Positions 1-64,000 of a DNA stretch of 64,000 nucleotides are shown one piece after another. Both the position numbers and the translations under genes were made by a program. This DNA is from Lancefieldella rimae ATCC 49626. GTDB taxonomy: Bacteria > Actinomycetota > Coriobacteriia > Coriobacteriales > Atopobiaceae. The first letter of the stretch is position 1. Every line of letters begins with the position of its first letter. The DNA is taken from assembly GCF_000174015.1 (NCBI RefSeq), contig NZ_ACFE01000001.1:496001-560000 (forward strand), written 5' to 3'. Below the pieces are notes generated by a model that had not been told where the DNA came from, did no database searches, and saw only the letters and a program-made list of their open reading frames with translations.

Positions 1-406
1 TGGCGCGGCGGAATGCAACGCGCTGCTCAAGCTGCTCGGCAATAGACTCTGCTACAAGGTTTGCGTCAAGCTCAGGACGCTTAACCTCGATAACATCAAC
101 GTTAACCTGACCCTTGCCAACCTTGGCAACGCGCTCAAGGTCCGCACGAAGTCCGTCAATCTCTGCGCCCTTCTTGCCAATGACAATACCGGGGCGGGCT
201 GAGAAAATAGTGACCTTGACCTTATCGCCAGCGCGCTCAATGTCAATACGTGCAATGGCGGCTTTCTCAAGGCGCTTCTCAAGATATGAACGGATTGCAA
301 GGTCGTTGCCGAGATTCTCGGCGTAGTTTTTATCGGCGTACCAACGAGAGCGCCAGTTCTCAGTTACACCAAGACGGAAGCCTGTAGGCTGAACCTTCTG
401 ACCCAT
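1..406 (-). CDS. rpsC: 30S ribosomal protein S3, N-terminal part (runs off left edge)
   Basis: Small-subunit protein of the 30S head that binds 16S rRNA and lines the mRNA entry channel. Only the first 135 residues or so are in the window. The protein opens MGQKVQPTGFRLG, and a KH type 2 RNA-binding segment follows with the loop IVIGKKGAEI. The ATG at 406 lies 6 bases after the rplV stop, and its Shine-Dalgarno (AAAGGAGG) lies inside the rplV 3' end, so the two are translationally close. It is the last visible gene of the S10 operon. Confidence 0.97.
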   Translation of the reverse strand, partial: MGQKVQPTGFRLGVTENWRSRWYADKNYAENLGNDLAIRSYLEKRLEKAAIARIDIERAGDKVKVTIFSARPGIVIGKKGAEIDGLRADLERVAKVGKGQVNVDVIEVKRPELDANLVAESIAEQLEQRVAFRRA

Positions 407-412
407 ATGTTC

Positions 413-775
413 CTACGCCTCCTTTCGAGGTGCAACGACAACAGTGATATGGCTCATACGCTTATTGATGCGTGAAGCCGAACCCTTTGCACGGGGACGG
501 ATACGCTTAAGCGTCGGACCTTCATCAACGTAGGCATACTTGACGACAAGATCGCGAGCATGCAGGTGATTGTTGTACTCAGCATTAGCAACAGCGGAGC
601 GCAAAACCTTTGCGATGTCAACGGCGGCTGCGCGCGTTGAGAACTGAAGGATCTCGAGGGCCTTCTCGACAGACTTACCGCGTACCAAAGCGATAACGGT
701 ACGTGCCTTACGAGGGGCGACGCGCACATACTTTGCCGTAGCGCGAACCTCAAGTGAATCGGTATTTTTAGCCAT
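413..775 (-). CDS. rplV: 50S ribosomal protein L22
   Basis: Large-subunit protein whose extended beta-hairpin lines the polypeptide exit tunnel. It has 120 residues, normal for the family. Typical features are the N-terminal [12 protein letters not shown] segment and the conserved C-terminal hairpin with [17 protein letters not shown]. It starts at ATG 775 (MAKNTDS), 14 bases after rpsS, in the usual S10-operon order rpsS-rplV-rpsC. The macrolide-relevant hairpin looks intact. Confidence 0.98.
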
Positions 776-789
776 GTATGATACTCCCC

Positions 790-1050
790 CTAGTCGGCCT
801 TGTGACCACGGAAGGTGCGGGTCAGGGCAAACTCGCCCAGCTTGTGACCGACCATGGACTCGGTGATGTACACAGGAACGTGCTTGCGACCGTCATGAAC
901 GGCGATCGTATGACCAACCATCTCGGGGAAGATGGTGGAAGAACGTGACCAAGTCTTGATGACGTCCTTCTTGCCGGCCTCGTTCATTGCAGTGACACGC
1001 TCAAGGAGGCGAGTCTCCACAAAGGGGCCTTTTTTGAGACTTCTGCTCAT
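790..1050 (-). CDS. rpsS: 30S ribosomal protein S19
   Basis: Head protein of the small subunit that contacts S13 and the A-site finger of the 50S. It has 86 residues, starting [12 protein letters not shown], and carries the canonical [21 protein letters not shown] and [13 protein letters not shown] blocks. It lies 21 bases after rplB and directly before rplV. Confidence 0.98.
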
Positions 1051-1071
1051 AAATCTACTCCTACTCGTGTC

Positions 1072-1908
1072 TTACTTTGACTTACGACGACGGATAATCA
1101 GACGGTTGGAAGCCTTCTTCGGATCGCGGGTCTTATAACCCTTGGTCGGCTTACCCCACGGGGTAACGGAAGGACGACCGGACGTGTGATTCTTGCCTTC
1201 GCCACCGCCGTGTGGGTGGTCAACAGGGTTCATGACCGTACCACGAACCGTGGGGCGTACGCCGGCCCAACGTGCGCGACCGGCTTTGCCGATCACAATG
1301 TTGGAGTGCTCGGCATTGCCGACCTCGCCGATGGTGGCGCGGCAGGTGAGAAGCACGCGGCGCAGCTCGGAGGACGGAAGGCGCAAAACGGCATATCCGT
1401 TATCCTTACCCATAAGCTGTACGGACGTTCCCGCAGAACGTGCCATTGCAGCACCCTTGCCGGGCTGGAACTCAACTGCGTGCACGAGCGTACCCACGGG
1501 GATCTGCTCAAGCGTTGTGCAGTTGCCGGGCTTAATGTCAACATCCTTTGTGCCGGAAACAACCGTGTCACCAACACTTAGTCCCTGAGGACACAGAATG
1601 TACGACTTTGCTCCGTCAACGTAGTGCAGAAGAGCAATACGTGCAGAGCGGTTTGGATCGTACTCAACCGTAGCGACCTTTGCCGGTACGTCATCCTTAC
1701 GACGCTTAAAGTCGATGCGACGATACTGGCGCTTATGGCCACCGCCCTGATGGCGAGTAGTAATGCGACCGTTGTTGTTACGGCCGGCCTTCTTTGGCAG
1801 GGGCTCGAGAAGTGACTTCTCGGGCTTATCAGTCGTAATCTCTGCAAAGTCAGAGATTGTCTGGAAGCGCCTGCCTGCGCTTGTTGGCTTTATGTGCCTA
1901 ACTGCCAT
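1072..1908 (-). CDS. rplB: 50S ribosomal protein L2
   Basis: Largest primary-binding protein of the 50S, needed for peptidyl-transferase centre assembly. It has 278 residues from ATG 1908 ([14 protein letters not shown]), preceded by the Shine-Dalgarno AAAGGGA. An in-frame upstream start at 1977 would add 23 unconserved residues without a ribosome site and is rejected. Conserved landmarks include the [11 protein letters not shown] region, the VGNAEHSN segment and the C-terminal [12 protein letters not shown] loop containing the functionally important histidine. An unusual 150-base spacer with a hairpin separates it from rplW. Confidence 0.97.
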
Positions 1909-2058
1909 AAAATCTTTCCCTTTCTCATCCGTTGGCCAGCCCGTTTGGGAATGAGCGGATTGACACCGGACAACCACGGCGCCGCGCGTATCTACTTAAG
2001 CGCCATACAAACCCGCATATCTACATGTGCTATATGCGGGTAAAAGAACCGAACGTAC
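1909..2058 (-). promoter_or_regulatory. Intra-operon spacer rplW-rplB with hairpin and promoter-like block
   Basis: A 150-base gap inside the normally tight S10 operon. It holds a perfect 10-bp stem, ACCCGCATAT at 2011-2020 against ATATGCGGGT at 2032-2041, with an 11-base loop. After it in transcription direction comes a GATACGCGCGG block (1972-1992 on the plus strand), related to blocks found next to two good promoters elsewhere in the window. A TTGTCC -35-like hexamer follows, but no convincing -10. The role as attenuator or weak internal promoter is inferred. Confidence 0.4.
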
Positions 2059-2358
2059 TTACTCAGCAGACTGATTTGCAAAAATCTCGATCTGCTCGCC
2101 CTCAGCAAGCGTCACGATTGCCTTTTTCCAACTGCGGGTCTTACCCTTTTGCTGATAGCGCAGACGCTTACTCTTTGGCTTTACTGACAGCGTATTAACC
2201 TTGGTCACGTGGACGTTGAAGAGTTTTGCCACGGCAGCGGCAATCTCCTCTTTACCGGCAGACTTTGCAACCTCAAAGGTATACTTGCCCTCGCTCATCA
2301 AATCATACGCACGCTCAGAAACAATCGGGCGAATAATAACTTCATATGCGGAGTTCAT
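2059..2358 (-). CDS. rplW: 50S ribosomal protein L23
   Basis: Exit-tunnel rim protein that docks trigger factor and SRP. It has 99 residues, opening MNSAYEVIIRPIVSERAY; the IIRPIVSE block and the central KLFNVHVTKVNTL segment are family hallmarks. Its ATG overlaps the rplD stop by one base (TAATG), so the two are translationally coupled. It is followed by an atypical 150-base spacer before rplB. Confidence 0.97.
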   Translation of the reverse strand: MNSAYEVIIRPIVSERAYDLMSEGKYTFEVAKSAGKEEIAAAVAKLFNVHVTKVNTLSVKPKSKRLRYQQKGKTRSWKKAIVTLAEGEQIEIFANQSAE

Positions 2359-2984
2359 TATGCAAGCACCTCCCCAAGCTGCTTGGCAATATCTGCAGAC
2401 ATGACAAGTGCGGCGTTATCGATAAGCGAACGGGTTGTTGCCTCAGAGACGCCAAAAATGCTGACCTTCTTAAGGTTACGGAAGGACAGGTAGGTATTGA
2501 TGTCGTCATCCGGAACAAGAAGGGTAACGCGCTTATTCTCAAGGCCAAGAGCCTTCAGAACAGCCACTGCCTGCTTGGTAGAAGGCGTATCAAACTCCAA
2601 GTTGTCAACGAGAACAAGCTCGGAATCGGCAACTTTACCGGAGAGGACAGACCTCATGGCAAGCTTAACCATCTTGCTGTTAACGCGACGTGCGTGGGAG
2701 CGTGGCGTAGGTCCAAAAATAACGCCACCGCCGGTCCACTGGCCGGCACGAATTGAGCCCTGACGAGCACGACCGGTGCCTTTCTGACGATACGGCTTCA
2801 CGCCGCCGCCGGACACCTCGTGACGGTTCTTGGTTGAATGGGTACCCTGACGCAAAGATGCAGCCTGGCAGGTTACAACCTGATGCACGACAGGGATATT
2901 TGGCTCGATGCCATACACGTCAGCAGAGAGATCAGCGTCGCCGACCTTCTTGCCTTCTGTGTTTTTAATCTCATACTTCGACAT
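2358..2984 (-). CDS. rplD: 50S ribosomal protein L4
   Basis: Early-assembly 50S protein whose loop reaches into the exit tunnel; in proteobacteria L4 also autoregulates its operon. It has 208 residues. The tunnel loop region GGGVKPYRQKGTGRARQGS is well conserved. The N-terminus (MSKYEIKNTEGKKVGDADL) is typical of actinobacterial L4. It lies 43 bases after rplC. Nothing here proves that it autoregulates in this organism. Confidence 0.97.
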   Translation of the reverse strand: MSKYEIKNTEGKKVGDADLSADVYGIEPNIPVVHQVVTCQAASLRQGTHSTKNRHEVSGGGVKPYRQKGTGRARQGSIRAGQWTGGGVIFGPTPRSHARRVNSKMVKLAMRSVLSGKVADSELVLVDNLEFDTPSTKQAVAVLKALGLENKRVTLLVPDDDINTYLSFRNLKKVSIFGVSEATTRSLIDNAALVMSADIAKQLGEVLA

Positions 2985-3027
2985 GTTGTCTCCTTGTTAG
3001 CCTAAGTGTTTGCTTGTAAAGCGGCCC

Positions 3028-3648
3028 TTAAGCCATGCGGACTTGGACGAGAGCGTTCTTACCGCCGGGGACAGCACCCTTGATAAGCATGAGGTTCTGC
3101 TCAGCGTCAACGCGAACCAGCTTGAGGTTCTTAACAGTCACGCGCTCTGCACCCATGTGACCATACATGTGGAGACCCTTGCGAACACGCGCAGGGTATG
3201 CGCACTGACCAATGGAACCCGGACGGCGCTGGTTACGAGAACCGTGTGTCATAGGACCACGGGAGAAGTTCCAACGCTTGATTGTGCCCTGAAAGCCCTT
3301 ACCTTTGGAAGTACCAATAACGTCGACAGCTGTGACTTCAGAAAAGTCAGCAACGGTAACAGTGTCGCCGCATTTGTGCTCCTCACCAGCAGGAACGCGC
3401 ACCTCGCGGAGGTAACGCATAGGCTCAACACCCTGAGCCTTAAAGTGACCGGCCATTGGCTTGTTGACATGCTTCTCAGAAATGTCACCAAATCCGATCT
3501 GTACGGCATCATAGCCGTCTGTCTCTGCAGTCTTTACCTGCGAGACCGTGCAGGGGCCAGCAAGAATAACGGTAACGGGAACGACGTTGTCGTTCTCATC
3601 CCATACCTGGGTCATGCCCAGCTTGCGGCCGAGGATGGTATTCACCAT
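3028..3648 (-). CDS. rplC: 50S ribosomal protein L3
   Basis: Primary rRNA-binding protein next to the peptidyl-transferase centre. It has 206 residues, opening MVNTILGRKLGMTQVWDE. The central loop with FSRGPMTHGSRNQRRPGSIGQ, including the glutamine that is N5-methylated in many bacteria, is intact. It is the first gene of this S10 cluster: rpsJ, normally directly upstream, is 936 bp away behind a terminator, so transcription presumably starts in the intervening region. Confidence 0.98.
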   Translation of the reverse strand: MVNTILGRKLGMTQVWDENDNVVPVTVILAGPCTVSQVKTAETDGYDAVQIGFGDISEKHVNKPMAGHFKAQGVEPMRYLREVRVPAGEEHKCGDTVTVADFSEVTAVDVIGTSKGKGFQGTIKRWNFSRGPMTHGSRNQRRPGSIGQCAYPARVRKGLHMYGHMGAERVTVKNLKLVRVDAEQNLMLIKGAVPGGKNALVQVRMA

Positions 3649-3771
3649 GCTCTTTCCTAACTCTCGGTGGTCATGGGACCCTTATGGGCATATCGGATGC
3701 CCCTCCCCAGCGGACCACTTCCTGTACTATGCTGCTTTTAGACATACCTGTCCCATTCGAGCAGCTTGTCT

Positions 3772-3800
3772 ACTTTACGCTTGTTCGAGATCTTTTACAA
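3772..3800 (-). promoter_or_regulatory. Candidate promoter for rplC operon
   Basis: Read on the minus strand: TTGTAA (plus 3795-3800), 17-bp spacer, TAAAGT (plus 3772-3777). The spacing and the same TAAAGT hexamer recur in the rpsL promoter. It would give a leader of about 120 bases before the rplC ATG at 3648. A second -35-like TTGACC at 3885-3890, next to a GATACGCCCGG block, has no good -10. Confidence 0.5.
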
Positions 3801-3884
3801 GGAAATTTTTCAAATTCGTGTGTAAAATGTGATGCTGTAGCTGCAGATTCCATTTGCACGGTCTTCTCGCCGCGTGTTTTGCGA

Positions 3885-3910
3885 GGTCAAACCCCGCTGC
3901 CGGGCGTATC
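3885..3910 (-). promoter_or_regulatory. Conserved GATACGCCCGG block abutting a -35-like hexamer
   Basis: On the minus strand a GATACGCCCGGCAGCGGGGT block runs directly into TTGACC (plus 3885-3890). The same block precedes TTGACG before rpsL and TTGACA before the tRNA-tuf operon, and a weaker copy lies before rplB. Here the -10 at 17 bp (AGAAGA) is poor, so the promoter may be weak, use another sigma factor, or be eroded. Confidence 0.45.
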
Positions 3911-3913
3911 TAT

Positions 3914-3985
3914 CGTGTATTTTCGTGTGTATTCGCACGTGTATTCTTGTGTGTGCTCGCGCGTATATTCTCGTATGTGCTCTCA
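3914..3985. repeat. Degenerate 10-12-bp minisatellite, alternating purine/pyrimidine
   Basis: Roughly six imperfect units (CGTGTATTTT, CGTGTGTATT, CGCACGTGTATT, CTTGTGTGTGCT, CGCGCGTATATT, CTCGTATGTGCT) lie head to tail in the rpsJ-rplC gap. Long CG/TG/CA alternations are the sequence type that can adopt Z-DNA. No other tandem array of this kind was seen in the window. Confidence 0.7.
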
Positions 3986-4026
3986 CTTTTGCGACAGGCG
4001 CCATTTCACCACCTCGTGACCTATTT

Positions 4027-4196
4027 CACCACTAAACGAGAATTTCTGGAATCTGCCGGAAATCAACTGTTTAGTGGTGGTTTTTCCGTAAAAACGATGT
4101 TTAGTGGTGGTTTTTCTCGGATTTGAGCGTTTAGTGGTGAATCAAATCACCACTAAACACCCAGTTTGGTACCAATTTCCTACGTCACGAGAAAAC
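4027..4196 (+). repeat. Family A phased word cluster, copy 1 (GTTTAGTGGTG)
   Basis: The 11-mer GTTTAGTGGTG occurs at 4069, 4099 and 4129 (exactly 30 bp apart). Its complement CACCACTAAAC lies at 4027 and 4148, and a degenerate complement at 4186. The head-to-head pair is 19 bp apart (4129 and 4148). Related clusters are at 30371-30618 and 47437-47527. It is non-coding. Confidence 0.85.
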
Positions 4197-4211
4197 CACC
4201 ACGAAAGCAAG

Positions 4212-4241
4212 ACGGCTGCCTGCGGATTTGCAGACAGCCGT
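4212..4241. other. Strong hairpin of unknown role in rpsJ-rplC gap
   Basis: ACGGCTG and CTGC pair with GCAG and CAGCCGT around a short loop, with one mismatch. There is no U-tract on either side, so it is not a standard intrinsic terminator. It lies between repeat clusters A and B. Confidence 0.5.
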
Positions 4242-4307
4242 TGATACGCAATTTCAACGATTGCGAGAAGACCTTACGAGCATAATCATACTGCCTAGTG
4301 CTGCCAG

Positions 4308-4449
4308 AAATACGCCAAGTATGGCTTATATTGCCATACTTACTGCAAGTTTGGCATATATTAACTAAACTTGCTGCAAGTATGGTTAATCGTGCCCAAC
4401 TTGCTGCAAGTTTGGCAGCGCCATTATGACGACCCAACTTGGCGCATTT
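4308..4449 (+). repeat. Family B phased palindrome cluster, copy 1
   Basis: Core 13-mers of the type ACTTGCTGCAAGT, inside a 21-bp near-palindrome CCMWACTTGCTGCAAGTTTGG, start at 4338, 4369 and 4399. They are flanked by half-related cores AAATACGCCAAGT (4308) and ACTTGGCGCATTT (4437). The steps are 30, 31, 30 and 38 bp. A second copy with nearly the same steps lies upstream of rpsL at 8240-8382. Confidence 0.85.
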
Positions 4450-4529
4450 TTGGCAACACCCTCTTGGCACCACCCTCTTGGCAGCACCAAGGTAATCAAA
4501 GAGTTCCCGGTGTCTCGCGCAAAAATCAA

Positions 4530-4558
4530 AAACCCTCCCACGTGATGCGGGAGGGTTT
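4530..4558 (-). terminator. Intrinsic terminator of the str operon after rpsJ
   Basis: Stem AACCCTCCC/GGGAGGGTT with a 9-base loop, followed on the minus strand by TTTTTGATTTTTG. It is placed 27 bases after the rpsJ stop. It implies that rpsJ ends the str operon rather than leading the S10 operon. Confidence 0.85.
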
Positions 4559-4584
4559 TGCGATTTCTGGATTACGCCGCTTGC

Positions 4585-4893
4585 TTAGAGCTTGATCTCA
4601 ATGTCAACACCAGCGGGAAGGTCAAGACGCATCAGCGAATCAACCGTAGTGGAGTTGGGGTCGAGGATGTCGATAAGACGCTTGTGTGTACGCATCTCAA
4701 ACTGATCGCGGGAATCCTTATCCTTGTGCGGTGAGCGGATAACCGTATACAGGTTACGCTCGGTTGGCAGAGGGATGGGACCGGACACGCGTGCGCCGTT
4801 CTTCTGGGCTGTATCGACAATCAGCTTTGCAGACTGATCAACAACCTCGTGATCATAGCCCTTGAGGCGGATCCTGATCTTTTGATTTGACAC
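4585..4893 (-). CDS. rpsJ: 30S ribosomal protein S10 (NusE), GTG start
   Basis: Small-subunit head protein that, as NusE, also joins antitermination complexes with NusB and couples to NusG. It has 102 residues. The preferred start is the GTG at 4893 ([19 protein letters not shown]), because a GGAGG Shine-Dalgarno lies 8 bases upstream. The longer ATG frame at 4908 would put that ribosome site inside the coding sequence. It is the last gene of the str operon, 41 bases after fusA, and is cut off from rplC by a terminator, repeats and a new promoter. Confidence 0.95.
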
Positions 4894-4934
4894 TTTAGGT
4901 ACCTCCATACATGAGCCTGAGCTCGTGGTTGTTA

Positions 4935-7031
4935 TTAGGACTCGGAACCGCCGTTTTTGGCGACGATTTCATCACGGACTGCTTTAGGAACAGGCTCGTA
5001 AGAATCAAACTGCATGGTGTAGCTTGCACGACCCTGGGTCTGGGAACGCAGGTCGGTTGCGTAACCGAACATCTCGCCGAGAGGCACTTTTGCGCGAATG
5101 ACCTTGGTATCGCGGCGATCCTCCATGCCCTCAATCTTGCCACGGCGAGAAGAAAGATTGCCCATGACATCGCCCATGTACTGCTCGGGAGTCTCAACTT
5201 CTACAGACTCTACCGGTTCAAGCAGTACCGGATCGGACTTCTTGAGAGCGTCCTTGATTGCCATAGAACCGGCAATCTTAAATGCTGCCTCAGAGGAGTC
5301 GACCTCATGGTATGAGCCGTCAACAAGGGTAACCTTGATATCCACAACGGGATAGCCTGCAATGACACCACTGTTGAGCGCCTCACGAATGCCCTTGTCG
5401 ATAGAGGGGATGTACTCCTTGGGCACGACGCCGCCAACGATGGCGTTGACAAACTCGTAACCTTTACCCTGCTCGTTGGGCTCCATGTCGATGACGGCAT
5501 GACCGTACTGACCGCGACCACCGGACTGACGGACAAACTTGCCCTCAGCATGAGTAACGGCCTTACCGGCAGTTTCACGGTAAGCAACCTGCGGCTTACC
5601 CACGTTGCAGTCAACCTTAAACTCGCGGCGGAGACGGTCAACGATGATCTCAAGGTGCAGCTCACCCATACCGGCAATGATAGTCTGGCCGGTCTCGTGA
5701 TCCGTGTGAACCTGGAAGGTTGGGTCTTCCTCGGCAAGCTTAGCCAGACCCACGGACATCTTCTCCTGCTCAGCCTTGGTCTTAGGCTCAACAGCAACGT
5801 CAATGACAGGGTCGGCAAAGCTGATGGACTCAAGCACGATGGGGTGCTTCTCGTCACAAAGGGTATCGCCCGTAGTGGTGTTCTTGAAGCCAACGCAGGC
5901 AACGATGTCGCCGGCAGAGCACTCCTCACGATCCACGCGGTCATTGGCGTTCATCTCAAGGATGCGGCCCAGACGCTCGCGACCGTCCTTGACGGAGTTA
6001 TAGACATACGAGCCTGCTTCAGCCTGGCCGGAATAGACACGAATGTAGGTCAGCTTACCAACATACGGGTCGGTCATGATCTTGAAGGCAAGTGCCGAGA
6101 AGGGCTCTTTGATGTCTGCGTGACGTACCTCTTCCTCACCCTTGAGGTTGGTGCCATCAATCTCAGGCACATCAAGCGGGCTTGGAAGATAGTCGATAAC
6201 GGCGTCGAGAAGTTCCTGGATACCCTTGTTCTTGTAGGCAGAACCCACAAAGACGGGATTCATCTTGCCAGCAAGAACACCGGCGCGGATAGCGCGCTTA
6301 AGCTCATCGACGTCAATCTCTTCTCCCTCAAGAATTGCCATCATGAGGTCTTCGGAGAAGTCGGAGGCAGCCTCAAGAAGCTCCTCGCGCTTCTCGGCAG
6401 CAATCTCAGCAAACTCAGCTGGAATCTCATCAAGAGGCTCAGGGTAAATCATGCCCTTTGCATCCTCTTTGAAGTCCCACGCCGTGTTGGTAACAAGGTC
6501 AACGAGGCCCCAGAAGTTGGACTCGGCACCCATAGGAACCTGTGCCGCAACTGCGGGAGCGGACAGACGCTCTTTCATGGTCTCGATGGCGTGGAAGAAG
6601 TCGGCGCCCACGCGGTCAAACTTATTGATGAACGCGATACGAGGCACGTTGTACTTGGTTGCCTGACGCCAAACCGTCTCGGACTGTGGCTGGACGCCCG
6701 CAACGGCGTCAAAGACGGCAACGGCACCGTCGAGGACGCGAAGCGAACGCTCGACCTCAGCGGTAAAGTCAACGTGACCCGGGGTGTCGATGATCTGGAT
6801 AACGTGATCCTTCCAGAAGCAGGTGGTTGCTGCGGACGTAATGGTTACGCCGCGCTCCTGCTCTTGGACCATCCAGTCCATCGTTGCCGCACCGTCATGG
6901 ACCTCACCGATTTTGTGAGTCTTGCCGGTGTAGTAAAGAATGCGCTCCGTAGTGGTGGTCTTACCAGCATCGATGTGAGCCATAATACCGATGTTACGGA
7001 GGTCTTTCAGATTGTACTTGGTTTTAGCCAT
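4935..7031 (-). CDS. fusA: Elongation factor G
   Basis: Translocation GTPase that moves tRNAs and mRNA after peptide-bond formation and helps recycle ribosomes. It has 698 residues, full family length. The G domain has G1 AHIDAGKTT near residue 18, G3 DTPGHVDF near 83 and G4 NKFDRVGA near 137. Domain II, the ribosomal S5-like domain IV and the C-terminal elongation factor domain follow. It starts at ATG 7031 ([19 protein letters not shown]) and sits between rpsG and rpsJ in the str operon. Confidence 0.99.
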
Positions 7032-7057
7032 TGTATTAGATACTCCTGATCTCCGAC

Positions 7058-7528
7058 TTAGAAGCGGTAGTGGGAGAAGGCTCGGTTGGCCTCTGCCATC
7101 TTGAAGAGGTCTTCACGACGCTTGACGGAAGCACCAACGCCATTGGTTGCATCAATGATCTCGTTGGCAAGGCGCTCGGCCATTGTCTTCTCTTTACGTA
7201 TACGGCTGAAGTTAACCATCCAACGGATAGCAAGGGTAGTGGCGCGACGAGAGTTAACCTCCATAGGAACCTGGTAGGTAGCACCACCCACGCGTTTAGG
7301 CTTGACCTCAAGAGTAGGACGGATATTGTCCATAGCCTTCTTGAAAACAGTCAGAGCATCCTCGCCGGTCTTCTCGGCAACGATATCAAAGGCACCGTAG
7401 ACAATGCGCTCTGCGGTAGCTTTCTTGCCATCGAGAAGAACTTTGTTGATGAGCTGGGTAACCAGTCGGTTGTTATAGACGGCGTCAGGCATAACCTCAC
7501 GACGTACTGCTGCTGCGCGACGCGGCAT
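7058..7528 (-). CDS. rpsG: 30S ribosomal protein S7
   Basis: Nucleates assembly of the 30S head and contacts the E-site tRNA; it is the classic autoregulator of the str operon in E. coli. It has 156 residues, opening [20 protein letters not shown], with the family block [23 protein letters not shown] and the C-terminal HYRF. It lies between rpsL and fusA with short spacers. Confidence 0.98.
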
Positions 7529-7562
7529 GTTTATCTCCTAAGAACTAAATCGAGTAGTGAGG

Positions 7563-7934
7563 TTACTTTGCACGCTTGGTGCCGTAACGGGAACGAGCCT
7601 TTGCGCGGTTCTGAACTGCAGCGCAGTCATATGCACCGCGAACGACCTTGTAGCGAACGCCAGGAAGGTCGCGGACACGGCCACCGCGGACAAGCACAAT
7701 GGAGTGCTCCTGAAGGTTGTGACCCTCGCCGGGAATGTAGGCGGTAACCTCGATGCCGTTGACAAGACGTACACGAGCAACCTTACGAAGCGCCGAGTTA
7801 GGCTTCTTAGGGGTTGTGGTGAAAACGCGGGTGCAAACGCCACGCTTCTGAGGGTTGTGCTGCAAGGCGGCGTTCTTGGATTTGGCCTGAACGCTCATAC
7901 GACCCTTGCGGACGAGCTGGTTGATAGTAGGCAA
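7563..7934 (-). CDS. rpsL: 30S ribosomal protein S12, TTG start, Arg at position 88
   Basis: Decoding-centre protein. The best start is TTG at 7934 (then [11 protein letters not shown]), with AAGGAG 7 bases upstream. The longer frame to 7991 adds 19 residues foreign to the family. That gives 123 residues, the family norm. The streptomycin loop [11 protein letters not shown] keeps Lys43, but the second loop reads [13 protein letters not shown] with Arg at position 88, where most bacteria have Lys. The CGC codon is clear in the sequence. It is the first gene of the str operon behind a good promoter. Confidence 0.97.
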
Positions 7935-8023
7935 GATATTCTCCTTCTTATACCTATCTACGTGCAGTTTTACATATTCTAAAGGCGACACAGCACTGTC
8001 CCCTTGGAATTACGCAAGGAAGA

Positions 8024-8052
8024 ACTTTACGCCGATGTTTGCTGCTCGTCAA
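8024..8052 (-). promoter_or_regulatory. Promoter of the str operon (rpsL)
   Basis: On the minus strand: TTGACG (plus 8047-8052), 17-bp spacer, TAAAGT (plus 8024-8029), about 90 bases before the rpsL start. Immediately upstream lies the GATACGCCCGGCAACGTGGT block (plus 8053-8075) shared with other promoters of translation genes in this window. Confidence 0.75.
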
Positions 8053-8075
8053 CACACCACGTTGCCGGGCGTATC
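8053..8075 (-). promoter_or_regulatory. GATACGCCCGG block upstream of rpsL -35
   Basis: A GC-rich block touching the -35 element on its upstream side. It is near-identical in spacing and sequence to 28827-28851 (tRNA-tuf promoter) and 3891-3910 (rplC region). It is unlike an AT-rich UP element, so it may be the site of an activator or initiation factor; that is inference. Confidence 0.5.
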
Positions 8076-8239
8076 CATACCACAGAATATCCATACCACA
8101 GGAAGAAAACGTTTTGTCGTTGGCGAGAAGTGCCTCTCGTCGTACAGCTTGCGCGCCTGTTCTCTTCTCTTGATGAACTGCCGGAACTGTCCGTGCTGCC
8201 AGTGCTGCCGGAAATGCGCGAACTTTGTAGTGCTGCCAA

Positions 8240-8382
8240 AAATGCGCCAAGTATGGCTTGGACTGCCATACTTACTGCAAGTTTGGCATATATTAACCAT
8301 ACTTGCTGCAAATTTGGCAACTTGTGCCCAACTTGGCGCTATTTTGGCAGCACTGTTCCGGCGGTACCAACTTGGCGTCATT
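8240..8382 (+). repeat. Family B phased palindrome cluster, copy 2
   Basis: Cores start at 8240 (AAATGCGCCAAGT), 8270 (ACTTACTGCAAGT), 8301 (ACTTGCTGCAAAT), 8331 (ACTTGGCGCTATT) and 8370 (ACTTGGCGTCATT), with steps 30, 31, 30 and 39 bp. Spacer sequence such as GGCATATATTAA is also shared with copy 1 at 4308-4449, so the two are homologous. The two copies bracket the str operon in the same orientation. Confidence 0.85.
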
Positions 8383-8423
8383 TTGGCAGCACTATTAATT
8401 CGAGGCAGCGCCGCTAATTCAAC

Positions 8424-9302
8424 TTAGTCCAAAATAACCTCAAGCTCAAAGACGATCTTCTCGTCTTCAAACCAAAACATATCACACGAACGCATACCTG
8501 CGTCGTTTACAAGCATGGCGGCAAGACACGAAGCATCGGCTCCTATGTACAGGCTCTCACAGCTAAACGTTGCGCCGCTCCCCTTGTACGCAGAGCGAAT
8601 ATGGTTCATGTATGCGCGTTTGCCTCGGATTGTCGTAGTTTTCCCAGCTTCTCTAAGTTCCCAAACAACGTCCTCGGCAAGGAACGTCTCGTATGTTTCC
8701 CAATCGCGCATGTTTTCCGCTTGGAAAAACTGGGCGAGAAGCTCTTCATTGTCAGAAGTAAATACCGCGCCGTTGGCGAGAAGTTCCTTATTGCCAGACA
8801 TTCCTGCAGGTACATTTGAAGCTAACTTCAAAACGGCGATTAATTCCTCGCCGTCCTTCTCGCCCGTCTCAACAAATCCAAACGAACGATAGAGATTCCG
8901 AGCAGCTTCATTTTCAGGTTCATAGGAAAGCCAGCAATAATCTGCCTTGCCACACGGGAAGGTGCGTATAAACTCCAGCGCGAGTTTGAGGGCTTCTTTC
9001 CCGTATCCTTTACCCTGATGCTTTGCGTCTATCATCAGACGTCTGAGATCGTAGCTGCCATAGGCTATCGCCGGAGCGTCGTCCCAGCAGTCGTCCGCGC
9101 CAAAGCCGACCATCAAAAAACCCACCGGTACGGCACCCTCGTAGATGCCAAAGGGAAATACATGCCCATTTCCTGTTATGGAAGTATAGGCCTCGATAAT
9201 GCTTACGTCGTTGCCGGCAACAAAGGCCTTCTGCTCCTCAGACACCTTGAGTTCAAGGATGTCCCATACATTTTTTCCGTTTATGCGTTCCAGTCTTAGC
9301 AC
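8424..9302 (-). CDS. GNAT N-acetyltransferase fused to an NTF2/SnoaL-like domain
   Basis: A 292-residue two-domain protein. Residues ~1-160 form a GNAT acetyltransferase: the acetyl-CoA loop is seen as RRLMIDAKHQGKGYGKEAL, and ENEAARNLYRSFGFVETGE is typical of BltD/PaiA-like enzymes acting on polyamines or small amines. Residues ~175-292 form an NTF2-like (SnoaL/DUF4440) alpha-beta cone (AENMRDWETYETFLAEDVVW). The fold assignments rest on motif reading and the substrate is unknown. It is transcribed on its own between hypA and the rpsL promoter region. Confidence 0.8.
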   Translation of the reverse strand: MLRLERINGKNVWDILELKVSEEQKAFVAGNDVSIIEAYTSITGNGHVFPFGIYEGAVPVGFLMVGFGADDCWDDAPAIAYGSYDLRRLMIDAKHQGKGYGKEALKLALEFIRTFPCGKADYCWLSYEPENEAARNLYRSFGFVETGEKDGEELIAVLKLASNVPAGMSGNKELLANGAVFTSDNEELLAQFFQAENMRDWETYETFLAEDVVWELREAGKTTTIRGKRAYMNHIRSAYKGSGATFSCESLYIGADASCLAAMLVNDAGMRSCDMFWFEDEKIVFELEVILD

Positions 9303-9414
9303 GAGCTCACCATTCGCTTGGCGCTTGCTTGTTGAAGGACAATCACATTTTACGATAGTAGGGTTGTTGATGCGCGGCGGACAAATGCCACAAATCTCTC
9401 ACTACAAGAATCTC

Positions 9415-9759
9415 TCACGTGGCTTCGATCTCATCCAGCTCAAGCTCTTGACCTTGGATAAGCTCGGTTTTCTCGCTGGCGCAATACGGACACGTGCGGC
9501 CGTATTCAACGGTAGCATAGGTTCGATCACAATCAAGACAGCGGGTTACTGCCGGTACGCTCTCAATCTCAAGCTCGGCCGCGCGCATCAAATCGGTGCG
9601 GTCGGCCGCCCAACGCCATACATCTTGAAGATACGACGGAATGACGCCTGAAACCTCCCCCAGCCGCAACTTTACGCGAGCGACTGAGGTGAGGTCATTT
9701 TGGCGCCCAAGGTCTTCGACCATATCAATAATGTAAAACGCAATGCCCAGCTCGTGCAT
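9415..9759 (-). CDS. hypA: Hydrogenase/urease nickel incorporation protein HypA
   Basis: Nickel metallochaperone that works with HypB. It has 114 residues. The N-terminal MHELG supplies the His2/Glu3 nickel site, and the zinc domain shows two CxxC pairs, CLDC and CPYC, spaced as expected. It is the third gene of an operon hypB - flavoprotein - hypA, 32 bases after the flavoprotein. No hydrogenase or urease subunits are in the window, so the client enzyme is unknown. Confidence 0.93.
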   Translation of the reverse strand: MHELGIAFYIIDMVEDLGRQNDLTSVARVKLRLGEVSGVIPSYLQDVWRWAADRTDLMRAAELEIESVPAVTRCLDCDRTYATVEYGRTCPYCASEKTELIQGQELELDEIEAT

Positions 9760-9791
9760 GAACCGTCCCTGATACCTTCACCAAATCAACG

Positions 9792-12700
9792 TCAGCTTGA
9801 AATGCCCGTACTGCCGGCCGGCACCGGATTGCCAAGCTCATCAGTGGTCACGTGCGACTCGGGCTTAGCGGATTTCTCGCTGCGCTTCTTATTCTTGATG
9901 ATCTTAACGGCTCGCTTGCCAATATACCCCAGAATCTTTGTTTTCTTGTCTTCCGCACGCACCATCGTGGAACACTCGGGGTTGTCTCGGAAAAGATGTA
10001 TCGCATCGAATTCGCAGCGTGTCGTGCACAGGCCGCAGCCAATACATTTGTTGGCATCAACCACGGACGCACCGCACTTAAGGCAACGAGCAGTCTCAAT
10101 GCGCACCTGCTCAGGCGTGAACGTCTTGCGGACATCGCTCCAGTTATGACGAATACTCTCAACTTTTCCGCACGCAGGAATCTGCCTACCCGCATGATCG
10201 TACGAATCGGGATTGAGCGCAATCTCGCTTTTATCCAGCTCAACGTAATGGCGCTGATTGCGGCCAATGGTAAGCGATGACCCCGCTTGCACAAAACGAT
10301 GCAGCGAAACCGCAGCTTCATGACCCGCGGCAATGGCATTGATGACAAAACTCGGACCGGTATATACATCACCGCCGACAAAAACATCAGGCTGCGCCGT
10401 CTGGTACGTCTTGGGATCAGCCACGGCTCCCTTGCCGCGACCCAGCTCCACCGCCTCACCCTCAAGCAGATTCCCCCACTCGATGGACTGGCCGATGGAA
10501 AGCACCACGTTATCGGCTTCAACAAAGACGGTGTCGGTCTCGTCATAGCGTGGCGAGAAGCGCTTGTTTTCGTCAAACACCTGCGTGCAGCGCTTAAACG
10601 TAACGCCACGGACACGACCGTCTTCCGTGGTTTCTATTGCAGCCGGACCCCAGCCGTTATTGATGGTAACGCCGTCTTCACGCGCCTCCGCGATCTCTTC
10701 GGGAAGCGCCGGCATCTCATCGGGCTGCTCAAGGCAATACATGGCCACCGCATCAGCTCCGCAGCGCATGGATACACGAGCGGCGTCAATGGCAACGTTG
10801 CCGCCACCGACGACAACGGTCTTTCCGGAAACCACATGTGCGAGATCATCCAGAGCCGTCCGTAAAAACTCAACGGCAGTACTTACGCCGACAGCGTCTT
10901 CTCCGGCAATACCGGCTTTGCGACCTCCCTGGCAGCCAATGGCCACATAGAACGCTTTGAAACCGTCCTGGCGCAAATCGTTCAAAGAGATGTCCTTGCC
11001 CACCTCAACGCCACAACGGATCTCAACGCCCATTTCACGCAAGACGTCAATCTCTGCGGCCACCACGTCCTTCTGGAGTTTATAGGCAGGAATGCCGTAG
11101 ACCATCATGCCGCCGGGGAGCGCATTTTTCTCAAACACCACCGGATTATAGCCACGCTCCGCAAGATAGAAAGCACAGGAAAGACCCGCAGGACCGGCGC
11201 CGATAATGGCAATCTTTTCCATAAAGCGACCGCGATTGGAAGGAATCACCGGCTCGGGAACAAAGCGATGTTCTGCTTCAAGGTCCTTCTCGGCAATGAA
11301 CTTCTTGACTTCGTCGATGGCAATGGCCTCGTCAACCGTACCACGCGTACAAGCCGCCTCGCAGCGACGATTACACACACGTCCGCAGACGGCCGGGAAG
11401 GGATTTTCTTTCTTGATAAGTTCGAGGGCGTCGCGATAGCGTCCTTCGGCCGCCATACGGAGATATCCCTGCACCGAAATATGGGCCGGACAGGCAACTT
11501 TACAAGGAGCGGTGCCGGTATCGTGGCACTCAATGCGGTTGTTGTTCTTATAATTCCAGTCCCAGTCAGCCTCGCCCCAGAACTTGTCGTCCGGAAGATC
11601 CTGCATAGGATAGGTAAGCTGACCGTGCACGGTAGAAAGCTTCTGACCCAGCTGAGGCGCTCCCGCCGGACATACCTCCACGCAGCCGCCACACGCCACG
11701 CATTTTTCCGCGTCCACATGAGCCACAAAAGACGAGCGGGAAAGGTTCGGCGTATTGAACAGCTGCGAGGTACGCAAAGCATAGCAAACGTTTACGTTAC
11801 AGTTGCAGATGGCAAAGATCTTATCCTCGCCGTCAATGTTGGTAATCTGATGGACAAAGCCGTTCTTCTCGGCACGCTGGCAAATGTCAATGACCTCGTC
11901 GTAGGTGATATAGTGGCCTTTGCCGGTTTCCACGCAATAATCGGCCATGTCGCCGATAGCAATGCACCAGTCCTCGGGATCGTCGGCACAACCATCGCCG
12001 CGGACGCGCTCGGCCAAACGACACGAGCACGGCGTTGCCGCATATCGATCATATTTTTTGAGCCAATGCGAGATATGCTCCACCGAAACCGTATGGTTAA
12101 CCTGCTCAATGGAACGCTCAACGGGAATCACGTGCATACCTATGCCGGCACCTCCCGGAGGCACCAGCTTCGTAGCCATTTTCAGCGGCAGATACGTCAT
12201 ACGCTCAAACAGCGTCGCTATCTCCGGATGCTCCTCCAGCTGGCTCTCATTCATAACGGTAAACTCAGCAGATCCGGGCACAAACATGGGTAGCACGTAC
12301 TGTTTTTCACGCTCGGCGTTTTCCCAGTTGTATTCAATAATGCCTTTGAGGGACATACTGTCGAGAAGCTCCTGCAATTTTGGAGCCGCCAGACCGGTGG
12401 CACTTTGCAGTGCCGAGAAGGTCATGGGCACGCGCACTTTCATGTGCTTGGTAACGGCGGCTTCTTCTTCGGTCATCACCGATGCGATACCCCAGTATTC
12501 AGGATCATCCTTGGTCACTTTGTGGCCAAGACGGTCGGTGATTTTTTGAACTTCACGGAGAACGCCGGGTTTCAAAGGCTCATCGGCAGCAGGGCCGGGT
12601 TCGTTCGGATTTGATTTGCGGTAGGACACCACGTCTTTGTTTTCGGTAATGTGATTTTCTTTAATGTTTTTGATGGCCTCGCCAGCGGGATTGGTCACAG

Positions 12701-12797
12701 GCAATACATTGCGAGCCGCAATCTCCGCATCGGTTAAATCTCCTCGCATAGGATTGCCGTCGGGCGGGGTTACACGTACGGGAATCTCCTCAGCCAT
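9792..12797 (-). CDS. Iron-sulfur flavoprotein with GltD-like FAD/NAD(P) core, multi-domain oxidoreductase
   Basis: About 1001 residues from ATG 12797 (MAEEIPVRVTPPD; SD GGAGAGG 6 bases upstream). The frame runs 63 codons further upstream into hypB without support. The N-terminal ~270 residues hold a winged-helix-like segment and a cysteine region (AATPCSCRLAERV, ICNCNVNVC). A 4Fe-4S motif CVACGGCVEVCP follows, then the GltD-type N-terminal cysteine domain (CKVACPAHIS, CGRVCNRRCEAAC), an FAD loop IIGAGPAGLSCAF and an NAD(P) loop VVVGGGNVAIDAA. The C-terminus has CLKCG and CIGCGLCTTRC clusters. It likely moves electrons between NAD(P)H and a ferredoxin-like partner. Lying between hypB and hypA hints at a hydrogenase-linked role, which is inference. 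Confidence 0.85.
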   Translation of the reverse strand: MAEEIPVRVTPPDGNPMRGDLTDAEIAARNVLPVTNPAGEAIKNIKENHITENKDVVSYRKSNPNEPGPAADEPLKPGVLREVQKITDRLGHKVTKDDPEYWGIASVMTEEEAAVTKHMKVRVPMTFSALQSATGLAAPKLQELLDSMSLKGIIEYNWENAEREKQYVLPMFVPGSAEFTVMNESQLEEHPEIATLFERMTYLPLKMATKLVPPGGAGIGMHVIPVERSIEQVNHTVSVEHISHWLKKYDRYAATPCSCRLAERVRGDGCADDPEDWCIAIGDMADYCVETGKGHYITYDEVIDICQRAEKNGFVHQITNIDGEDKIFAICNCNVNVCYALRTSQLFNTPNLSRSSFVAHVDAEKCVACGGCVEVCPAGAPQLGQKLSTVHGQLTYPMQDLPDDKFWGEADWDWNYKNNNRIECHDTGTAPCKVACPAHISVQGYLRMAAEGRYRDALELIKKENPFPAVCGRVCNRRCEAACTRGTVDEAIAIDEVKKFIAEKDLEAEHRFVPEPVIPSNRGRFMEKIAIIGAGPAGLSCAFYLAERGYNPVVFEKNALPGGMMVYGIPAYKLQKDVVAAEIDVLREMGVEIRCGVEVGKDISLNDLRQDGFKAFYVAIGCQGGRKAGIAGEDAVGVSTAVEFLRTALDDLAHVVSGKTVVVGGGNVAIDAARVSMRCGADAVAMYCLEQPDEMPALPEEIAEAREDGVTINNGWGPAAIETTEDGRVRGVTFKRCTQVFDENKRFSPRYDETDTVFVEADNVVLSIGQSIEWGNLLEGEAVELGRGKGAVADPKTYQTAQPDVFVGGDVYTGPSFVINAIAAGHEAAVSLHRFVQAGSSLTIGRNQRHYVELDKSEIALNPDSYDHAGRQIPACGKVESIRHNWSDVRKTFTPEQVRIETARCLKCGASVVDANKCIGCGLCTTRCEFDAIHLFRDNPECSTMVRAEDKKTKILGYIGKRAVKIIKNKKRSEKSAKPESHVTTDELGNPVPAGSTGISS

Positions 12798-12834
12798 TTC
12801 CTCTCCTATCTGGCCAGATGAAACCACTTTAACC

Positions 12835-13509
12835 TTACTTCTCTGTCTTCCACGCTGCAACGCGCTCGCGCAGCCACTGATACCACGCGTCCATACCCTC
12901 TCCCGTCTGAGCCGAAATGGGGATAACACGTGCCTTGGGGTTGCGCATGGCGACGTTTTTGCAAAGGGTATCGAGATCGAAATCAAAATATGGCATGACG
13001 TCCGTTTTATTCACAAGCACCAAATCACAAACCTGATACATAAGGGGATACTTAAGCGGTTTATCATCCCCTTCAGGAACAGATAAAATGGTGATATTAA
13101 CGCCCGCTCCCGTATCAAATTCCGCAGGACACACAAGGTTGCCCACATTTTCCAAGAAGATTACGTCGGTGTCGCCTGCGGCAAGACCTTCGAGTCCTTG
13201 TGCACACATAGCGGCATCCAGATGACACATGCCTCCCGTATGAAGCTGAATCGTCTGAGCGCCCACCTCTGAAATAGCGGCGGCATCGACATCGGAATCA
13301 ATGTCGGCTTCCATAACGGCAATATCAAGCTCCCCTTTAAGTGCCTTGATGGTTCGACGAAGCATCGTTGTTTTTCCGGACCCAGGAGACGACATCAAAT
13401 TAATAAGCAGTGTCCCTTTTTCCTTCATTTTGCTGCGAAGTTCGTTGGCTTTTTGGTCGTTGGATGCCAAAACGCTCTGTTTAACTTCTATGACGCGATA
13501 GTCACTCAT
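12835..13509 (-). CDS. hypB: Hydrogenase nickel incorporation GTPase HypB
   Basis: SIMIBI-class GTPase that hands nickel to HypA or the apo-enzyme. It has 224 residues. The P-loop is SSPGSGKTT near residue 41 and the metal/switch region is GGMCHLDAAMC; an ENVGNLVCPA block and the NKTD guanine motif follow. There is no His-rich nickel-storage N-terminus. It is the first gene of the hypB - flavoprotein - hypA operon. The missing hypCDEF genes must lie elsewhere if a NiFe hydrogenase is made. Confidence 0.95.
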   Translation of the reverse strand: MSDYRVIEVKQSVLASNDQKANELRSKMKEKGTLLINLMSSPGSGKTTMLRRTIKALKGELDIAVMEADIDSDVDAAAISEVGAQTIQLHTGGMCHLDAAMCAQGLEGLAAGDTDVIFLENVGNLVCPAEFDTGAGVNITILSVPEGDDKPLKYPLMYQVCDLVLVNKTDVMPYFDFDLDTLCKNVAMRNPKARVIPISAQTGEGMDAWYQWLRERVAAWKTEK

Positions 13510-13804
13510 TATTGTCTCCCCCGATAATTACGTTATGTGGACAGCGCAGACGAGAAAAGTGCAGACAGACTCCCCTATTGCAGTCTCCATCCACAAAACG
13601 TACCGTTCACAAAACCTTCCGTCCGCAAAATCTACTACCGTTTAATTTTACCAGCATACTTGAAATGACACCGAAATCGCGCCGGTTTTCTCATCAATCG
13701 ATGAACGGAGCCAGGCGCCCGCAAAGTCATGCCGTATGCGCAAGGCTGACTCCGGTGCGCCTCAACGCTCAGCTCACTCGTGGAGGTATGCCATATGTCT
13801 CAAC
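13510..13804. other. Intergenic region hypB-arsR with three 16-bp tandem repeats
   Basis: Three direct repeats start at 13592, 13608 and 13624: CACAAAACGTACCGT, CACAAAACCTTCCGT, CGCAAAATCTACTACCG. They lie about 85-130 bases upstream of the hypB start. On the minus strand, upstream of them, TGGTAAAAT (plus ~13652-13660) resembles an extended -10. A 29-bp partial duplication of the arsR 3' end lies at about 13770-13805. No ORF with a ribosome site was found. Confidence 0.5.
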
Positions 13805-14155
13805 TCACTCGTGGAGGTGTGCCGCATGTGCAAGGCCCACGCTGATCAGCGTAATAACATGCTCGTCGGCAAGGGAGTAAATGACACGGCGACCGTCTCT
13901 GTGAGCGGTAACCAGCCCCCTGTCACGCAGGAGGCGCAGCTGATGCGAAGTTGCCGATTGCGAAACAGGAAGAAGATCTTGCAGCTCTGTAACGCTCTTC
14001 TCGCCAAGCGCAAGCGCACCAAGAATTTGAAAGCGAGTAAAGTCCGAAAGCGCATCAAAAATCTGCGTTGCATCATAGATGACATCGTCGTTCACGAGAA
14101 ATTCACGAAGCGCTTCTTCTGAAATAGGCTCACAGATTGTGTGTAGTTCACTCAT
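13805..14155 (-). CDS. ArsR/SmtB-family metal-sensing repressor, alpha5-site type
   Basis: A 116-residue winged-helix repressor from ATG 14155 (MSELHTICEP). The DNA-binding helix region is SVTELQDLLPVSQSATSHQLRLLRDRG. The last helix carries the alpha5 metal-site pattern D-x-H-x10-H-x-x-H (Asp97, His99, His110, His113, plus His115), as in CzrA and NmtR, sensors of zinc/cobalt or nickel/cobalt. It lacks the alpha3 CxC site of ArsR/SmtB. Standing just upstream of hypB, nickel or zinc sensing is plausible, but the metal and target are not shown. Confidence 0.85.
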   Translation of the reverse strand: MSELHTICEPISEEALREFLVNDDVIYDATQIFDALSDFTRFQILGALALGEKSVTELQDLLPVSQSATSHQLRLLRDRGLVTAHRDGRRVIYSLADEHVITLISVGLAHAAHLHE

Positions 14156-14293
14156 AGCTATCCACTCTATCTTCATCGAAATCGTTCCTTGCAAGTATAC
14201 CTGCTTTACGGATACCTACGCGATATTTACATGGTATGTATTCGTCCTTCTCGCTCACTCAGCTCATTATCTGCCTGTCCCCATACTCATAAA

Positions 14294-14321
14294 AAGAACC
14301 CCGACCAAAGCCGGGGTTCTT
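14294..14321 (-). terminator. Intrinsic terminator of rpoBC
   Basis: Stem AGAACCCCG/CGGGGTTCT with an 8-base loop, followed on the minus strand by a U-rich tail. It lies 25 bases after the rpoC stop. Confidence 0.9.
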
Positions 14322-14345
14322 AAAGCATTGCTGCACGAAGCAAAA

Positions 14346-17300
14346 CTATTTGGTCTTTTTGCCTTCTGCCTGTGCATCGAGACGTACAACCTGAGAAAGC
14401 AGGTCATCAAGCGAGCCAAGATCTTCGTTGATGATATCCGAATCAAGGTTATCGGTATTGCTGCTGCCAATAAGCTCAAGGTCAGAGTCTTCATGCGTTG
14501 CCGGAGCAGCCGTACCAAGCATCAACCCTCCGTCAGCATCCGGCGAGAAGACCATGTTAAGCAGCTGAGAAAGATCCTCAGCGTCGGCCTCGTCCTCATC
14601 GGGCTCAAGGATGTAGAGAAGATTGCGAGCATCGAGACCTTGACGGAGCTCTTCGATTGCCTTGGAGCCAATTCCGTCAATACGGAGAAGGTCTTCTTCG
14701 GTCTTGCCAATCAGATCCCCAACCGTCTCAATACCAACCTCGGAGAACTTATTGGTCCAGCGCTGGGAAACCCCAAGGTCGTCAAAGAGGTACAGCTTGG
14801 CATCCTCACTTGAAAGGGTGCGCCCGTTCTTCGAGAAAATGCTCCCGTTGCCGTATTCGTCGCCAACCCAATCAAGCTGCTTTGGAAGCTTCTCTTCAAT
14901 ATCTTTAAGGCTCTGTGGCGCCCAATCCGGCAACACCTTCGCCCTATCGGAAGTGGGTCCGTCAATCTTAGTACCGTGATAGGTAAGTTCAACGTCGCTG
15001 TACGCGGAAAGTCCGGTACCTGCAGGAATCTGCTTACCAACGATGACGTTGGACTTGAGATCCAACAGGTGATCGACATCGCCCTCAATGGCGGATGACG
15101 TGAGAACGCCTGCGGTACGGATAAACGAAGCGCTGGAGAGCCAAGAGTCAATGGAGCTTGCAACCTTTAAGGTGCCCAAAATGGCAGGCTCGGCCTCAGG
15201 CGGCGTACCGCCGGCAAGCGTGATATTCCTGACCGTATCCGCAAAAACATACCGGTCAACGTACTGTCCCAGCAGATACTGAGAATCGCCGGGGTTCGTA
15301 ACCTGAACGCGACGAAGCATCTGACGGGCAATAACCTCAATGTGCTTGTCGTTCAGATCAACGCCCTGTGACGTGTAGACGTCTTTAACGGACTCGACAA
15401 ACGTATGCATCGTGGATTCGATGTCAGTAAGCTTACGCAGCAAGCGGAAGTTAACAAAGCCGCGCGTGATTTGATCGCCTGCACGAACTTCCACGCCCTC
15501 CTCAATGTCAGGCATGAAACGAACGGAAGCAGGAACGCGCCACTCCTCAAGAATGCGGGAGTGATCTTCGCTGTCAACAATCCGAAGCAGATATTCGGTC
15601 GTCTCCGGCGTAATGAGAAGCGTGCCCGAAACAGGAGCGAGGTCGGCCTCACGACCGAGGATCTTCTCGTTAACATTACCGACAACGTCGAACATACGAG
15701 CGACCGTCGGGAGACCCTGCGTAATATCCTCGGCACCGGCAACACCACCGGAGTGAATGGTACGCATCGTAAGCTGAGTACCCGGCTCGCCGATGGACTG
15801 AGCGGCAATAACGCCGACAGCCGTACCGATATTGACCGGACGACGGGTAGAAAGATCCCAGCCGTAGCACTTCTGACACACGCCATATTTGGACTTGCAG
15901 GTAAGCAGCGCACGGAGGCGAATCTTCTTCAAACCGTGCTCAATAAGCTTCTTCAGATCGTCAACAGACTCTACGTAACCGCCGGCTGCGATAAGAACTT
16001 CGCCGGTCTTGGGATCGCAAACGTCCTCAAGCGTGCAACGGCCTACGAGATCGGCATCAACGGAGCTCTGACCGGGCTTAATAATGGGATAGGTAATTGC
16101 CTCATCGGTACCGCAGTCCTCCTCGCGCACAATGACGTCTTGCGCAACGTCAACAAGGCGGCGAGTCAGATATCCTGAGTCAGATGTGTGAGAAGCCGTA
16201 TCGACAAGACCCTTACGTGCACCATAGGTTGAAATGAAGTACTCAAGTGGCTCAAGGCCTTCACGGAAGTTTGCCTTAATGGGAAGGTCGATGGTCTCAC
16301 CGGACATATCAGCCATGAGTCCACGCATACCAGCCAGCTGGCGAAGCTGTGTCTTGGAACCACGGGCGCCCGAATCGGCCATCATGTAGATGGGGTTATT
16401 CTCTGCAAAGCCCTCAAGCATCTCAGAGCCAAGCGTATCGGTGCACTCCGTCCACGCATTAACAACCTCGGTGTGGCGTTCGCGCTCGGAAAGGAAGCCA
16501 TCCTCGTAGTACTCGTTAATCTGATCGACGCGCTTCTGAGCCTCAGACAAAAGCTGTGCCTTATTGTCGGGAATGACTGCGTCCCACACGGAAACGGTCA
16601 AACCGGCAATGGTGGCATAGTGGAATCCCGTTGCCTTAATGGCGTCAAGGATCGGCTCAACGTCTGCCATCGGGTAACGATCGCAGCAATCATTGACCAA
16701 CATGCCAATATCGGATTTCACCATCTTGTAGTTAATGAACGGGTAATCCTCGGGCAGACATTGACGGTTAAAGATGATGCGACCAACCGTTGTCTCAAAA
16801 CGCTGAGGATGCTCGGATACGTCCAAATCCTCAAACTGGCCGCGGCCACACATAATGCGGAAGATTGGATGGCCGTTCTCGTCATGCGCGTTCGCATCGG
16901 CCGAGCTTACACGAACGACAACCTTCGCCTGAATATCCTGGTCGGGATTTGTGTCAATGGCGAGAAGCGCATCGTTAAAGCTTGCAAACGTCAGCGTCTT
17001 GTCTTGCTCGCCGGACTTTTCCGAAGTAAGGAAGTACACACCGAAAACCATATCCTGAGAAGGTACGGTAAGCACCTTACCGGATGCGGGACTACGCAGG
17101 TTATTGGACGAAAGCATGAGTACGCGAGCCTCAGTCTGTGCCTGAGTGGAAAGGGGCACGTGAACCGACATCTGGTCGCCGTCGAAGTCAGCGTTAAACG
17201 GAGCGCATACCAACGGGTGAAGGTGAATTGCCTTACCTTCAACAAGAACTGGCTCAAACGCCTGAATGGACAGGCGGTGAAGCGTAGGTGCACGGTTCAA

Positions 17301-18788
17301 GAGTACCAAACGATTCTGAATGACCTCATCAAGGACGTCCCAAACCGCAGGAAGACCACGGTCAATGGCGCGCTTCGCACCCTTGACGTTTTCAACCTTA
17401 TGCAGCTCAACCAAGCGGCGCATCACAAACGGCTTAAAGAGCTCAAGCGCCATGGCCGACGGAAGACCGCACTGGTGCAACTTCAGATGCGGGTCAACGA
17501 CAATGACGGAACGGCCGGAATAATCGACGCGCTTACCCAGAAGGTTCTGGCGGAAGCGGCCTTGTTTGCCCTTGAGAGCCTCGGCAAGAGACTTCAAAGG
17601 ACGGCCTCCCCTGCCGGTTACCGGACGGCCTCGACGGCCGTTGTCAAAGAGGGCATCGACGGATTCCTGAAGCATGCGCTTCTCGTTGTTGACGATGATT
17701 GCCGGAGCATCCAGATCAAGCAGACGCTTCAGGCGGTTATTGCGGTTGATAACACGACGATACAGATCGTTGAGGTCAGATGCCGCAAAGCGACCGCCGT
17801 CAAGCTGAACCATAGGACGAAGATCAGGCGGGATAACGGGAATGACGTCAAGAATCATGTTAGCGGGATCGTTTCCGCCCTTAAGGAAGGCATCAACGAT
17901 CTCAAGACGCTTGATGGCCTTCTCGCGCTTTTGCTTTTGAGAATCCTCGTTGGCGATAATGGCGCGGAGCTCCTCGGCCTCTTTGTCCAAATCAACACCA
18001 CGGATAAGCTCGCGGATTGCCTCGGCGCCCATACCACCCTTAAAGTAAATGCCATAGTAGCGCTTAAGCTCGGAGAAGAGCCCTTCATCGGTGATGAGTT
18101 CACGAGTCTCAAGCTGCATGAACTTCTCGTATGCCTCGCGACGAAGAACCTTCTCTTCCTCGTACTCTTCTTCAAGATCGGCAATACCGGCACGAATTTC
18201 ATCCTCAGAGAGAGGCTCGAAGTCATCAAACTCCTCGCCGGCAGGCTTTCCCTGCTCTTTGAGACGCTCAATTTGATCGTCGCGCTCGGCATCAAGCTCT
18301 TCAAGATCCGCTGCCAGCTCTTCGCGCAGGTCTTCAGCGTCAGCCTCTCGCGCTTCGGTATCGACACTCGTGACGATATACGACGCAAAGTAGAGAACCT
18401 TCTCAAGGTCTTTGCTCTTGATGTCAAGAAGACGCGCAAGTGGGAAACTTGTAGGGCTCTTGAAGTACCAAATATGGCTTACCGGAGCGGCAAGCTCAAT
18501 GTGGCCCATACGCTCGCGGCGAACCTTGGCGGTTGTCACTTCAACGCCGCAGTTTTCGCAGACAATGCCCTTAAAGCGAATGCCCTTGTATTTGCCGCAA
18601 TTACACTCCCAGTCCTTCACCGGTCCAAAGATCTTCTCGCAGAAAAGACCGTCACGTTCCGGTTTCAAGGAGCGGTAGTTGATGGTCTCAGGCTTTTTTA
18701 CCTCACCATGGGACCATTTGCGAATATCTTCAGCAGACGCCAGGGAAATCTTAATGGCGTCAAAATCAGTGGAATCGAAATCTGCCAC
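14346..18788 (-). CDS. rpoC: RNA polymerase beta' subunit with C-terminal HhH (alpha-CTD-like) extension
   Basis: Clamp and catalytic subunit, 1480 residues. The zinc ribbon is seen as [20 protein letters not shown] near residues 58-77, the catalytic loop as NADFDGDQM near residue 535, and the second zinc site ([13 protein letters not shown]) near 955. The normal family ends soon after [14 protein letters not shown] (about residue 1262). Here some 218 more residues follow. Residues ~1343-1395 ([30 protein letters not shown]) closely resemble the helix-hairpin-helix C-terminal domain of RpoA, and an acidic tail of ~85 residues ends the protein. It sits 5 bases after rpoB. Confidence 0.97.
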
Positions 18789-18793
18789 AGTCG

Positions 18794-21700
18794 CTACTCC
18801 TTATCGGTGGTCGCGTCGCCTACAAGTGCTGCTACATCATCGTCAGCCTGAGACGGATCGGCATCAAGTTCGTTTGCTTCAAGCCCGGCAAGAACATCAA
18901 AGGTCTTCTCACTCGAATCCTCGGTGGACTTGTGAGTCTGCTCGTTGCGCTTGCGATATGAAATTGGCTCAATGTCCAGGGCAAGCGAGCGGATCTCTTT
19001 GACCAGAACCTTGAAGGATTCCGGAATGCCTGCCGTAGGAATGTTTTCTCCCTTGATGATGGACTCGTAGGTCTTCACACGTCCATTGGTGTCGTCAGAC
19101 TTAACGGTCAAAATCTCCTGGAGAACGTTGGCGGCACCATATGCATACAGTGCCCAAACTTCCATCTCACCAAAGCGCTGACCGCCAAACTGAGCCTTAC
19201 CGCCCAACGGCTGCTGAGTAACCAGCGAGTATGGACCGGTTGAACGTGCGTGGATCTTGTCGTCAACCATATGACCAAGCTTCAGAATATAGGAGCAGCC
19301 AACCGTAATGGGACTCTTGAATGCCTCACCGGTACGACCATCATAGAGGGTGGTCTTGCCGCGTCCGTTAAGCTGGGGAATAAACTCCTCACGCATATGC
19401 TCGCCATACTCCTGCTGAGCCTTATTAAGCATGTTGATGTTGGTACGACGGACAATCTCCGCAACGTCTTCATCGGTTGCACCGTCAAAAAGCGGCGTGG
19501 ACACGGGGATGGGTCCGGGCACATAGCGCTTGGAGTCTGCATCATCGTCGTCCCAGCCATGAGCGGCACCCCAGCCGAGGTGGCACTCAAGCAACTGACC
19601 CACGTTCATACGGGAAGGAACGCCCAATGGGTCGAGAATTACGTCGATAGGCGTACCGTCCGCCATATACGGCATATCCTCAACAGGCAGAACCTTACAG
19701 ATAACGCCCTTATTACCGTGACGACCCGCGATCTTATCGCCCTGCTGAATCTTTCTGCGCTGCGCAATGTAGACGCGAACCAGCGTATTGACTCCTGGAG
19801 GAAGCTCATTGCCCTTCTCGTCAGAGCCTTTGTCTTTGCGGTCAAAGCGTACAACGTCAACGACACGGCCATATGAACCGTGGGGGACGCGCAGCGAAGT
19901 ATCACGGACATCGTTGGACTTGTTGCCAAAGATGGCGCGCAGAAGCTTTGCCTCCGCCGTCTCAGATGTCTCGCCCTTTGGAGTGACCTTACCAACAAGG
20001 ATGTCTCCGGGGCCAACCTCGGCGCCAATGCGGATGATACCGTCTTCATCAAGGTTGGCGAGCATGTCCTCACCAACATTGGGGATCTCTCGCGTAATCT
20101 CTTCGGAGCCGATCTTAGTATCGCGTGCGTCAATCTCGTGACGAGAAATGTTGACGGACGTGAGAAGATCTTCCTGCATAACGCGCTCGGAAACGATGAT
20201 GCCGTCCTCGTAGTTGTAGCCTTCCCACGGCATATATGCCACGGTAAGGTTCGCGCCAAGCGCCAACTCGGAGTGATCGACGGAAGGACCGTCCGCAAGC
20301 GGCTGACCCTTCTCTACCAAGTCGCCCACTTTGACAATGGGACGATGGTTGATGCAGGTAGATTGATTGGAACGCTCATACTTAGGAAGATCATACGTCT
20401 CCGAACCGTACTCATCCGAATACACGGTTACATGAGCGGCGTCTGCCTCGGTAATCTCGCCCGCATGTTTTGCACAAATAAGCTCTCCGGAATCAAGAGC
20501 CGCTCTGGCCTCCATGCCGGTACCAACGTATGGTGCATGAGAGCGAATCAGAGGCACTGCCTGACGCTGCATGTTTGCACCCATGAGCGTACGCTTTGCA
20601 TCGTCGTGCTCAAGGAACGGAATCAGGTTTGCCGCAACGGAAAGAAGCTGTCGCGGAGATACGTCCATGCGATCAACGTCTTCAACGGACACCTGTGCGG
20701 GAGCACCAAAAGAACCGTCGAAGTCGCGCGTACGTGCAATGACACGATCAGCATTGACTACCTTGCCGGAATGGTCAATCTCAACAAAACGGCCGGTTTT
20801 AGGATCAATGGGCGTATTTGCCGGCGCAATGATGTGGTTTTCTTCCTCATCTGCCGTCATCCATACGATCTCATTGGTAGCCTTGCCACCTGCGACCTTA
20901 CGATACGGAGCCTCGATAAAACCGTACTCATTGACGTGCGCATACAGTGCCAGCGAGCCGATAAGACCGATGTTGGGGCCTTCGGGAGTCTCGATGGGGC
21001 ACATACGAGAGTAGTGTGAGTTGTGGACGTCGCGGACAGCCGTTGGTACGTTGGTACGGCGGCTAGAACCTGACTTGTGACCCGCAAGGCCTCCCGGACC
21101 AAGCGCTGACAAACGGCGCTTGTGGGTAAGACCGGCCAGAGGGTTTGATTGATCCATAAACTGAGACAGCTGAGAAGAGCCAAAGAACTCTTTAATGGCT
21201 GCCACAATGGGACGAATATTAATGAGGGTATCAGGTGCAATATCATCGGGATCCTGAGACGCCATGCGCTCACGAACCACACGCTCCATACGGCTCATAC
21301 CAATACGGAACTGATTTTGAACAAGCTCGCCTACGGTACGCACACGACGATTACCAAAGTGGTCGATGTCGTCAAGATGCTTTGTCTCATCACCTGCATG
21401 AACCGCAAGCAAGAACTGAAGAGCAGCGACAATATCTTCATCGGTTAAAATGCGCTGATCTGCAGCTATCTCAAGACCAAGCTTCTTGTTAATCTTATAG
21501 CGACCAACGCGAGCCAAATCATAGCGCTGATGATGAAAATACAGGTTGTTAATCAGTGTGCGAGCGGAGTCAACGGTTGGCGGCTCACCCGGACGCTGAC
21601 GGCGGAACACCTCAAGAAGAGCATCTTCTTTCGTGGTTGCCGTATCGCGCTCGATGGTATTGCGCACGACGTCAGAATCTCCAAGAAGCGAAAGAATTTC

Positions 21701-22327
21701 ATCGTCGGTAACGGCAATGCCCAGCGCGCGAAGGAAGATTGTTGCGCTCATACGACGCTTGCGGTCAATGGAGACAACCAAATGCCCGCGCTTATCGATT
21801 TCAAACTCAAGCCATGCACCACGTGCAGGAATGAACTGGGCATGGTGTACCAGTATGCCATTATCCATTTCTGCCGAGAAGTACACGCCAGGAGAGCGAA
21901 CAAGCTGAGAAACCACAACGCGCTCGGTACCGTTGATGATAAACGTACCGCGCTCGGTCATGAGAGGAAAGTCACCCATATAGATGAGCTGTTCCTTTTT
22001 CTCGCCCGTCTCCTTGTTCAAGAAGGTGATATCCACCATAAGCGGAGCTTGATAGGTCATATCCTTGGCTCTGCACTCGGCAATAGAGCTGATGGGGTCA
22101 CCAAATTGGTGGTCACCAAAGACAACTTCCATCGTGCCGTTATTGCTCTCGATCGGTGAAAATTCTGAGAAGGACTCTTGCAGTCCCTCACCCATGAAAC
22201 GCTCAAACGACTCCCGCTGAACCTCAATGAGGTTAGGAAGTGGCATAGCTTCTGGGATTTTACTAAAGGTCCTACGGCCAGTCTGTGCCTGGGGTGTAGT
22301 CAGTGCTACATTCTTTGCGTTAGACAC
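18794..22327 (-). CDS. rpoB: RNA polymerase beta subunit, GTG start
   Basis: Catalytic-core subunit. The best start is GTG at 22327 ([13 protein letters not shown]) with AAGGAGG 8 bases upstream; a TTG frame at 22345 would engulf that site. This gives 1177 residues, typical of actinobacteria. The rifampicin region reads [20 protein letters not shown] followed by [12 protein letters not shown], with no resistance-type change visible. Conserved blocks GRHGNKGVI and [16 protein letters not shown] are present. It leads the rpoBC operon behind its own promoter, separated from rplJL by a terminator. Confidence 0.98.
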
Positions 22328-22377
22328 CAGGTTGTCCTCCTTCAAAGGGTGGAAGGTGGCAATTATCGCAACCTAAT

Positions 22378-22406
22378 AATTTAGTCAAGTGTTGTTTTTC
22401 CGTCAA
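22378..22406 (-). promoter_or_regulatory. Promoter of rpoBC
   Basis: On the minus strand: TTGACG (plus 22401-22406), 17-bp spacer, TAAATT (plus 22378-22383). An overlapping alternative is TTGACT with 17 bp to TAATTG. About 50 bases of leader precede the GTG. Confidence 0.65.
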
Positions 22407-22555
22407 TAGAAATACTTGATTTCTTGCAATATATTCGCTATCTTATTGCTTTTGAAAATTCACCTGCGGTTTTACATTTCCCCATATATTTTATGTCTCA
22501 AGATTTGTGTAGAAATTGTGGAGAATTACATCGAACCTTTTACTGTGCGCGTAGC

Positions 22556-22612
22556 AAAACCGAACACGTAACAAAACCGTACACATCCATACACATAGCA
22601 AAAACCGTACAC
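22556..22612 (+). repeat. Three CAAAACCGWACAC words upstream of rpoB
   Basis: AAAACCGAACAC at 22556, AAAACCGTACAC at 22573 and again at 22601 lie between the rplL terminator and the rpoB promoter. The spacing (17 and 28 bp) is irregular. They resemble the words before hypB only loosely. The role is unknown. Confidence 0.45.
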
Positions 22613-22616
22613 GCAA

Positions 22617-22650
22617 TAAAAAAGAGGCTGGGTTCATCCCCAGCCTCTTT
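22617..22650 (-). terminator. Intrinsic terminator of rplJL
   Basis: Perfect stem AAGAGGCTGGG/CCCAGCCTCTT with a 6-base loop, followed on the minus strand by TTTTTATTG. It lies about 70 bases after the rplL stop. Confidence 0.92.
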
Positions 22651-22666
22651 ATTGTTAGACCATATA

Positions 22667-22684
22667 TGCGAGAAGATCTTCTCG
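22667..22684. repeat. Inverted pair of the GCGAGAAG octamer
   Basis: GCGAGAAG (22667-22674) and CTTCTCGC (22677-22684) form an almost uninterrupted palindrome between the rplL stop and its terminator. See the finding on the octamer. Confidence 0.85.
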
Positions 22685-22717
22685 CAAAAGCCTTGTAAAT
22701 CAGCGTTTAAGCACTGT

Positions 22718-23101
22718 TTACTTAAGGGTAACGGTAGCACCGGCCTCTTCAAGCTTAGCCTTAGCAGCCTCAGCGTCATCCTTCTTTGCGCCCTCAAGAA
22801 CAGCCTTAGGAGCACCCTCGACGACCTCCTTTGCCTCCTTGAGACCAAGGGAAGTGAGCTCACGGACAACCTTAATGACGGCAATCTTGTTGGCGCCAAA
22901 GCCCTCAAGAACAACGTCAAAGTTGGTCTTCTCCTCAGCGGCACCCTCGGCAGCGCCACCGGCTGCGGGAGCAGCTGCAACTGCGACAGGAGCAGCAGCG
23001 GAAACGCCGAAGACATCCTCAAGCTCGTGAACGAGCTCAGAAAGCTCGAGTGCGGGCATCTCTTTCAGGGCCTCAATAATCTCATCTTTAGTGACAGCCA
23101 T
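22718..23101 (-). CDS. rplL: 50S ribosomal protein L7/L12
   Basis: Stalk protein that recruits translational GTPases. It has 127 residues from ATG 23101 ([15 protein letters not shown]), with AAAGGAG upstream; the longer frame adds 15 unconserved residues. An N-terminal dimerisation helix, an Ala-rich hinge (residues ~36-52) and the C-terminal factor-binding domain with [20 protein letters not shown] and the [14 protein letters not shown] helix are all present. It follows rplJ. Confidence 0.98.
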
Positions 23102-23225
23102 GTCAATTCTCCTTTTAAAGTGCGCGTGCGCGCATGTTTTGAGCACAGACGAATGTTATGCGCTCATATCGACTACGTACAAAACCGCGTATTGCGGCTC
23201 ACTGCATGATGCGACCTACGCCACA

Positions 23226-23747
23226 CTACGCAGCGTTTTTCTGATCTGCAACTGCAGAAAGTGCGGTAGCAAGAGCCCGTGCGGGACCTGCGGTAACCTG
23301 AGCAATACCAGAAAGCGGGCTTGCTGCAACAAAGACAAACTTTGCGATAAGTTCCTCGCGAGAAGGAAGATCAGCATACGCCTTAGCGCCGTCTGCACTC
23401 AGAGCCTGTCCGTCAGCAATGCCACCAAGGAATTCAAGCTTCTTGAGCTTCTTTGCCTCTTCCTTGATAACCTTTGCCGCATCAACAGGATCGTTCTCAA
23501 AGAATACATATGCACAGGTACCGGCGAGCATGTCGTCAATCTCTGGCATACCGGCATTCTTAAGAGCAATCTTGACGATATTGTTCTTGTACACCTTCAT
23601 CTCGGAGTGAGCGGCGCGAAGTGCGCGACGAAGCTCCTGAGTTTCCTTAACGGAAAGACCACGATAATCGATGACAAAAACGCCCTTTGAGTTCTCCAAA
23701 GATGCGGAGATCTTCTCGAGCATATCAAGCTTATTCTGTGCTGGCAT
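23226..23747 (-). CDS. rplJ: 50S ribosomal protein L10
   Basis: Stalk base protein that anchors L7/L12 dimers and typically autoregulates the rplJL operon by binding its mRNA leader. It has 173 residues, opening MPAQNKLDMLEKISASLENS with the YRGLSVKETQELRRALRAAH core; the C-terminal helix binds L7/L12. A leader of roughly 220 bases with a terminator-like hairpin precedes it, fitting an L10-type leader. Confidence 0.97.
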   Translation of the reverse strand: MPAQNKLDMLEKISASLENSKGVFVIDYRGLSVKETQELRRALRAAHSEMKVYKNNIVKIALKNAGMPEIDDMLAGTCAYVFFENDPVDAAKVIKEEAKKLKKLEFLGGIADGQALSADGAKAYADLPSREELIAKFVFVAASPLSGIAQVTAGPARALATALSAVADQKNAA

Positions 23748-23822
23748 TCAATACACCTCCTTTATCCATGTATCGGGCACGAGCGCCACGTGGTTGGCCC
23801 TCTACATGAACTCCTCCATGAA

Positions 23823-23853
23823 AAAGACCCCACTTTGCAACCAAAGCGGGGTC
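23823..23853 (-). terminator. Hairpin in the rplJ leader (possible attenuator)
   Basis: AGACCCC(G/A)CTTTG pairs with CAAAGNGGGGTCT around a short loop, followed on the minus strand by TTTTTC. It lies 76 bases before rplJ and downstream of the candidate promoter, the place where an L10-leader attenuator would sit. Whether L10 binding controls it is inference. Confidence 0.6.
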
Positions 23854-23972
23854 TGAGGATTCTATCTTCAAGACCACCTCGGCAGGCGGGTAATCCCTTT
23901 AAGTCTGTTTCCAGACACCGGCTGTCTTTGGCAGCGAACGTGCAACTACAAGACGAACATCTTGCGCTAGTC

Positions 23973-24002
23973 ATTCTCGCACGACAACCTCTCGTGCGTC
24001 AA
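23973..24002 (-). promoter_or_regulatory. Candidate promoter of rplJL
   Basis: On the minus strand: TTGACG (plus 23997-24002), 18-bp spacer, GAGAAT (plus 23973-23978). It would give a leader of about 220 bases, typical for an L10 leader RNA. Confidence 0.5.
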
Positions 24003-24069
24003 GTCAAAATCTTGCATCATCATCTGATGTGATATCCAGGCTATGCTTTTTCTTTCTGCCATTCTTGCG

Positions 24070-24248
24070 ACCTGTGAGGTAAATCCGTCGACCTGTGATG
24101 TACTTCTTGCGACCTGTGATGTACTTTTCTGCTTCAAAACAGGAGGCTGTGAGGTACATTTAGCGAGAAAACCGGTCTTCTCGCCATAAAAAAGTACCTC
24201 ACAGCTCTGCAAAAGTACCTCACAGCTTTTTAAAAGTGCATCACAGGT
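24070..24248 (+). repeat. Family C phased word cluster, 21-bp period
   Basis: ACCTGTGAKGT at 24070, 24091 and 24112 (exactly 21 bp apart) and a variant at 24145. The complementary word ACMTCACAGST follows at 24196, 24217 and 24238, again exactly 21 bp apart. A conserved 13-mer alternates with about 8 bases of variable spacer. It lies between the rplA terminator and the rplJ promoter. Confidence 0.85.
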
Positions 24249-24282
24249 CTGTGGAGGCCCATAGAATAGAGGTCCATAGAAA

Positions 24283-24308
24283 AGCGAGGCCCGAAAATCC
24301 GGACCTCG
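24283..24308 (-). terminator. Intrinsic terminator after rplA
   Basis: GCGAGG and GCGAGG-complement arms (GCGAGGCCCG / CGGACCTCGC, one mismatch) close a short loop, followed on the minus strand by TTTTC. It lies 46 bases after the rplA stop. Confidence 0.65.
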
Positions 24309-24354
24309 CCTGTTCCTGCCCTATGACGTTGTTGAGCAATATGCCCAGTACAAC

Positions 24355-25062
24355 TTAGTCCTCCATAAAGTTACGAACTTTTGTGGAGTCAACCTTAATG
24401 CCAGGGCCCATCGTAGAAGAGATAACAACGGACTTGACGTACTTGCCCTTAGCAGACGAAGGCTTCACGCGAAGAATCTCGGTTAACAGTGCGCCATAGT
24501 TCTCAACAAGCTGCTGTACCTCAAAGGAAGCCTTGCCCATAGGAACATGGCAGATACCGTAACGGTCAGCGCGATACTCAACACGACCGGCCTTGAGCTC
24601 GGAAACCATCTTTGCAACATCCATGGTTACCGTACCAAGCTTGGGGTTAGGCATAAGACCACGGGGTCCAAGGATGCGACCAAGCTTACCGACCTTACCC
24701 ATCATCTGAGGGGTTGCGATAGCTGCATCAAAATCAAGGTTGCCCTTCTGAACGGCCTCGACAAGCTCATCGCCACCCACGAGATCAGCGCCGGCAGCCT
24801 CCGCTTCACGGGCCTTCTCGCCCTCGGCAAAGACGGCAACTCGTACGCTCTTACCGGTGCCGTGAGGAAGTGAAATTGAACCGCGAACGTTCTGATCGGC
24901 TTTACGGGTATCGACACCCAAACGAATGGCAACCTCTACGGTTTCATCAAACTTTGCGCTCGCAAGCTCTTTGGCAAGGGTCATTGCCTCTTTGGGGCTG
25001 TAAAGCTTTGCGCGCTCAACCTTAGCAGCTGCGCTTGTGTAATTCTTTCCGTGCTTTGACAT
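24355..25062 (-). CDS. rplA: 50S ribosomal protein L1
   Basis: Mobile L1 stalk protein that helps eject deacylated tRNA; it often represses its own mRNA. It has 235 residues from ATG 25062 ([14 protein letters not shown]), with AGGAGGT 7 bases upstream. Conserved segments are [26 protein letters not shown] and the C-terminal [11 protein letters not shown]. It forms the end of the rpmG-secE-nusG-rplK-rplA run. Confidence 0.97.
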
Positions 25063-25180
25063 ATCCATACCTCCTGTGGTCAACGGGCGTCCGCCCTCCC
25101 ACATCACGGCCATACCTTTATATGGCCACCTTCAGAGAAGCATCAAGCCGGCGAGAATTACTCGCCGGCGAGAAAACAAA

Positions 25181-25609
25181 CTACTCGGCAATGGTAACGC
25201 CCATGGAGCGGGCAGTACCGGCGACAATCTTCTTTGCGGCCTCAATGTCATTCGCATTGAGATCCGGCATCTTGATCTCAGCGATCTTAGTCAGCTGCTC
25301 ATCGGTGAGCTGGCCTACCTTGTCGCGCTGAGGAACACCCGAGCCGCTCTTAAGCTTAAGTTCTTTTTTAATAAGCTGAGCCGCCGGTGGTGTCTTGGTG
25401 ACAAAATCAAAGGAACGATCTTCGTAGACAAAGATCTCAACAGGAATGATATCTCCTGCCTTATCCTGAGTAGCAGCGTTAAATGCCTGGCAGAACTGCA
25501 TGATGTTGACCTGAGCGGCACCAAGAGCAGGTCCTACGGGAGGCGCTGGATTTGCCTGACCAGCAGGGATTTGAAGCTTTATGAAGTTAACGACCTTTTT
25601 AGCTGGCAT
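25181..25609 (-). CDS. rplK: 50S ribosomal protein L11
   Basis: GTPase-centre protein that binds 23S rRNA with L10 and mediates thiopeptide and RelA responses. It has 142 residues. The N-terminal [19 protein letters not shown] block, with the flexible proline hinge targeted by thiopeptides, is intact; the C-terminal rRNA-binding part has [17 protein letters not shown]. It follows nusG. Confidence 0.98.
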
Positions 25610-25733
25610 GTTACTTCCTCCTGAAATAACTCATTTCGCAATTTATCGTCGCGCTTTTCCCGAGAAGCAATCCTCAATGAGGCAGGTCAAGCGGATGTAC
25701 CTTTGTTCTCGTACCGACAGTGGTACTCGTTTG

Positions 25734-26288
25734 TTAGTCTTTGACGGAAATCTGATCAAGCGTTAGCTCAACCGGAGTTTCGCGGCCAAAGATGGTGAGC
25801 ATGACCTTAATCTTGCCAGACTCAGCATTGACCTCAGACACGATACCGTCAAAGTCTGCAAGCGGTCCGGAAAGAACATGTACCGACTGCCCGACTTCAA
25901 CATCAGTGGTAACGCGCTTAAGGGTTGTTGCGTCAGCCTTACCGCCGGAACGACGCATCATTTTATTGAACTCTTCACGGCGAAGCGGAGACGGCTTACC
26001 GTCAACGCCTAAAAAGCCGGTAACGCCCGGAGTATTGCGTACGACGGACCATGTGTTATCGTCAAGCTCCATACGTACCAAAACATAGCCCGGATAGAAC
26101 TTGACTTCTTTTGTGGAGGTCACGTCCTTCTCGCCACGCTTTTTAACTTCCGTAACCATCTCGCCTGGAGCCTGAACGTCCACAACGGCATCCTGAAGGC
26201 CATAGGCCTCAACGCGATGCTCAAGATCGTTCATGACTTTGTTCTCATATCCTGAATAGGTATGAAGAACATACCAGCGTTTTGCCAT
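25734..26288 (-). CDS. nusG: Transcription termination/antitermination factor NusG
   Basis: Binds the RNA polymerase clamp and couples transcription with Rho or the ribosome. It has 184 residues from ATG 26288 ([17 protein letters not shown]); the frame upstream lies inside secE. The NGN domain has the [10 protein letters not shown] block, and a C-terminal KOW domain has [18 protein letters not shown]. It is coupled to secE. Confidence 0.98.
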
Positions 26289-26290
26289 GC

Positions 26291-26662
26291 TTATCCCCTT
26301 AGTCCTGTAAATCTGACAAGGCCGGCAACGATACCGGTATCCACCAGAAAGGTCATCAGACCAAAAAAGACAACCATGCAAATAACGGCAAGTGACCAGT
26401 TGGCCAGTTCAGGCTTCGTTGGCCATACCACACGGTGCATCTCTGTGCGAACACCACTGAAATAGTTCTTGATTCGTCCGAAAAAGCCAGGGTTGCTCTT
26501 GCGCTCAAGCGCTTTTTCCTGTTTCGCAGAGCTAGCCTTTGCAACTTTAGCAGCCTTGACCTCAGCAACAGGGGCAGCCGAAGCCTGTACGGCTTCACGT
26601 TGTGCACGCTGTGCAGCACGCGCCTTACGGACACTCCTCTTGTTACGCTCTCGGTTTGCCAT
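26291..26662 (-). CDS. secE: Preprotein translocase subunit SecE
   Basis: Clamp subunit of the SecYEG channel. It has 123 residues: a long basic, Ala-rich cytoplasmic N-terminus (residues ~1-55), the amphipathic [27 protein letters not shown] helix (split WPTK motif conserved) and a single C-terminal membrane span [20 protein letters not shown]. It is followed almost directly by nusG. Confidence 0.95.
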
Positions 26663-26745
26663 CCCTTAATCTCCTTCGGGGTCTTTCTTACCCAAGCAAA
26701 CATACAAACCGGCCTTCCCGTACGGGTAAGGCCGGTGGTTTAATC

Positions 26746-26821
26746 TGGCAGGCCAGGAAGGACTCGAACCCTCAACAAACGGTTTTGGAGACCGCCGCTC
26801 TACCATTGGAGCTACTGGCCT
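26746..26821 (-). tRNA. tRNA-Trp (CCA anticodon)
   Basis: Acceptor arms AGGCCAG/CTGGCCT, discriminator G and an encoded CCA. The anticodon stem-loop is GCGGTCTCCAAAACCGT with anticodon CCA. It is located between secE and rpmG, as in many actinobacteria. Confidence 0.95.
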
Positions 26822-26838
26822 AAATTTGACCCACTAGC

Positions 26839-26988
26839 CTAGCGAGTCTCACGGTGTACCGTGTGCTTGTGGCACCACGGGCAGTACTTCTTCAACTCCA
26901 TACGATCGGGGTTGTTGGACTTGTTCTTATCCGTAGTGTAATTACGACGCTTGCACTCAGTGCAAGCGAGAGTAACGAGTGTGCGCAT
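26839..26988 (-). CDS. rpmG: 50S ribosomal protein L33, zinc-binding form
   Basis: A 49-residue protein, [19 protein letters not shown] at the N-terminus and [17 protein letters not shown] at the C-terminus. Two CxxC pairs (Cys9/Cys12, Cys36/Cys39) mark it as the zinc-containing C+ paralogue. ATG 26988 has AGGAGGAAT upstream. It leads the rpmG - tRNA-Trp - secE - nusG - rplK - rplA unit behind a good promoter. Confidence 0.96.
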
Positions 26989-27040
26989 TATTCCTCCTGA
27001 ACACGGTCACGTGCTGATCTAAAATGTGACGCGGCTGATA

Positions 27041-27070
27041 AGTCTATTACCTAGTAGCACTCCGTGTCAA
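27041..27070 (-). promoter_or_regulatory. Promoter upstream of rpmG-secE-nusG
   Basis: On the minus strand: TTGACA (plus 27065-27070), 18-bp spacer, TAGACT (plus 27041-27046), 52 bases before rpmG and just after the tuf terminator. Confidence 0.7.
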
Positions 27071-27093
27071 CCAGAATCCGATATTCATAAAAA

Positions 27094-27119
27094 ACCCGGC
27101 ACCCTTAAGGGCACCGGGT
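27094..27119 (-). terminator. Intrinsic terminator of tuf
   Basis: Symmetrical stem ACCCGG-CA-CCC/GGG-CA-CCGGGT with a TTAA loop, followed on the minus strand by TTTTTTATG. It lies about 30 bases after the tuf stop. Confidence 0.93.
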
Positions 27120-27149
27120 CAGTGAAAACATTACCGATTACGGTGCTGT

Positions 27150-28355
27150 CTACTCAATAATGGTAGAGACACGACCGTCGCCGACGGTGTGGCCACCCTC
27201 GCGGATAGCAAACTTAAGACCGGTCTCCATAGCGATTGGGTGGATAAGCTCGCAACCAACGGTGATGTGGTCGCCAGGCATAGCCATCTCAACCTTACCA
27301 CCATTTGCATCGGTGAGCTCATAGATGTCACCGGTGACATCGGTGGTGCGGAAGTAGAACTGAGGACGATAACCGGAGAAGAACGGTGTGTGACGGCCGC
27401 CTTCGTCCTTGGTAAGAACGTAAACCTCACCAGTGAACTTCTTGTGTGGAGTAACTGAACCAGGCTTGCAGAGAACCTGACCGCGCTCAATATCCTCACG
27501 CTTAACGCCACGAAGAAGAATACCGACGTTATCGCCAGCCTCGCAGAAGTCCATGGTCTTACGGAACATCTCAATGCCAGTAGCAACAGACTGCTGAGTA
27601 GGCTTGATACCAACAATCTCAACAGGCTCATTGAGCTTAAGCTCACCGCGCTCAACACGGCCGGTAGCAACGGTACCACGACCAGAAATGGTCATGACGT
27701 CCTCAATTGCCATCAGGAATGGCTTCTCGTTGTCACGAGCAGGTGTTGGGATGTAAGAATCAACGGTGTGCATGAGCTCGCGGACGGACTCCATCCACTT
27801 CTCTTCTCCGTTAAGAGCACCAAGAGCGGAGCCGCGGACGATAGGAAGATCGTCTCCGGGGAAGTCATACTCGGACAGAAGGTCACGGGTTTCCATCTCA
27901 ACGAGGTCAATGAGCTCTTCGTCATCAACCATATCGCACTTGTTCAGGAAGACGATGATGTAAGGAACGCCAACCTGACGTGCAAGAAGAATGTGCTCGC
28001 GGGTCTGAGCCATAGGACCATCGGTAGCAGCAATAACGAGGATTGCGCCGTCCATCTGAGCTGCACCGGAAATCATGTTCTTGATGTAGTCTGCGTGACC
28101 TGGGCAGTCAACGTGAGCGTAGTGGCGCTCCCATGTCTCATACTCAACGTGAGCAACGGAAATGGTAATACCACGCTGACGCTCTTCGGGAGCCTTATCG
28201 ATGTTCTCGAAGGCGGTAAAGTCTGCCTTGCAGCCCTCGGTCTCAGAGAGAACCTTGGTGATTGCTGCAGTAAGGGTAGTCTTACCGTGGTCGACGTGAC
28301 CAATCGTACCGATGTTTACGTGTGGCTTAGAGCGGTCAAACTTTTCCTTGGCCAT
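27150..28355 (-). CDS. tuf: Elongation factor Tu
   Basis: GTPase that delivers aminoacyl-tRNA to the A site. It has 401 residues from ATG 28355 ([14 protein letters not shown]); the frame upstream runs into the tRNA-Met region. G motifs: GHVDHGKTT near residue 19, DCPGHADY near 81 and NKCDMVDD near 136. A three-domain layout with the C-terminal [11 protein letters not shown] end is intact. It is transcribed after three tRNA genes and closed by its own terminator; it is not part of the str operon. Confidence 0.99.
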
Positions 28356-28460
28356 TGCCAATCCTCCTTCTGGAACTAACCCTCGGGCTAGACCGTGGTG
28401 AAACTTCTCTGTATATTCCAACAGTATACCCACATTACTGTACATACACTGCAAAGAATC

Positions 28461-28537
28461 TGGTACCGGTGACTGGATTCGAACCAGTGACATCGCGGGT
28501 ATGAGCCGCGTGCTCTAACCAGCTGAGCTACACCGGC
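28461..28537 (-). tRNA. tRNA-Met (CAT anticodon)
   Basis: Starts GCCGGTG and ends CACCGGT-A-CCA (CCA encoded). The first acceptor pair is G-U. Anticodon CAT lies in the loop GGCTCATACC. It looks like the elongator type by its normal acceptor pairing. It is the third tRNA of the tuf operon. Confidence 0.92.
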
Positions 28538-28562
28538 ATCGGTGTATACCTAAAAATACAAA

Positions 28563-28638
28563 TGGAGCCCGCGACCGGATTTGAACCGGTGACCTCTTCG
28601 TTACCAACGAAGTGCTCTACCGACTGAGCTACACGGGC
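28563..28638 (-). tRNA. tRNA-Thr (GGT anticodon)
   Basis: Acceptor GCCCGTG/CGCGGGC, CCA encoded, anticodon GGT within the stem CTTCG-TTGGTAA-CGAAG. It lies between tRNA-Tyr and tRNA-Met. Confidence 0.95.
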
Positions 28639-28639
28639 G

Positions 28640-28723
28640 TGGTGGGGATACTTGGACTCGAACCAAGGAACCCAGAGGGAGCGGATTTACAGTCCGCCGC
28701 AGTTGCCGCTGTGCCATATCCCC
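28640..28723 (-). tRNA. tRNA-Tyr (GTA anticodon)
   Basis: An 84-base class II tRNA with a long variable arm. The acceptor is GGGGATA/TATCCCC, CCA is encoded, and anticodon GTA lies in GGACTGTAAATCC. It is the first gene of the tRNA-tuf operon. Confidence 0.95.
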
Positions 28724-28797
28724 ATTTGCTCTTTTCAGGCACTTACCACGTGATATAAGAAGGATTAATTCCTGTCTCTCACCTCGTAAGCGGGAAA

Positions 28798-28826
28798 ATA
28801 ATACGTTGCTTCCCCACTCTTGTCAA
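28798..28826 (-). promoter_or_regulatory. Promoter of the tRNA-tuf operon
   Basis: On the minus strand: TTGACA (plus 28821-28826), exactly 17 bp, TATTAT (plus 28798-28803), about 75 bases before tRNA-Tyr. It is the best sigma70-type match in the window. A GATACGCCCGGGAGCGTGGT block lies directly upstream (plus 28827-28851). Confidence 0.85.
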
Positions 28827-28851
28827 CGCAAACCACGCTCCCGGGCGTATC
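28827..28851 (-). promoter_or_regulatory. GATACGCCCGG block upstream of tRNA-tuf -35
   Basis: Same block and same position relative to the -35 as before rpsL (8053-8075), with ACGTGGT/GCGTGGT conserved in its proximal half. The rest of the gap to 29041 shows no gene. Confidence 0.5.
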
Positions 28852-29041
28852 TTATCAAAAAATCTCCATTTTTACCGAGAAGTACTTTGACATATTGCAC
28901 ACATCTTTAACGCATTGTGCTTATGCGCAGTATCTCTTTTTATCCGCCCAGGAGAGATTTTTTTCGTAAGGCATTTGCGCTTCTTATTGAGGCATTATGC
29001 ATGAGGCGTTCTGCACTCTTTACTGAGGCATTCTGCGCTTC

Positions 29042-29824
29042 TTATTTCTTCCCTACTAGGAGTTTTGAATCCGACAGCATGAGCCAACGACTTTCGTGCA
29101 TACTCATGAACTTTCCTGAAGCCGTATCCAAAAGCTCTACACTCTCGTAACCCTCATCTTTCAGGCTCTGTATAAATGCCTGCATATCACCATAGCGACG
29201 AGGGTCCATAAGATCATGTATGGCAAAGGTGCCACCTTTTTTGAGTACACGGAGCGTTTCACGCAGGAGCCGCTGTCGATCAATACGAGTTATATTGTGG
29301 TAAACGTAATTGCTGACAACCGCATCGAAAGTCTCGTCAGCGAAATCAAGTTTTACGGCATCGCCTGCCTGAAATGAAGCATTGCCGATCTTCTCGGCAC
29401 GAGCATTGTTCTCACATAGACGCTTACTGAACGAAGCGTACTCCTTCCCCCAGCGGTCAATCCCGATCATTGACGCTTGAGGATTTGCTTTTGCACAAGC
29501 TATGGTCAAAGCTCCGCTTCCGCAGCCGACATCAAGTCCCAAACCATCCTGAGGGAGCTGCACGTATGCAGCTACTCCTTCAACGATGTCTTTTGAAAGA
29601 TGTCGCCGGCCACGATACGAAAACGCACAATACGCAAAGGTTGCCCATAAGAAAAACAAGCCAAACGCGACAAATAACACTCCAAAAAGAATCAACGCGC
29701 AGAGGCGAACGCCCTGTACAGCACCACTTATTTTGCATATCACCACGCCGACAAGTGCCACGAGAGTTCCGCCTCCCGAAGCTGCCAACATACCCCGAGG
29801 AATCCAATTCTTATAGTCGACCAT
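29042..29824 (-). CDS. Membrane-anchored class I SAM-dependent methyltransferase
   Basis: 260 residues. Two membrane spans lie near the N-terminus (~13-33 and ~38-60). They are followed by a Rossmann methyltransferase domain: motif I LGLDVGCGSGALTIACAK near residue 100, an acidic post-motif (MIGIDRWG), and FDAVVSNYVYHNI for motif IV. It resembles UbiE/Methyltransf_11 enzymes of unknown substrate. It stands alone between the tuf promoter and tRNA-Thr. Confidence 0.85.
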   Translation of the reverse strand: MVDYKNWIPRGMLAASGGGTLVALVGVVICKISGAVQGVRLCALILFGVLFVAFGLFFLWATFAYCAFSYRGRRHLSKDIVEGVAAYVQLPQDGLGLDVGCGSGALTIACAKANPQASMIGIDRWGKEYASFSKRLCENNARAEKIGNASFQAGDAVKLDFADETFDAVVSNYVYHNITRIDRQRLLRETLRVLKKGGTFAIHDLMDPRRYGDMQAFIQSLKDEGYESVELLDTASGKFMSMHESRWLMLSDSKLLVGKK

Positions 29825-30016
29825 ACTATTTCCTTTCGTATTTCATATGGATAGTTCATAGAGGCCTCATACGACATCGACCTGTACAGAGCGCCGGTTC
29901 GCGCTTGTTCACGCTGGCTAGTACTGGTTGTGCTGGTTCGTGATAGCTCACTCTAGCTAGTGCTAGGCATATATTGTAAATGATGGCTAACTTATTGGAA
30001 GACCGTGAAAGTAATA

Positions 30017-30043
30017 AAAAACCTCCCGGAAAACCCAAGAGGT
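30017..30043 (-). terminator. Terminator after tRNA-Thr(TGT)
   Basis: AACCTC/GAGGTT arms with a longer loop, followed on the minus strand by TTTTTTATT. It lies 11 bases after the tRNA 3' end. Confidence 0.65.
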
Positions 30044-30053
30044 TAAAATGCAA

Positions 30054-30129
<76 letters not shown>

Positions 30130-30370
30130 TTTTGATGCGTGAGTAATGATACCGAGTTTTATCGGAGGAGTCTAGAGGCATTTTATTGAAAGTTGCTTCT
30201 CTTGAAAAACTCACAAATCATAGTACTCAAGCTGTCCCATTGAGCACCTGCGCAGACCCAGCACGGTGCACAGGGCAAGAAGTTCTTCTCGCCACTGACC
30301 GAAGTTCTGCTGGTAGCTGAGGTTCGGCAAGCCGATGCTGTTGCCAACCGCGATTGTCGCCAATCGAATC

Positions 30371-30618
30371 CACCAGTAAACGAGATTGTGGCAAGGAAAA
30401 TCCACCACTAAACGAAGTTCTTCTCGCAATTGGATCAAACTCGTGGTTTAGTGGTGTTTTTGGAAGCAAAACGTGTGTTTAGTGGTGGTTTTTCGTCAAT
30501 TTGAGCGTTTAGTGGTGAATCAAACCACCACTAAACAGTGCTTTTGGTACGTTTTTTGGAATCCACATGCTTAGTGGTGATTTTAAGAGACGGGTGGTCG
30601 TGAAAACCACCAGTAAAC
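30371..30618 (+). repeat. Family A phased word cluster, copy 2
   Basis: Complement words at 30371 (CACCAGTAAAC) and 30403. GTTTAGTGGTG words at 30446, 30477 and 30507 (31 and 30 bp apart). Complement at 30526, 19 bp from 30507 exactly as in copy 1. Further variants lie at 30569 and 30608. Two GCGAGAAG octamers (30285-30292 and 30420-30427, complement orientation) lie in the same gap. The flanking 30130-30370 and 30619-30835 show no supported gene. Confidence 0.85.
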
Positions 30619-30835
30619 GATTGCTGTGGAGCATTTCGAGTAGGTGCTCTAGGCGAGTATTCCAAGCGGGCGAGCCAATAAGTAGACGGGCAACAGCGTA
30701 TGGTAGCCACACGTGGTATAGCCGCAAGCAGGTGTTTTTAGGCAAGAATAACGCTGGGATTCTTGGGGTTTCTTGGATACCTGAGATAGCTTAAGTCGTT
30801 GAAATACCTGGAACAGCCGAAACAGCTACAACCCC

Positions 30836-31423
30836 CTACTGATCCAGCAGATTCCAAAGGCGCTGTCGCTGCTCGGAAGACAGACGATCCTCCAAAGTCA
30901 TACGCGTACGCCCCGTTTCGCGCTGTAAATCATCAATAGCCGTATCGCTCACCTCAACATCACGCACAAGTGCCGCACTTGAAATGCGTGTCACCTCACC
31001 GGGACCAAACCCAACCGTTGAGCGAACGTCCTTATCGGAAGTGACGAGAGAAACGGACCGACCGGCTTCTCGCGCTTCCGTAACCAGTTTTTCGATAACG
31101 GTATCCGCACTCTGATTGGGCTTTGAGAAAATAAGTTTGACACCGGCTCGTGAACGATCAGGTCGTTCAGGGTTTACGTTACCCGCCCCGTCAAACACAA
31201 TGACCGCCTTGTATCGATGATGCGCAAACGTTGCCACATCGGAAATGAGCGCCTCACGAGCACGAATAAAGGGGTCGCCGTCCATGTGATATGCAGCATC
31301 CGCCGAACTCACTAAACCGTCAGCTTGATTTGCCCCGTCAATCAGGCCTTCATAACGAGCAGTGGCATGCATCACGTTATAGCCGTCAACGATGAGAAGT
31401 TCGCGGTCTTCTCGCACGGACAT
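30836..31423 (-). CDS. NYN-domain ribonuclease-like protein (YacP/Rae1 family)
   Basis: 195 residues from ATG 31423 (MSVREDRELLIVDGYN). The PIN-like NYN fold shows the catalytic-type acidic positions in LIVDGYNVMHA, VIVFDGAGNVNPERPDRS and VSLVTSDKDVRSTV. In Bacillus the family member Rae1 is a ribosome-associated endonuclease, and the neighbour order (cysS, rlmB, yacP) is the same here. The start overlaps the rlmB stop by one base (TAATG), so they are coupled. Confidence 0.9.
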   Translation of the reverse strand: MSVREDRELLIVDGYNVMHATARYEGLIDGANQADGLVSSADAAYHMDGDPFIRAREALISDVATFAHHRYKAVIVFDGAGNVNPERPDRSRAGVKLIFSKPNQSADTVIEKLVTEAREAGRSVSLVTSDKDVRSTVGFGPGEVTRISSAALVRDVEVSDTAIDDLQRETGRTRMTLEDRLSSEQRQRLWNLLDQ

Positions 31424-32394
31424 TATGAAACGCCGCCCATACTCACACGACGCAACCATTCGTAGCACATAACGGTCGTAGCCTGTGCCACGTTCAGCGA
31501 TTCAATCTTTCCACGCTGCGGAAGCTTGCAGGCAAAATCACACGTTTCAAGCACGAGACGAGAAATGCCTGCACCCTCAGAACCCATCACGAGCGCAAGG
31601 CGTCCTCCCAAAGGCGCGCTCCACACATCGTCCGCGGCATGCTCGGTAGCGCCACATGTCCAAAATCCTGCGGCTTTCAGTTCTTCAAGCGCTCGCGATA
31701 CGTTAGAAACCCGCGCTATCGGCACATGCAAAACGGCACCGGCAGAGGTTTTGTACGCGCCCACACCCACCTGAGCAGCACGTGCATTGGCAATCACCAC
31801 CCCTGCGGCACCAACTACCTCAGCAGATCGGACGATAGCGCCAAAGTTACCTTCATCGGTTACATGATCGAGCACCACTACCAGCGCGTCTTTTGAACCC
31901 GCTTTCTCAAGAATGTCGGAAAGTTCCGCGTATTCAAAAGGTCGGGTCCGCACAATAACGCCCTGATGAGCGCCATGACTTGAAAGGGCGTCCAAAACCT
32001 GCCGAGGCACCCGCTCAACAGGAACGCCGTCGGATGAAAGCTGTTTGGCAAGCGTTTCAATCTCTTGATCCCGCTCGCCTGAGGACACCTGTACCAGCGC
32101 ATTCTTAAGCGGAATGTTTAAGGCAAGCGCCTCTGCAACCGCGCGGCGACCCTCAATCAAATCAAAGGCACTCTTTTGCCGAGAAGTTCGAGATTTTCTG
32201 GCTCCGCGAGTATCGTCAGATGTACGAATGTCCCTTGGCCTATAACCGCCACTCCGGTGGTCTTTTGTACCACAAGCTTCCCTCGAATCAGCACGTTTCT
32301 TTCTTTTGTGCGGCTGCTGCCCCTGTGCCATATGTCTCTGCTGTCCCTGTGCCGCATGCTTCTGTGCCGTATATCTCTGCGCTCTCTGTGCCAT
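31423..32394 (-). CDS. rlmB: TrmH-family 23S rRNA 2'-O-methyltransferase (RlmB-like)
   Basis: SpoU/TrmH (SPOUT) methyltransferase, 323 residues. It has a basic, Gln-rich disordered N-terminus of about 75 residues with repeated AQxxQ units. The substrate-binding domain (DLIEGRRAVAEALALN) follows, and then the knotted catalytic domain with motif 1 DEGNFGAIVRSAEVVGAAGV, motif 2 LVMGSEGAGIS and motif 3 LPQRGKIESLNVAQATTV. It sits between cysS and the NYN gene in one operon. Confidence 0.92.
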   Translation of the reverse strand: MAQRAQRYTAQKHAAQGQQRHMAQGQQPHKRKKRADSREACGTKDHRSGGYRPRDIRTSDDTRGARKSRTSRQKSAFDLIEGRRAVAEALALNIPLKNALVQVSSGERDQEIETLAKQLSSDGVPVERVPRQVLDALSSHGAHQGVIVRTRPFEYAELSDILEKAGSKDALVVVLDHVTDEGNFGAIVRSAEVVGAAGVVIANARAAQVGVGAYKTSAGAVLHVPIARVSNVSRALEELKAAGFWTCGATEHAADDVWSAPLGGRLALVMGSEGAGISRLVLETCDFACKLPQRGKIESLNVAQATTVMCYEWLRRVSMGGVS

Positions 32395-32410
32395 GTATTA
32401 ATCCTTGCTA

Positions 32411-33952
32411 TTAATCCTTGCGCGAATTGTATTTCAGACGAGCACCCGAAGCCGTGTCTTCAATCAGAAGTCCCAGACCAGCAATGCCATCACGGATGGC
32501 ATCTGCAACCACCCAGTTCTTCTCGGCACGCGCGTTTTGACGAGCAGAAAGAAGAGCTTCTGCCGCTTGCGTGACGCTCTCTCCCTCATAGCCTGCTTGG
32601 GACTTTGCCAAATCAATAAGCTCATGAGGGAGTTCGTCGGACGCTTTGTCCGTGTTGACGCTAATTCCCAACACTCCAAAAAGTTCTGTCAACGTATCAG
32701 CAGCATGAAGCGTCAATTTTGCGTTAATTGCATCGGCCGCATCGGCAAGATAGGTATTTGCAGCAGTAACCAACGTGAACATCGCGGCAAGGGCTTCTGC
32801 CGTATTGAAATCATCTGCCATGGAGCGCTCAAAGTTCTCGCACGCAGTGCCAATGGCTGAGGTAAGCTCATTTTCGCGGTCAGACTGCTTGTGATCTTGT
32901 GTCGCATCTCCGGTATTGGCAGAGCGTCCAGCATCAGCAGAACGCTCAGTACTCTGAGCGTTTTTAGCAGCCCAGCGCAAATTAGCCACACAGGTCTTCA
33001 TACGCTCAAGCGTACCGATAGCACCGTCCAAGCGCTCGAAAGAAAAATCAAGCGACGCACGATAGTGCGTCTGCAGCATCAAAAGTCGAACCGCATCTGC
33101 TGAGTAGGAATCCAGCACTTCTTTGAGCGTATAGAAGTTGCCCAGGGACTTGGACATCTTCTCGCCCTCCACGCGAAGCATACCCGCATGCATCCAATAG
33201 TTTGCCAAAGGCTCATGCCAGCAGCAGCTTGCCTGAGCCGTTTCGTTTTCATGATGCGGAAACACGAGGTCAGCCCCACCACCGTGGATATCAATTGGCG
33301 TTCCAAGGTAGCGGTGAATCATGGCGCAGCACTCAGAATGCCAGCCGGGACGCCCTTCTCCCCATGGACTCGGCCAGCTGGGTTCACCGGGCTTTGCAGT
33401 CTTCCAAAGGGCAAAATCAAACGGATCGCGCTTCTCGGTATTGACCTCAACGCGCTCGCCTGCACGAAGCTGATCAAGATCGCGACCAGACAACACACCA
33501 TAATTGTGATCCGCTCGCACCGAGAAGTACACGTCTCCCGACGGCACTGCGTAGGCAAATCCCTGATCAATGAGGGATTGGATCATCTCAACCATGGCAT
33601 TGATCTCGTGCGTGGCGCGCGGACGAATGTCGGGATCAAGAATGTTAAAGCGGTGCATCTGCTCAATGAAGGCGGAAGAGTATTCCTCTGCAACCTCCTG
33701 CGCCGTACGCCCCTGCTCAAGAGCACGATTGATAATCTTATCGTCAACATCCGTCAAATTTTGTGCAAAGGTAACCTCGTATCCTGCATGCATGAGGTAT
33801 CGGCGTATTACATCAAACGATAAGAACGTGCGTGCATTACCGATATGTATCTGGTCATACACCGTAGGACCACAGACATACATCCGAACTTTTCCCTCAT
33901 CAATGGGTGTAAAAGTCTCTTTGCGATGCGTCTGAGTATTGTAAACGAGCAT
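32411..33952 (-). CDS. cysS: Cysteinyl-tRNA synthetase
   Basis: Class I synthetase, 513 residues from ATG 33952 (MLVYNTQTHRKETF) with AGGGAG 6 bases upstream. HIGH motif HIGNARTF near residue 34; KMSKS motif GEKMSKSLGN near 270. Zinc ligands are in MYVCGPTVY, ECCAMIH and HHENE. A low-complexity Ser/Ala/Asp-rich insert (QSTERSADAGRSANTGDAT) lies before the C-terminal helical domain. It lies between ispF and rlmB. Confidence 0.98.
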   Translation of the reverse strand: MLVYNTQTHRKETFTPIDEGKVRMYVCGPTVYDQIHIGNARTFLSFDVIRRYLMHAGYEVTFAQNLTDVDDKIINRALEQGRTAQEVAEEYSSAFIEQMHRFNILDPDIRPRATHEINAMVEMIQSLIDQGFAYAVPSGDVYFSVRADHNYGVLSGRDLDQLRAGERVEVNTEKRDPFDFALWKTAKPGEPSWPSPWGEGRPGWHSECCAMIHRYLGTPIDIHGGGADLVFPHHENETAQASCCWHEPLANYWMHAGMLRVEGEKMSKSLGNFYTLKEVLDSYSADAVRLLMLQTHYRASLDFSFERLDGAIGTLERMKTCVANLRWAAKNAQSTERSADAGRSANTGDATQDHKQSDRENELTSAIGTACENFERSMADDFNTAEALAAMFTLVTAANTYLADAADAINAKLTLHAADTLTELFGVLGISVNTDKASDELPHELIDLAKSQAGYEGESVTQAAEALLSARQNARAEKNWVVADAIRDGIAGLGLLIEDTASGARLKYNSRKD

Positions 33953-33971
33953 GTACACTCCCTGCTTTAAA

Positions 33972-34448
33972 TTAAGACTCCAAAATCACAACCGCCCAGG
34001 CGGCGATTCCCTCACCTGTGCCGACAAAGCCAAGCCCTTCGGTGGTGGTGGCCTTCACGCCCACACACGCCTTGGATACCCCCAAAGCCTCGGCCATCCG
34101 CGAACGCATGACATCACGATACGGCATAAGCTTGGGCTCCTGAGCAGCGATTGTGCAGTCGCAATCCACAATATGATAGCCTGCTTTTCTTACCCGCTCG
34201 CCAACAGCGGCGAGAAGATCCATGGAATCCGCACCCGCATACGCGGGATCGCTGTCTGGAAAAAGCTGACCGATATCACCCTCACGAAGTGCTCCCAAAA
34301 GCGCATCCATCAGAGCGTGCGCAAGGACATCTGCATCCGAATGACCCAAGAGTCCCCGATCAAAGGGTACCTCTACACCGCCCAGCACCAGCTTTCGCTC
34401 CGGCACAAGTCGGTGCACATCATATCCGTGTCCAATGTGAAGTGTCAC
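33972..34448 (-). CDS. ispF: 2-C-methyl-D-erythritol 2,4-cyclodiphosphate synthase, GTG start
   Basis: MEP-pathway cyclase that releases CMP. The best start is GTG at 34448 (VTLHIGHGYDVHRL) with GGGAGG 6 bases upstream; 158 residues, family length. The metal ligands are in GHGYDVHR and GLLGHSDADVLAHALMDALL, and the C-terminal KATTTEGLGFVGTGEGI block is conserved. It is directly after ispD. Confidence 0.96.
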   Translation of the reverse strand: MTLHIGHGYDVHRLVPERKLVLGGVEVPFDRGLLGHSDADVLAHALMDALLGALREGDIGQLFPDSDPAYAGADSMDLLAAVGERVRKAGYHIVDCDCTIAAQEPKLMPYRDVMRSRMAEALGVSKACVGVKATTTEGLGFVGTGEGIAAWAVVILES

Positions 34449-34449
34449 C

Positions 34450-35259
34450 TTATGCCTCCCCACCGTCAAACGGAATACAGGAGTCAGCGCCATCCATGAG
34501 ATGCTTGCCGAGAAGCGCTTCACAGATGGTAAGGTCAGAAGGATAGGTTACTTTAATGTTGTCATTGGACGACTCAACCACTTCAACCACGCCACCCAAA
34601 TGCTCAACAAGCGAAGAATCATCCGTTGCCGCTATCCGTTCTTGAAGAGCTCTTTCATGGGCTTCAACCAGTATGCTTTTGCGAAAAACCTGCGGTGTCT
34701 GAGCAGCCCACAAAAACGAGCGGTCAGGCGTACTTACAATGGTAGAACCTTCAACGCGCTTGAGCGTATCCACGGCGCGAGTCGCGCAAATAGCTCCTGC
34801 AAGAGCAGCATCTGAGCGCACGCGAGAAATAACGCGTTCAATGGTCTCCACTTCAATGAGCGGACGCACCGCATCGTGTACAGCTACCAAATCAAAGCCG
34901 CGTGGAGTTGCCTTAAGCGCAGAATACACCGATGCCTGGCGCGTCTTTCCTGATGCAGCAAAGGTAATTGGCTTGTGAAGCTTAAGGCCTGAAAGCACCG
35001 ACTCTCGTACGGCATCCACTTTTTCCGGAGAACACGCAATGACCACGTGCGCAATACTCGGCGCATGATCAAACGCCAAAATGGACCAGCTCATCAAAGG
35101 CAGTCCGCAAAGGTTAATGAACTGTTTACCGCCCGGATAGCCAAAGCGCTCACCGATACCGCCGGCAACAATCACGGCCACGGTGTCGGGGCCATTGCTC
35201 TTCTCGACAACTCGGGCGCAAGAAGTCTTGATTTGTGTGCAGGCGCCGGAAACTCTCAT
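34450..35259 (-). CDS. ispD: 2-C-methyl-D-erythritol 4-phosphate cytidylyltransferase
   Basis: MEP-pathway enzyme making CDP-methylerythritol. It has 269 residues from ATG 35259, which overlaps the disA stop (ATGA) and has GGGGGA 8 bases upstream. The nucleotide loop is AVIVAGGIGERFGYPGGKQF, and VAVHDAVRPLIE and TDDSSLVE are typical. An N-terminal lead of about 25 residues precedes the conserved fold. It is part of the disA-ispD-ispF-cysS run. Confidence 0.95.
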   Translation of the reverse strand: MRVSGACTQIKTSCARVVEKSNGPDTVAVIVAGGIGERFGYPGGKQFINLCGLPLMSWSILAFDHAPSIAHVVIACSPEKVDAVRESVLSGLKLHKPITFAASGKTRQASVYSALKATPRGFDLVAVHDAVRPLIEVETIERVISRVRSDAALAGAICATRAVDTLKRVEGSTIVSTPDRSFLWAAQTPQVFRKSILVEAHERALQERIAATDDSSLVEHLGGVVEVVESSNDNIKVTYPSDLTICEALLGKHLMDGADSCIPFDGGEA

Positions 35260-36335
35260 TCGGACTTCCCCCACATGCGGCGCAGCGCATTGGCCAGAGC
35301 GCCGGGGTTCTCAATGCCCAAATCATCCAAACGATTGGGATTGGTTTCGGCCACGTTGAGAAGTTCCTGCAAAGAGTCATATTCGTCAACAATTTTTGCG
35401 GCCATATCATCACGAACCACAGAAACGCGTGAAAGGGTACGCAAGCCAAGCGGAACCATAGCGGTATCCGCAGGAAGGTCTTGGTCATATCCAAGGATAC
35501 GACCGACCACTTGGGCAGAGCGAAGCTCCGTATTCTCCGTTGTGTGGAATATCCGACGGATAGAGCGCGCGTTTTCAACAGACGAATCTTCAGCATAATC
35601 GCGAATCATAAGGTTATATGCCTCATTCACACCGCCCAAGTATTCTTCACGTTGCATAGCGGTGATTTTTCCTTCATTGCCGAGTTCAAGAATATGCGCG
35701 TCAAGCTGCTCAGCCACGGTCATAAGTACTTCAAAAAGATAGAACGTCTCAGCAACGTCACCAAGTGTTACATAGTTGTCCAGTTCAAGAGCCGTAAGGC
35801 GTAAAAGCTCCCGGTCAAGGGCCTGGCGCGTGCTTTGCATGGCAACGGAAAGCTGACTGACCGCCGTCATAATTGCTGGTACCGACTTCAACTGAATGGC
35901 CCGACCGTCAACATACACCGTAATGAGCGAACGGCGAGAAGAAACTGCCAAAACGATTGACTTAGTAAGCAGGCTCATACGAGCAGCAGTTCTATGGCGC
36001 GTTCCTGTTTCTGCCGTCGGAAGCGTAGCGTCAGGATTTAAGTGAAAGTTAGCACGCACAATCCGCGTAAGGTCTTTGTCAATAACCACGGCACCGTCCA
36101 TTTTGCACAGCTCAAAGAGGCGGTTTGCCGTAAAGGAAACATCCAGGGCAAATCCATCGCTGCCTGCCGCAAGAACGTTTTCGCGATCACCCACACAAAT
36201 AAGTGCCCCAAGGTGTCCTGCAAGAATCATGTCCAATGCGACACGGAGAGCCGTTCCAGGGGCTGTCATTTTAATAGCAAGCGCTCGTCGCTCAGCGGTG
36301 TCATCTGGTATTTGTTCAAACTGCGAAGACTCCAT
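35256..36335 (-). CDS. disA: DNA integrity scanning protein / diadenylate cyclase
   Basis: Makes cyclic di-AMP from two ATP and scans DNA for branched lesions. It has 359 residues. The N-terminal DAC domain has the DGA motif (CKMDGAVVIDKD near residue 79) and the RHR motif (TGTRHRTAARM near 111). A helical linker and a C-terminal helix-hairpin-helix (RVLGYDQDLP... IVDEYDSLQELLNVAETN) follow. It starts at ATG 36335 with GGGAGGG upstream. The usual radA partner between clpC and disA is missing. Confidence 0.97.
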   Translation of the reverse strand: MESSQFEQIPDDTAERRALAIKMTAPGTALRVALDMILAGHLGALICVGDRENVLAAGSDGFALDVSFTANRLFELCKMDGAVVIDKDLTRIVRANFHLNPDATLPTAETGTRHRTAARMSLLTKSIVLAVSSRRSLITVYVDGRAIQLKSVPAIMTAVSQLSVAMQSTRQALDRELLRLTALELDNYVTLGDVAETFYLFEVLMTVAEQLDAHILELGNEGKITAMQREEYLGGVNEAYNLMIRDYAEDSSVENARSIRRIFHTTENTELRSAQVVGRILGYDQDLPADTAMVPLGLRTLSRVSVVRDDMAAKIVDEYDSLQELLNVAETNPNRLDDLGIENPGALANALRRMWGKSE

Positions 36336-36354
36336 GACCCTCCCCTGTATGAAA

Positions 36355-36374
36355 GCTGGCTCCGAAGAGCCAGC
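36355..36374 (-). terminator. UUCG-loop hairpin after clpC
   Basis: Perfect 8-bp stem GCTGGCTC/GAGCCAGC closed, on the minus strand, by a TTCG tetraloop, then TTTC. It lies 91 bases after the clpC stop and 20 bases before disA. The U-tract is weak, so partial read-through into disA is likely. Confidence 0.65.
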
Positions 36375-36464
36375 AAACCGTCATAGTAGAAGTATAAAGT
36401 TTTTTATTGCATATACACCGAGAAGTCCAAAGAGCTTTTGAAGCCCTCGTACTTCTCGTTTATG

Positions 36465-39080
36465 TTACTCTGCAGACGACGCAAGGCCCGATCCCTGTAC
36501 GGGCACCCCAGACTCAGGCACCGGAGGCAAGCTGAAGTTATCTTCTACCTGTGCCATGCTCTCACGTATGCGAGGCGCCGGAATCTCTCCCTTTGTTTTC
36601 TTAAACGTCAACTTCTGGTTCTCGTCATCGATATCAACCAGCACGATATCTCCAGACTGCCATTTGCCCTCAAGCAACTCCTCCGAAAGAGGATCCTCAA
36701 TCATGGATTGGATGGCGCGGCGAAGCGGACGGGCACCATAGACGGGATCGGTTCCGTTTTTGGCGATAAGATCACGGGCGGCATCGGTCAGATCTATGGA
36801 CATGCCGTTGGCTATCAGTCTATCGCGAAGTTCAAGAACCATGAGGTCAACAATGCCACGAAGCTGCTCTGCCGTAAGCGATTTAAAGACCACGATATCG
36901 TCCACACGGTTCAAAAACTCAGGGCGGAAACTGCGTTTGAGCTCGCTTCTTACGCGATGAGAAATCTCTTTGTCGGAAAGACCGCCGGAACCTTCTGCCG
37001 AGAAGCCCATGGTATTGGTCTTTGCAATCTCACGAGCTCCAATGTTGGAGGTCATAATGACAACGGTATTGGAGAAATCCACATGGCGACCCTGTCCGTC
37101 AGTCAAACGTCCTTCATCCAAAATTTGCAGAAGGATATTGAAGACATCGGGATGAGCCTTTTCAATCTCATCAAAAAGCAATACCGAGTAAGGACGACGA
37201 CGCACTGCTTTTGTGAGCTCTCCGCCCTCGTCATACCCCACGTATCCCGGAGGTGCACCCACCAGTTTAGCCACGGTATGGCGCTCCATATACTCCGACA
37301 TATCAAATGAAATCAGAGCATCTTCACTCCCAAAAAGGAACTCCGCCAAAGATTTTGCAAGTTCCGTTTTACCGACACCGGAGGGACCTAAGAAAATAAA
37401 TGAACCGCCTGGACGGCGAGGGTCTTTAAGCGGACTGCGCGAACGTCTGATTGCCCTTGCAACTTTGATTACCGCTTCGTCTTGGCCAATGACGCGCTGA
37501 TGAAGGATGTCTTCCGTGCGCAGCAAACGCGAAGCTTCGGTTTCGGTCAAACTTGATACGGGGACACCGGTGATGCCCGACACTACCTTTGCAATGTCGT
37601 CCTCATCAATGGTCACAATGTCCTCGTCAAGCTTGGCGCGCCAGCTCTTCTCAAGTTCATCACGCTTGGCGATCAAAGACTTTTCTTCATCGCGAAGCTG
37701 TGCCGCGCGTTCAAACTCCTGAACGGAAGCCGCAGCTGCCTTGTCTTTGCTTACACGCTCAAGATCGGCATCTACTTGGGCAATTTCAGGTGGTAAGGAC
37801 ATTTTATGGATACGCGCACGGGCACCCGCTTCATCCAGAACGTCAATGGCTTTATCCGGCAAGAAGCGGTCTTGAATATACCTGTGAGAAAGCAGTACCG
37901 CCGCGTTAATTGCAGCTTCGGTATAGTGTACGTGGTGGTGCTTCTCATAACGATCTTGCAGACCGTGAATGATACTGATGGTATCGTCCGTGCTTGGCTC
38001 GCCAATGTTGACAGGCTGGAAACGACGCTCAAATGCTGCGTCCTTCTCGATATGTTTGCGGTACTCTTCTGCGGTAGTGGCACCAATGACCTGAATCTCC
38101 CCGCGTGAAAGAGGCGGCTTCAAAATTGAGGCGGCATCAATCGAACCCTCCGCGGAACCGGCACCTATAACCGTGTGAATCTCGTCAATAAACAAGATGT
38201 CGTTTTTGGATTCCTCAAGCTCCGAGACGACTTTTTTCATGCGGTCTTCAAACTCACCGCGATACTTGGACCCCGCTACGAGACTGGCAAGATCAAGCGT
38301 CCAAACCTGCTTTCCGCGCAGAATATCGGGTACATTTCCTGAGGCAATAAGCTGTGCCAAGCCCTCAACAATAGCCGTCTTACCGACACCGGGGTCTCCC
38401 AAAATGAGCGGATTGTTTTTCTGACGGCGCGCAAGCACCTGCATGACACGCTCAATTTCGCGATCCCTGCCAATCACGGGATCCAGCTTGCCGTCTGACG
38501 CCAGCTTTGTCAGATTACGACCAAACTGTTCAAGCATGGAGCCGTCATTGTTTGCACCTGAACGTTGAGAGACACCGGGTATGCCAAAAATACTGGAATC
38601 CATACGAACGTCTTGTACCGCCGGACCGCTTCCTCCCGGCGTCCCGGATTCAATCAACTCTTCAACTGCATTGCGCACCGCATCGCCAGAAACGCCCATG
38701 GTGCGCAGGGCATCCATGGCACGTCCGTTGCCCTCGGAAACAATGCCCAAAAGGAGATGCTCGGTGCCGATATATGTCTGACCATGTGTCATCGTCTCGC
38801 GATAGGCGTCTTCAAGAACGCGCTTGGTGCGTGGAGTAAAGGGAATGTGACCTCCGGGAACGGGATCTCCCGAACCGGTGGTCAGTTCCTTAACCGTAGC
38901 AAGGGTTTCATCATAGGTCACGTCAAGCTTTGCAAGCGCTTGTGCCGCGATACCCTCACCCTCTTTTATTAATGCAAGAAGGAGGTGTTCGGTTCCAACA
39001 TACAGCTGGTCAAGTCCACGCGCTTCCTCTTGAGCAAGGCTCATAACCTTACGGGCTTTGTCTGTGAATTTATCGAACAT
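36465..39080 (-). CDS. clpC: ATP-dependent Clp protease ATPase subunit ClpC
   Basis: AAA+ unfoldase that feeds ClpP. It has 871 residues: an N-terminal double repeat domain ([13 protein letters not shown]... and the [17 protein letters not shown] repeat), AAA1 with GDPGVGKTA near residue 217, a middle domain with a UVR-like stretch ([16 protein letters not shown]), and AAA2 with [17 protein letters not shown] near 567. The acidic, Pro-rich C-terminus is usual for actinobacteria. No ctsR, mcsA or mcsB precedes it. Confidence 0.98.
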
Positions 39081-39111
39081 TGCGGATAAACCTCTCTGTT
39101 GCGTTTTGGGA

Positions 39112-39140
39112 GTTTATGTACCCAGTATCACGTGATACAA
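39112..39140 (-). promoter_or_regulatory. clpC promoter overlapping a perfect palindrome
   Basis: On the minus strand: TTGTAT (plus 39135-39140), 17-bp spacer, ATAAAC (plus 39112-39117). The 14-bp perfect palindrome GTATCACGTGATAC (39125-39138) covers most of the -35 and the start of the spacer, the position of a repressor operator. It does not look like CtsR, HrcA/CIRCE or HspR sites. The rest of 39141-39353 shows no gene. Confidence 0.55.
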
Positions 39141-39353
39141 ACACCTGGCATCCAAGCTGCACAAAGTTAGAAAATAAGAAGGCCATACGTCGATGCTTTC
39201 AAAGAGTCTCTATCTAACAAAAATCACCAAAAGAGGGGTTGTACATACATACAGCCCCTCAATATCTTTCGGTATTTAATAACCCACGCGATATGGCTGC
39301 GTTTAACGCATGCAATGCAACCACGGCATGCCTATACCGCCAAAACGTATGGC

Positions 39354-40922
39354 TTACTCGGCAGCCGTGCGCTCAGAGCGCTTCTCGGGACGAAGCTGCG
39401 GGAAGAGAAGAACATCACGGATTGAAGGCTGATCACAGAAGAGCATAATCATGCGATCGATGCCGTAGCCAATACCACCGGCCGGCGGCATACCATACTC
39501 AAGGGCGCGAATGAAGTCGTAGTCGTACTCCATAGCCTCATCATCACCCTGTCGCTTGGCTTCCATCTGAGCCGCAAACCGCTCCTCTTGATCCACCGGA
39601 TCATTGAGTTCTGAATACGCATTTGCATATTCGGCTCCCTTGATAACCAGCTCAAAGCGATCGGTCAGACGAGGATCGTCGTCTTTACGCTTGGTTAAAG
39701 GAGATACTTCTGCCGGATAATCACATACAAATGTTGGGTTTATGATGCTCTTCTCGCCAAGCTCATCGTAGATCTCAAAGAGAAGTTTTCCGGCTCCCCA
39801 CTCAACGTTCCACTCGATATCAAAGCGATCAAGCACCTCACGCAATTTTTCAACGGGGGTATCGATGGAAAGATTCTCACCCGTGACCTCAGATGCAATC
39901 TCGGAAAGCGATGCCATACGCCACTCTCCCGAAAGGTCAATTTCCGTTCCCTGAAACGTAATGACCTCATGACCCGCTTCACATCCACACGCCCGGCGAG
40001 CAATGTCCTGGAAGAGTTCCTGCGACAGCTTGCGCATACCGGCCAAATCGGAGTAGGCGGCATACGCCTCCATCGAAGTAAACTCGGGGTTGTGCGTAAG
40101 ATCGGTACCCTCGTTTCTAAACTGGCGACCAATCTCAAAGACACGCTCAAGACCGCCCACAATCAAACGCTTGAGAGGTAACTCGGTAGCAATGCGCAGG
40201 TAATTCTCGGTATTCAAGGCATTGTAGTGCGTAATAAACGGCTTTGCATTGGCGCCGCCAAGAATCTCCTGCAAGACGGGGGTTTCAACCTCCATGTAAC
40301 CGTCGTCTTCCATGTGCTGACGGATAATGGAGATGATCTGCGAACGCTTGCGGAACACGTCACGTACCTCGGGGTTCATAATAAGGTCAACGTAGCGCTG
40401 ACGATACCTGACCTCACGATCGGTAAGGCCGTGGAACTTTTCCGGCAAGGGACGCAGCGACTTTGAAAGCAGGACAAGGCGAGTCGGCGCAATGGAAAGC
40501 TGGCCGCGGCGTGTACGCATGACCGCTCCGGTAGCGCCAATAATATCGCCCAGATCAAGCATGCCGAGAAGATCCCAGCTTGCCTCATCGAGGTTGTTAA
40601 TGCGGCAGAACAACTGCAGCTGACCAGTATAGTCTTCGATAACGACAAAGGCTATTTTGCCCTGGTTACGAATGGCACGCACACGGCCTGCAACGGAGTA
40701 TTCGTCCTCGGTCTCGCCGTTTTCGAGATTCGCGTAGCGATCTTCAAGCTCAGAGACGTGTGCAGTAACCTCGGACTGAATAGGATACGGATTTATGCCA
40801 CTATCAAGTAAAGCCTGACGGCGAGCCCTGCGCTGAGCGCGTTCGTCGTTAACAGACACTTCGACGTTGCTCTTCTCGGCAGCGGCGTTCTCTGTGTCAG
40901 CATTTTGTACGTGTTCCGACAT
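39354..40922 (-). CDS. lysS: Lysyl-tRNA synthetase, class II
   Basis: 522 residues from ATG 40922 (MSEHVQNADTENAAAEK), with CAGGAGGATAC upstream. An N-terminal OB-fold anticodon domain (SVAGRVRAIRNQGKIAFVVI) is followed by the class II core with motif 2 FRNEGTDLTHNPEFTSMEAY and motif 3 GGIGYGIDRMIMLF. A short acidic N-terminal extension of ~30 residues is present. It is downstream of greA and separated from it by a terminator. Confidence 0.98.
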   Translation of the reverse strand: MSEHVQNADTENAAAEKSNVEVSVNDERAQRRARRQALLDSGINPYPIQSEVTAHVSELEDRYANLENGETEDEYSVAGRVRAIRNQGKIAFVVIEDYTGQLQLFCRINNLDEASWDLLGMLDLGDIIGATGAVMRTRRGQLSIAPTRLVLLSKSLRPLPEKFHGLTDREVRYRQRYVDLIMNPEVRDVFRKRSQIISIIRQHMEDDGYMEVETPVLQEILGGANAKPFITHYNALNTENYLRIATELPLKRLIVGGLERVFEIGRQFRNEGTDLTHNPEFTSMEAYAAYSDLAGMRKLSQELFQDIARRACGCEAGHEVITFQGTEIDLSGEWRMASLSEIASEVTGENLSIDTPVEKLREVLDRFDIEWNVEWGAGKLLFEIYDELGEKSIINPTFVCDYPAEVSPLTKRKDDDPRLTDRFELVIKGAEYANAYSELNDPVDQEERFAAQMEAKRQGDDEAMEYDYDFIRALEYGMPPAGGIGYGIDRMIMLFCDQPSIRDVLLFPQLRPEKRSERTAAE

Positions 40923-40950
40923 GTATCCTCCTGAAATTATCAATAAATAA

Positions 40951-40975
40951 GCCCCGCGCCGGACAGACGCGGGGC
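40951..40975 (-). terminator. Terminator after greA
   Basis: Stem GCCCCGCG/CGCGGGGC with a 9-base loop, followed on the minus strand by TTATTTATT. It lies 25 bases after the greA stop. Confidence 0.85.
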
Positions 40976-40999
40976 GAACTCTTTTCTGTTCCGGCCGGT

Positions 41000-41479
41000 C
41001 TATCGGGTGATTGCGGTGATGGTGTACTTTTTCACGTTACCGTTTGGCGTGGTGAATTCTACCTCGTCGCCCTTCTTGTGGCCGATAAGTGCCTCCCCTG
41101 CGGGCGACTCGTTTGAAATCTTGTGCTCAAGAGAGTTTGTCTCTGTGGTACCTACAATAACGTACTTGGCTTTCTTACCCTTTGCATCTTCAAGCTCGAC
41201 AGTTGTGCCGATTGCAACGGTAATTTTGCGCTTTTTGTCTCCCTCAACAACCTTGGCAACCGAGAGAATCTGGCGGATCTCGTTAATGCGAGACTCGTTG
41301 TGGGACTGCTCTTCTTTCGCCGCATCATATTCGGAGTTCTCGGAAAGGTCACCGAAACCGCGAGCCTCTTTGATACGCTCAACGATCTCATCATGCTTCT
41401 CACCCTCACGATATGCAAGCTCATCGACAAGCTTCTGACGACCTTCAGGGGTAAGTACGATTTCTTTAGTGGTATCCAT
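41000..41479 (-). CDS. greA: Transcription elongation factor GreA
   Basis: Binds the polymerase secondary channel and stimulates cleavage of backtracked RNA. It has 159 residues. The coiled-coil tip acidic pair is in ARGFGDLSENSEYDAAKEEQ, and the FKBP-like C-terminal domain has NESPAGEALIGHKKGDEVEF. It starts at ATG 41479 (MDTTKEIVLTPEGRQ). Confidence 0.98.
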   Translation of the reverse strand: MDTTKEIVLTPEGRQKLVDELAYREGEKHDEIVERIKEARGFGDLSENSEYDAAKEEQSHNESRINEIRQILSVAKVVEGDKKRKITVAIGTTVELEDAKGKKAKYVIVGTTETNSLEHKISNESPAGEALIGHKKGDEVEFTTPNGNVKKYTITAITR

Positions 41480-41546
41480 CAGTTTCTTTCTGTAGATGGT
41501 GAACGGGCATAACTAGGACGTACGTGTGAAACTCACGTAAGAAGTC

Positions 41547-41780
41547 CTACTCGGACTTCTTCTCTTCTTCAACGATCTCTACATCAACGTCATCGTCTTC
41601 CTTTTTGGAAGCTTTCTTGTCGTCCTTATCGCCATCAAGATCCTCTTCCATGCCCTCACGGACAGACTTAACCGTCTGACCAAGTGACTTACCAAGCTTT
41701 GGAAGGTTCTTTGGCCCAAAAATGACAAGAACGACAACGAGAATAACGAGAATCTCAGGAATACCAAGACCAAGAATCAT
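41547..41780 (-). CDS. tatA: Sec-independent translocase TatA/TatE
   Basis: Pore-forming subunit of the twin-arginine system. It has 77 residues: a membrane span (residues ~4-20, GLGIPEILVILVVVLVIFGP), the FGPKNLPKLGKSLG hinge and amphipathic helix, and a very acidic/lysine tail rich in Asp and Glu. No tatC is adjacent. It is divergent from the gene at 41887. Confidence 0.95.
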   Translation of the reverse strand: MILGLGIPEILVILVVVLVIFGPKNLPKLGKSLGQTVKSVREGMEEDLDGDKDDKKASKKEDDDVDVEIVEEEKKSE

Positions 41781-41886
41781 AGAAACAACCTCCGTGACAA
41801 TTTAGATATAACGCAAAATCACGCACGCGCGCGATGTCGCATCCGCTAGTATAACCGAGAAAGCAACGGAATAACAAGGAATTCGT

Positions 41887-42765
41887 ATGTTGACACGTGA
41901 TTTACAAGAGCTTCTTTTATGGTCGTTTGGCATTGGCGGAGTAATTGCCATTGTTTACCTGCTCTTTCTCTGGATTCTGCGCCTTCGTGGCGTTTTCGTT
42001 ACGCGCACAAAATTTGGAGTCACAATGGTGTTTGATTCCGTTGACGCGGACAAAACTCCCGTCCGACTCCTCAACGTCAACGGCACGTATCAATCAGTAA
42101 GCTATGTTCCAAAAGACCTCCGAGCCGAGCTTGCCGTGGAATATCATCGCCTGATGGCAGACTTCATTGCACAGGCCACAGCCACGCCTCAGCCAACACC
42201 CACAGGGCAAGAAGAACCACGTGCTCACGTACTCATATTAGGAGGCGGCGGTTTCTCGCTTCCGAAATACCTCATTGCCCACAACCCTGCCCTTGACGTC
42301 ACTGCCGTTGAAATCGATCCCAAAATCATCAAACTGGCACGAGAGCGTTTCTTTCTCACCGAGGTTCTCAACGAAAGCAACGCCGAAACCGAAGGGCGTG
42401 CGCACATTGTCGCCGACGATGCCTGGAAGACGCTGCAGGACTCTTCATCGGGTTCTTTTTCCGTTATTGTAAATGAAGTTTTTGCAGGCAAGAGACCGCT
42501 TGGACCCATGAAAACTGCTGAGGGTGCGCAGCTGGTACACAATCGCCTCTGCAAAGGAGGACTGTATCTCGCAGACATTCGCTGCCCGCTTGAAGGCTCT
42601 CAGTCTGCTCCGTTGACTGAAGTTGTCGAGGAGTTTGGCCACGTCTTTACTCATGTGGCTTATGTCCCGGAATGGCCCGATACGCTAAAGACTGCCGGAA
42701 ACAATGTACTTATCGCCACGGATGCAGAGTATTCCTATCCCGAGGGTGCTATTGTAATAAAGTAA
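41887..42765 (+). CDS. Spermidine-synthase-like class I methyltransferase-fold protein with membrane anchor
   Basis: 292 residues. One N-terminal membrane span (residues ~12-30), then a fold like the spermidine synthase catalytic domain: [16 protein letters not shown] (motif I), [29 protein letters not shown] and a VIVNEVFAG stretch. The polyamine-specific gate residues are not obvious, so a true aminopropyl transfer role is doubtful. It is followed 17 bases later by the malolactic/malic enzyme, suggesting one transcript. Confidence 0.8.
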
Positions 42766-42782
42766 CAAGCCAAGGAGGCACC

Positions 42783-44423
42783 ATGAAGCATGGATTTGAG
42801 TTACTTAACGACCCGTTTTTGAATAAGGGAACTGCTTTTACCACAGAAGAGCGAGAAAAATACGGTCTTGTTGGACTTTTACCTCCCTGCGTACAGACCA
42901 TTGATCAACAAGCTGATCAGGCCTATGAAAATTATCTGACAAAGGCTGACAACGAGGCAAAGCGCCATTACCTGATGCGCCTGTTTTCCGAGAATCGCAC
43001 CTTGTTCTATAACCTCTTCTCCAAACATCTCAAAGAGTTTATGCCCGTTGTGTACGATCCCACCATCGCGCCTGATATTGAGTACTATTCCGAGCGCTAT
43101 GTTGACTCGCAATATGCTTGTTTTCTTTCCGCCGACCATCCCGAAGACGTTGAAACTTCTCTGCAAAACGCCGCCGACGGTCGAGACATTGACCTCATTG
43201 TCGTCTCTGACGCTGAGGCTATCTTAGGTATTGGTGACTGGGGCACCAATGGCGTTGAGATTTCCGTTGGTAAGCTCATGGTTTATACCGCCGCTGCAGG
43301 CATCGACCCACGTCGCGTGCTGCCGGTAATTTTGGACGCAGGAACCAACCGACAAGAACTTCTCGACAATGACCTCTATCTTGGAGAGCACCACAGGCGC
43401 ATTGACGATGAGAAATACTACGAGTTTGTCGATCGGTTTGTAGCCTGTGCCGAGCGACTGTTCCCCAACCTTTACCTGCACTTTGAAGATTTCGGTCGAA
43501 GCCATGCAACGGTACTTCTCGACAAGTACAAAGACACCTACCCCGTCTTTAACGATGATGTTGAAGGTACCGGCATTGTTACCCTTGCCGGCATCTTAGG
43601 CGGTCTGAATATCACGGGCGAGAAGCTCACGGATCAAACCTATCTTTGTTTTGGCGCAGGAACTGCCGGTTGTGGCATTGCCAACCGCGTATTGCAGGAA
43701 TTTGTTGACCAGGGCATGAGCCGCGAGGAAGCCCGAGGCCGGTTTTACCTCGTTGATCGTCAGGGTCTTCTCTTTGACGATATGGACGATCTCACACCCG
43801 AACAACGCCCCTTTGCCCGCAAACGCTCCGAGTTTGAAGAAGGCACTGACTTTGGCTCACTGCTTGCGGTGGTCCGCGCTATCCATCCAACCATCATGGT
43901 AGGAACATCCACCGTTCACGGAGCTTTTACCGAAGACGTTATAAGAGAAATGGCTGCGCACTGCACGCGACCCATAATCTTCCCCCTGTCTAACCCAACC
44001 AAGCTCGCCGAGGCAACCGCTGCCAACTTGCTTGCCTGGACCGACGGGCGCGCACTGGTGGCTACCGGAGTTCCATCCGATGATGTCACAATCAATGGCA
44101 TTACCTACCGGATTGGACAGGCAAACAACGCTCTCATCTATCCCGGTCTTGGCCTTGGAGTCCTTGCGTCAAAAGCTCGTCTTCTGACGGATCAAATGAT
44201 TTCTCTGGCAGCACATTCTCTCGGTGGTATCGTTGACACCACACAGCCCGGAGCTGCCGTGTTGCCTCCCGTCTCGCGCATTACTGAGTTTTCCGAGCGC
44301 ATTGCCACAGGCGTTGCTCAAGAAGCTCTGAGACAAGGACTGAATCGGGAACCCGTCTCTGATGTGCAGGCGGCCGTTCGCACGCTCAAGTGGACTCCGA
44401 CTTATAGGACCCTTGACGCATAG
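42783..44423 (+). CDS. Malolactic enzyme / NAD-dependent malic enzyme
   Basis: 546 residues from ATG 42783 ([20 protein letters not shown]) with AAGGAGG upstream. It carries the malic-enzyme family blocks: the [19 protein letters not shown] catalytic region, [19 protein letters not shown], the metal site region FEDFGRSHA and [11 protein letters not shown], and the NAD loop [11 protein letters not shown]. The opening [12 protein letters not shown] and overall wording are close to lactic-acid-bacteria malolactic enzymes (malate to lactate plus CO2), but malic enzymes share most motifs, so assay is decisive. Followed by a FruK-type kinase. Confidence 0.92.
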
Positions 44424-44465
44424 GTGGACGTTTCAAAAGTTCAGAGTGTTATCCAAGGAGCAACT

Positions 44466-45404
44466 ATGCCCAGCATCTATACTGTTACGCTTAACCCCGC
44501 TCTGGACAAGACTGTCCGGGTACCAAATTTTGCCGTCGACCAGGTGAATCGTATTACGTGGCTCAGGCAGGACGCAGGCGGCAAGGGCATTAACGTCTCC
44601 AAAGTCATTGCAAAACTTGGTGGAGAGTCAACCGCCATTGCCGTTCTCGCTGGTCAGACCGGACAATGGATTGCAAACGCTCTTGTCGAGAATAATATCA
44701 AGGTCCAGGCAATTACCGTTCCCGGAGAAACACGTACCAACCTCAAGGTTGTCGATACTGAGGGCGGCACCAATACCGACATCAACGAGCCTGGCCCCGA
44801 GGTTACCGACAGCGTACTTGACCAGGCACTTGTTGATGTTGTCTCCATGACTTCCGCTGGCGATATCGTAGTTCTTTCTGGCAGCCTCCCCCGCGGAGCT
44901 TCCACTAATACATACGGTCGTTGGACGCGTGCTCTACGTGACGCCGGGCTGAAGGTTTATCTGGACGCCGATGGTACAGCGCTCTCAGCAGGCCTTGAGC
45001 AGAAACCATCCTTCATCAAGCCAAACGATCATGAACTCTCCGCCATGCTGAACCGTGAGCTTGTCGACGTGAACGCAATTGCCACAGCCGCATCCGAGAT
45101 TGTCGCTGGCGGCATCGACACTGTCTGCGTTTCCATGGGAGGCAACGGTGCCGTCTACGCTACGACCAACGAAGTTTGGTATGCAGGTCCAGTAAAAGTC
45201 AAGGTAGGAAGCACTGTCGGTGCCGGTGACTCCGTTGTAGCAGCGTTTGCCTTTGCAGATGCACAGGGCCTCTCGACAGAAGACGCACTGCGGCTGGCCA
45301 TGGCCACGGGTGCTGCAAACGTCATGGAGAGCGGAACTCAAGCGGCAGAGCGTTCGGTTGTGGATTCCCTCATCAAAAAAGTCCAGCTCACGCGCCTGCA
45401 CTAG
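44466..45404 (+). CDS. PfkB-family hexose-phosphate kinase (1-phosphofructokinase-like)
   Basis: 312 residues from ATG 44466 (MPSIYTVTLNPALDKTV) with AAGGAGCA upstream. The PfkB signature 1 region is GGKGINVSKVIAKLGG, FIKPNDHELS follows, and the C-terminal catalytic TVGAGDSVVAAFAF contains the GAGD anion-hole motif. The start TLNPALDKTV is typical of FruK and LacC (tagatose-6-P kinase). The isolated context cannot separate fructose-1-P from tagatose-6-P use. Confidence 0.9.
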   Translation: MPSIYTVTLNPALDKTVRVPNFAVDQVNRITWLRQDAGGKGINVSKVIAKLGGESTAIAVLAGQTGQWIANALVENNIKVQAITVPGETRTNLKVVDTEGGTNTDINEPGPEVTDSVLDQALVDVVSMTSAGDIVVLSGSLPRGASTNTYGRWTRALRDAGLKVYLDADGTALSAGLEQKPSFIKPNDHELSAMLNRELVDVNAIATAASEIVAGGIDTVCVSMGGNGAVYATTNEVWYAGPVKVKVGSTVGAGDSVVAAFAFADAQGLSTEDALRLAMATGAANVMESGTQAAERSVVDSLIKKVQLTRLH

Positions 45405-45456
45405 CGTTTTTGAATTGCTATCAAGCTACTTCTAGCCTACCTTGCCTAAAAAGTGC

Positions 45457-45487
45457 AAAGAATCTGTGTTTTGAACACAGATTCTTT
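45457..45487. terminator. Bidirectional terminator between kinase and 45531 gene
   Basis: Perfect 14-bp stem AAAGAATCTGTGTT/AACACAGATTCTTT with a 3-base loop. The minus strand continues into GCACTTTTTAGG, the plus strand into GATG. It serves the convergent ends of the kinase gene and the small membrane protein gene. Confidence 0.85.
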
Positions 45488-45530
45488 GATGAAATCAGGC
45501 ACTTATAACGTCACTCAAAAATACCTACAG

Positions 45531-45926
45531 TTACTCAGAGACGTCTTCGGTCTTTCTGCGATTGCATTCGATTTTCCAGCCAATCATCCAACCAACTGCA
45601 AGAACGTAATTCTCGATAGCGCCTACCAAATTTACCGACTCGTGAGCACTCAAGAAATGGATGAAGTGATTAGTTCCAATTCCAATGCCTCCCAGAATCA
45701 GCGCAAGCAAAATTGCACGTAAATAAACCCAATCGTAGTGAAAACAAGCAGTAAGCAAAATAATCAGTACTGCAAGGTTCCAAAAGCCAATCTCTCGTTG
45801 CCAACCCGTCGAGATACCATAGGCGGCATTACTCCCCATATACTCAGGTGCAACAATTTGCAGAATTGCTGCACCGGTCATCGCAACGATAACCAGCGCA
45901 AACATTACCTTCAAAAACTTGTTCAT
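45531..45926 (-). CDS. Small four-span membrane protein of unknown function
   Basis: 131 residues from ATG 45926 (MNKFLKVMFALVIVAMTG). Four hydrophobic segments at about residues 5-22, 47-66, 70-88 and 105-125, with short loops and a basic C-terminus. I do not recognise a family. AT-rich relative to the genes to its right in transcription order. The intergenic 45927-46274 shows no supported gene or clear promoter. Confidence 0.6.
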   Translation of the reverse strand: MNKFLKVMFALVIVAMTGAAILQIVAPEYMGSNAAYGISTGWQREIGFWNLAVLIILLTACFHYDWVYLRAILLALILGGIGIGTNHFIHFLSAHESVNLVGAIENYVLAVGWMIGWKIECNRRKTEDVSE

Positions 45927-46274
45927 TGGTATCTTCAAAACAAACTCTTTCCTAAATCGCACATGCTATATGCAATCAAAATGAATTGCGAATGGTATTT
46001 TACACCTCTACTCAATAAAACTTTTAATCCCTTTAAGGTGATCAAGGGCAACCTGACGGCCAACTCAATAGAGAGACAGCAAGGTCTCACCCGATTTCTC
46101 GTTAACTTTAACCTTTTTTCATCACTAAAAAGCAGGTAAAATACTACGCAACTGAAAGTTGACAAATTTCCAACTGCACTTGGTGGTGTGCAACCAGAGC
46201 TTCTTTTACTCTAAAATCATCACATGTGAATCCGATTCAATGCCCCAATCCATCATTACTAGAAAGGAACAACC

Positions 46275-47369
46275 ATGTTACTGAGCGAGAAAATCATGAG
46301 CCTCAGAAAGCGGAATGGTTGGTCACAAGAAGAGCTTGCACGACAGCTTAATGTTTCAAGACAATCGGTCTCCAAATGGGAATCTATGGCTGCTATGCCA
46401 GACATTCAAAAGATTATGGCTATGAGTGAGCTCTTTGGTGTCTCAACCGACTATCTGCTTAAAGATGAAATGGAGGATCTCCCTGCAACTGCAACATCTT
46501 TAGACTCTGCAGAGCTCTCAAGTGAGAGCGCTACTCCCGAGTCTTCTTCACAAACTAATGAGCAAAGTGTCTATTCCTCCACAAAAATTGAAGTCTCTCT
46601 GGATCGAGCAACGGAATATTTGGATACCACTGTAAAGACGTCTCGTACAACAGCCTTTGCCGTTATGCTCTTTATCATAGGTCCTGCGATTCTTGTGTCA
46701 CTCTCTAACTATGGAAAAACTCAAACAGATTTTGACCTCACGATTATCAATTCAAGTGCGCTCAATACATCCAGTCTTCTTGACATCATAGGTGTTTCTA
46801 TTATGATGCTCTGCATTGCAGCTGGTGTAGGTCTTCTGATTTTACAGAACATAAAACTTTCACCATTCGAAGAGCTTAAAGAAAATGCTCTTGAGTTGCA
46901 ATATGGTGTTGAGGCAGCTGTTAAACGCCGCGCTGAATCTACAAAGTCCCTGCGCTCTTTTCAGCAAGCCGCCGGAGTTTGTCTTACTATTCTGAGCTCT
47001 ATCCCTTTTACTATCGCATCGTATTTTAAAGCTGGTCTTTACTTCTCAATAGGATTTTTTATCGCCATGTTCATGGTTGCTTTTGGGGTCTTTTTGCTCG
47101 TTAATTCTGGTATTGTCAAAAGTAGCTACAATGTTCTTCTCCAAGAAAAAGATTATTCAAATAGCGAGAAAATCTCCAAAAATAAACAAAAATCTATCTA
47201 TGCCCAGTATAAGCCATATACGCAAGCTTACTATGTAGTTATTACACTCATATATCTTGGTTATAGCTTTATCACCTACGACTGGGGTAGGAGCTGGATT
47301 ATCTGGCCTCTTTCTGCACTCCTCTACCACGCTGTCATCAGTGTTCTTAGTGTCTTGAAAAAGCACTAA
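46275..47369 (+). CDS. XRE-family transcriptional regulator with C-terminal membrane domain
   Basis: 364 residues. The N-terminal HTH (residues ~7-60) reads LRKRNGWSQEELARQLNVSR, SVSKWES and LFGVSTDYLLKDE. A Ser-rich linker follows, then about six hydrophobic segments (e.g. AFAVMLFIIGPAILVSLS, SIGFFIAMFMVAFGVFLLV). This DNA-binding plus membrane layout is common in Gram-positive sensors of membrane stress, but the ligand is unknown. AT-rich. It starts at ATG 46275 with AAAGGAA upstream. Confidence 0.88.
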   Translation: MLLSEKIMSLRKRNGWSQEELARQLNVSRQSVSKWESMAAMPDIQKIMAMSELFGVSTDYLLKDEMEDLPATATSLDSAELSSESATPESSSQTNEQSVYSSTKIEVSLDRATEYLDTTVKTSRTTAFAVMLFIIGPAILVSLSNYGKTQTDFDLTIINSSALNTSSLLDIIGVSIMMLCIAAGVGLLILQNIKLSPFEELKENALELQYGVEAAVKRRAESTKSLRSFQQAAGVCLTILSSIPFTIASYFKAGLYFSIGFFIAMFMVAFGVFLLVNSGIVKSSYNVLLQEKDYSNSEKISKNKQKSIYAQYKPYTQAYYVVITLIYLGYSFITYDWGRSWIIWPLSALLYHAVISVLSVLKKH

Positions 47370-47436
47370 GAACATGCTTTGCCAGTGTTTATTCCACCGG
47401 CAAATCACATTTTTCAAAAAAGGTACCAAATCGACT

Positions 47437-47527
47437 GTTTAGTGGTGATTCAATTCACCACTAAACAGTCAAATCCGAGAAAAACCACCACTAAGCATTG
47501 CTTTTGCGAAAAAAATCACCACTAAAC
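47437..47527 (-). repeat. Family A phased word cluster, copy 3 (inverted)
   Basis: GTTTAGTGGTG at 47437 and complement at 47456 (19 bp apart, as in copies 1 and 2). Further complements at 47486 (CACCACTAAGC) and 47517, 30 and 31 bp on. The whole block is the reverse complement of the core of copy 1, including the CAAATCCGAGAAAAACC spacer. Non-coding. Confidence 0.85.
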
Positions 47528-47597
47528 ATCGAGTTTGGACCAGATTCGTCTCACTGTCTCACTTAAACGTAAAGCACGTCATCACAACTGAAGCACA

Positions 47598-47760
47598 TTA
47601 CCGCAGCTCTTCATGAAGACGGAATTTCTGCCATGGTCGTATGGTATCAATAAAGAAATGCTCTTATCGACAGCTGAAATTGCATCCACAAGTTCCACGC
47701 CAAAACTAACAAGGTCATGTGACAGAGATTCGGCTTTTTCAGATTTCCTTTCAATGGTCT
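47598..47760 (-). pseudogene. Remnant of a mupG (DUF871) paralogue 3' end
   Basis: The minus strand reads SHDLVSFGVELVDAISAVDK in one frame, then EHFFIDTIRPWQKFRLHEE and a stop in another. Both match the C-terminal part of the intact MupG at 52409-53515, about 250 bp apart there. The join is at AATGCTCTT (47657-47665), which occurs twice in the intact gene (52477-52485 and 52727-52735): a deletion between short repeats caused the frameshift. Third-base differences show that it is a diverged copy, not a recent duplicate. Confidence 0.85.
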
Positions 47761-47765
47761 ACCTG

Positions 47766-48830
47766 TTAAGATATCGATAAAACGCTATCTCGAATCACAA
47801 GGCTAGGAGTTAGAATCGTCCTTGAAAAGGGAGCTTTAGGTTGATTTATACGAGCAATAAGAGTCTCAAATGCCTTATAAGACAGCCCTTGGATATCTTG
47901 CGCAACTGCTGTGATACCGGGATCCGAAAAACTCAAAACAGGACTATTGTCATAGCTAATTAACGAACAATCTCTAGGAATAGAGATTCCTACTTCCCTG
48001 AAGTAACTAATAATTCCCAAAGTCGTCATATCACTGCATGACAAAACAGCAGTAGCACAGGTATCACAAGAACTATCTGAGGGTTTCAGAAGACGACAAA
48101 TTCGACTTCCAGCTAAATATCCCCCTTGTTCATGGTAATCACTGTGAATCACAAATTGTTCGTTGTATTCAATACCATGATTTTTTAAGGATAGGCGATA
48201 TCCACTCAAACGTTCTCTACCATTAATAGAATCTCTGTTTGCAACACATATAATGCCCCGATGTCCATGTTTAACTAGGTAATCAACAGCCATTGCTGCC
48301 CCACGTTCATTATCAATTGCAACTTTATCGCAATCGATATCTTCAGAGATCCTATCGACAAGAACATAAGGTACTGAAAGATGCCGTAGCGCAGAGGCAA
48401 ATCTTGACATTTTCACTTCAGGCTGCCTTTGAGGAACAAAATTACTTGGAACAAGAAAGAGCCCATCAACTTCTCGAGATACTAGCATATCCAAAAGTCT
48501 ATTGTCAGAAACCGGATCATCGTTTGAATTGACAATAATGAGAACTCGTCCTGTATTTCTTGAATATTCCTCAAGTGCTTTTGCCAATGAGGCAAAAAAC
48601 GGATTTTCTATATCAGGCACTAAAAGACCAAATGTATCTGTTCTTTTTGTCACAAGACTTTTTGCCAGAACATTCGCTTTATAGTTTTTCTTTTTAGCAA
48701 CCTCGCGTATACGCTGTTTACTTTCTTCTGAAAGGCGCACATCATGGCCATTGAGCGTAAGCGACACTGCAGAAACGGAGAGTCCGACTTCTTTTGCAAT
48801 ATCTTTAAGTGTTACTCTCCGCTCCTGCAA
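47766..48830 (-). CDS. LacI-family transcriptional regulator
   Basis: 354 residues. The N-terminal HTH (VTLKDIAKEVGLSVSAVSLT) and hinge helix (KNYKANVLAKSL) are followed by a periplasmic-binding-like sensor domain (FGLLVPDIENPFFASLAKAL). It is the last gene of the rbsK - nucleoside hydrolase - carrier - lacI unit and probably controls it, with ribose or a nucleoside as effector. A matching operator (centre AAGCGGTT) lies before rbsK. AT-rich. Confidence 0.93.
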   Translation of the reverse strand: MQERRVTLKDIAKEVGLSVSAVSLTLNGHDVRLSEESKQRIREVAKKKNYKANVLAKSLVTKRTDTFGLLVPDIENPFFASLAKALEEYSRNTGRVLIIVNSNDDPVSDNRLLDMLVSREVDGLFLVPSNFVPQRQPEVKMSRFASALRHLSVPYVLVDRISEDIDCDKVAIDNERGAAMAVDYLVKHGHRGIICVANRDSINGRERLSGYRLSLKNHGIEYNEQFVIHSDYHEQGGYLAGSRICRLLKPSDSSCDTCATAVLSCSDMTTLGIISYFREVGISIPRDCSLISYDNSPVLSFSDPGITAVAQDIQGLSYKAFETLIARINQPKAPFSRTILTPSLVIRDSVLSIS

Positions 48831-48909
48831 TGTTATATCCTCCGCTGTCGTACTAAATTAAGCGATACTATTATCTGCCTGACCTCGGTTCTCTCAATTT
48901 CTTTTGATT

Positions 48910-50325
48910 CTATAAGAACAGAATCATTGACAGAATGAACATGAAGACTACTCCTGCAATCATTGGAATGCTCGTACGCTTAACAACCTCTATTGGGTCT
49001 GCTTTAATTGATCCTGAAACAATAATTATAACAGCCGATACCGGCGAGACTGCCCGAAGTAGATTACCTGCAAGACCCATAGGTACTGCAACAGCAATCG
49101 CTGAAATGCCTGCAGCAGATGCAAGTGTAGGGATAAGGGGAACCATTGCAAAGAATAGGGCTGTACCCGAGCCCGAAAGAAGTACGATAACCGCAGAGAG
49201 AACGACGAGAATGAGAGGAAGAACAAAGCCCAAACCATTGCCATTCATTCCAGTCATAACATTTTGCAATGCTGAAATAAGCCCTATTGATTTAAGCCCT
49301 ACTACGTAAACAGTAGCAGCCACGAGAAGAGCAACTATCGGCATAGCATTTCCCATGCCTTTAAAGAACTTTTCCGTCTCTTTGACTGCTTCTTTTAAAC
49401 TATGCCGCTTAATAGAATCGCATAGCACCGCAACAATGAATGAAATCACTACTGCAATTTCAACTGTTAGGTCCACTTTAGAATGACCGAGCAATTTAAT
49501 AAAATAGGCGATGACTAAAAGAATTATAGGAAGTACCGGAAGAAGCGCATAGACGCTCCGGTACAAAACAGAATTACTACAATAGCTTCCTTCGGTCTTC
49601 TCAACTTCATTCGCACTTATTATTGCCTCATTACGCCCTTCAAACTTTTGCCAAAAGTAATGTGCAATAGCCATAATGAGTAACGTTGGGATTGAAACAA
49701 TAGCATGATAAGCAAACACATACTGTGAAACTGTCAGTCCAGCAAATTCAGGATATTTTGCCAATTCATTCGCAATAGCAACATTATCGGAACCAAGCGG
49801 TGTCGGCATAACAGTAGCCGTAGTCGCAATCACTGCTCCAGCAGTAAGTGGACTCATTCCGGCTTTTCTCAATACAGGATAGAGGGTAGCCAAAAGAATA
49901 ATGGCCAGATTCGAAGCACTGGGGATAACAAGTGAAAGCAGATTACCAAGAAGAAAAACCACCGGGACGAGAACATAAGGAGAGCGAATGTTCTTTATTG
50001 GCTTTGATAAGACAGAGACTGTGATCTCATTGGCACCAATCTCGCTCATATAGGCAGCGTAACCGCCTAAAAGTAAGATGATAAAGCCCGCTCCAGCGAG
50101 TGTCGATTTGAACGTGCTGACAATTGCCAATAAAGGATCGAGAAGTCCGGCACCGGATGACTTAAAATCCTTTATAGCAATGGTATTTCCAGCGAAAATG
50201 GCGATATACATAAGGATAACCCCAATAAAGAACAGGGTAATTTTAATATCCATCTTTTTAACAAGCATGTATCCAATAATGGCTATGGATAAAATTGCTG
50301 TTCCATACATTACAAAAGAATTCAT
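48910..50325 (-). CDS. DcuC-like / C4-dicarboxylate-type membrane carrier, possible nucleoside or ribose transporter
   Basis: About 471 residues from ATG 50325 (MNSFVMYGTAILSIAIIG), with a GAGGTG ribosome site. Some twelve hydrophobic spans, with repeated half-structure motifs: PSASNLAIILLATLYP with TVMPTPLGSDNVAIANE in the first half, and LSGSGTALFFAMVPLIP with LRAVSPVSAVIIIVSG in the second. These fit the DcuC/IT superfamily. Gene context (nucleoside hydrolase, ribokinase) suggests nucleoside or ribose uptake rather than dicarboxylates, which is inference. Confidence 0.75.
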   Translation of the reverse strand: MNSFVMYGTAILSIAIIGYMLVKKMDIKITLFFIGVILMYIAIFAGNTIAIKDFKSSGAGLLDPLLAIVSTFKSTLAGAGFIILLLGGYAAYMSEIGANEITVSVLSKPIKNIRSPYVLVPVVFLLGNLLSLVIPSASNLAIILLATLYPVLRKAGMSPLTAGAVIATTATVMPTPLGSDNVAIANELAKYPEFAGLTVSQYVFAYHAIVSIPTLLIMAIAHYFWQKFEGRNEAIISANEVEKTEGSYCSNSVLYRSVYALLPVLPIILLVIAYFIKLLGHSKVDLTVEIAVVISFIVAVLCDSIKRHSLKEAVKETEKFFKGMGNAMPIVALLVAATVYVVGLKSIGLISALQNVMTGMNGNGLGFVLPLILVVLSAVIVLLSGSGTALFFAMVPLIPTLASAAGISAIAVAVPMGLAGNLLRAVSPVSAVIIIVSGSIKADPIEVVKRTSIPMIAGVVFMFILSMILFL

Positions 50326-50389
50326 AAACCTCACCTCAAAAAATTAGCAGAGCCATCTGGTATTATCAGAACCCATATTGCCATACGGT

Positions 50390-51322
50390 CTAATCCCCTC
50401 TGTTGTCTCGGCAATAAAACTGGTCAACAAACCAAGTTCGAAAGGCTCGTACATCAATATCAGTACAAACTATTGCATTTGCGGACTTTCCCAGATATCC
50501 CTTCAAGTCAACGAGGGTGCATCCAGCAGTCAAAGCGCCACTCAACTCAATATCGACAAAGGTCTCAGTGGTCTGAAACATTTCTGGTACAAGCAGGTAA
50601 GCCATGGCAGTCGGATCATACATTTTGAGGCCTGTCTTTATTGAGCCTCCCCTGTAGTGGCTAAATAGCGCGGTAATCATTTTTCCCGTTTTACTTGCTG
50701 CCTTTATCTTTTCAATGTCTTCAGGCAGTACAAGAGCTTTCCATCCTATATCCAACCCAACCATTACAATCGGCACTCCTGAGGAAAAGACAATTTTTGC
50801 CGCTTCGGGATCAGTGGCCATATTAAACTCTGACAGGACACCCTTGTTCCCTCGTGTAATGGTTCCTCCCATTATGATTAAGCGTTCAATATTTGATTTG
50901 CTATCCGGATGCACTTTCAAAAGTAATGCGATATTGGTAAGAGGACCTATAGCAACGATAGTTACGGGAGTATTTGATCTAGTAATCTCTTTGTAAAGTG
51001 CCTCGACCGCAACTTCCGTTAAAAGACAACCGTCAGCCAAACCATCAAATTCAAATCCATCCATTCCACTTGCACCATGAATCGCACTTGCATCGCTTAA
51101 AGATCTTACAAGCGGTCCTTTAGCACCTTTAGCAACCGGTATTTTTTTATCCCAAAATTTAAGGAGTTTAAGAACATTATTGCTAACGTTCTCTAAACTA
51201 ACATTTCCTCCCACAGTCGTTATGAGACGCACATCAACCTTATCTGATCCAATGGCAATCGCTAAAGCTGCAGCATCATCAATTCCTGGATCTGTATCAA
51301 TAATTATGGGAGTCTTAGTCAT
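50390..51322 (-). CDS. Inosine-uridine preferring nucleoside hydrolase family protein
   Basis: Hydrolyses ribonucleosides to base plus ribose. It has 310 residues. The N-terminal metal-binding signature IIIDTDPGIDDAAAL is intact, and MGGTITRGNKG and EFNMATDPEAAKIVF supply the conserved Asn/Asp ligand region. It overlaps the rbsK stop by 4 bases (ATGA), so the two are coupled: released ribose would be phosphorylated at once. Base preference cannot be read. Confidence 0.93.
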   Translation of the reverse strand: MTKTPIIIDTDPGIDDAAALAIAIGSDKVDVRLITTVGGNVSLENVSNNVLKLLKFWDKKIPVAKGAKGPLVRSLSDASAIHGASGMDGFEFDGLADGCLLTEVAVEALYKEITRSNTPVTIVAIGPLTNIALLLKVHPDSKSNIERLIIMGGTITRGNKGVLSEFNMATDPEAAKIVFSSGVPIVMVGLDIGWKALVLPEDIEKIKAASKTGKMITALFSHYRGGSIKTGLKMYDPTAMAYLLVPEMFQTTETFVDIELSGALTAGCTLVDLKGYLGKSANAIVCTDIDVRAFRTWFVDQFYCRDNRGD

Positions 51323-52245
51323 CTCTCTCCTTTTTCAAAGAATCGCTCAATTTCGCTTAGTGTAGGGATTGATCGCTGTGCACCAATTTTTCTTGTTGCA
51401 AGTGCAGCAGCCTTTGAAGCTAGTACAGCAGCATCATTAAGGCTTTTTCCATTTGCAACACATGCTGCCATGGCTCCGACGTAGGTATCCCCCGCACTTG
51501 TTGTATCAACTGTATCAACTCGAAAAGCTTGTTGATACAGACTCTGACCTCTTGTCACTACAATTGAACCAGCATCCCCAACAGTGAGGATAATAGTCTG
51601 AGCTTCATTTGCTAATAACTGAGAAAGACTTCTATCTATACTTTCAAAGTCATCCATCGCCCTGAGTCCAAAAAGCGACATACACTCTGTCTCATTTAAG
51701 CAAAGTAAATCAATTGAGTTAAAGACATGTTTTGGTATGGTATGCACGGGAGATGGATTAACTATAACGTATAATCCCAGCTCCTTTGCATGAATTATTG
51801 CATCACACGTAGTTTTTTCACAACACTCAAATTGCGTAAGAAATACATCCCCAGGACAAGCTACTCTATCAAGCGCTTCGATAACTTGTTCTGAGGAAAG
51901 TATATAATTTGCCCCATGTTCAATGATTATCCGGTTATTACCCGAAGTTCTTATAACAATTGCTAAACCTGTAGACGCATTGTCCGTAGAAATAACCTCG
52001 TCACAATGTACTCCAGAATCAGTAAGACTGTGAAGTATATCTTCTCCAAACGCATCGTTACCAATTGACCCAATTATTAAAGTATGTGCTCCTATACGTG
52101 AAGACGCGACCGCCTGATTTGCTCCTTTCCCTCCTGGGTTAATTAAAAGGTTTTTCCCATCACAAGTCTCACCTTCAAAAGGCATCCGATCCGTCTCTAT
52201 TGACAGATCCATGTTCATGCTTCCAAAAACAATAACTTTACTCAA
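51319..52245 (-). CDS. rbsK: Ribokinase
   Basis: PfkB-family kinase, 308 residues, converting D-ribose to ribose-5-phosphate. N-terminal signature FGSMNMDLSIETDRMP, glycine-rich GGKGANQAVASSRIG, and C-terminal DTTSAGDTYVGAMAA with the catalytic Asp of the GD motif. It starts at ATG 52245. It is the first gene of a four-gene AT-rich operon and has a clear promoter upstream. Confidence 0.94.
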   Translation of the reverse strand: MSKVIVFGSMNMDLSIETDRMPFEGETCDGKNLLINPGGKGANQAVASSRIGAHTLIIGSIGNDAFGEDILHSLTDSGVHCDEVISTDNASTGLAIVIRTSGNNRIIIEHGANYILSSEQVIEALDRVACPGDVFLTQFECCEKTTCDAIIHAKELGLYVIVNPSPVHTIPKHVFNSIDLLCLNETECMSLFGLRAMDDFESIDRSLSQLLANEAQTIILTVGDAGSIVVTRGQSLYQQAFRVDTVDTTSAGDTYVGAMAACVANGKSLNDAAVLASKAAALATRKIGAQRSIPTLSEIERFFEKGER

Positions 52246-52295
52246 AATCCTTCTCCTTTTTTGTATCCCTGCTGAGGAAGCTACATCTGAGTCTT

Positions 52296-52324
52296 CTTAT
52301 ACAAAAACTTCCACCAGCTATCAA
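52296..52324 (-). promoter_or_regulatory. Promoter of the rbsK operon
   Basis: On the minus strand: TTGATA (plus 52319-52324), 17-bp spacer, TATAAG (plus 52296-52301), about 50 bases before the rbsK ATG. Confidence 0.65.
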
Positions 52325-52345
52325 TATCAAAAGGAGTAAAAACTT

Positions 52346-52361
52346 GCTAAAGCGGTTTAGC
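52346..52361 (-). promoter_or_regulatory. LacI-type operator
   Basis: GCTAAA-GCGG-TTTAGC: perfect 6-bp arms around AAGCGGTT, which fits the AAnCGnTT centre of LacI/GalR-family operators. It lies about 20 bp upstream of the rbsK -35, so it may be an auxiliary site or loop site for the LacI protein encoded at the operon end. Confidence 0.6.
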
Positions 52362-52408
52362 GGCTTAGTTTGTCAGCTCAATGGTATATCGTTCGATCAT
52401 TGCAAGTC

Positions 52409-53515
52409 TTATGAGAACTGTTGTCTTTCTTCATGAAGACGGAATTTCTGCCATGGTCGTAAGGTGTCAATCAGGAAATGCTCTTCGTCTGGAATATGGC
52501 CGACAACATTTGTTTTGCCGGTATTGATCATATCCGTGCAAGCAATCTGCATCTCTCCTGCATAGTGACCATAGAGACTGCTATCAATAATGACATCTCC
52601 ACGGTGAATGCTCGCAGGTGCATTAAATACGTCAAAGGTATGTCCTTTGTACTTCATGCGACTCTGAGACGAACGGATCAGATTGTCAGAAACGTCCCCT
52701 CTGTTGCAGTGAAGTTCATCTAAAACAATGCTCTTCTCGACAGCCGGAATTGCATCCACAAGTTCCACGCCAAAACTTACCAGATCATGTGGTAGGGATT
52801 TGACTTTTTCAAACTCGGCTTTCGTAGCAAAGCAATTTGAAATGATAACGTCGTCAATGGTCCCCATTGAAATATAGTGTTCCACTTGCAGGTGCATGGG
52901 CATATGTCGATGCATCTCCAACGTGGGAAGCCCCTCGGTTACCGGCCAAGGCCCAAATGAATCTTGAACCTGACTGGTTACAAACGCCGCCGTATTGATT
53001 CCGTACTTTGTAAAACGCTCAGTGCAGCGGTTAAAAAATTCAAGTCCCAACCCCGAGTAACCATGAGGGTAAAAATTATGGCACCCAATGAGTTTGTTTT
53101 TGTTTGGCTGGTATTTCATGATGGTGTCGAGATAATCCACATCGTTACTCATATTGAGCTCAACAAACAGTCCCTCAGGATTGAATGTCATAAATGACTC
53201 TTCTTTTCCGGTGAACCCTAAATCAAGACGAAAGCCATCCGCACCGATCTCCTTAAAGAACGAGAGATCTCCATACGAGATGCCAAACTCCTTAAAAACC
53301 TGCGGATTTACATCAAGAATAATCTCAAACCCAAGGCGGTGCGCATACGCGTTAATGTCCGAAAACTTCTGAACAACAGCCTCTTTCGTACCCTGAACCG
53401 AAAGAAGACAGCTAAAAATACGAGAGAAGCCCGCTTCTGCCGCCATGTCAAGATATGCAAAGATTTCCTCTTGTGTGTTCTTCTCGGGATATATTGAAAT
53501 TCCAAGGCGCTTCAT
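52409..53515 (-). CDS. mupG: 6-phospho-N-acetylmuramidase MupG / DUF871 family
   Basis: 368 residues. TIM-barrel N-domain opening KRLGISIYPEKNTQEEIFAY, with EIILDVNPQVFKEFGISY and CHNFYPHGYSGLGLEFF blocks, and a cyclophilin-like C-terminal domain ending IDTLRPWQKFRLHEE. DUF871 was identified as MupG in Staphylococcus, splitting MurNAc-6P-GlcNAc inside the cell. No mur operon partners are adjacent, so the substrate here is inferred from family. A diverged remnant of the same 3' end is at 47598-47760. Confidence 0.88.
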   Translation of the reverse strand: MKRLGISIYPEKNTQEEIFAYLDMAAEAGFSRIFSCLLSVQGTKEAVVQKFSDINAYAHRLGFEIILDVNPQVFKEFGISYGDLSFFKEIGADGFRLDLGFTGKEESFMTFNPEGLFVELNMSNDVDYLDTIMKYQPNKNKLIGCHNFYPHGYSGLGLEFFNRCTERFTKYGINTAAFVTSQVQDSFGPWPVTEGLPTLEMHRHMPMHLQVEHYISMGTIDDVIISNCFATKAEFEKVKSLPHDLVSFGVELVDAIPAVEKSIVLDELHCNRGDVSDNLIRSSQSRMKYKGHTFDVFNAPASIHRGDVIIDSSLYGHYAGEMQIACTDMINTGKTNVVGHIPDEEHFLIDTLRPWQKFRLHEERQQFS

Positions 53516-53689
53516 GTTTCCACCTTCTCTAAAGATACGGCTTATTTGAGAACTTTTATCCCATACTCACATAGGCTTTCAGAGGATACTCGCTTTGGAT
53601 ACAAGTTTTCGCTCTACGGTAGGATCTGCGCTGTAAACGGTTACATCTGTACGTAATCGTGCAAAATGGACCGTTCGCACATGAAGCTC

Positions 53690-53718
53690 TTGACCTTTCA
53701 GTAGTATCTCGCTACGCT
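53690..53718 (+). promoter_or_regulatory. Candidate promoter of the magnesium ATPase leader
   Basis: TTGACC (53690-53695), 17-bp spacer, TACGCT (53713-53718). Start of transcription would fall near 53725, giving about 280 bases of leader before the ATPase. The region 53516-53689 shows no supported gene. Confidence 0.5.
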
Positions 53719-53722
53719 ACAG

Positions 53723-53760
53723 GCGAGAAGAACATTTTCGTAATATCTTCTCGCCTTTTT
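53723..53760 (+). terminator. Terminator-like hairpin made of an inverted GCGAGAAG pair
   Basis: AGGCGAGAAGA (53721-53731) pairs with TCTTCTCGCCT (53746-53756) around a 14-base loop, followed by TTTTTG. The arms are the octamer GCGAGAAG and its complement. It lies at the presumed 5' end of the ATPase leader, so it may act as an early attenuator, a terminator for upstream transcription, or simply an octamer pair. Confidence 0.65.
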
Positions 53761-53796
53761 GTTTGGCTTTTAAACCCCTGTATAAGGAGGTGCTTT

Positions 53797-53907
53797 ATGT
53801 CTGATCACAGTCGAAGTTATCGTATTTGGGCGGAAAATTGTCCGTATCCACCGTGTTTGCTGTGCTCGATAAAGTGCCTCTATAACGGCGTTTTTCTCGC
53901 CAGCTAA
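53797..53907 (+). CDS. 36-residue leader peptide upstream of magnesium ATPase
   Basis: ATG 53797 has a near-perfect Shine-Dalgarno (AAGGAGGTG) and is the best ribosome site in the region. The product (MSDHSRSYRIWAENC, then PYPPCLLCSIKCLYNGVFLAS) is not a plausible enzyme, but contains prolines (PYPP) and four cysteines. It ends 55 bases before a terminator-like hairpin and 97 bases before the ATPase ATG. In Salmonella, the mgtA leader ORF MgtL is proline-rich and couples Mg2+/proline status to termination; this ORF has the matching layout, not matching sequence. Confidence 0.65.
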   Translation: MSDHSRSYRIWAENCPYPPCLLCSIKCLYNGVFLAS

Positions 53908-53961
53908 GCACTGCGAATAGGGACAATCTACTCCGCGCCACATTCTTGCATCTGCCAGTCG

Positions 53962-53988
53962 GTGTCAGCACACATGACACAATTTTTT
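53962..53988 (+). terminator. Attenuator-like hairpin before the magnesium ATPase
   Basis: GTGTCA (53962-53967) and TGACAC (53975-53980) form a 6-bp stem with a 7-base loop, followed by AATTTTTTG. It lies 17 bases upstream of the ATPase start codon and downstream of the leader ORF, where it could terminate transcription conditionally. Confidence 0.6.
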
Positions 53989-54004
53989 GAAACAGAGGTG
54001 CGCA

Positions 54005-56890
54005 ATGGCTAAAACAAGGCGCGCGATTCAGAATCAAACAAACCGTACTCTCGACCGCGGCGACCTCGGTGCGCTGCTTGGTTTTGCTGCCACTCATTCG
54101 GAACAAAGCGTTTGTCGAAAGGCACGCGCGTATACAGGCGGCCTGCCGATTGATATTGCACAGGCAAAGCTTGATCTCAATGGTCCCAATGCAGTCTCTG
54201 AGACCGTTGAGGATCCTACGGTTATTCGCTTTTTAAAGTGCTTCGCAAGTCCCTTTACGCTCATTTTGATCGTATTAGCTGTGATCTCCTATGTGACCAA
54301 TGTCGTGTTGGCCTCGCCCGGAGAAAAAGATCCCTCAACTGTCATCATCATTGCGGCCATGGTGCTCATCTCGGGCATCATCGACTTCGTGCAAAGCTCG
54401 AAAGGCGCCTCAGCGGCCGCGGCGCTTTCGAAGATGGTCACTGCCACTACGTGCGTGATCCGCCAGCCGATCAGCTTCGACAACTTTGAGGGCAACGAGA
54501 ACAACGAGGACACTCTGTCTGAGGACGGCGCGGCACCCAACGGAAGCGAAATGCCCGACGAAAATAGAGACACCAACAGCTTTGACGATAAGTCTGCAAC
54601 CGCCGGAAACGACGACAGCTTTGATAAGGAGATTCCTTTTGCTGAGGTAGTCGTCGGAGACGTAGTGCTTCTCGCCAGCGGAGACATGGTACCTGCAGAC
54701 TGCCGCGTACTCGACGCTAAGGACCTCTTTGTAAACGAAGCTGCCCTGACCGGCGAATCCGAGCCTGTCGAAAAGCTGCCGGGCGTTGTACATGCACGGC
54801 GCCGTGCCGACGGAACACGCTACCCACTATCTCTTTCCGAGTGCACGAATCTGCTGTTTGCAGGCACTACCGTACAATCGGGCAGTGCCCGTACCGTCAT
54901 AGTAGCCACCGGTGACGATACCTATGTAGGGCGCATGTCAAAGGCCCTCCAGCAGCCTGCCGCCGAGACAAGCTTTGACACGGGTTTGAAATCGGTCTCC
55001 AAGGTCCTTGTCGCCTTCATGCTGATCATGTGTCCGATCGTACTGCTCGTCAACGGCATCATGAAGGGAGACTGGCTGGACGCGCTTTTGTTCAGTGTCT
55101 CGGTTGCTGTTGGCATCACACCGCAGATGCTGCCCGTGATCGTTACCACCTGTCTCTCGCGCGGAGCCACACAGATGGCAAAGCGAGACGTCATCGTCAA
55201 GAGTCCCTCGGCAATCCAGAATCTCGGCGCCATCGATATCCTTTGCACCGACAAGACCGGCACCATCACAGCTGACGAGGTGGTGCTTGAGCACCATCTG
55301 AACGTCCTCGGCGAAGAAGATGAAGCTGTCTTGCGCCACGCCTTTCTAAACAGCTACTTTCAGACAGGGCTTCGCAACCTCATCGACAAAGCCATCATCA
55401 AGACCACCGAATGCCTTACTGATATCGATCATCTGACCGGCGATTACCGCAAGATCGACGAGGTCCCCTTCGATTTTGAGCGCCGGCGCATGAGCGTGGT
55501 GGTCGAGGATAGTTCAGGCAAGGCTCAGATGATCACCAAGGGCGCCGTCGAGGAGATCCTGACTGTCTGCAACTCCGTTGATCTTTGCACCGAGGTATCG
55601 CCGCTGACCGAAGCACAGCGCCGCGAGGTGCTTCGGAGAGTGCAAAACTTCAACGACGAGGGCATGCGCGTCATAGCGGTAGCTCAGAAGAATGATCCGC
55701 GGCCGGTAGGCGAGTTCGGCGTCGATGATGAATCCGAGATGACTCTCATCGGCTACCTGGCGTTTCTTGATCCACCTAAGGCAAGCGCCGCCGAGGCCGT
55801 CAAAAAGCTTGGTGAGAAGGGCGTCAGCGTCAAAGTCCTTACGGGCGACAATGAAGGTGTTGCAGCTGCCGTCTGCAAAAAGGTCGGCATCAAGGTCGAT
55901 GCGCTTCTTTTAGGTGAGGAAGTTGAGAGCCTCTCCGATCAGGCACTTTGCAAGCGTGTCGAAGAAACGCAACTCTTTGCCAAGCTCTCTCCCATGCAGA
56001 AGGCGCGCGTTGTCGAAGCGCTGCGCCAAAATGGCCATATCGTAGGCTTCATGGGCGACGGCATCAACGACGCAGCTGCCATGCGTGCCTCTGACGTAGG
56101 CATCTCTGTAGACACTGCCGTCGATGTGGCAAAGGAATCGGCCGACATCATCCTGCTGCAGAAAGATCTTCTCGTCCTTGAGAGCGGTGTTGAGGAAGGC
56201 CGGCTCACCTACGGCAATACGATCAAATACATCAAGGCGACTGCCAGCTCAAACTTTGGCAACGTCCTTTCGGTCATGGTCGCCAGCCTGTTGCTTCCGT
56301 TTTTGCCTATGTCCGCGCTGCAGCTGCTGCTTTTGGGACTTGCCTATACACTGACCTGTATTGCGATCCCCTGGGATACGGTCGACGAGAGCTTTCTGGC
56401 AAAGCCCCGCTCATGGGAAGCGCGTTCCATCACAGGCTTCATGCTCTGGATAGGGCCGGTGAGCTCAATCTTTGACGTGCTCACATTCGCGCTCATGTTC
56501 TTCATCATCTCCCCTGCCCTTTCGGGCGGCAGCTGGGCGGAGCTGGTTGCCTCCGGCAATACCGCTGCCCAGGCTCTTTTTGTTGCGTCCTTCCAGACGG
56601 GCTGGTTCATAGAATCCATGTGGACCCAGACCTTTGTCTTGCACGCGCTGCGCACCGAGAAGCTGCCCTTCATCCAGGGCCGCCCCTCCGCGGCTCTGAT
56701 GGCGCTCACTCTTATCGGCATTGCAGCGGTAAGTGCGCTGCCCTTCCTGCCCGTAGTATCCACTGCTCTTGGACTCATCCGCCTGCCGGAGGCCTTCTTC
56801 GGCTGGCTTTTGGCGCTCATGTTCGGCTATCTGATCCTTATTAGCATCGTCAAGACGATCTATATACGGCGGCATGGCTCGCTTTTGTAG
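54005..56890 (+). CDS. mgtA: Magnesium-transporting P-type ATPase (MgtA/MgtB)
   Basis: P3B-type ATPase that brings Mg2+ into the cell. About 961 residues from ATG 54005 (MAKTRRAIQNQTN; GAGGTG upstream). The actuator region is DVVLLASGDMVPADCR with TGES-type EAALTGESEPVEK, the phosphorylation site is DILCTDKTGT, and FMGDGINDAAAMRASDVGIS is the hinge. Four C-terminal membrane spans follow. An unusual acidic insert (about residues 160-205, many Asn/Glu/Asp) lies between the second span and the actuator domain. GC-richer than its neighbours on both sides. Confidence 0.95.
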   Translation: MAKTRRAIQNQTNRTLDRGDLGALLGFAATHSEQSVCRKARAYTGGLPIDIAQAKLDLNGPNAVSETVEDPTVIRFLKCFASPFTLILIVLAVISYVTNVVLASPGEKDPSTVIIIAAMVLISGIIDFVQSSKGASAAAALSKMVTATTCVIRQPISFDNFEGNENNEDTLSEDGAAPNGSEMPDENRDTNSFDDKSATAGNDDSFDKEIPFAEVVVGDVVLLASGDMVPADCRVLDAKDLFVNEAALTGESEPVEKLPGVVHARRRADGTRYPLSLSECTNLLFAGTTVQSGSARTVIVATGDDTYVGRMSKALQQPAAETSFDTGLKSVSKVLVAFMLIMCPIVLLVNGIMKGDWLDALLFSVSVAVGITPQMLPVIVTTCLSRGATQMAKRDVIVKSPSAIQNLGAIDILCTDKTGTITADEVVLEHHLNVLGEEDEAVLRHAFLNSYFQTGLRNLIDKAIIKTTECLTDIDHLTGDYRKIDEVPFDFERRRMSVVVEDSSGKAQMITKGAVEEILTVCNSVDLCTEVSPLTEAQRREVLRRVQNFNDEGMRVIAVAQKNDPRPVGEFGVDDESEMTLIGYLAFLDPPKASAAEAVKKLGEKGVSVKVLTGDNEGVAAAVCKKVGIKVDALLLGEEVESLSDQALCKRVEETQLFAKLSPMQKARVVEALRQNGHIVGFMGDGINDAAAMRASDVGISVDTAVDVAKESADIILLQKDLLVLESGVEEGRLTYGNTIKYIKATASSNFGNVLSVMVASLLLPFLPMSALQLLLLGLAYTLTCIAIPWDTVDESFLAKPRSWEARSITGFMLWIGPVSSIFDVLTFALMFFIISPALSGGSWAELVASGNTAAQALFVASFQTGWFIESMWTQTFVLHALRTEKLPFIQGRPSAALMALTLIGIAAVSALPFLPVVSTALGLIRLPEAFFGWLLALMFGYLILISIVKTIYIRRHGSLL

Positions 56891-57020
56891 TGCTGTAATA
56901 ATCTTATATGAGGAGATGTAAAGATTGAGAGAGTCAGATCTTTATTGACCTATGAATGAGCCCGAAAATACTTATACTGAGGAAGACACCCAAGGCGTTC
57001 ATATATGGACGGACCATGGC
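56891..57020. other. AT-rich gap after mgtA
   Basis: No terminator follows mgtA here, although one follows the truncated copy of its 3' end near 61807. A 59-codon plus-strand frame (starting about 56952) lacks a ribosome site and overlaps the radical SAM remnant. I see no supported gene. Confidence 0.4.
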
Positions 57021-57430
57021 CTAGTGTATAGATATCTGTGGAACTTGTCCGCTCAGACACCTATCAATATGATAGGTCAATACATTAGGGATACTAGTTC
57101 TATCAGAAAAAGCTTTCATTTTTAATGTTTCACTTAATTTTGTTTTAGTAATATATTGCTCCAACTCATTGAGTAGAGTAATGCATGTCTCCATGCTCAT
57201 CGACCTTCTGCTTAGATGATTTTCAAAACAATACGAGCATCGCAAATCACACTCTACAGTAAGAGCAACTATTAGGTTCATAGTACCATTAGCATGCATA
57301 TCCATTAAGTCCACTATTTGATCTGGCGTAAGGCTATGTAATTTAATGCTTGTTTCGTCCTCTTTCTTAAATGCCTTATCAAATGAATCAAACCCGAATG
57401 GCTATTATTGTCAATCAGCTTGTAATACAT
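57021..57430 (-). pseudogene. Broken radical SAM peptide-modifying enzyme gene
   Basis: Starting at ATG 57430 (MYYKLIDNNSHSG) and, after a frameshift near 57390, continuing FDSFDKAFKKEDETSIKLHS, LTPDQIVDLMDMHANG and the radical SAM cluster motif CDLRCSYCFENH (CxxxCxxC). The frame then ends after about 60 more residues with no TIM barrel or SPASM domain. The start is 8 bases after the ABC exporter gene. The CxxxCxxC plus exporter context suggests a sactipeptide-type or related ribosomal peptide maturase, now inactive. Confidence 0.75.
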
Positions 57431-57438
57431 TTTCGTTT

Positions 57439-59190
57439 CTATTCATTTTGAATTAAGGGCCTTGTCCCATATAACTTTTTTAGGCGTTTTATTATGCCTT
57501 TTTCTGCAAGCTCTTCAAAAGTCCCGACAGCGATAATTCGTCCCTCATGCAAAACAACAATCTTTGTAGCATACAAAAGACAGTTGATGTGGTGTGTGAC
57601 CATTATAATGCACCTCTTTTGTCGCTCCTTAATCAATTGCCTCATAACAATAGCTTCATGCCTCGAATCAAGCGACGAGGTAGGTTCATCCAAAATAAGA
57701 ATAGGTGCCTTTTTCAATAATGCGCGAGCAATAACTAAGCGTTGCCTCTCTCCACCTGATAGGCGTTTTCCCTCATCACCAATGACGGTTTTAAGGCCTA
57801 AAGGCAAATGTTCCACCAACTCAAGAGCCCCAACGGCCTGAAGCATCCGCTTCATGTGAACTTCATTGATAGCTGCATCTCCCATTGATAGATTCTCTTC
57901 AATACTAAGAGGCAGCAAACTACTGTCTTGAGAAACAAAAGAAATCCGTTGTCTAAACGTCGCGGGAGTTATCTGATTGACATTAATACCTTCCAAAAAG
58001 TAACTCCCCGCATATTGAGGGGAAAATCCCATAAATAAATTTAAAAGCGTGCTTTTTCCGGCTCCGCTCTCGCCGATAATCATGATGCATTCGCCTTTAT
58101 GCGCGTCAAAATCTACATGAGAAAGAGCCGGCACGCTGCCATACATAACTCCTATATCGCGTAAAGATATGCAGGCTGCCGTTGTGTTAAATGTTACGTT
58201 AGGCAATATATTGTGGTCTATAACTCTAGCCCGCATATCGTTCTCTTTTAGCAGTACGACAAGTTCTTTCAAACTGTCCCGAGATGACCTTATAGAACAG
58301 AACGAGTCGTTAAAATCTATCATGTAATTAACAAGCGGCTGTGTAAACTGAACAAGAAACATGACCGTGCCTAAATCTCCATTTTGTTCATGCGTCAAAA
58401 ATAATACGAACCCCAATGCTATCGGCAAGACCTCCGACAGATAGAACAGCATATTGCTCACGAGCTCATGTAATGCATATGTCTTTTCGTATTCTATTTT
58501 GGAACGTTCGGCAGCATGTATTACTTTTTCAGATTCGGAATACGCATGATTTTCCTGGTGAAATGCTCTAATCGTATCAATACCGGATACGGTCTCACCA
58601 AAATATGTACTAATGTGACTTGAGTCATGTTGTAATTTCTTCCGTTTAATTGAGAGCCTAGCGTAAAATGCAGTATGAACTATAGCTGCAGTAATAAAAA
58701 TTACTAGATAAACAATACCAAATATGAGGCTAATTCTAGCTATTACCAAAAGTGACAAAAACGAAAGTACCAATGCGCTTACAAAACGAAATAAGTCCGT
58801 TGCGATAAGCTGAGCAGCCAATTCAGTGGCATCTAAAAGTCTAGATGTATATCCAGTTGGATCAATGATAACATCTTCTTTTTTCTCAAGAGCAGCAAAG
58901 GACTGCCTATATAAATCTGCCTTAACATAGATTTCTGAATTAGGGATAAGAAATTGCTCAATACTCTTCATGGCAAAGGTGCTTACCACACTTAGCACTA
59001 AACTTAGAGCAAGATATCTCATAAACCCTTGCCCTAAGACCAAATGATCATAGAAGCGCTCCAGCAAAACTGCTAACACATAGGAGCTGAGGAACTGAAC
59101 TGTTACGAGTTTGATTTGCGCAAGAATCCATCCACGTCTACTTGTAGTCAAATGCGACAGTAAAAATAGTAAGTTACTACTTTCACGCAT
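57439..59190 (-). CDS. ABC exporter, fused permease-ATPase (cassette gene 2)
   Basis: 583 residues from ATG 59190 (MRESSNLLFLLSHLTTS) with AGGAGGGG upstream. Six N-terminal membrane spans in about 300 residues, then the ATPase with Walker A IGESGAGKST near residue 372, Q-loop FVSQDSSLLP, signature LSGGERQR near 478 and Walker B ILILDEPTSSLD. It likely pairs with the product of the gene 22 bases upstream as a heterodimer. Very AT-rich codon use. Confidence 0.92.
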   Translation of the reverse strand: MRESSNLLFLLSHLTTSRRGWILAQIKLVTVQFLSSYVLAVLLERFYDHLVLGQGFMRYLALSLVLSVVSTFAMKSIEQFLIPNSEIYVKADLYRQSFAALEKKEDVIIDPTGYTSRLLDATELAAQLIATDLFRFVSALVLSFLSLLVIARISLIFGIVYLVIFITAAIVHTAFYARLSIKRKKLQHDSSHISTYFGETVSGIDTIRAFHQENHAYSESEKVIHAAERSKIEYEKTYALHELVSNMLFYLSEVLPIALGFVLFLTHEQNGDLGTVMFLVQFTQPLVNYMIDFNDSFCSIRSSRDSLKELVVLLKENDMRARVIDHNILPNVTFNTTAACISLRDIGVMYGSVPALSHVDFDAHKGECIMIIGESGAGKSTLLNLFMGFSPQYAGSYFLEGINVNQITPATFRQRISFVSQDSSLLPLSIEENLSMGDAAINEVHMKRMLQAVGALELVEHLPLGLKTVIGDEGKRLSGGERQRLVIARALLKKAPILILDEPTSSLDSRHEAIVMRQLIKERQKRCIIMVTHHINCLLYATKIVVLHEGRIIAVGTFEELAEKGIIKRLKKLYGTRPLIQNE

Positions 59191-59212
59191 GTTTTCCCCT
59201 CCTTCATTATTA

Positions 59213-60904
59213 CTAGAAGATCGGTACATCTGTATGGGTCTGCTCAGGTATGAAGTTTTTAATAAATAGGCTCTTGTCTTTTACCTTATGCACCCTTCCA
59301 TTACAAACATGCAGAATGCAGTCTGCGTGCCTCATAATTGATTGATTATGCGTTGCAATAATGAAAGCCTTCTTTTTCTTAAGCACCTCAAATACATCAA
59401 GCGCCATAGCTATATTCTTAGCATCAAGTGAGCTTGTTGGTTCATCCATTCCTATGAGAGTTGCATTGCTTACGCAGGCTCTTGCAATGCATATGCGTTG
59501 CAATTGTCCACCTGAAAGAGATGCCAATCCACCAGCACCGATACAGGTCTCAAAGCCATTGGGGAGTTTCATGATAGCATCATAAATATCTAGCCTTCGA
59601 CACAGCTCATATATCTCTTCATCACTTGCGGCAGAACCAAGTCGGATATTTTCCATTACAGAGGTCGAAAAAATGAAAGGATCCTGACTCACAAAAGCTG
59701 CTGCAGAAACTTTATCGTTCAGAGTTTCTTTTGCATAGAAAATCTCTCCCTCAGAAGGAGGATATATACCGCACAAAACATGTAAAAGAGTCGATTTTCC
59801 ACTGCCGCTTTCACCTACGAGCACAGTCATCTGTCCCAAAAAACATGTAAAAGTTGCCTCAGAAAATACCTTTTTATCTCCATATGAAAAACCTACGTTA
59901 TGCATGCATACGACATCTGTCGCACGCTTTGTGGCGCAGAAATTTACTCTACGGGTGGGTGAAAGTTTCAATATATCAATAATACGTTCCTCTGCTGCAC
60001 TGTTCTTGTGACGCAGAGAAATAAACTGAGGAAGAAACAGGAGAAAATTATTCAAATGTCGCCGAAGCATACCAAAAAGAACGAACTTACCAAAAGTAAC
60101 AGATCCAGATATAACCAAAGCTGTACCAATAGAGAAATGTAAAAATATAGGAATCATATTGATGTAGGACAATTTAATGGTATTTCGCGTAATCTTGAAG
60201 TTGTTATCTTTCGTCTTTACACAAATCTCAGAAAGAATAGACGTAAAACGGGTCAAGAAGAATGACTCTGCGTAAAAGGACTTAATTACTCGGAGTTGAC
60301 TCACAATGGTATAGAGCAAGTTTGACATTTTACTATTACATTCACTGAGATGACAGTATGTTTCGTCCATGGACGAATCAATCTTAATGTTCATATATAG
60401 AATGAATGGCAGCACTGCAAATTCCGCAAGCGCGAACTTCCAATCAACAAAAAATGCAAGCGTAACAGCCAAGGTAGCGATACATCCACGCCGCAGGAGC
60501 ACATAAAGGGTCTGTTCACGAAATGACTCAATCGCCTTTACATCTAGAGTTAACCTAACACTAAGATCGCCTTCTGTTACCTTAGCAACCGAAAGTACCG
60601 GAGCAGATATAAGAACAGAGTAAATACGGCGCCTTAGCTTAGAAATATGCTGCGCGCACGAAATCTTGAAAAGAAATGGAGTTAAAACACTCGAAACCCA
60701 TTGAACAACAATTGCTGCAAGAAGAAACAACATACTACGTAAAAGCTGTTGCTCGCTAAAGCTATTGTATGCAAGCGCATCAACTGCTACACCTTCAAAC
60801 CATGCAAGGGCAACATTTGCCCCACCTTCAATGAGAACAAATAACCACAAAAAAGCACTAATGCGCATGTCATTACTATGTATTTTACTGTTATGAGACT
60901 GCAA
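59213..60904 (-). CDS. ABC exporter, fused permease-ATPase (cassette gene 1), TTG start
   Basis: 563 residues; TTG at 60904 has GGAG 4 bases upstream, while the ATG at 60868 has no ribosome site. Membrane spans occupy residues ~15-300. ATPase: Walker A GESGSGKST near residue 366, signature LSGGQLQR near 464, Walker B LIGMDEPTSSLD. The layout mirrors cassette gene 2; together they resemble peptide/lantibiotic exporters without a peptidase domain. AT-rich. Confidence 0.9.
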   Translation of the reverse strand: MQSHNSKIHSNDMRISAFLWLFVLIEGGANVALAWFEGVAVDALAYNSFSEQQLLRSMLFLLAAIVVQWVSSVLTPFLFKISCAQHISKLRRRIYSVLISAPVLSVAKVTEGDLSVRLTLDVKAIESFREQTLYVLLRRGCIATLAVTLAFFVDWKFALAEFAVLPFILYMNIKIDSSMDETYCHLSECNSKMSNLLYTIVSQLRVIKSFYAESFFLTRFTSILSEICVKTKDNNFKITRNTIKLSYINMIPIFLHFSIGTALVISGSVTFGKFVLFGMLRRHLNNFLLFLPQFISLRHKNSAAEERIIDILKLSPTRRVNFCATKRATDVVCMHNVGFSYGDKKVFSEATFTCFLGQMTVLVGESGSGKSTLLHVLCGIYPPSEGEIFYAKETLNDKVSAAAFVSQDPFIFSTSVMENIRLGSAASDEEIYELCRRLDIYDAIMKLPNGFETCIGAGGLASLSGGQLQRICIARACVSNATLIGMDEPTSSLDAKNIAMALDVFEVLKKKKAFIIATHNQSIMRHADCILHVCNGRVHKVKDKSLFIKNFIPEQTHTDVPIF

Positions 60905-61157
60905 AGTACTCCACTATCCTAAAAGTATCCTAGGAAATCGTTACTGCATCAATACTTAAGCAGGGGCCGCCATAAGCAACGCGCAAGTAATCCTGTCATA
61001 ATTTCCTACACCCCCCATAGAGACTATTTCGGAAACGTATCACATTCGAAATTCCAGAAATACTATAAAGAAGCTCGTTCACACGTCCACTGATACAAGA
61101 GATTAAAAACAGGCCTTTCGATTTTACCACCACGTATTTGATAAGCACGACGTAGAA
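60905..61157. other. Gap with possible continuation of the 61158 gene
   Basis: In another minus-strand frame the bases directly after the 61158 stop read LRRAYQIRGGKIERPVFNLL and then YQWTCERASL before a stop (near 61060). This may be the frameshifted C-terminus of the gene at 61158-61559. No convincing precursor-peptide ORF with a ribosome site was found. Confidence 0.35.
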
Positions 61158-61559
61158 TTAAGTAAAATTTATCCCTGAGAAATGCTCCCTGACTGGTCTC
61201 GATATAAATCCCTTCGTCAACTGACCCAAAAAAGCTTCAACCGATTGATTCCCTCTATCCATATACGTTGTTGTCATTCTGATGAGATTCGAATTATAAA
61301 TGCTTTTATTTCGAGCATTCCCCGAAGACACGCTTTGATGCCAAAGTTGTGCATAATGATTATTTGTTAATAACTCAGACACACAACCTTCTTGAATAAT
61401 ATACGTCTTGCATGCGTCTGATTCTTCATCATCAATGGAAACATAGCCAGAGCCTCTAATGCCACCATAATCAATAATTGACACATATTCTTGAAGTAGT
61501 TTAGGTGCCGCCACATCACCAATAAGGGGATGATTTTTATGAGAAAAATAGTATTCCAC
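61158..61559 (-). CDS. Hypothetical protein of the export cassette, GTG start
   Basis: 133 residues from GTG 61559 (VEYYFSHKNHPLIGDVAAPK) with GAGG 7 bases upstream. Soluble, no membrane spans, one region rich in Asn/Ser/Tyr (SGNARNKSIYNSNLIRMTTT). Not recognised. It heads the AT-rich unit that continues into the two ABC exporters and the radical SAM remnant. It may be truncated by a frameshift (see 60905-61157). Confidence 0.5.
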   Translation of the reverse strand: MEYYFSHKNHPLIGDVAAPKLLQEYVSIIDYGGIRGSGYVSIDDEESDACKTYIIQEGCVSELLTNNHYAQLWHQSVSSGNARNKSIYNSNLIRMTTTYMDRGNQSVEAFLGQLTKGFISRPVREHFSGINFT

Positions 61560-61631
61560 ATTGTAGCCTCATTCAACCTGACAGCCGTCATATAGCAGAT
61601 TTTTTAAAACTTCTATCCTAGAAACTCGTAC

Positions 61632-61734
61632 TCTTTGACGTGCTCACATTCGCGCTCATGTTCGGCTATCTGATCCTTATTAGCATCGTCAAGACGATCT
61701 ATATACGGCGGCATGGCTCGCTTTTGTAGTGCTG
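61632..61734 (+). pseudogene. Shrunken copy of the mgtA 3' end
   Basis: 61632-61663 matches mgtA 56469-56500, and 61664-61734 continues with mgtA 56825-56895, through its stop codon. The join is at GCGCTCATGTTC, which occurs twice in the intact gene (56489-56500 and 56813-56824), so 324 bp were lost between direct repeats. It reads essentially identical to the intact gene. It brackets the AT-rich cassette at 56891-61631. Confidence 0.9.
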
Positions 61735-61758
61735 CTGCAATCTGATCGCATACTTCAG

Positions 61759-61838
61759 CCTTATCCCTGCACGACCTTGTCACGCAGTGCAGAATAAGGG
61801 TATAAGACCTCCGATGCCCGCCGACGTCGGAGGTTTTT
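61759..61838 (+). promoter_or_regulatory. Structured leader of the nitroreductase gene
   Basis: Two hairpins: CCTTAT/CTGCAC arms with GTGCAG/ATAAGG partners (61759-61799), then ACCTCCGA/TCGGAGGT (61807-61834) followed by TTTTT. The second stem is terminator-like and its 3' arm contains the GGAGG Shine-Dalgarno for the ATG at 61839, so folding would both stop transcription and hide the ribosome site. It may also be the original terminator of mgtA. Confidence 0.6.
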
Positions 61839-62606
61839 ATGACTATGCAAGATGCCCTTAAGCAGCGCATTTCCCTGCGCGCTTATGACGCGCGACCTAT
61901 CGAGCCGGACAAGCTCCGTCAGCTTGAGGAAGCGATCTCCCGCTGTAATGCAGAGATGAAAAAGGATGCTGACCATCCCGCATACCTGCAGCTCACCGGC
62001 CCTCATCTTGAGGACGGCACCGCTGTCCATATGAAGAACCGGTCGATCGTAGGACCCATCTACCACTACATCGCAGGTTTTGCCACCGATGATCCCATTG
62101 CGCGCGAGATGATTGGCTACTATGGCGAGAAGCTCGTGCTCCTGGCAGAGCAGCTGGGTCTTGGCAGCTGCTGGATTGCCGAAACCTTCGACCCCAAGAC
62201 ACTGGCGCAAACCGAGCGTGAAGGGCTTGATCTGCAGATCATTATCTCGCTTGGCTATGCGCCGGCAACAATACCGCTCAAACAGCAGGGGATCCGCACT
62301 GCCATCCGTCTGCGCACCAAGAAACCCGCACAGATCATGACCGTGAATGGCGCTCCGGCAGCACTCTCCGACGTACCCGCATGGTTTGTACGCGGCCTTG
62401 ACGCCGTGCTTCTCGGCCCCACAGCAATCAACAAGCTGCCGGTAGTGTTCGATCTGAGCAATGGCGCTGTCAGTGCCTCAATGCCTGACCAACGACACCG
62501 TGTGCAGGACTTTGACCTGGGCATCAGCAAGCTCCACTTTGAACTTGGCGCCGATCTTGCAGGGCAGTGGGAATGGGGTCAGCCCGGAAAATTCATCAGG
62601 GCATAA
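61839..62606 (+). CDS. Nitroreductase family protein
   Basis: 255 residues, opening MTMQDALKQRISLRAYDARP. The FMN-binding RISLRAYD motif is at the N-terminus; the family core GYYGEKLVLLAEQLGLGSCW and LQIIISLGYAPATIPLK is present. It looks like the TM1586-type NADPH/FMN nitroreductases with a duplicated half. Substrate unknown. Its SD lies in the hairpin described above. It is the only plus-strand gene after mgtA on this side. Confidence 0.88.
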   Translation: MTMQDALKQRISLRAYDARPIEPDKLRQLEEAISRCNAEMKKDADHPAYLQLTGPHLEDGTAVHMKNRSIVGPIYHYIAGFATDDPIAREMIGYYGEKLVLLAEQLGLGSCWIAETFDPKTLAQTEREGLDLQIIISLGYAPATIPLKQQGIRTAIRLRTKKPAQIMTVNGAPAALSDVPAWFVRGLDAVLLGPTAINKLPVVFDLSNGAVSASMPDQRHRVQDFDLGISKLHFELGADLAGQWEWGQPGKFIRA

Positions 62607-62632
62607 ACAGTACACCATGATCTCTCAGATAG

Positions 62633-62662
62633 ATGCCTGCAAGCACCTTCGCTTGCAGGCAT
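62633..62662 (+). terminator. Terminator after the nitroreductase gene
   Basis: Perfect 11-bp stem ATGCCTGCAAG/CTTGCAGGCAT, then TATTTTG on the plus strand. It lies 27 bases past the stop, in the gap to the convergent ABC exporter gene. Confidence 0.9.
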
Positions 62663-62720
62663 TATTTTGACCGAAGTTTTCGCTGTTTGCCGGTCTGTTT
62701 GCTGCTCTGTTTGCCGATCT

Positions 62721-64000
62721 CTACGCAATCTTCCAGCCGACGGTCTTCTCGCGCATGTTTACGAAGTCGGCATAAAGTCCGCCTTCCGCCATAAGCGATT
62801 CATGCGTTCCGCGCTGAACGATACGACCCTTATCAAGCACGAGAATTTGATCGGCATTGCGCACGGTCTTCAAGCGATGCGCAATCATAATGACCGTCTT
62901 TGACTTCGTAAGCTCCGAAATGGCGTGCTGTAACTCAAGCTCATTTTCAGGGTCAACATTAGCCGTTGCCTCATCCAAAACCACGATGGGTGCATCTTTC
63001 AAAATGGCACGTGCAATGGAAAGACGCTGGCGCTCACCGCCGGAAAGTGAAGAGCCGCTCTCACCCAATCGCGTGTCATAGCCGTTTGGCAGCGCCTGAA
63101 TAAACTCCTCACAACAGGCTCGGCGGGCAGCGTCCACCACTTGCTCATGCGTTGCTTCGGGGCTTCCGAACTTGATGTTATTTTCAATAGTATCGTCAAA
63201 AAGAAATACGCCCTGGAAAACCGTAGAAAAATTCTGCAGCAGCGAGTCAACCTTATAATCGCGTACATCGCGGCCGCCCAGAGTAACCGCACCGGAATCC
63301 ACATCCCAAAAGCGCTCAATCAGACGCACAAGCGTTGTTTTGCCGGATCCGCTTGGTCCCACAATGGCACATGAACTACCTGCGGGAACGGAAAGACTCA
63401 CACCGTCAAGCACGCGCCTGTCGTCATATCCAAACGTGACGTCGGAAACTTCTATGTCAAAGGCATTGGCCTTCTCGACACCCGCGCCTTCGTCCATGGG
63501 AGGCGTGGCGAGAAGCGCGTTGGTTTGTTCCATGGCAAGCTCAATATTGCGAAGGATTGCCGAGAAACGACCGGCAGCCTCAAGACGGCTAAACATCATA
63601 AACGACATCACCACAACCGTAAGACAGATGGCAGTATCAAGGCTTCCCGACAACCACAGACCCACCGCAATCAAACACATCGCAACGCTTGTTGCTTTGG
63701 AAACGACCATCTGCAGAATAGAAAAACGCAGTGCCTTAAATTCAAGCGACAAAGCCTGATCTCGGCAATCGTCAACGGTTCGCGAAAACTTCCCTTCCGC
63801 GTCATCGACAAGCGAAAACGCACGAACCACGCTGATACCGCGAACGTACTCAAGAACGGCACTGACAAGTTTTGTATTGGCTTCCGTAAGCTTACTTGCG
63901 GTCGTACGTACATATCTTTGCAAAAGCTCCATGCTCGCACAAAAAAGAACCAACGTGAGGGCACATATAATGCCAAGACGTATGTCCAAGAAGAGCAAGA
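62721..64000 (-). CDS. ABC exporter (permease-ATPase fusion), N-terminus outside window
   Basis: Last ~426 residues of a fused exporter; the frame runs off the right edge. The visible part starts inside the membrane domain, with helices through residue ~150 of the fragment. The ATPase has Walker A GPSGSGKTT, Q-loop VFQGVFLFDD, signature LSGGERQR and Walker B IVVLDEATANVD. Multidrug/lipid-type exporters (MsbA-like) are closest in motif style. It is GC-richer than the cassette exporters at 57439-60904 and unrelated to them in codon use. Confidence 0.92.
   Translation of the reverse strand, partial: LLFLDIRLGIICALTLVLFCASMELLQRYVRTTASKLTEANTKLVSAVLEYVRGISVVRAFSLVDDAEGKFSRTVDDCRDQALSLEFKALRFSILQMVVSKATSVAMCLIAVGLWLSGSLDTAICLTVVVMSFMMFSRLEAAGRFSAILRNIELAMEQTNALLATPPMDEGAGVEKANAFDIEVSDVTFGYDDRRVLDGVSLSVPAGSSCAIVGPSGSGKTTLVRLIERFWDVDSGAVTLGGRDVRDYKVDSLLQNFSTVFQGVFLFDDTIENNIKFGSPEATHEQVVDAARRACCEEFIQALPNGYDTRLGESGSSLSGGERQRLSIARAILKDAPIVVLDEATANVDPENELELQHAISELTKSKTVIMIAHRLKTVRNADQILVLDKGRIVQRGTHESLMAEGGLYADFVNMREKTVGWKIA

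Follow-up and report, generated by a model that had tools for sequence, protein, structure and literature searches.

How is the magnesium transporter gene mgtA of Lancefieldella rimae controlled, and does the short open reading frame (ORF) in its leader take part in this control? The window, the whole stretch of 64,000 nucleotides that was analysed (G000:C9:496001-560000, G+C 50%), comes from a genome of 1.63 Mb. The gene behind the leader had been called a magnesium P-type ATPase in an initial annotation, which is confirmed by the match of its 961-aa product to TIGR01524 (1040 bits, cut-off 611). Our main reading, to which we give a probability of about one half, is that the leader ORF is a regulatory element in the mgtA 5' UTR which acts through translation speed and would turn on Mg2+ import when Mg2+ is low. 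The features of the locus are as follows:

52409-53515, minus strand: mupG-like gene, divergent from the mgtA leader promoter
53690-53718, plus strand: promoter TTGACC-N17-TACGCT (TTGACC 53690-53695, 17-nt spacer, TACGCT 53713-53718)
53721-53764, plus strand: strong, terminator-like hairpin (53721-53756) with U-run (TTTTGTTT), where the transcript is predicted to begin
53784-53792, plus strand: Shine-Dalgarno AAGGAGGTG of the leader ORF, invariant in the genus alignment
53797-53907, plus strand: leader ORF of 36 codons, MSDHSRSYRIWAENCPYPPCLLCSIKCLYNGVFLAS (ATG 53797, TAA 53907), with homologous ORFs before mgtA in relatives
53809-53817, plus strand: conserved codons 5-7, AGT CGA AGT (Ser-Arg-Ser), the same in 5/5 genus genomes
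53962-53988, plus strand: weak stem GTGTCA/TGACAC (53962-53980) followed by a U-run (AATTTTTT), the attenuator of the initial annotation
53995-54000, plus strand: Shine-Dalgarno GAGGTG of mgtA, read from the sequence
54005-56890, plus strand: mgtA, magnesium-translocating P-type ATPase, 961 aa, TIGR01524 match

The comparison within the genus covers five genomes, in all of which the ORF precedes mgtA, the outcome of a conservation check that the initial annotation had proposed. The promoter, the Shine-Dalgarno (SD) and the first codons of the leader ORF are constant in 5/5 genomes, and the 13-mer GGAGGTGCTTTAT occurs as a single copy per genome, always upstream of mgtA (5/5). The promoter had been picked out before; in the window it matches the consensus at 8 of 12 positions, which is under the promoter-scan threshold, and it stands above chance by its conservation, as TTGACC-N17-TAC[GT]CT is kept in 5/5 genus genomes at 67-84 nt 5' of the SD core, with a spacer of 17 nt throughout and hexamers identical except for one -10 base. 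The leader peptides begin with MSDHSRSYRIWAENCPYPPC in the window, MSDHSRSPRSSAEPRLYALW in G001 and G004, and MPSRSSSLRLTADADPV in G002 and G003. The window peptide has the N-terminus MSDHSRSY and PYPP at residues 17-20; PYPP and four cysteines, which had been pointed out in the peptide, are missing even in the sister species (MSDHSRSPRSSAEPRLYALW...), and a PYPP/cysteine peptide as the sensor was rejected since neither is kept within the genus. A known peptide family was likewise ruled out, with no NCBIfam match among seven leader peptides and no Pfam match among five of them. Judged by these alignments, the conserved features of the leader are the SD and the early in-frame AGU and CGA codons.

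To place the ORF in a wider context, mgtA orthologues were gathered from family (Atopobiaceae), order and named genome contigs, and a leader ORF was counted when it matched the anti-SD complement over at least 7 nt and was 6-70 codons long, with no other selection. Such an ORF is present in 51 of 59 distinct Coriobacteriia mgtA leaders, compared with 1.2 in dinucleotide shuffles and 0/36 inside mgtA, which bears out the 36-codon ORF with its SD that had been noticed in the window. Among the other mgtA leaders, mostly from Bacillota, 29 of 63 contain one (shuffled 1.9; inside mgtA 1/63). The gap from the ORF stop to the mgtA start has a median of 98 nt in Coriobacteriia (97 nt in the window, where the mgtA ATG lies at 54005), which implies that stop and start are not, as a rule, directly coupled there. 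Between genera the first codons of the leader ORF are kept, and its length (19-65 codons) and C-terminus are free to vary.

Codon use was followed in 88 non-redundant ORFs (<75% identity over 36 nt; SD matches as short as 6 nt admitted), a set of related and therefore not fully independent sequences in which some spurious picks dilute the signal. Within codons 2-15 of these ORFs, 98 AGT trinucleotides lie in frame, and the other two frames contain 4 and 6. For the null model, Ser and Arg codons were sampled from the mgtA of the same organism (2000 draws); against it, the 98 AGT compare with 17.2 expected (maximum of all draws 30), the 38 CGA with 4.6 (maximum 14), and the 51 ORFs carrying AGT in codons 2-11 with 11.1 (maximum 20). 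The 37 of 88 ORFs that lack AGT in codons 2-11 include some of the spurious picks; one codon table was made from 65 ORFs after the removal of 23 by eye, and all 88 unfiltered gave the same result. The AGT excess holds for Coriobacteriia alone (60 vs 5.6 expected) as well as for the non-Coriobacteriia group alone (38 vs 11.7). It is strongest at codons 5-6, vanishes past about codon 20, and does not show in the opening 14 codons of mgtA (3 vs 4.1). As AGC is not enriched in the leader ORFs and the UCN codons are depleted, AGU itself is favoured and not serine alone. The in-frame AGT is found at codons 2-10 with variable spacing to the SD, so that it is most likely decoding that is constrained, rather than a fixed RNA motif. 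Further codons read by G-U wobble, GAT for example, show no notable enrichment, which means that plain weak wobble explains the codon choice incompletely.

The AGT motif as a general feature of start regions in the family was rejected, because a search for SD + ATG + AGTNNNAGT in 140 family genomes returned mostly mgtA leaders. The remaining matches are scattered singles and the conserved start of one coding sequence (MPAQSK...), which in the one case read (L223) looks, by its sequence, like ribosomal protein L10. No description of the AGU/CGA leader signature was found in the open-access literature; subscription papers could hold one. The ORF in the window carries this signature, which extends from gut actinobacteria to clostridia and mycobacteria, with the strong extended SD AAGGAGGTG, 36 codons (about 20-65 in the class), a position in the 5' UTR, in-frame AGT CGA AGT within codons 2-11, and the Mg2+-transport gene mgtA downstream.

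An M-box upstream is no part of our definition of the class. The M-box (ykoK) riboswitch RF00380 controls mgtA in Bacillota, and Rfam places it upstream of mgtA, and of this kind of ORF, at most Bacillota loci that were examined; the order in most of the leaders inspected is aptamer, strong intrinsic terminator, leader ORF, mgtA. M-box, ORF and mgtA are all present in L159, Lactococcus cremoris. Among 20 Coriobacteriia leaders examined, one contains an M-box (L090) and 19 do not. For the window, a covariance-model search at the gathering score found neither an M-box nor any other Rfam element in the leader, and no RF00380 in the whole window, and both were rejected as candidates there. The window leader thus has an AGU/CGA ORF without an M-box, whereas most Bacillota and mycobacterial cases have one.

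The mycobacterial cases start from six Actinomycetota M-box loci of one family in which the aptamer is followed by ATG AGT TCC AGC GAC AGT CCG GGC CGA AGT and variants, behind the SD AGGAGGTGA. By position and the conserved proline 7 these ORFs correspond to the published mycobacterial uORF2/rv1805A (PMC12810186), an identification that is our own. In nine M-box ORFs the AGT frames are 16:0:0. For rv1805A, the portions of PMC12810186 used here describe an M-box ORF of unassigned function that is strongly expressed and conserved in its genus, propose a function for the peptide and report no codon signature. The uORF2 sequences (rv1805A/rv1535A) resemble the ORF of the window in the SD, in the early ATG AGT ... 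GAC AGT CCG ... CGA AGT and in the Mg2+-related operons downstream, and differ in that the M-box is translational there and absent from the window. Similar ORFs occur before an Nramp-like gene (L257, L258) and at other M-box loci (L269; L276, L277, L282) before genes that look Mg2+-related, all of these genes being named from sequence only.

The existence of the ORF, its conservation with mgtA, the selection on its codons and its order relative to the M-box can be read from the sequences compared. For its translation, its response to Mg2+, the direction of control and the output step, we infer the following. The near-perfect SD would load ribosomes onto the leader ORF, and the slow wobble codons Ser-AGU and Arg-CGA would make the passage through codons 4-9 sensitive to the state of translation, chiefly to Mg2+. 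With ample Mg2+, the ribosome would pass quickly and mgtA would stay off. When Mg2+ is scarce, it would slow or drop off on AGU/CGA, often beside early acidic residues, and the slowed or lost ribosome would leave the downstream RNA in another state, in which mgtA is transcribed or translated. The element would work alone in the genus and be placed after the M-box in Bacillota and mycobacteria.

This mechanism has precedents in enterobacteria. An in vivo his-leader assay in Salmonella placed CGA and AGU among the strongest ribosome-stalling codons, with CGA slower than CGC and CGU, and with NNC usually faster than NNU where one G34 tRNA reads both (PMC4046918); these codon speeds may not be those of Coriobacteriia, Bacillota or mycobacteria. 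In Salmonella, the codon-biased mgtL is read slowly at low Mg2+, which relieves Rho-dependent termination (PMC6335274), and the EPDP motif of E. coli MgtL leads to drop-off at low Mg2+ (PMC11282234). The mgtL ORF and the present ones share the position of a short ORF 5' of mgtA and an early bias towards sensitively read codons and acidic residues, which in mgtL are Pro CCU/CCC (m1G37 tRNAs) and acidic residues, with translation speed or drop-off as the Mg2+ sensor there (PMC6335274, PMC11282234). By contrast, the present ORFs lack EPDP and conserved Pro codons and are biased to Ser-AGU and Arg-CGA, lie about 100 nt from mgtA and belong to Gram-positive lineages, and Rho and antiterminator stems have been demonstrated for mgtL only. 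The simplest reading of this analogy is that the present ORFs would follow the mgtL logic using other codons. The mgtL-like logic suggested by the initial annotation is thereby supported, and far more widely than could be known from the window, with the exception of PYPP, the cysteines and the post-ORF stem. Amino-acid attenuators of the his leader type also read out a leader ORF by ribosome speed at special codons; here, however, the codons do not match the gene product and no conserved terminator or antiterminator was found. The tRNAs for AGU and CGA share s2C32 in E. coli (PMC6898146), and this modification was rejected as their common factor here because TtcA (NF007972) has no match in the window's genome or in the genus and family genomes searched, and elsewhere in the order only sub-cut-off matches in four genomes.

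The output step could in principle be an intrinsic-terminator attenuator 3' of the ORF or the strong hairpin 5' of it, which we regard as improbable. The hairpin at 53721-53756, noted near the start by the initial annotation, is strong and above chance in the window genome (-17.3 kcal/mol, z -3.7, 1/200 shuffles equally stable) and is followed by a U-run, but as a terminator it is not retained in genus genomes G001-G004, and at the predicted transcription start it could hardly be controlled by an ORF 3' of it. The proposed attenuator stem GTGTCA/TGACAC does exist with its U-run, yet it is at chance level (-7.6 kcal/mol, z -1.2, 23/200 shuffles as good), is separated from the U-run by two A, and is missing in the nearest relatives (MgtA identity 89%). 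No stable GC stem directly before a U-run and conserved in relatives was found 3' of the window ORF, and the GTGTCA/TGACAC stem is probably no functional intrinsic terminator; a terminator at this place was rejected as output, being weak and unconserved in the genus. Good terminators 3' of the ORF do occur in some relatives (L039, -21.7; L077, -19.7), and in Coriobacteriia as a whole they are only mildly enriched (7/39 vs 2.0 shuffled). Rho or SD masking are candidates for the output, and a step via Rho or RNA folding would be more likely than an intrinsic terminator. The interval between ORF and mgtA shows a slight rise in C over G skew (0.10 vs 0.065, p 0.04), and folding predicts a pairing of the mgtA SD with UGCAUCU some 50 nt before it, with a full fold at shuffle level (z 0.2); a shared output structure across the leaders was not found.

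Other alternatives concern the sensor itself. Early acidic (and Pro) nascent residues, and not codons, may destabilize the ribosome at low Mg2+ as in MgtL, which we consider rather unlikely for the class. Residue 2 is D or E in 42 of 88 leader ORFs, and Streptococcus (MQIDDHPEPH...) and Lactococcus (MESQSINSPEPERP) peptides are similar to the EPDP of MgtL; the window peptide, however, contains a single acidic residue among residues 1-10 and lacks an acidic/Pro motif of the EPDP type at residues 2-5, and no property of the peptide can account for the preference for AGU over AGC and for CGA over CGC. As the Streptococcus leaders lack early AGT and resemble acidic/Pro destabilizing peptides, ribosomes may be slowed in two different ways within the class. 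The nucleotide-level conservation (AGU over AGC) would also suit an RNA motif, such as a protein site or a piece of an aptamer, that overlaps the ORF start independently of translation. This is very unlikely given the almost exclusive use of one frame (98:4:6), the scatter of AGT over codons 2-10 and the empty Rfam search. About equally improbable is a functional small protein, e.g. a transporter partner, as PMC12810186 suggests for mycobacterial Rv1805A: the strong expression and genus-wide conservation of that ORF would fit, but conservation between genera is limited to the first codons, and hydrophobic residues are under-represented in codons 1-15, so that a membrane segment is not expected there.

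Under the main reading of a translation-speed element, the findings suggest that Gram-positives widely sense Mg2+ through the ribosome, as is known in detail for mgtL of enterobacteria, and the AGU/CGA codon signature makes such leaders searchable. Synonymous differences such as AGU/AGC or CGA/CGC would bear on codon-anticodon strength as an ion sensor. The main reading would also mean that the M-box, itself well studied, is followed by a second element that has so far been overlooked, and it proposes for rv1805A, the conserved ORF of mycobacteria, a role that can be tested. A bolder extension, which we hold tentatively and at less than even odds, is that Mg2+-sensing leader ORFs form one ancient class spanning several phyla, with the ribosome as sensor and codon identity as signal. 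The weak pairing of AGU (G-U wobble) and of CGA (I-A wobble) would slow or eject ribosomes as Mg2+ falls; the element would act on its own in Coriobacteriia, and in Bacillota and mycobacteria it would add a second layer to the M-box that precedes it. If true, the cross-phylum class would explain Rv1805A.

A very stable hairpin followed by a U-run lies at window positions 53721-53764, upstream of the leader ORF (53797-53907, plus strand) and exactly at the predicted start of the mgtA transcript. It has the look of a terminator and occupies the same relative position as the terminators of Bacillota M-boxes (Mg2+ riboswitches), but the sister species do not keep a terminator there. Within MgtA itself, residues 155-205 or so (window 54467-54617) form an acidic, low-complexity insert, at which the match of MgtA from other genera is interrupted, to be picked up again at about residue 203-209; the insert appears to be specific to the genus. 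On the minus strand, a short ORF with the motif CDLRCSYCF (57021-57314) resembles a truncated radical-SAM N-terminus, gave no match in a Pfam search and adjoins two ABC transporter genes (57439-60904, minus), with which it is perhaps a decayed modified-peptide cluster.

The three Streptococcus loci L185, L191 and L198 are arranged as M-box, terminator, leader peptide and mgtA, and their peptides (e.g. MQIDDHPEPHIHSQSLICVVL) are strikingly similar to the destabilizing motif of E. coli MgtL. At locus L215, Bacillus sp. FJAT-27264 carries a divergent pair of M-boxes separated by about 170 nt, of which the one directed at mgtA has no leader ORF with an early AGU codon, while the other (L276) is followed by ATG GAC AGT AGC AGG. 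The Trichococcus genome that holds L146 has a second M-box (L282), where M-box and AGU leader ORF precede a fragment resembling the MgtA N-terminus and then a CorA-like ORF; it looks as though the leader had been recruited together with part of mgtA.

Early AGU/CGA codons and an extended Shine-Dalgarno sequence are common to the M-box ORFs L253, L255 and L272-L275, all from one Actinomycetota family, which are identified here as putative mycobacterial uORF2 of the rv1805A type.
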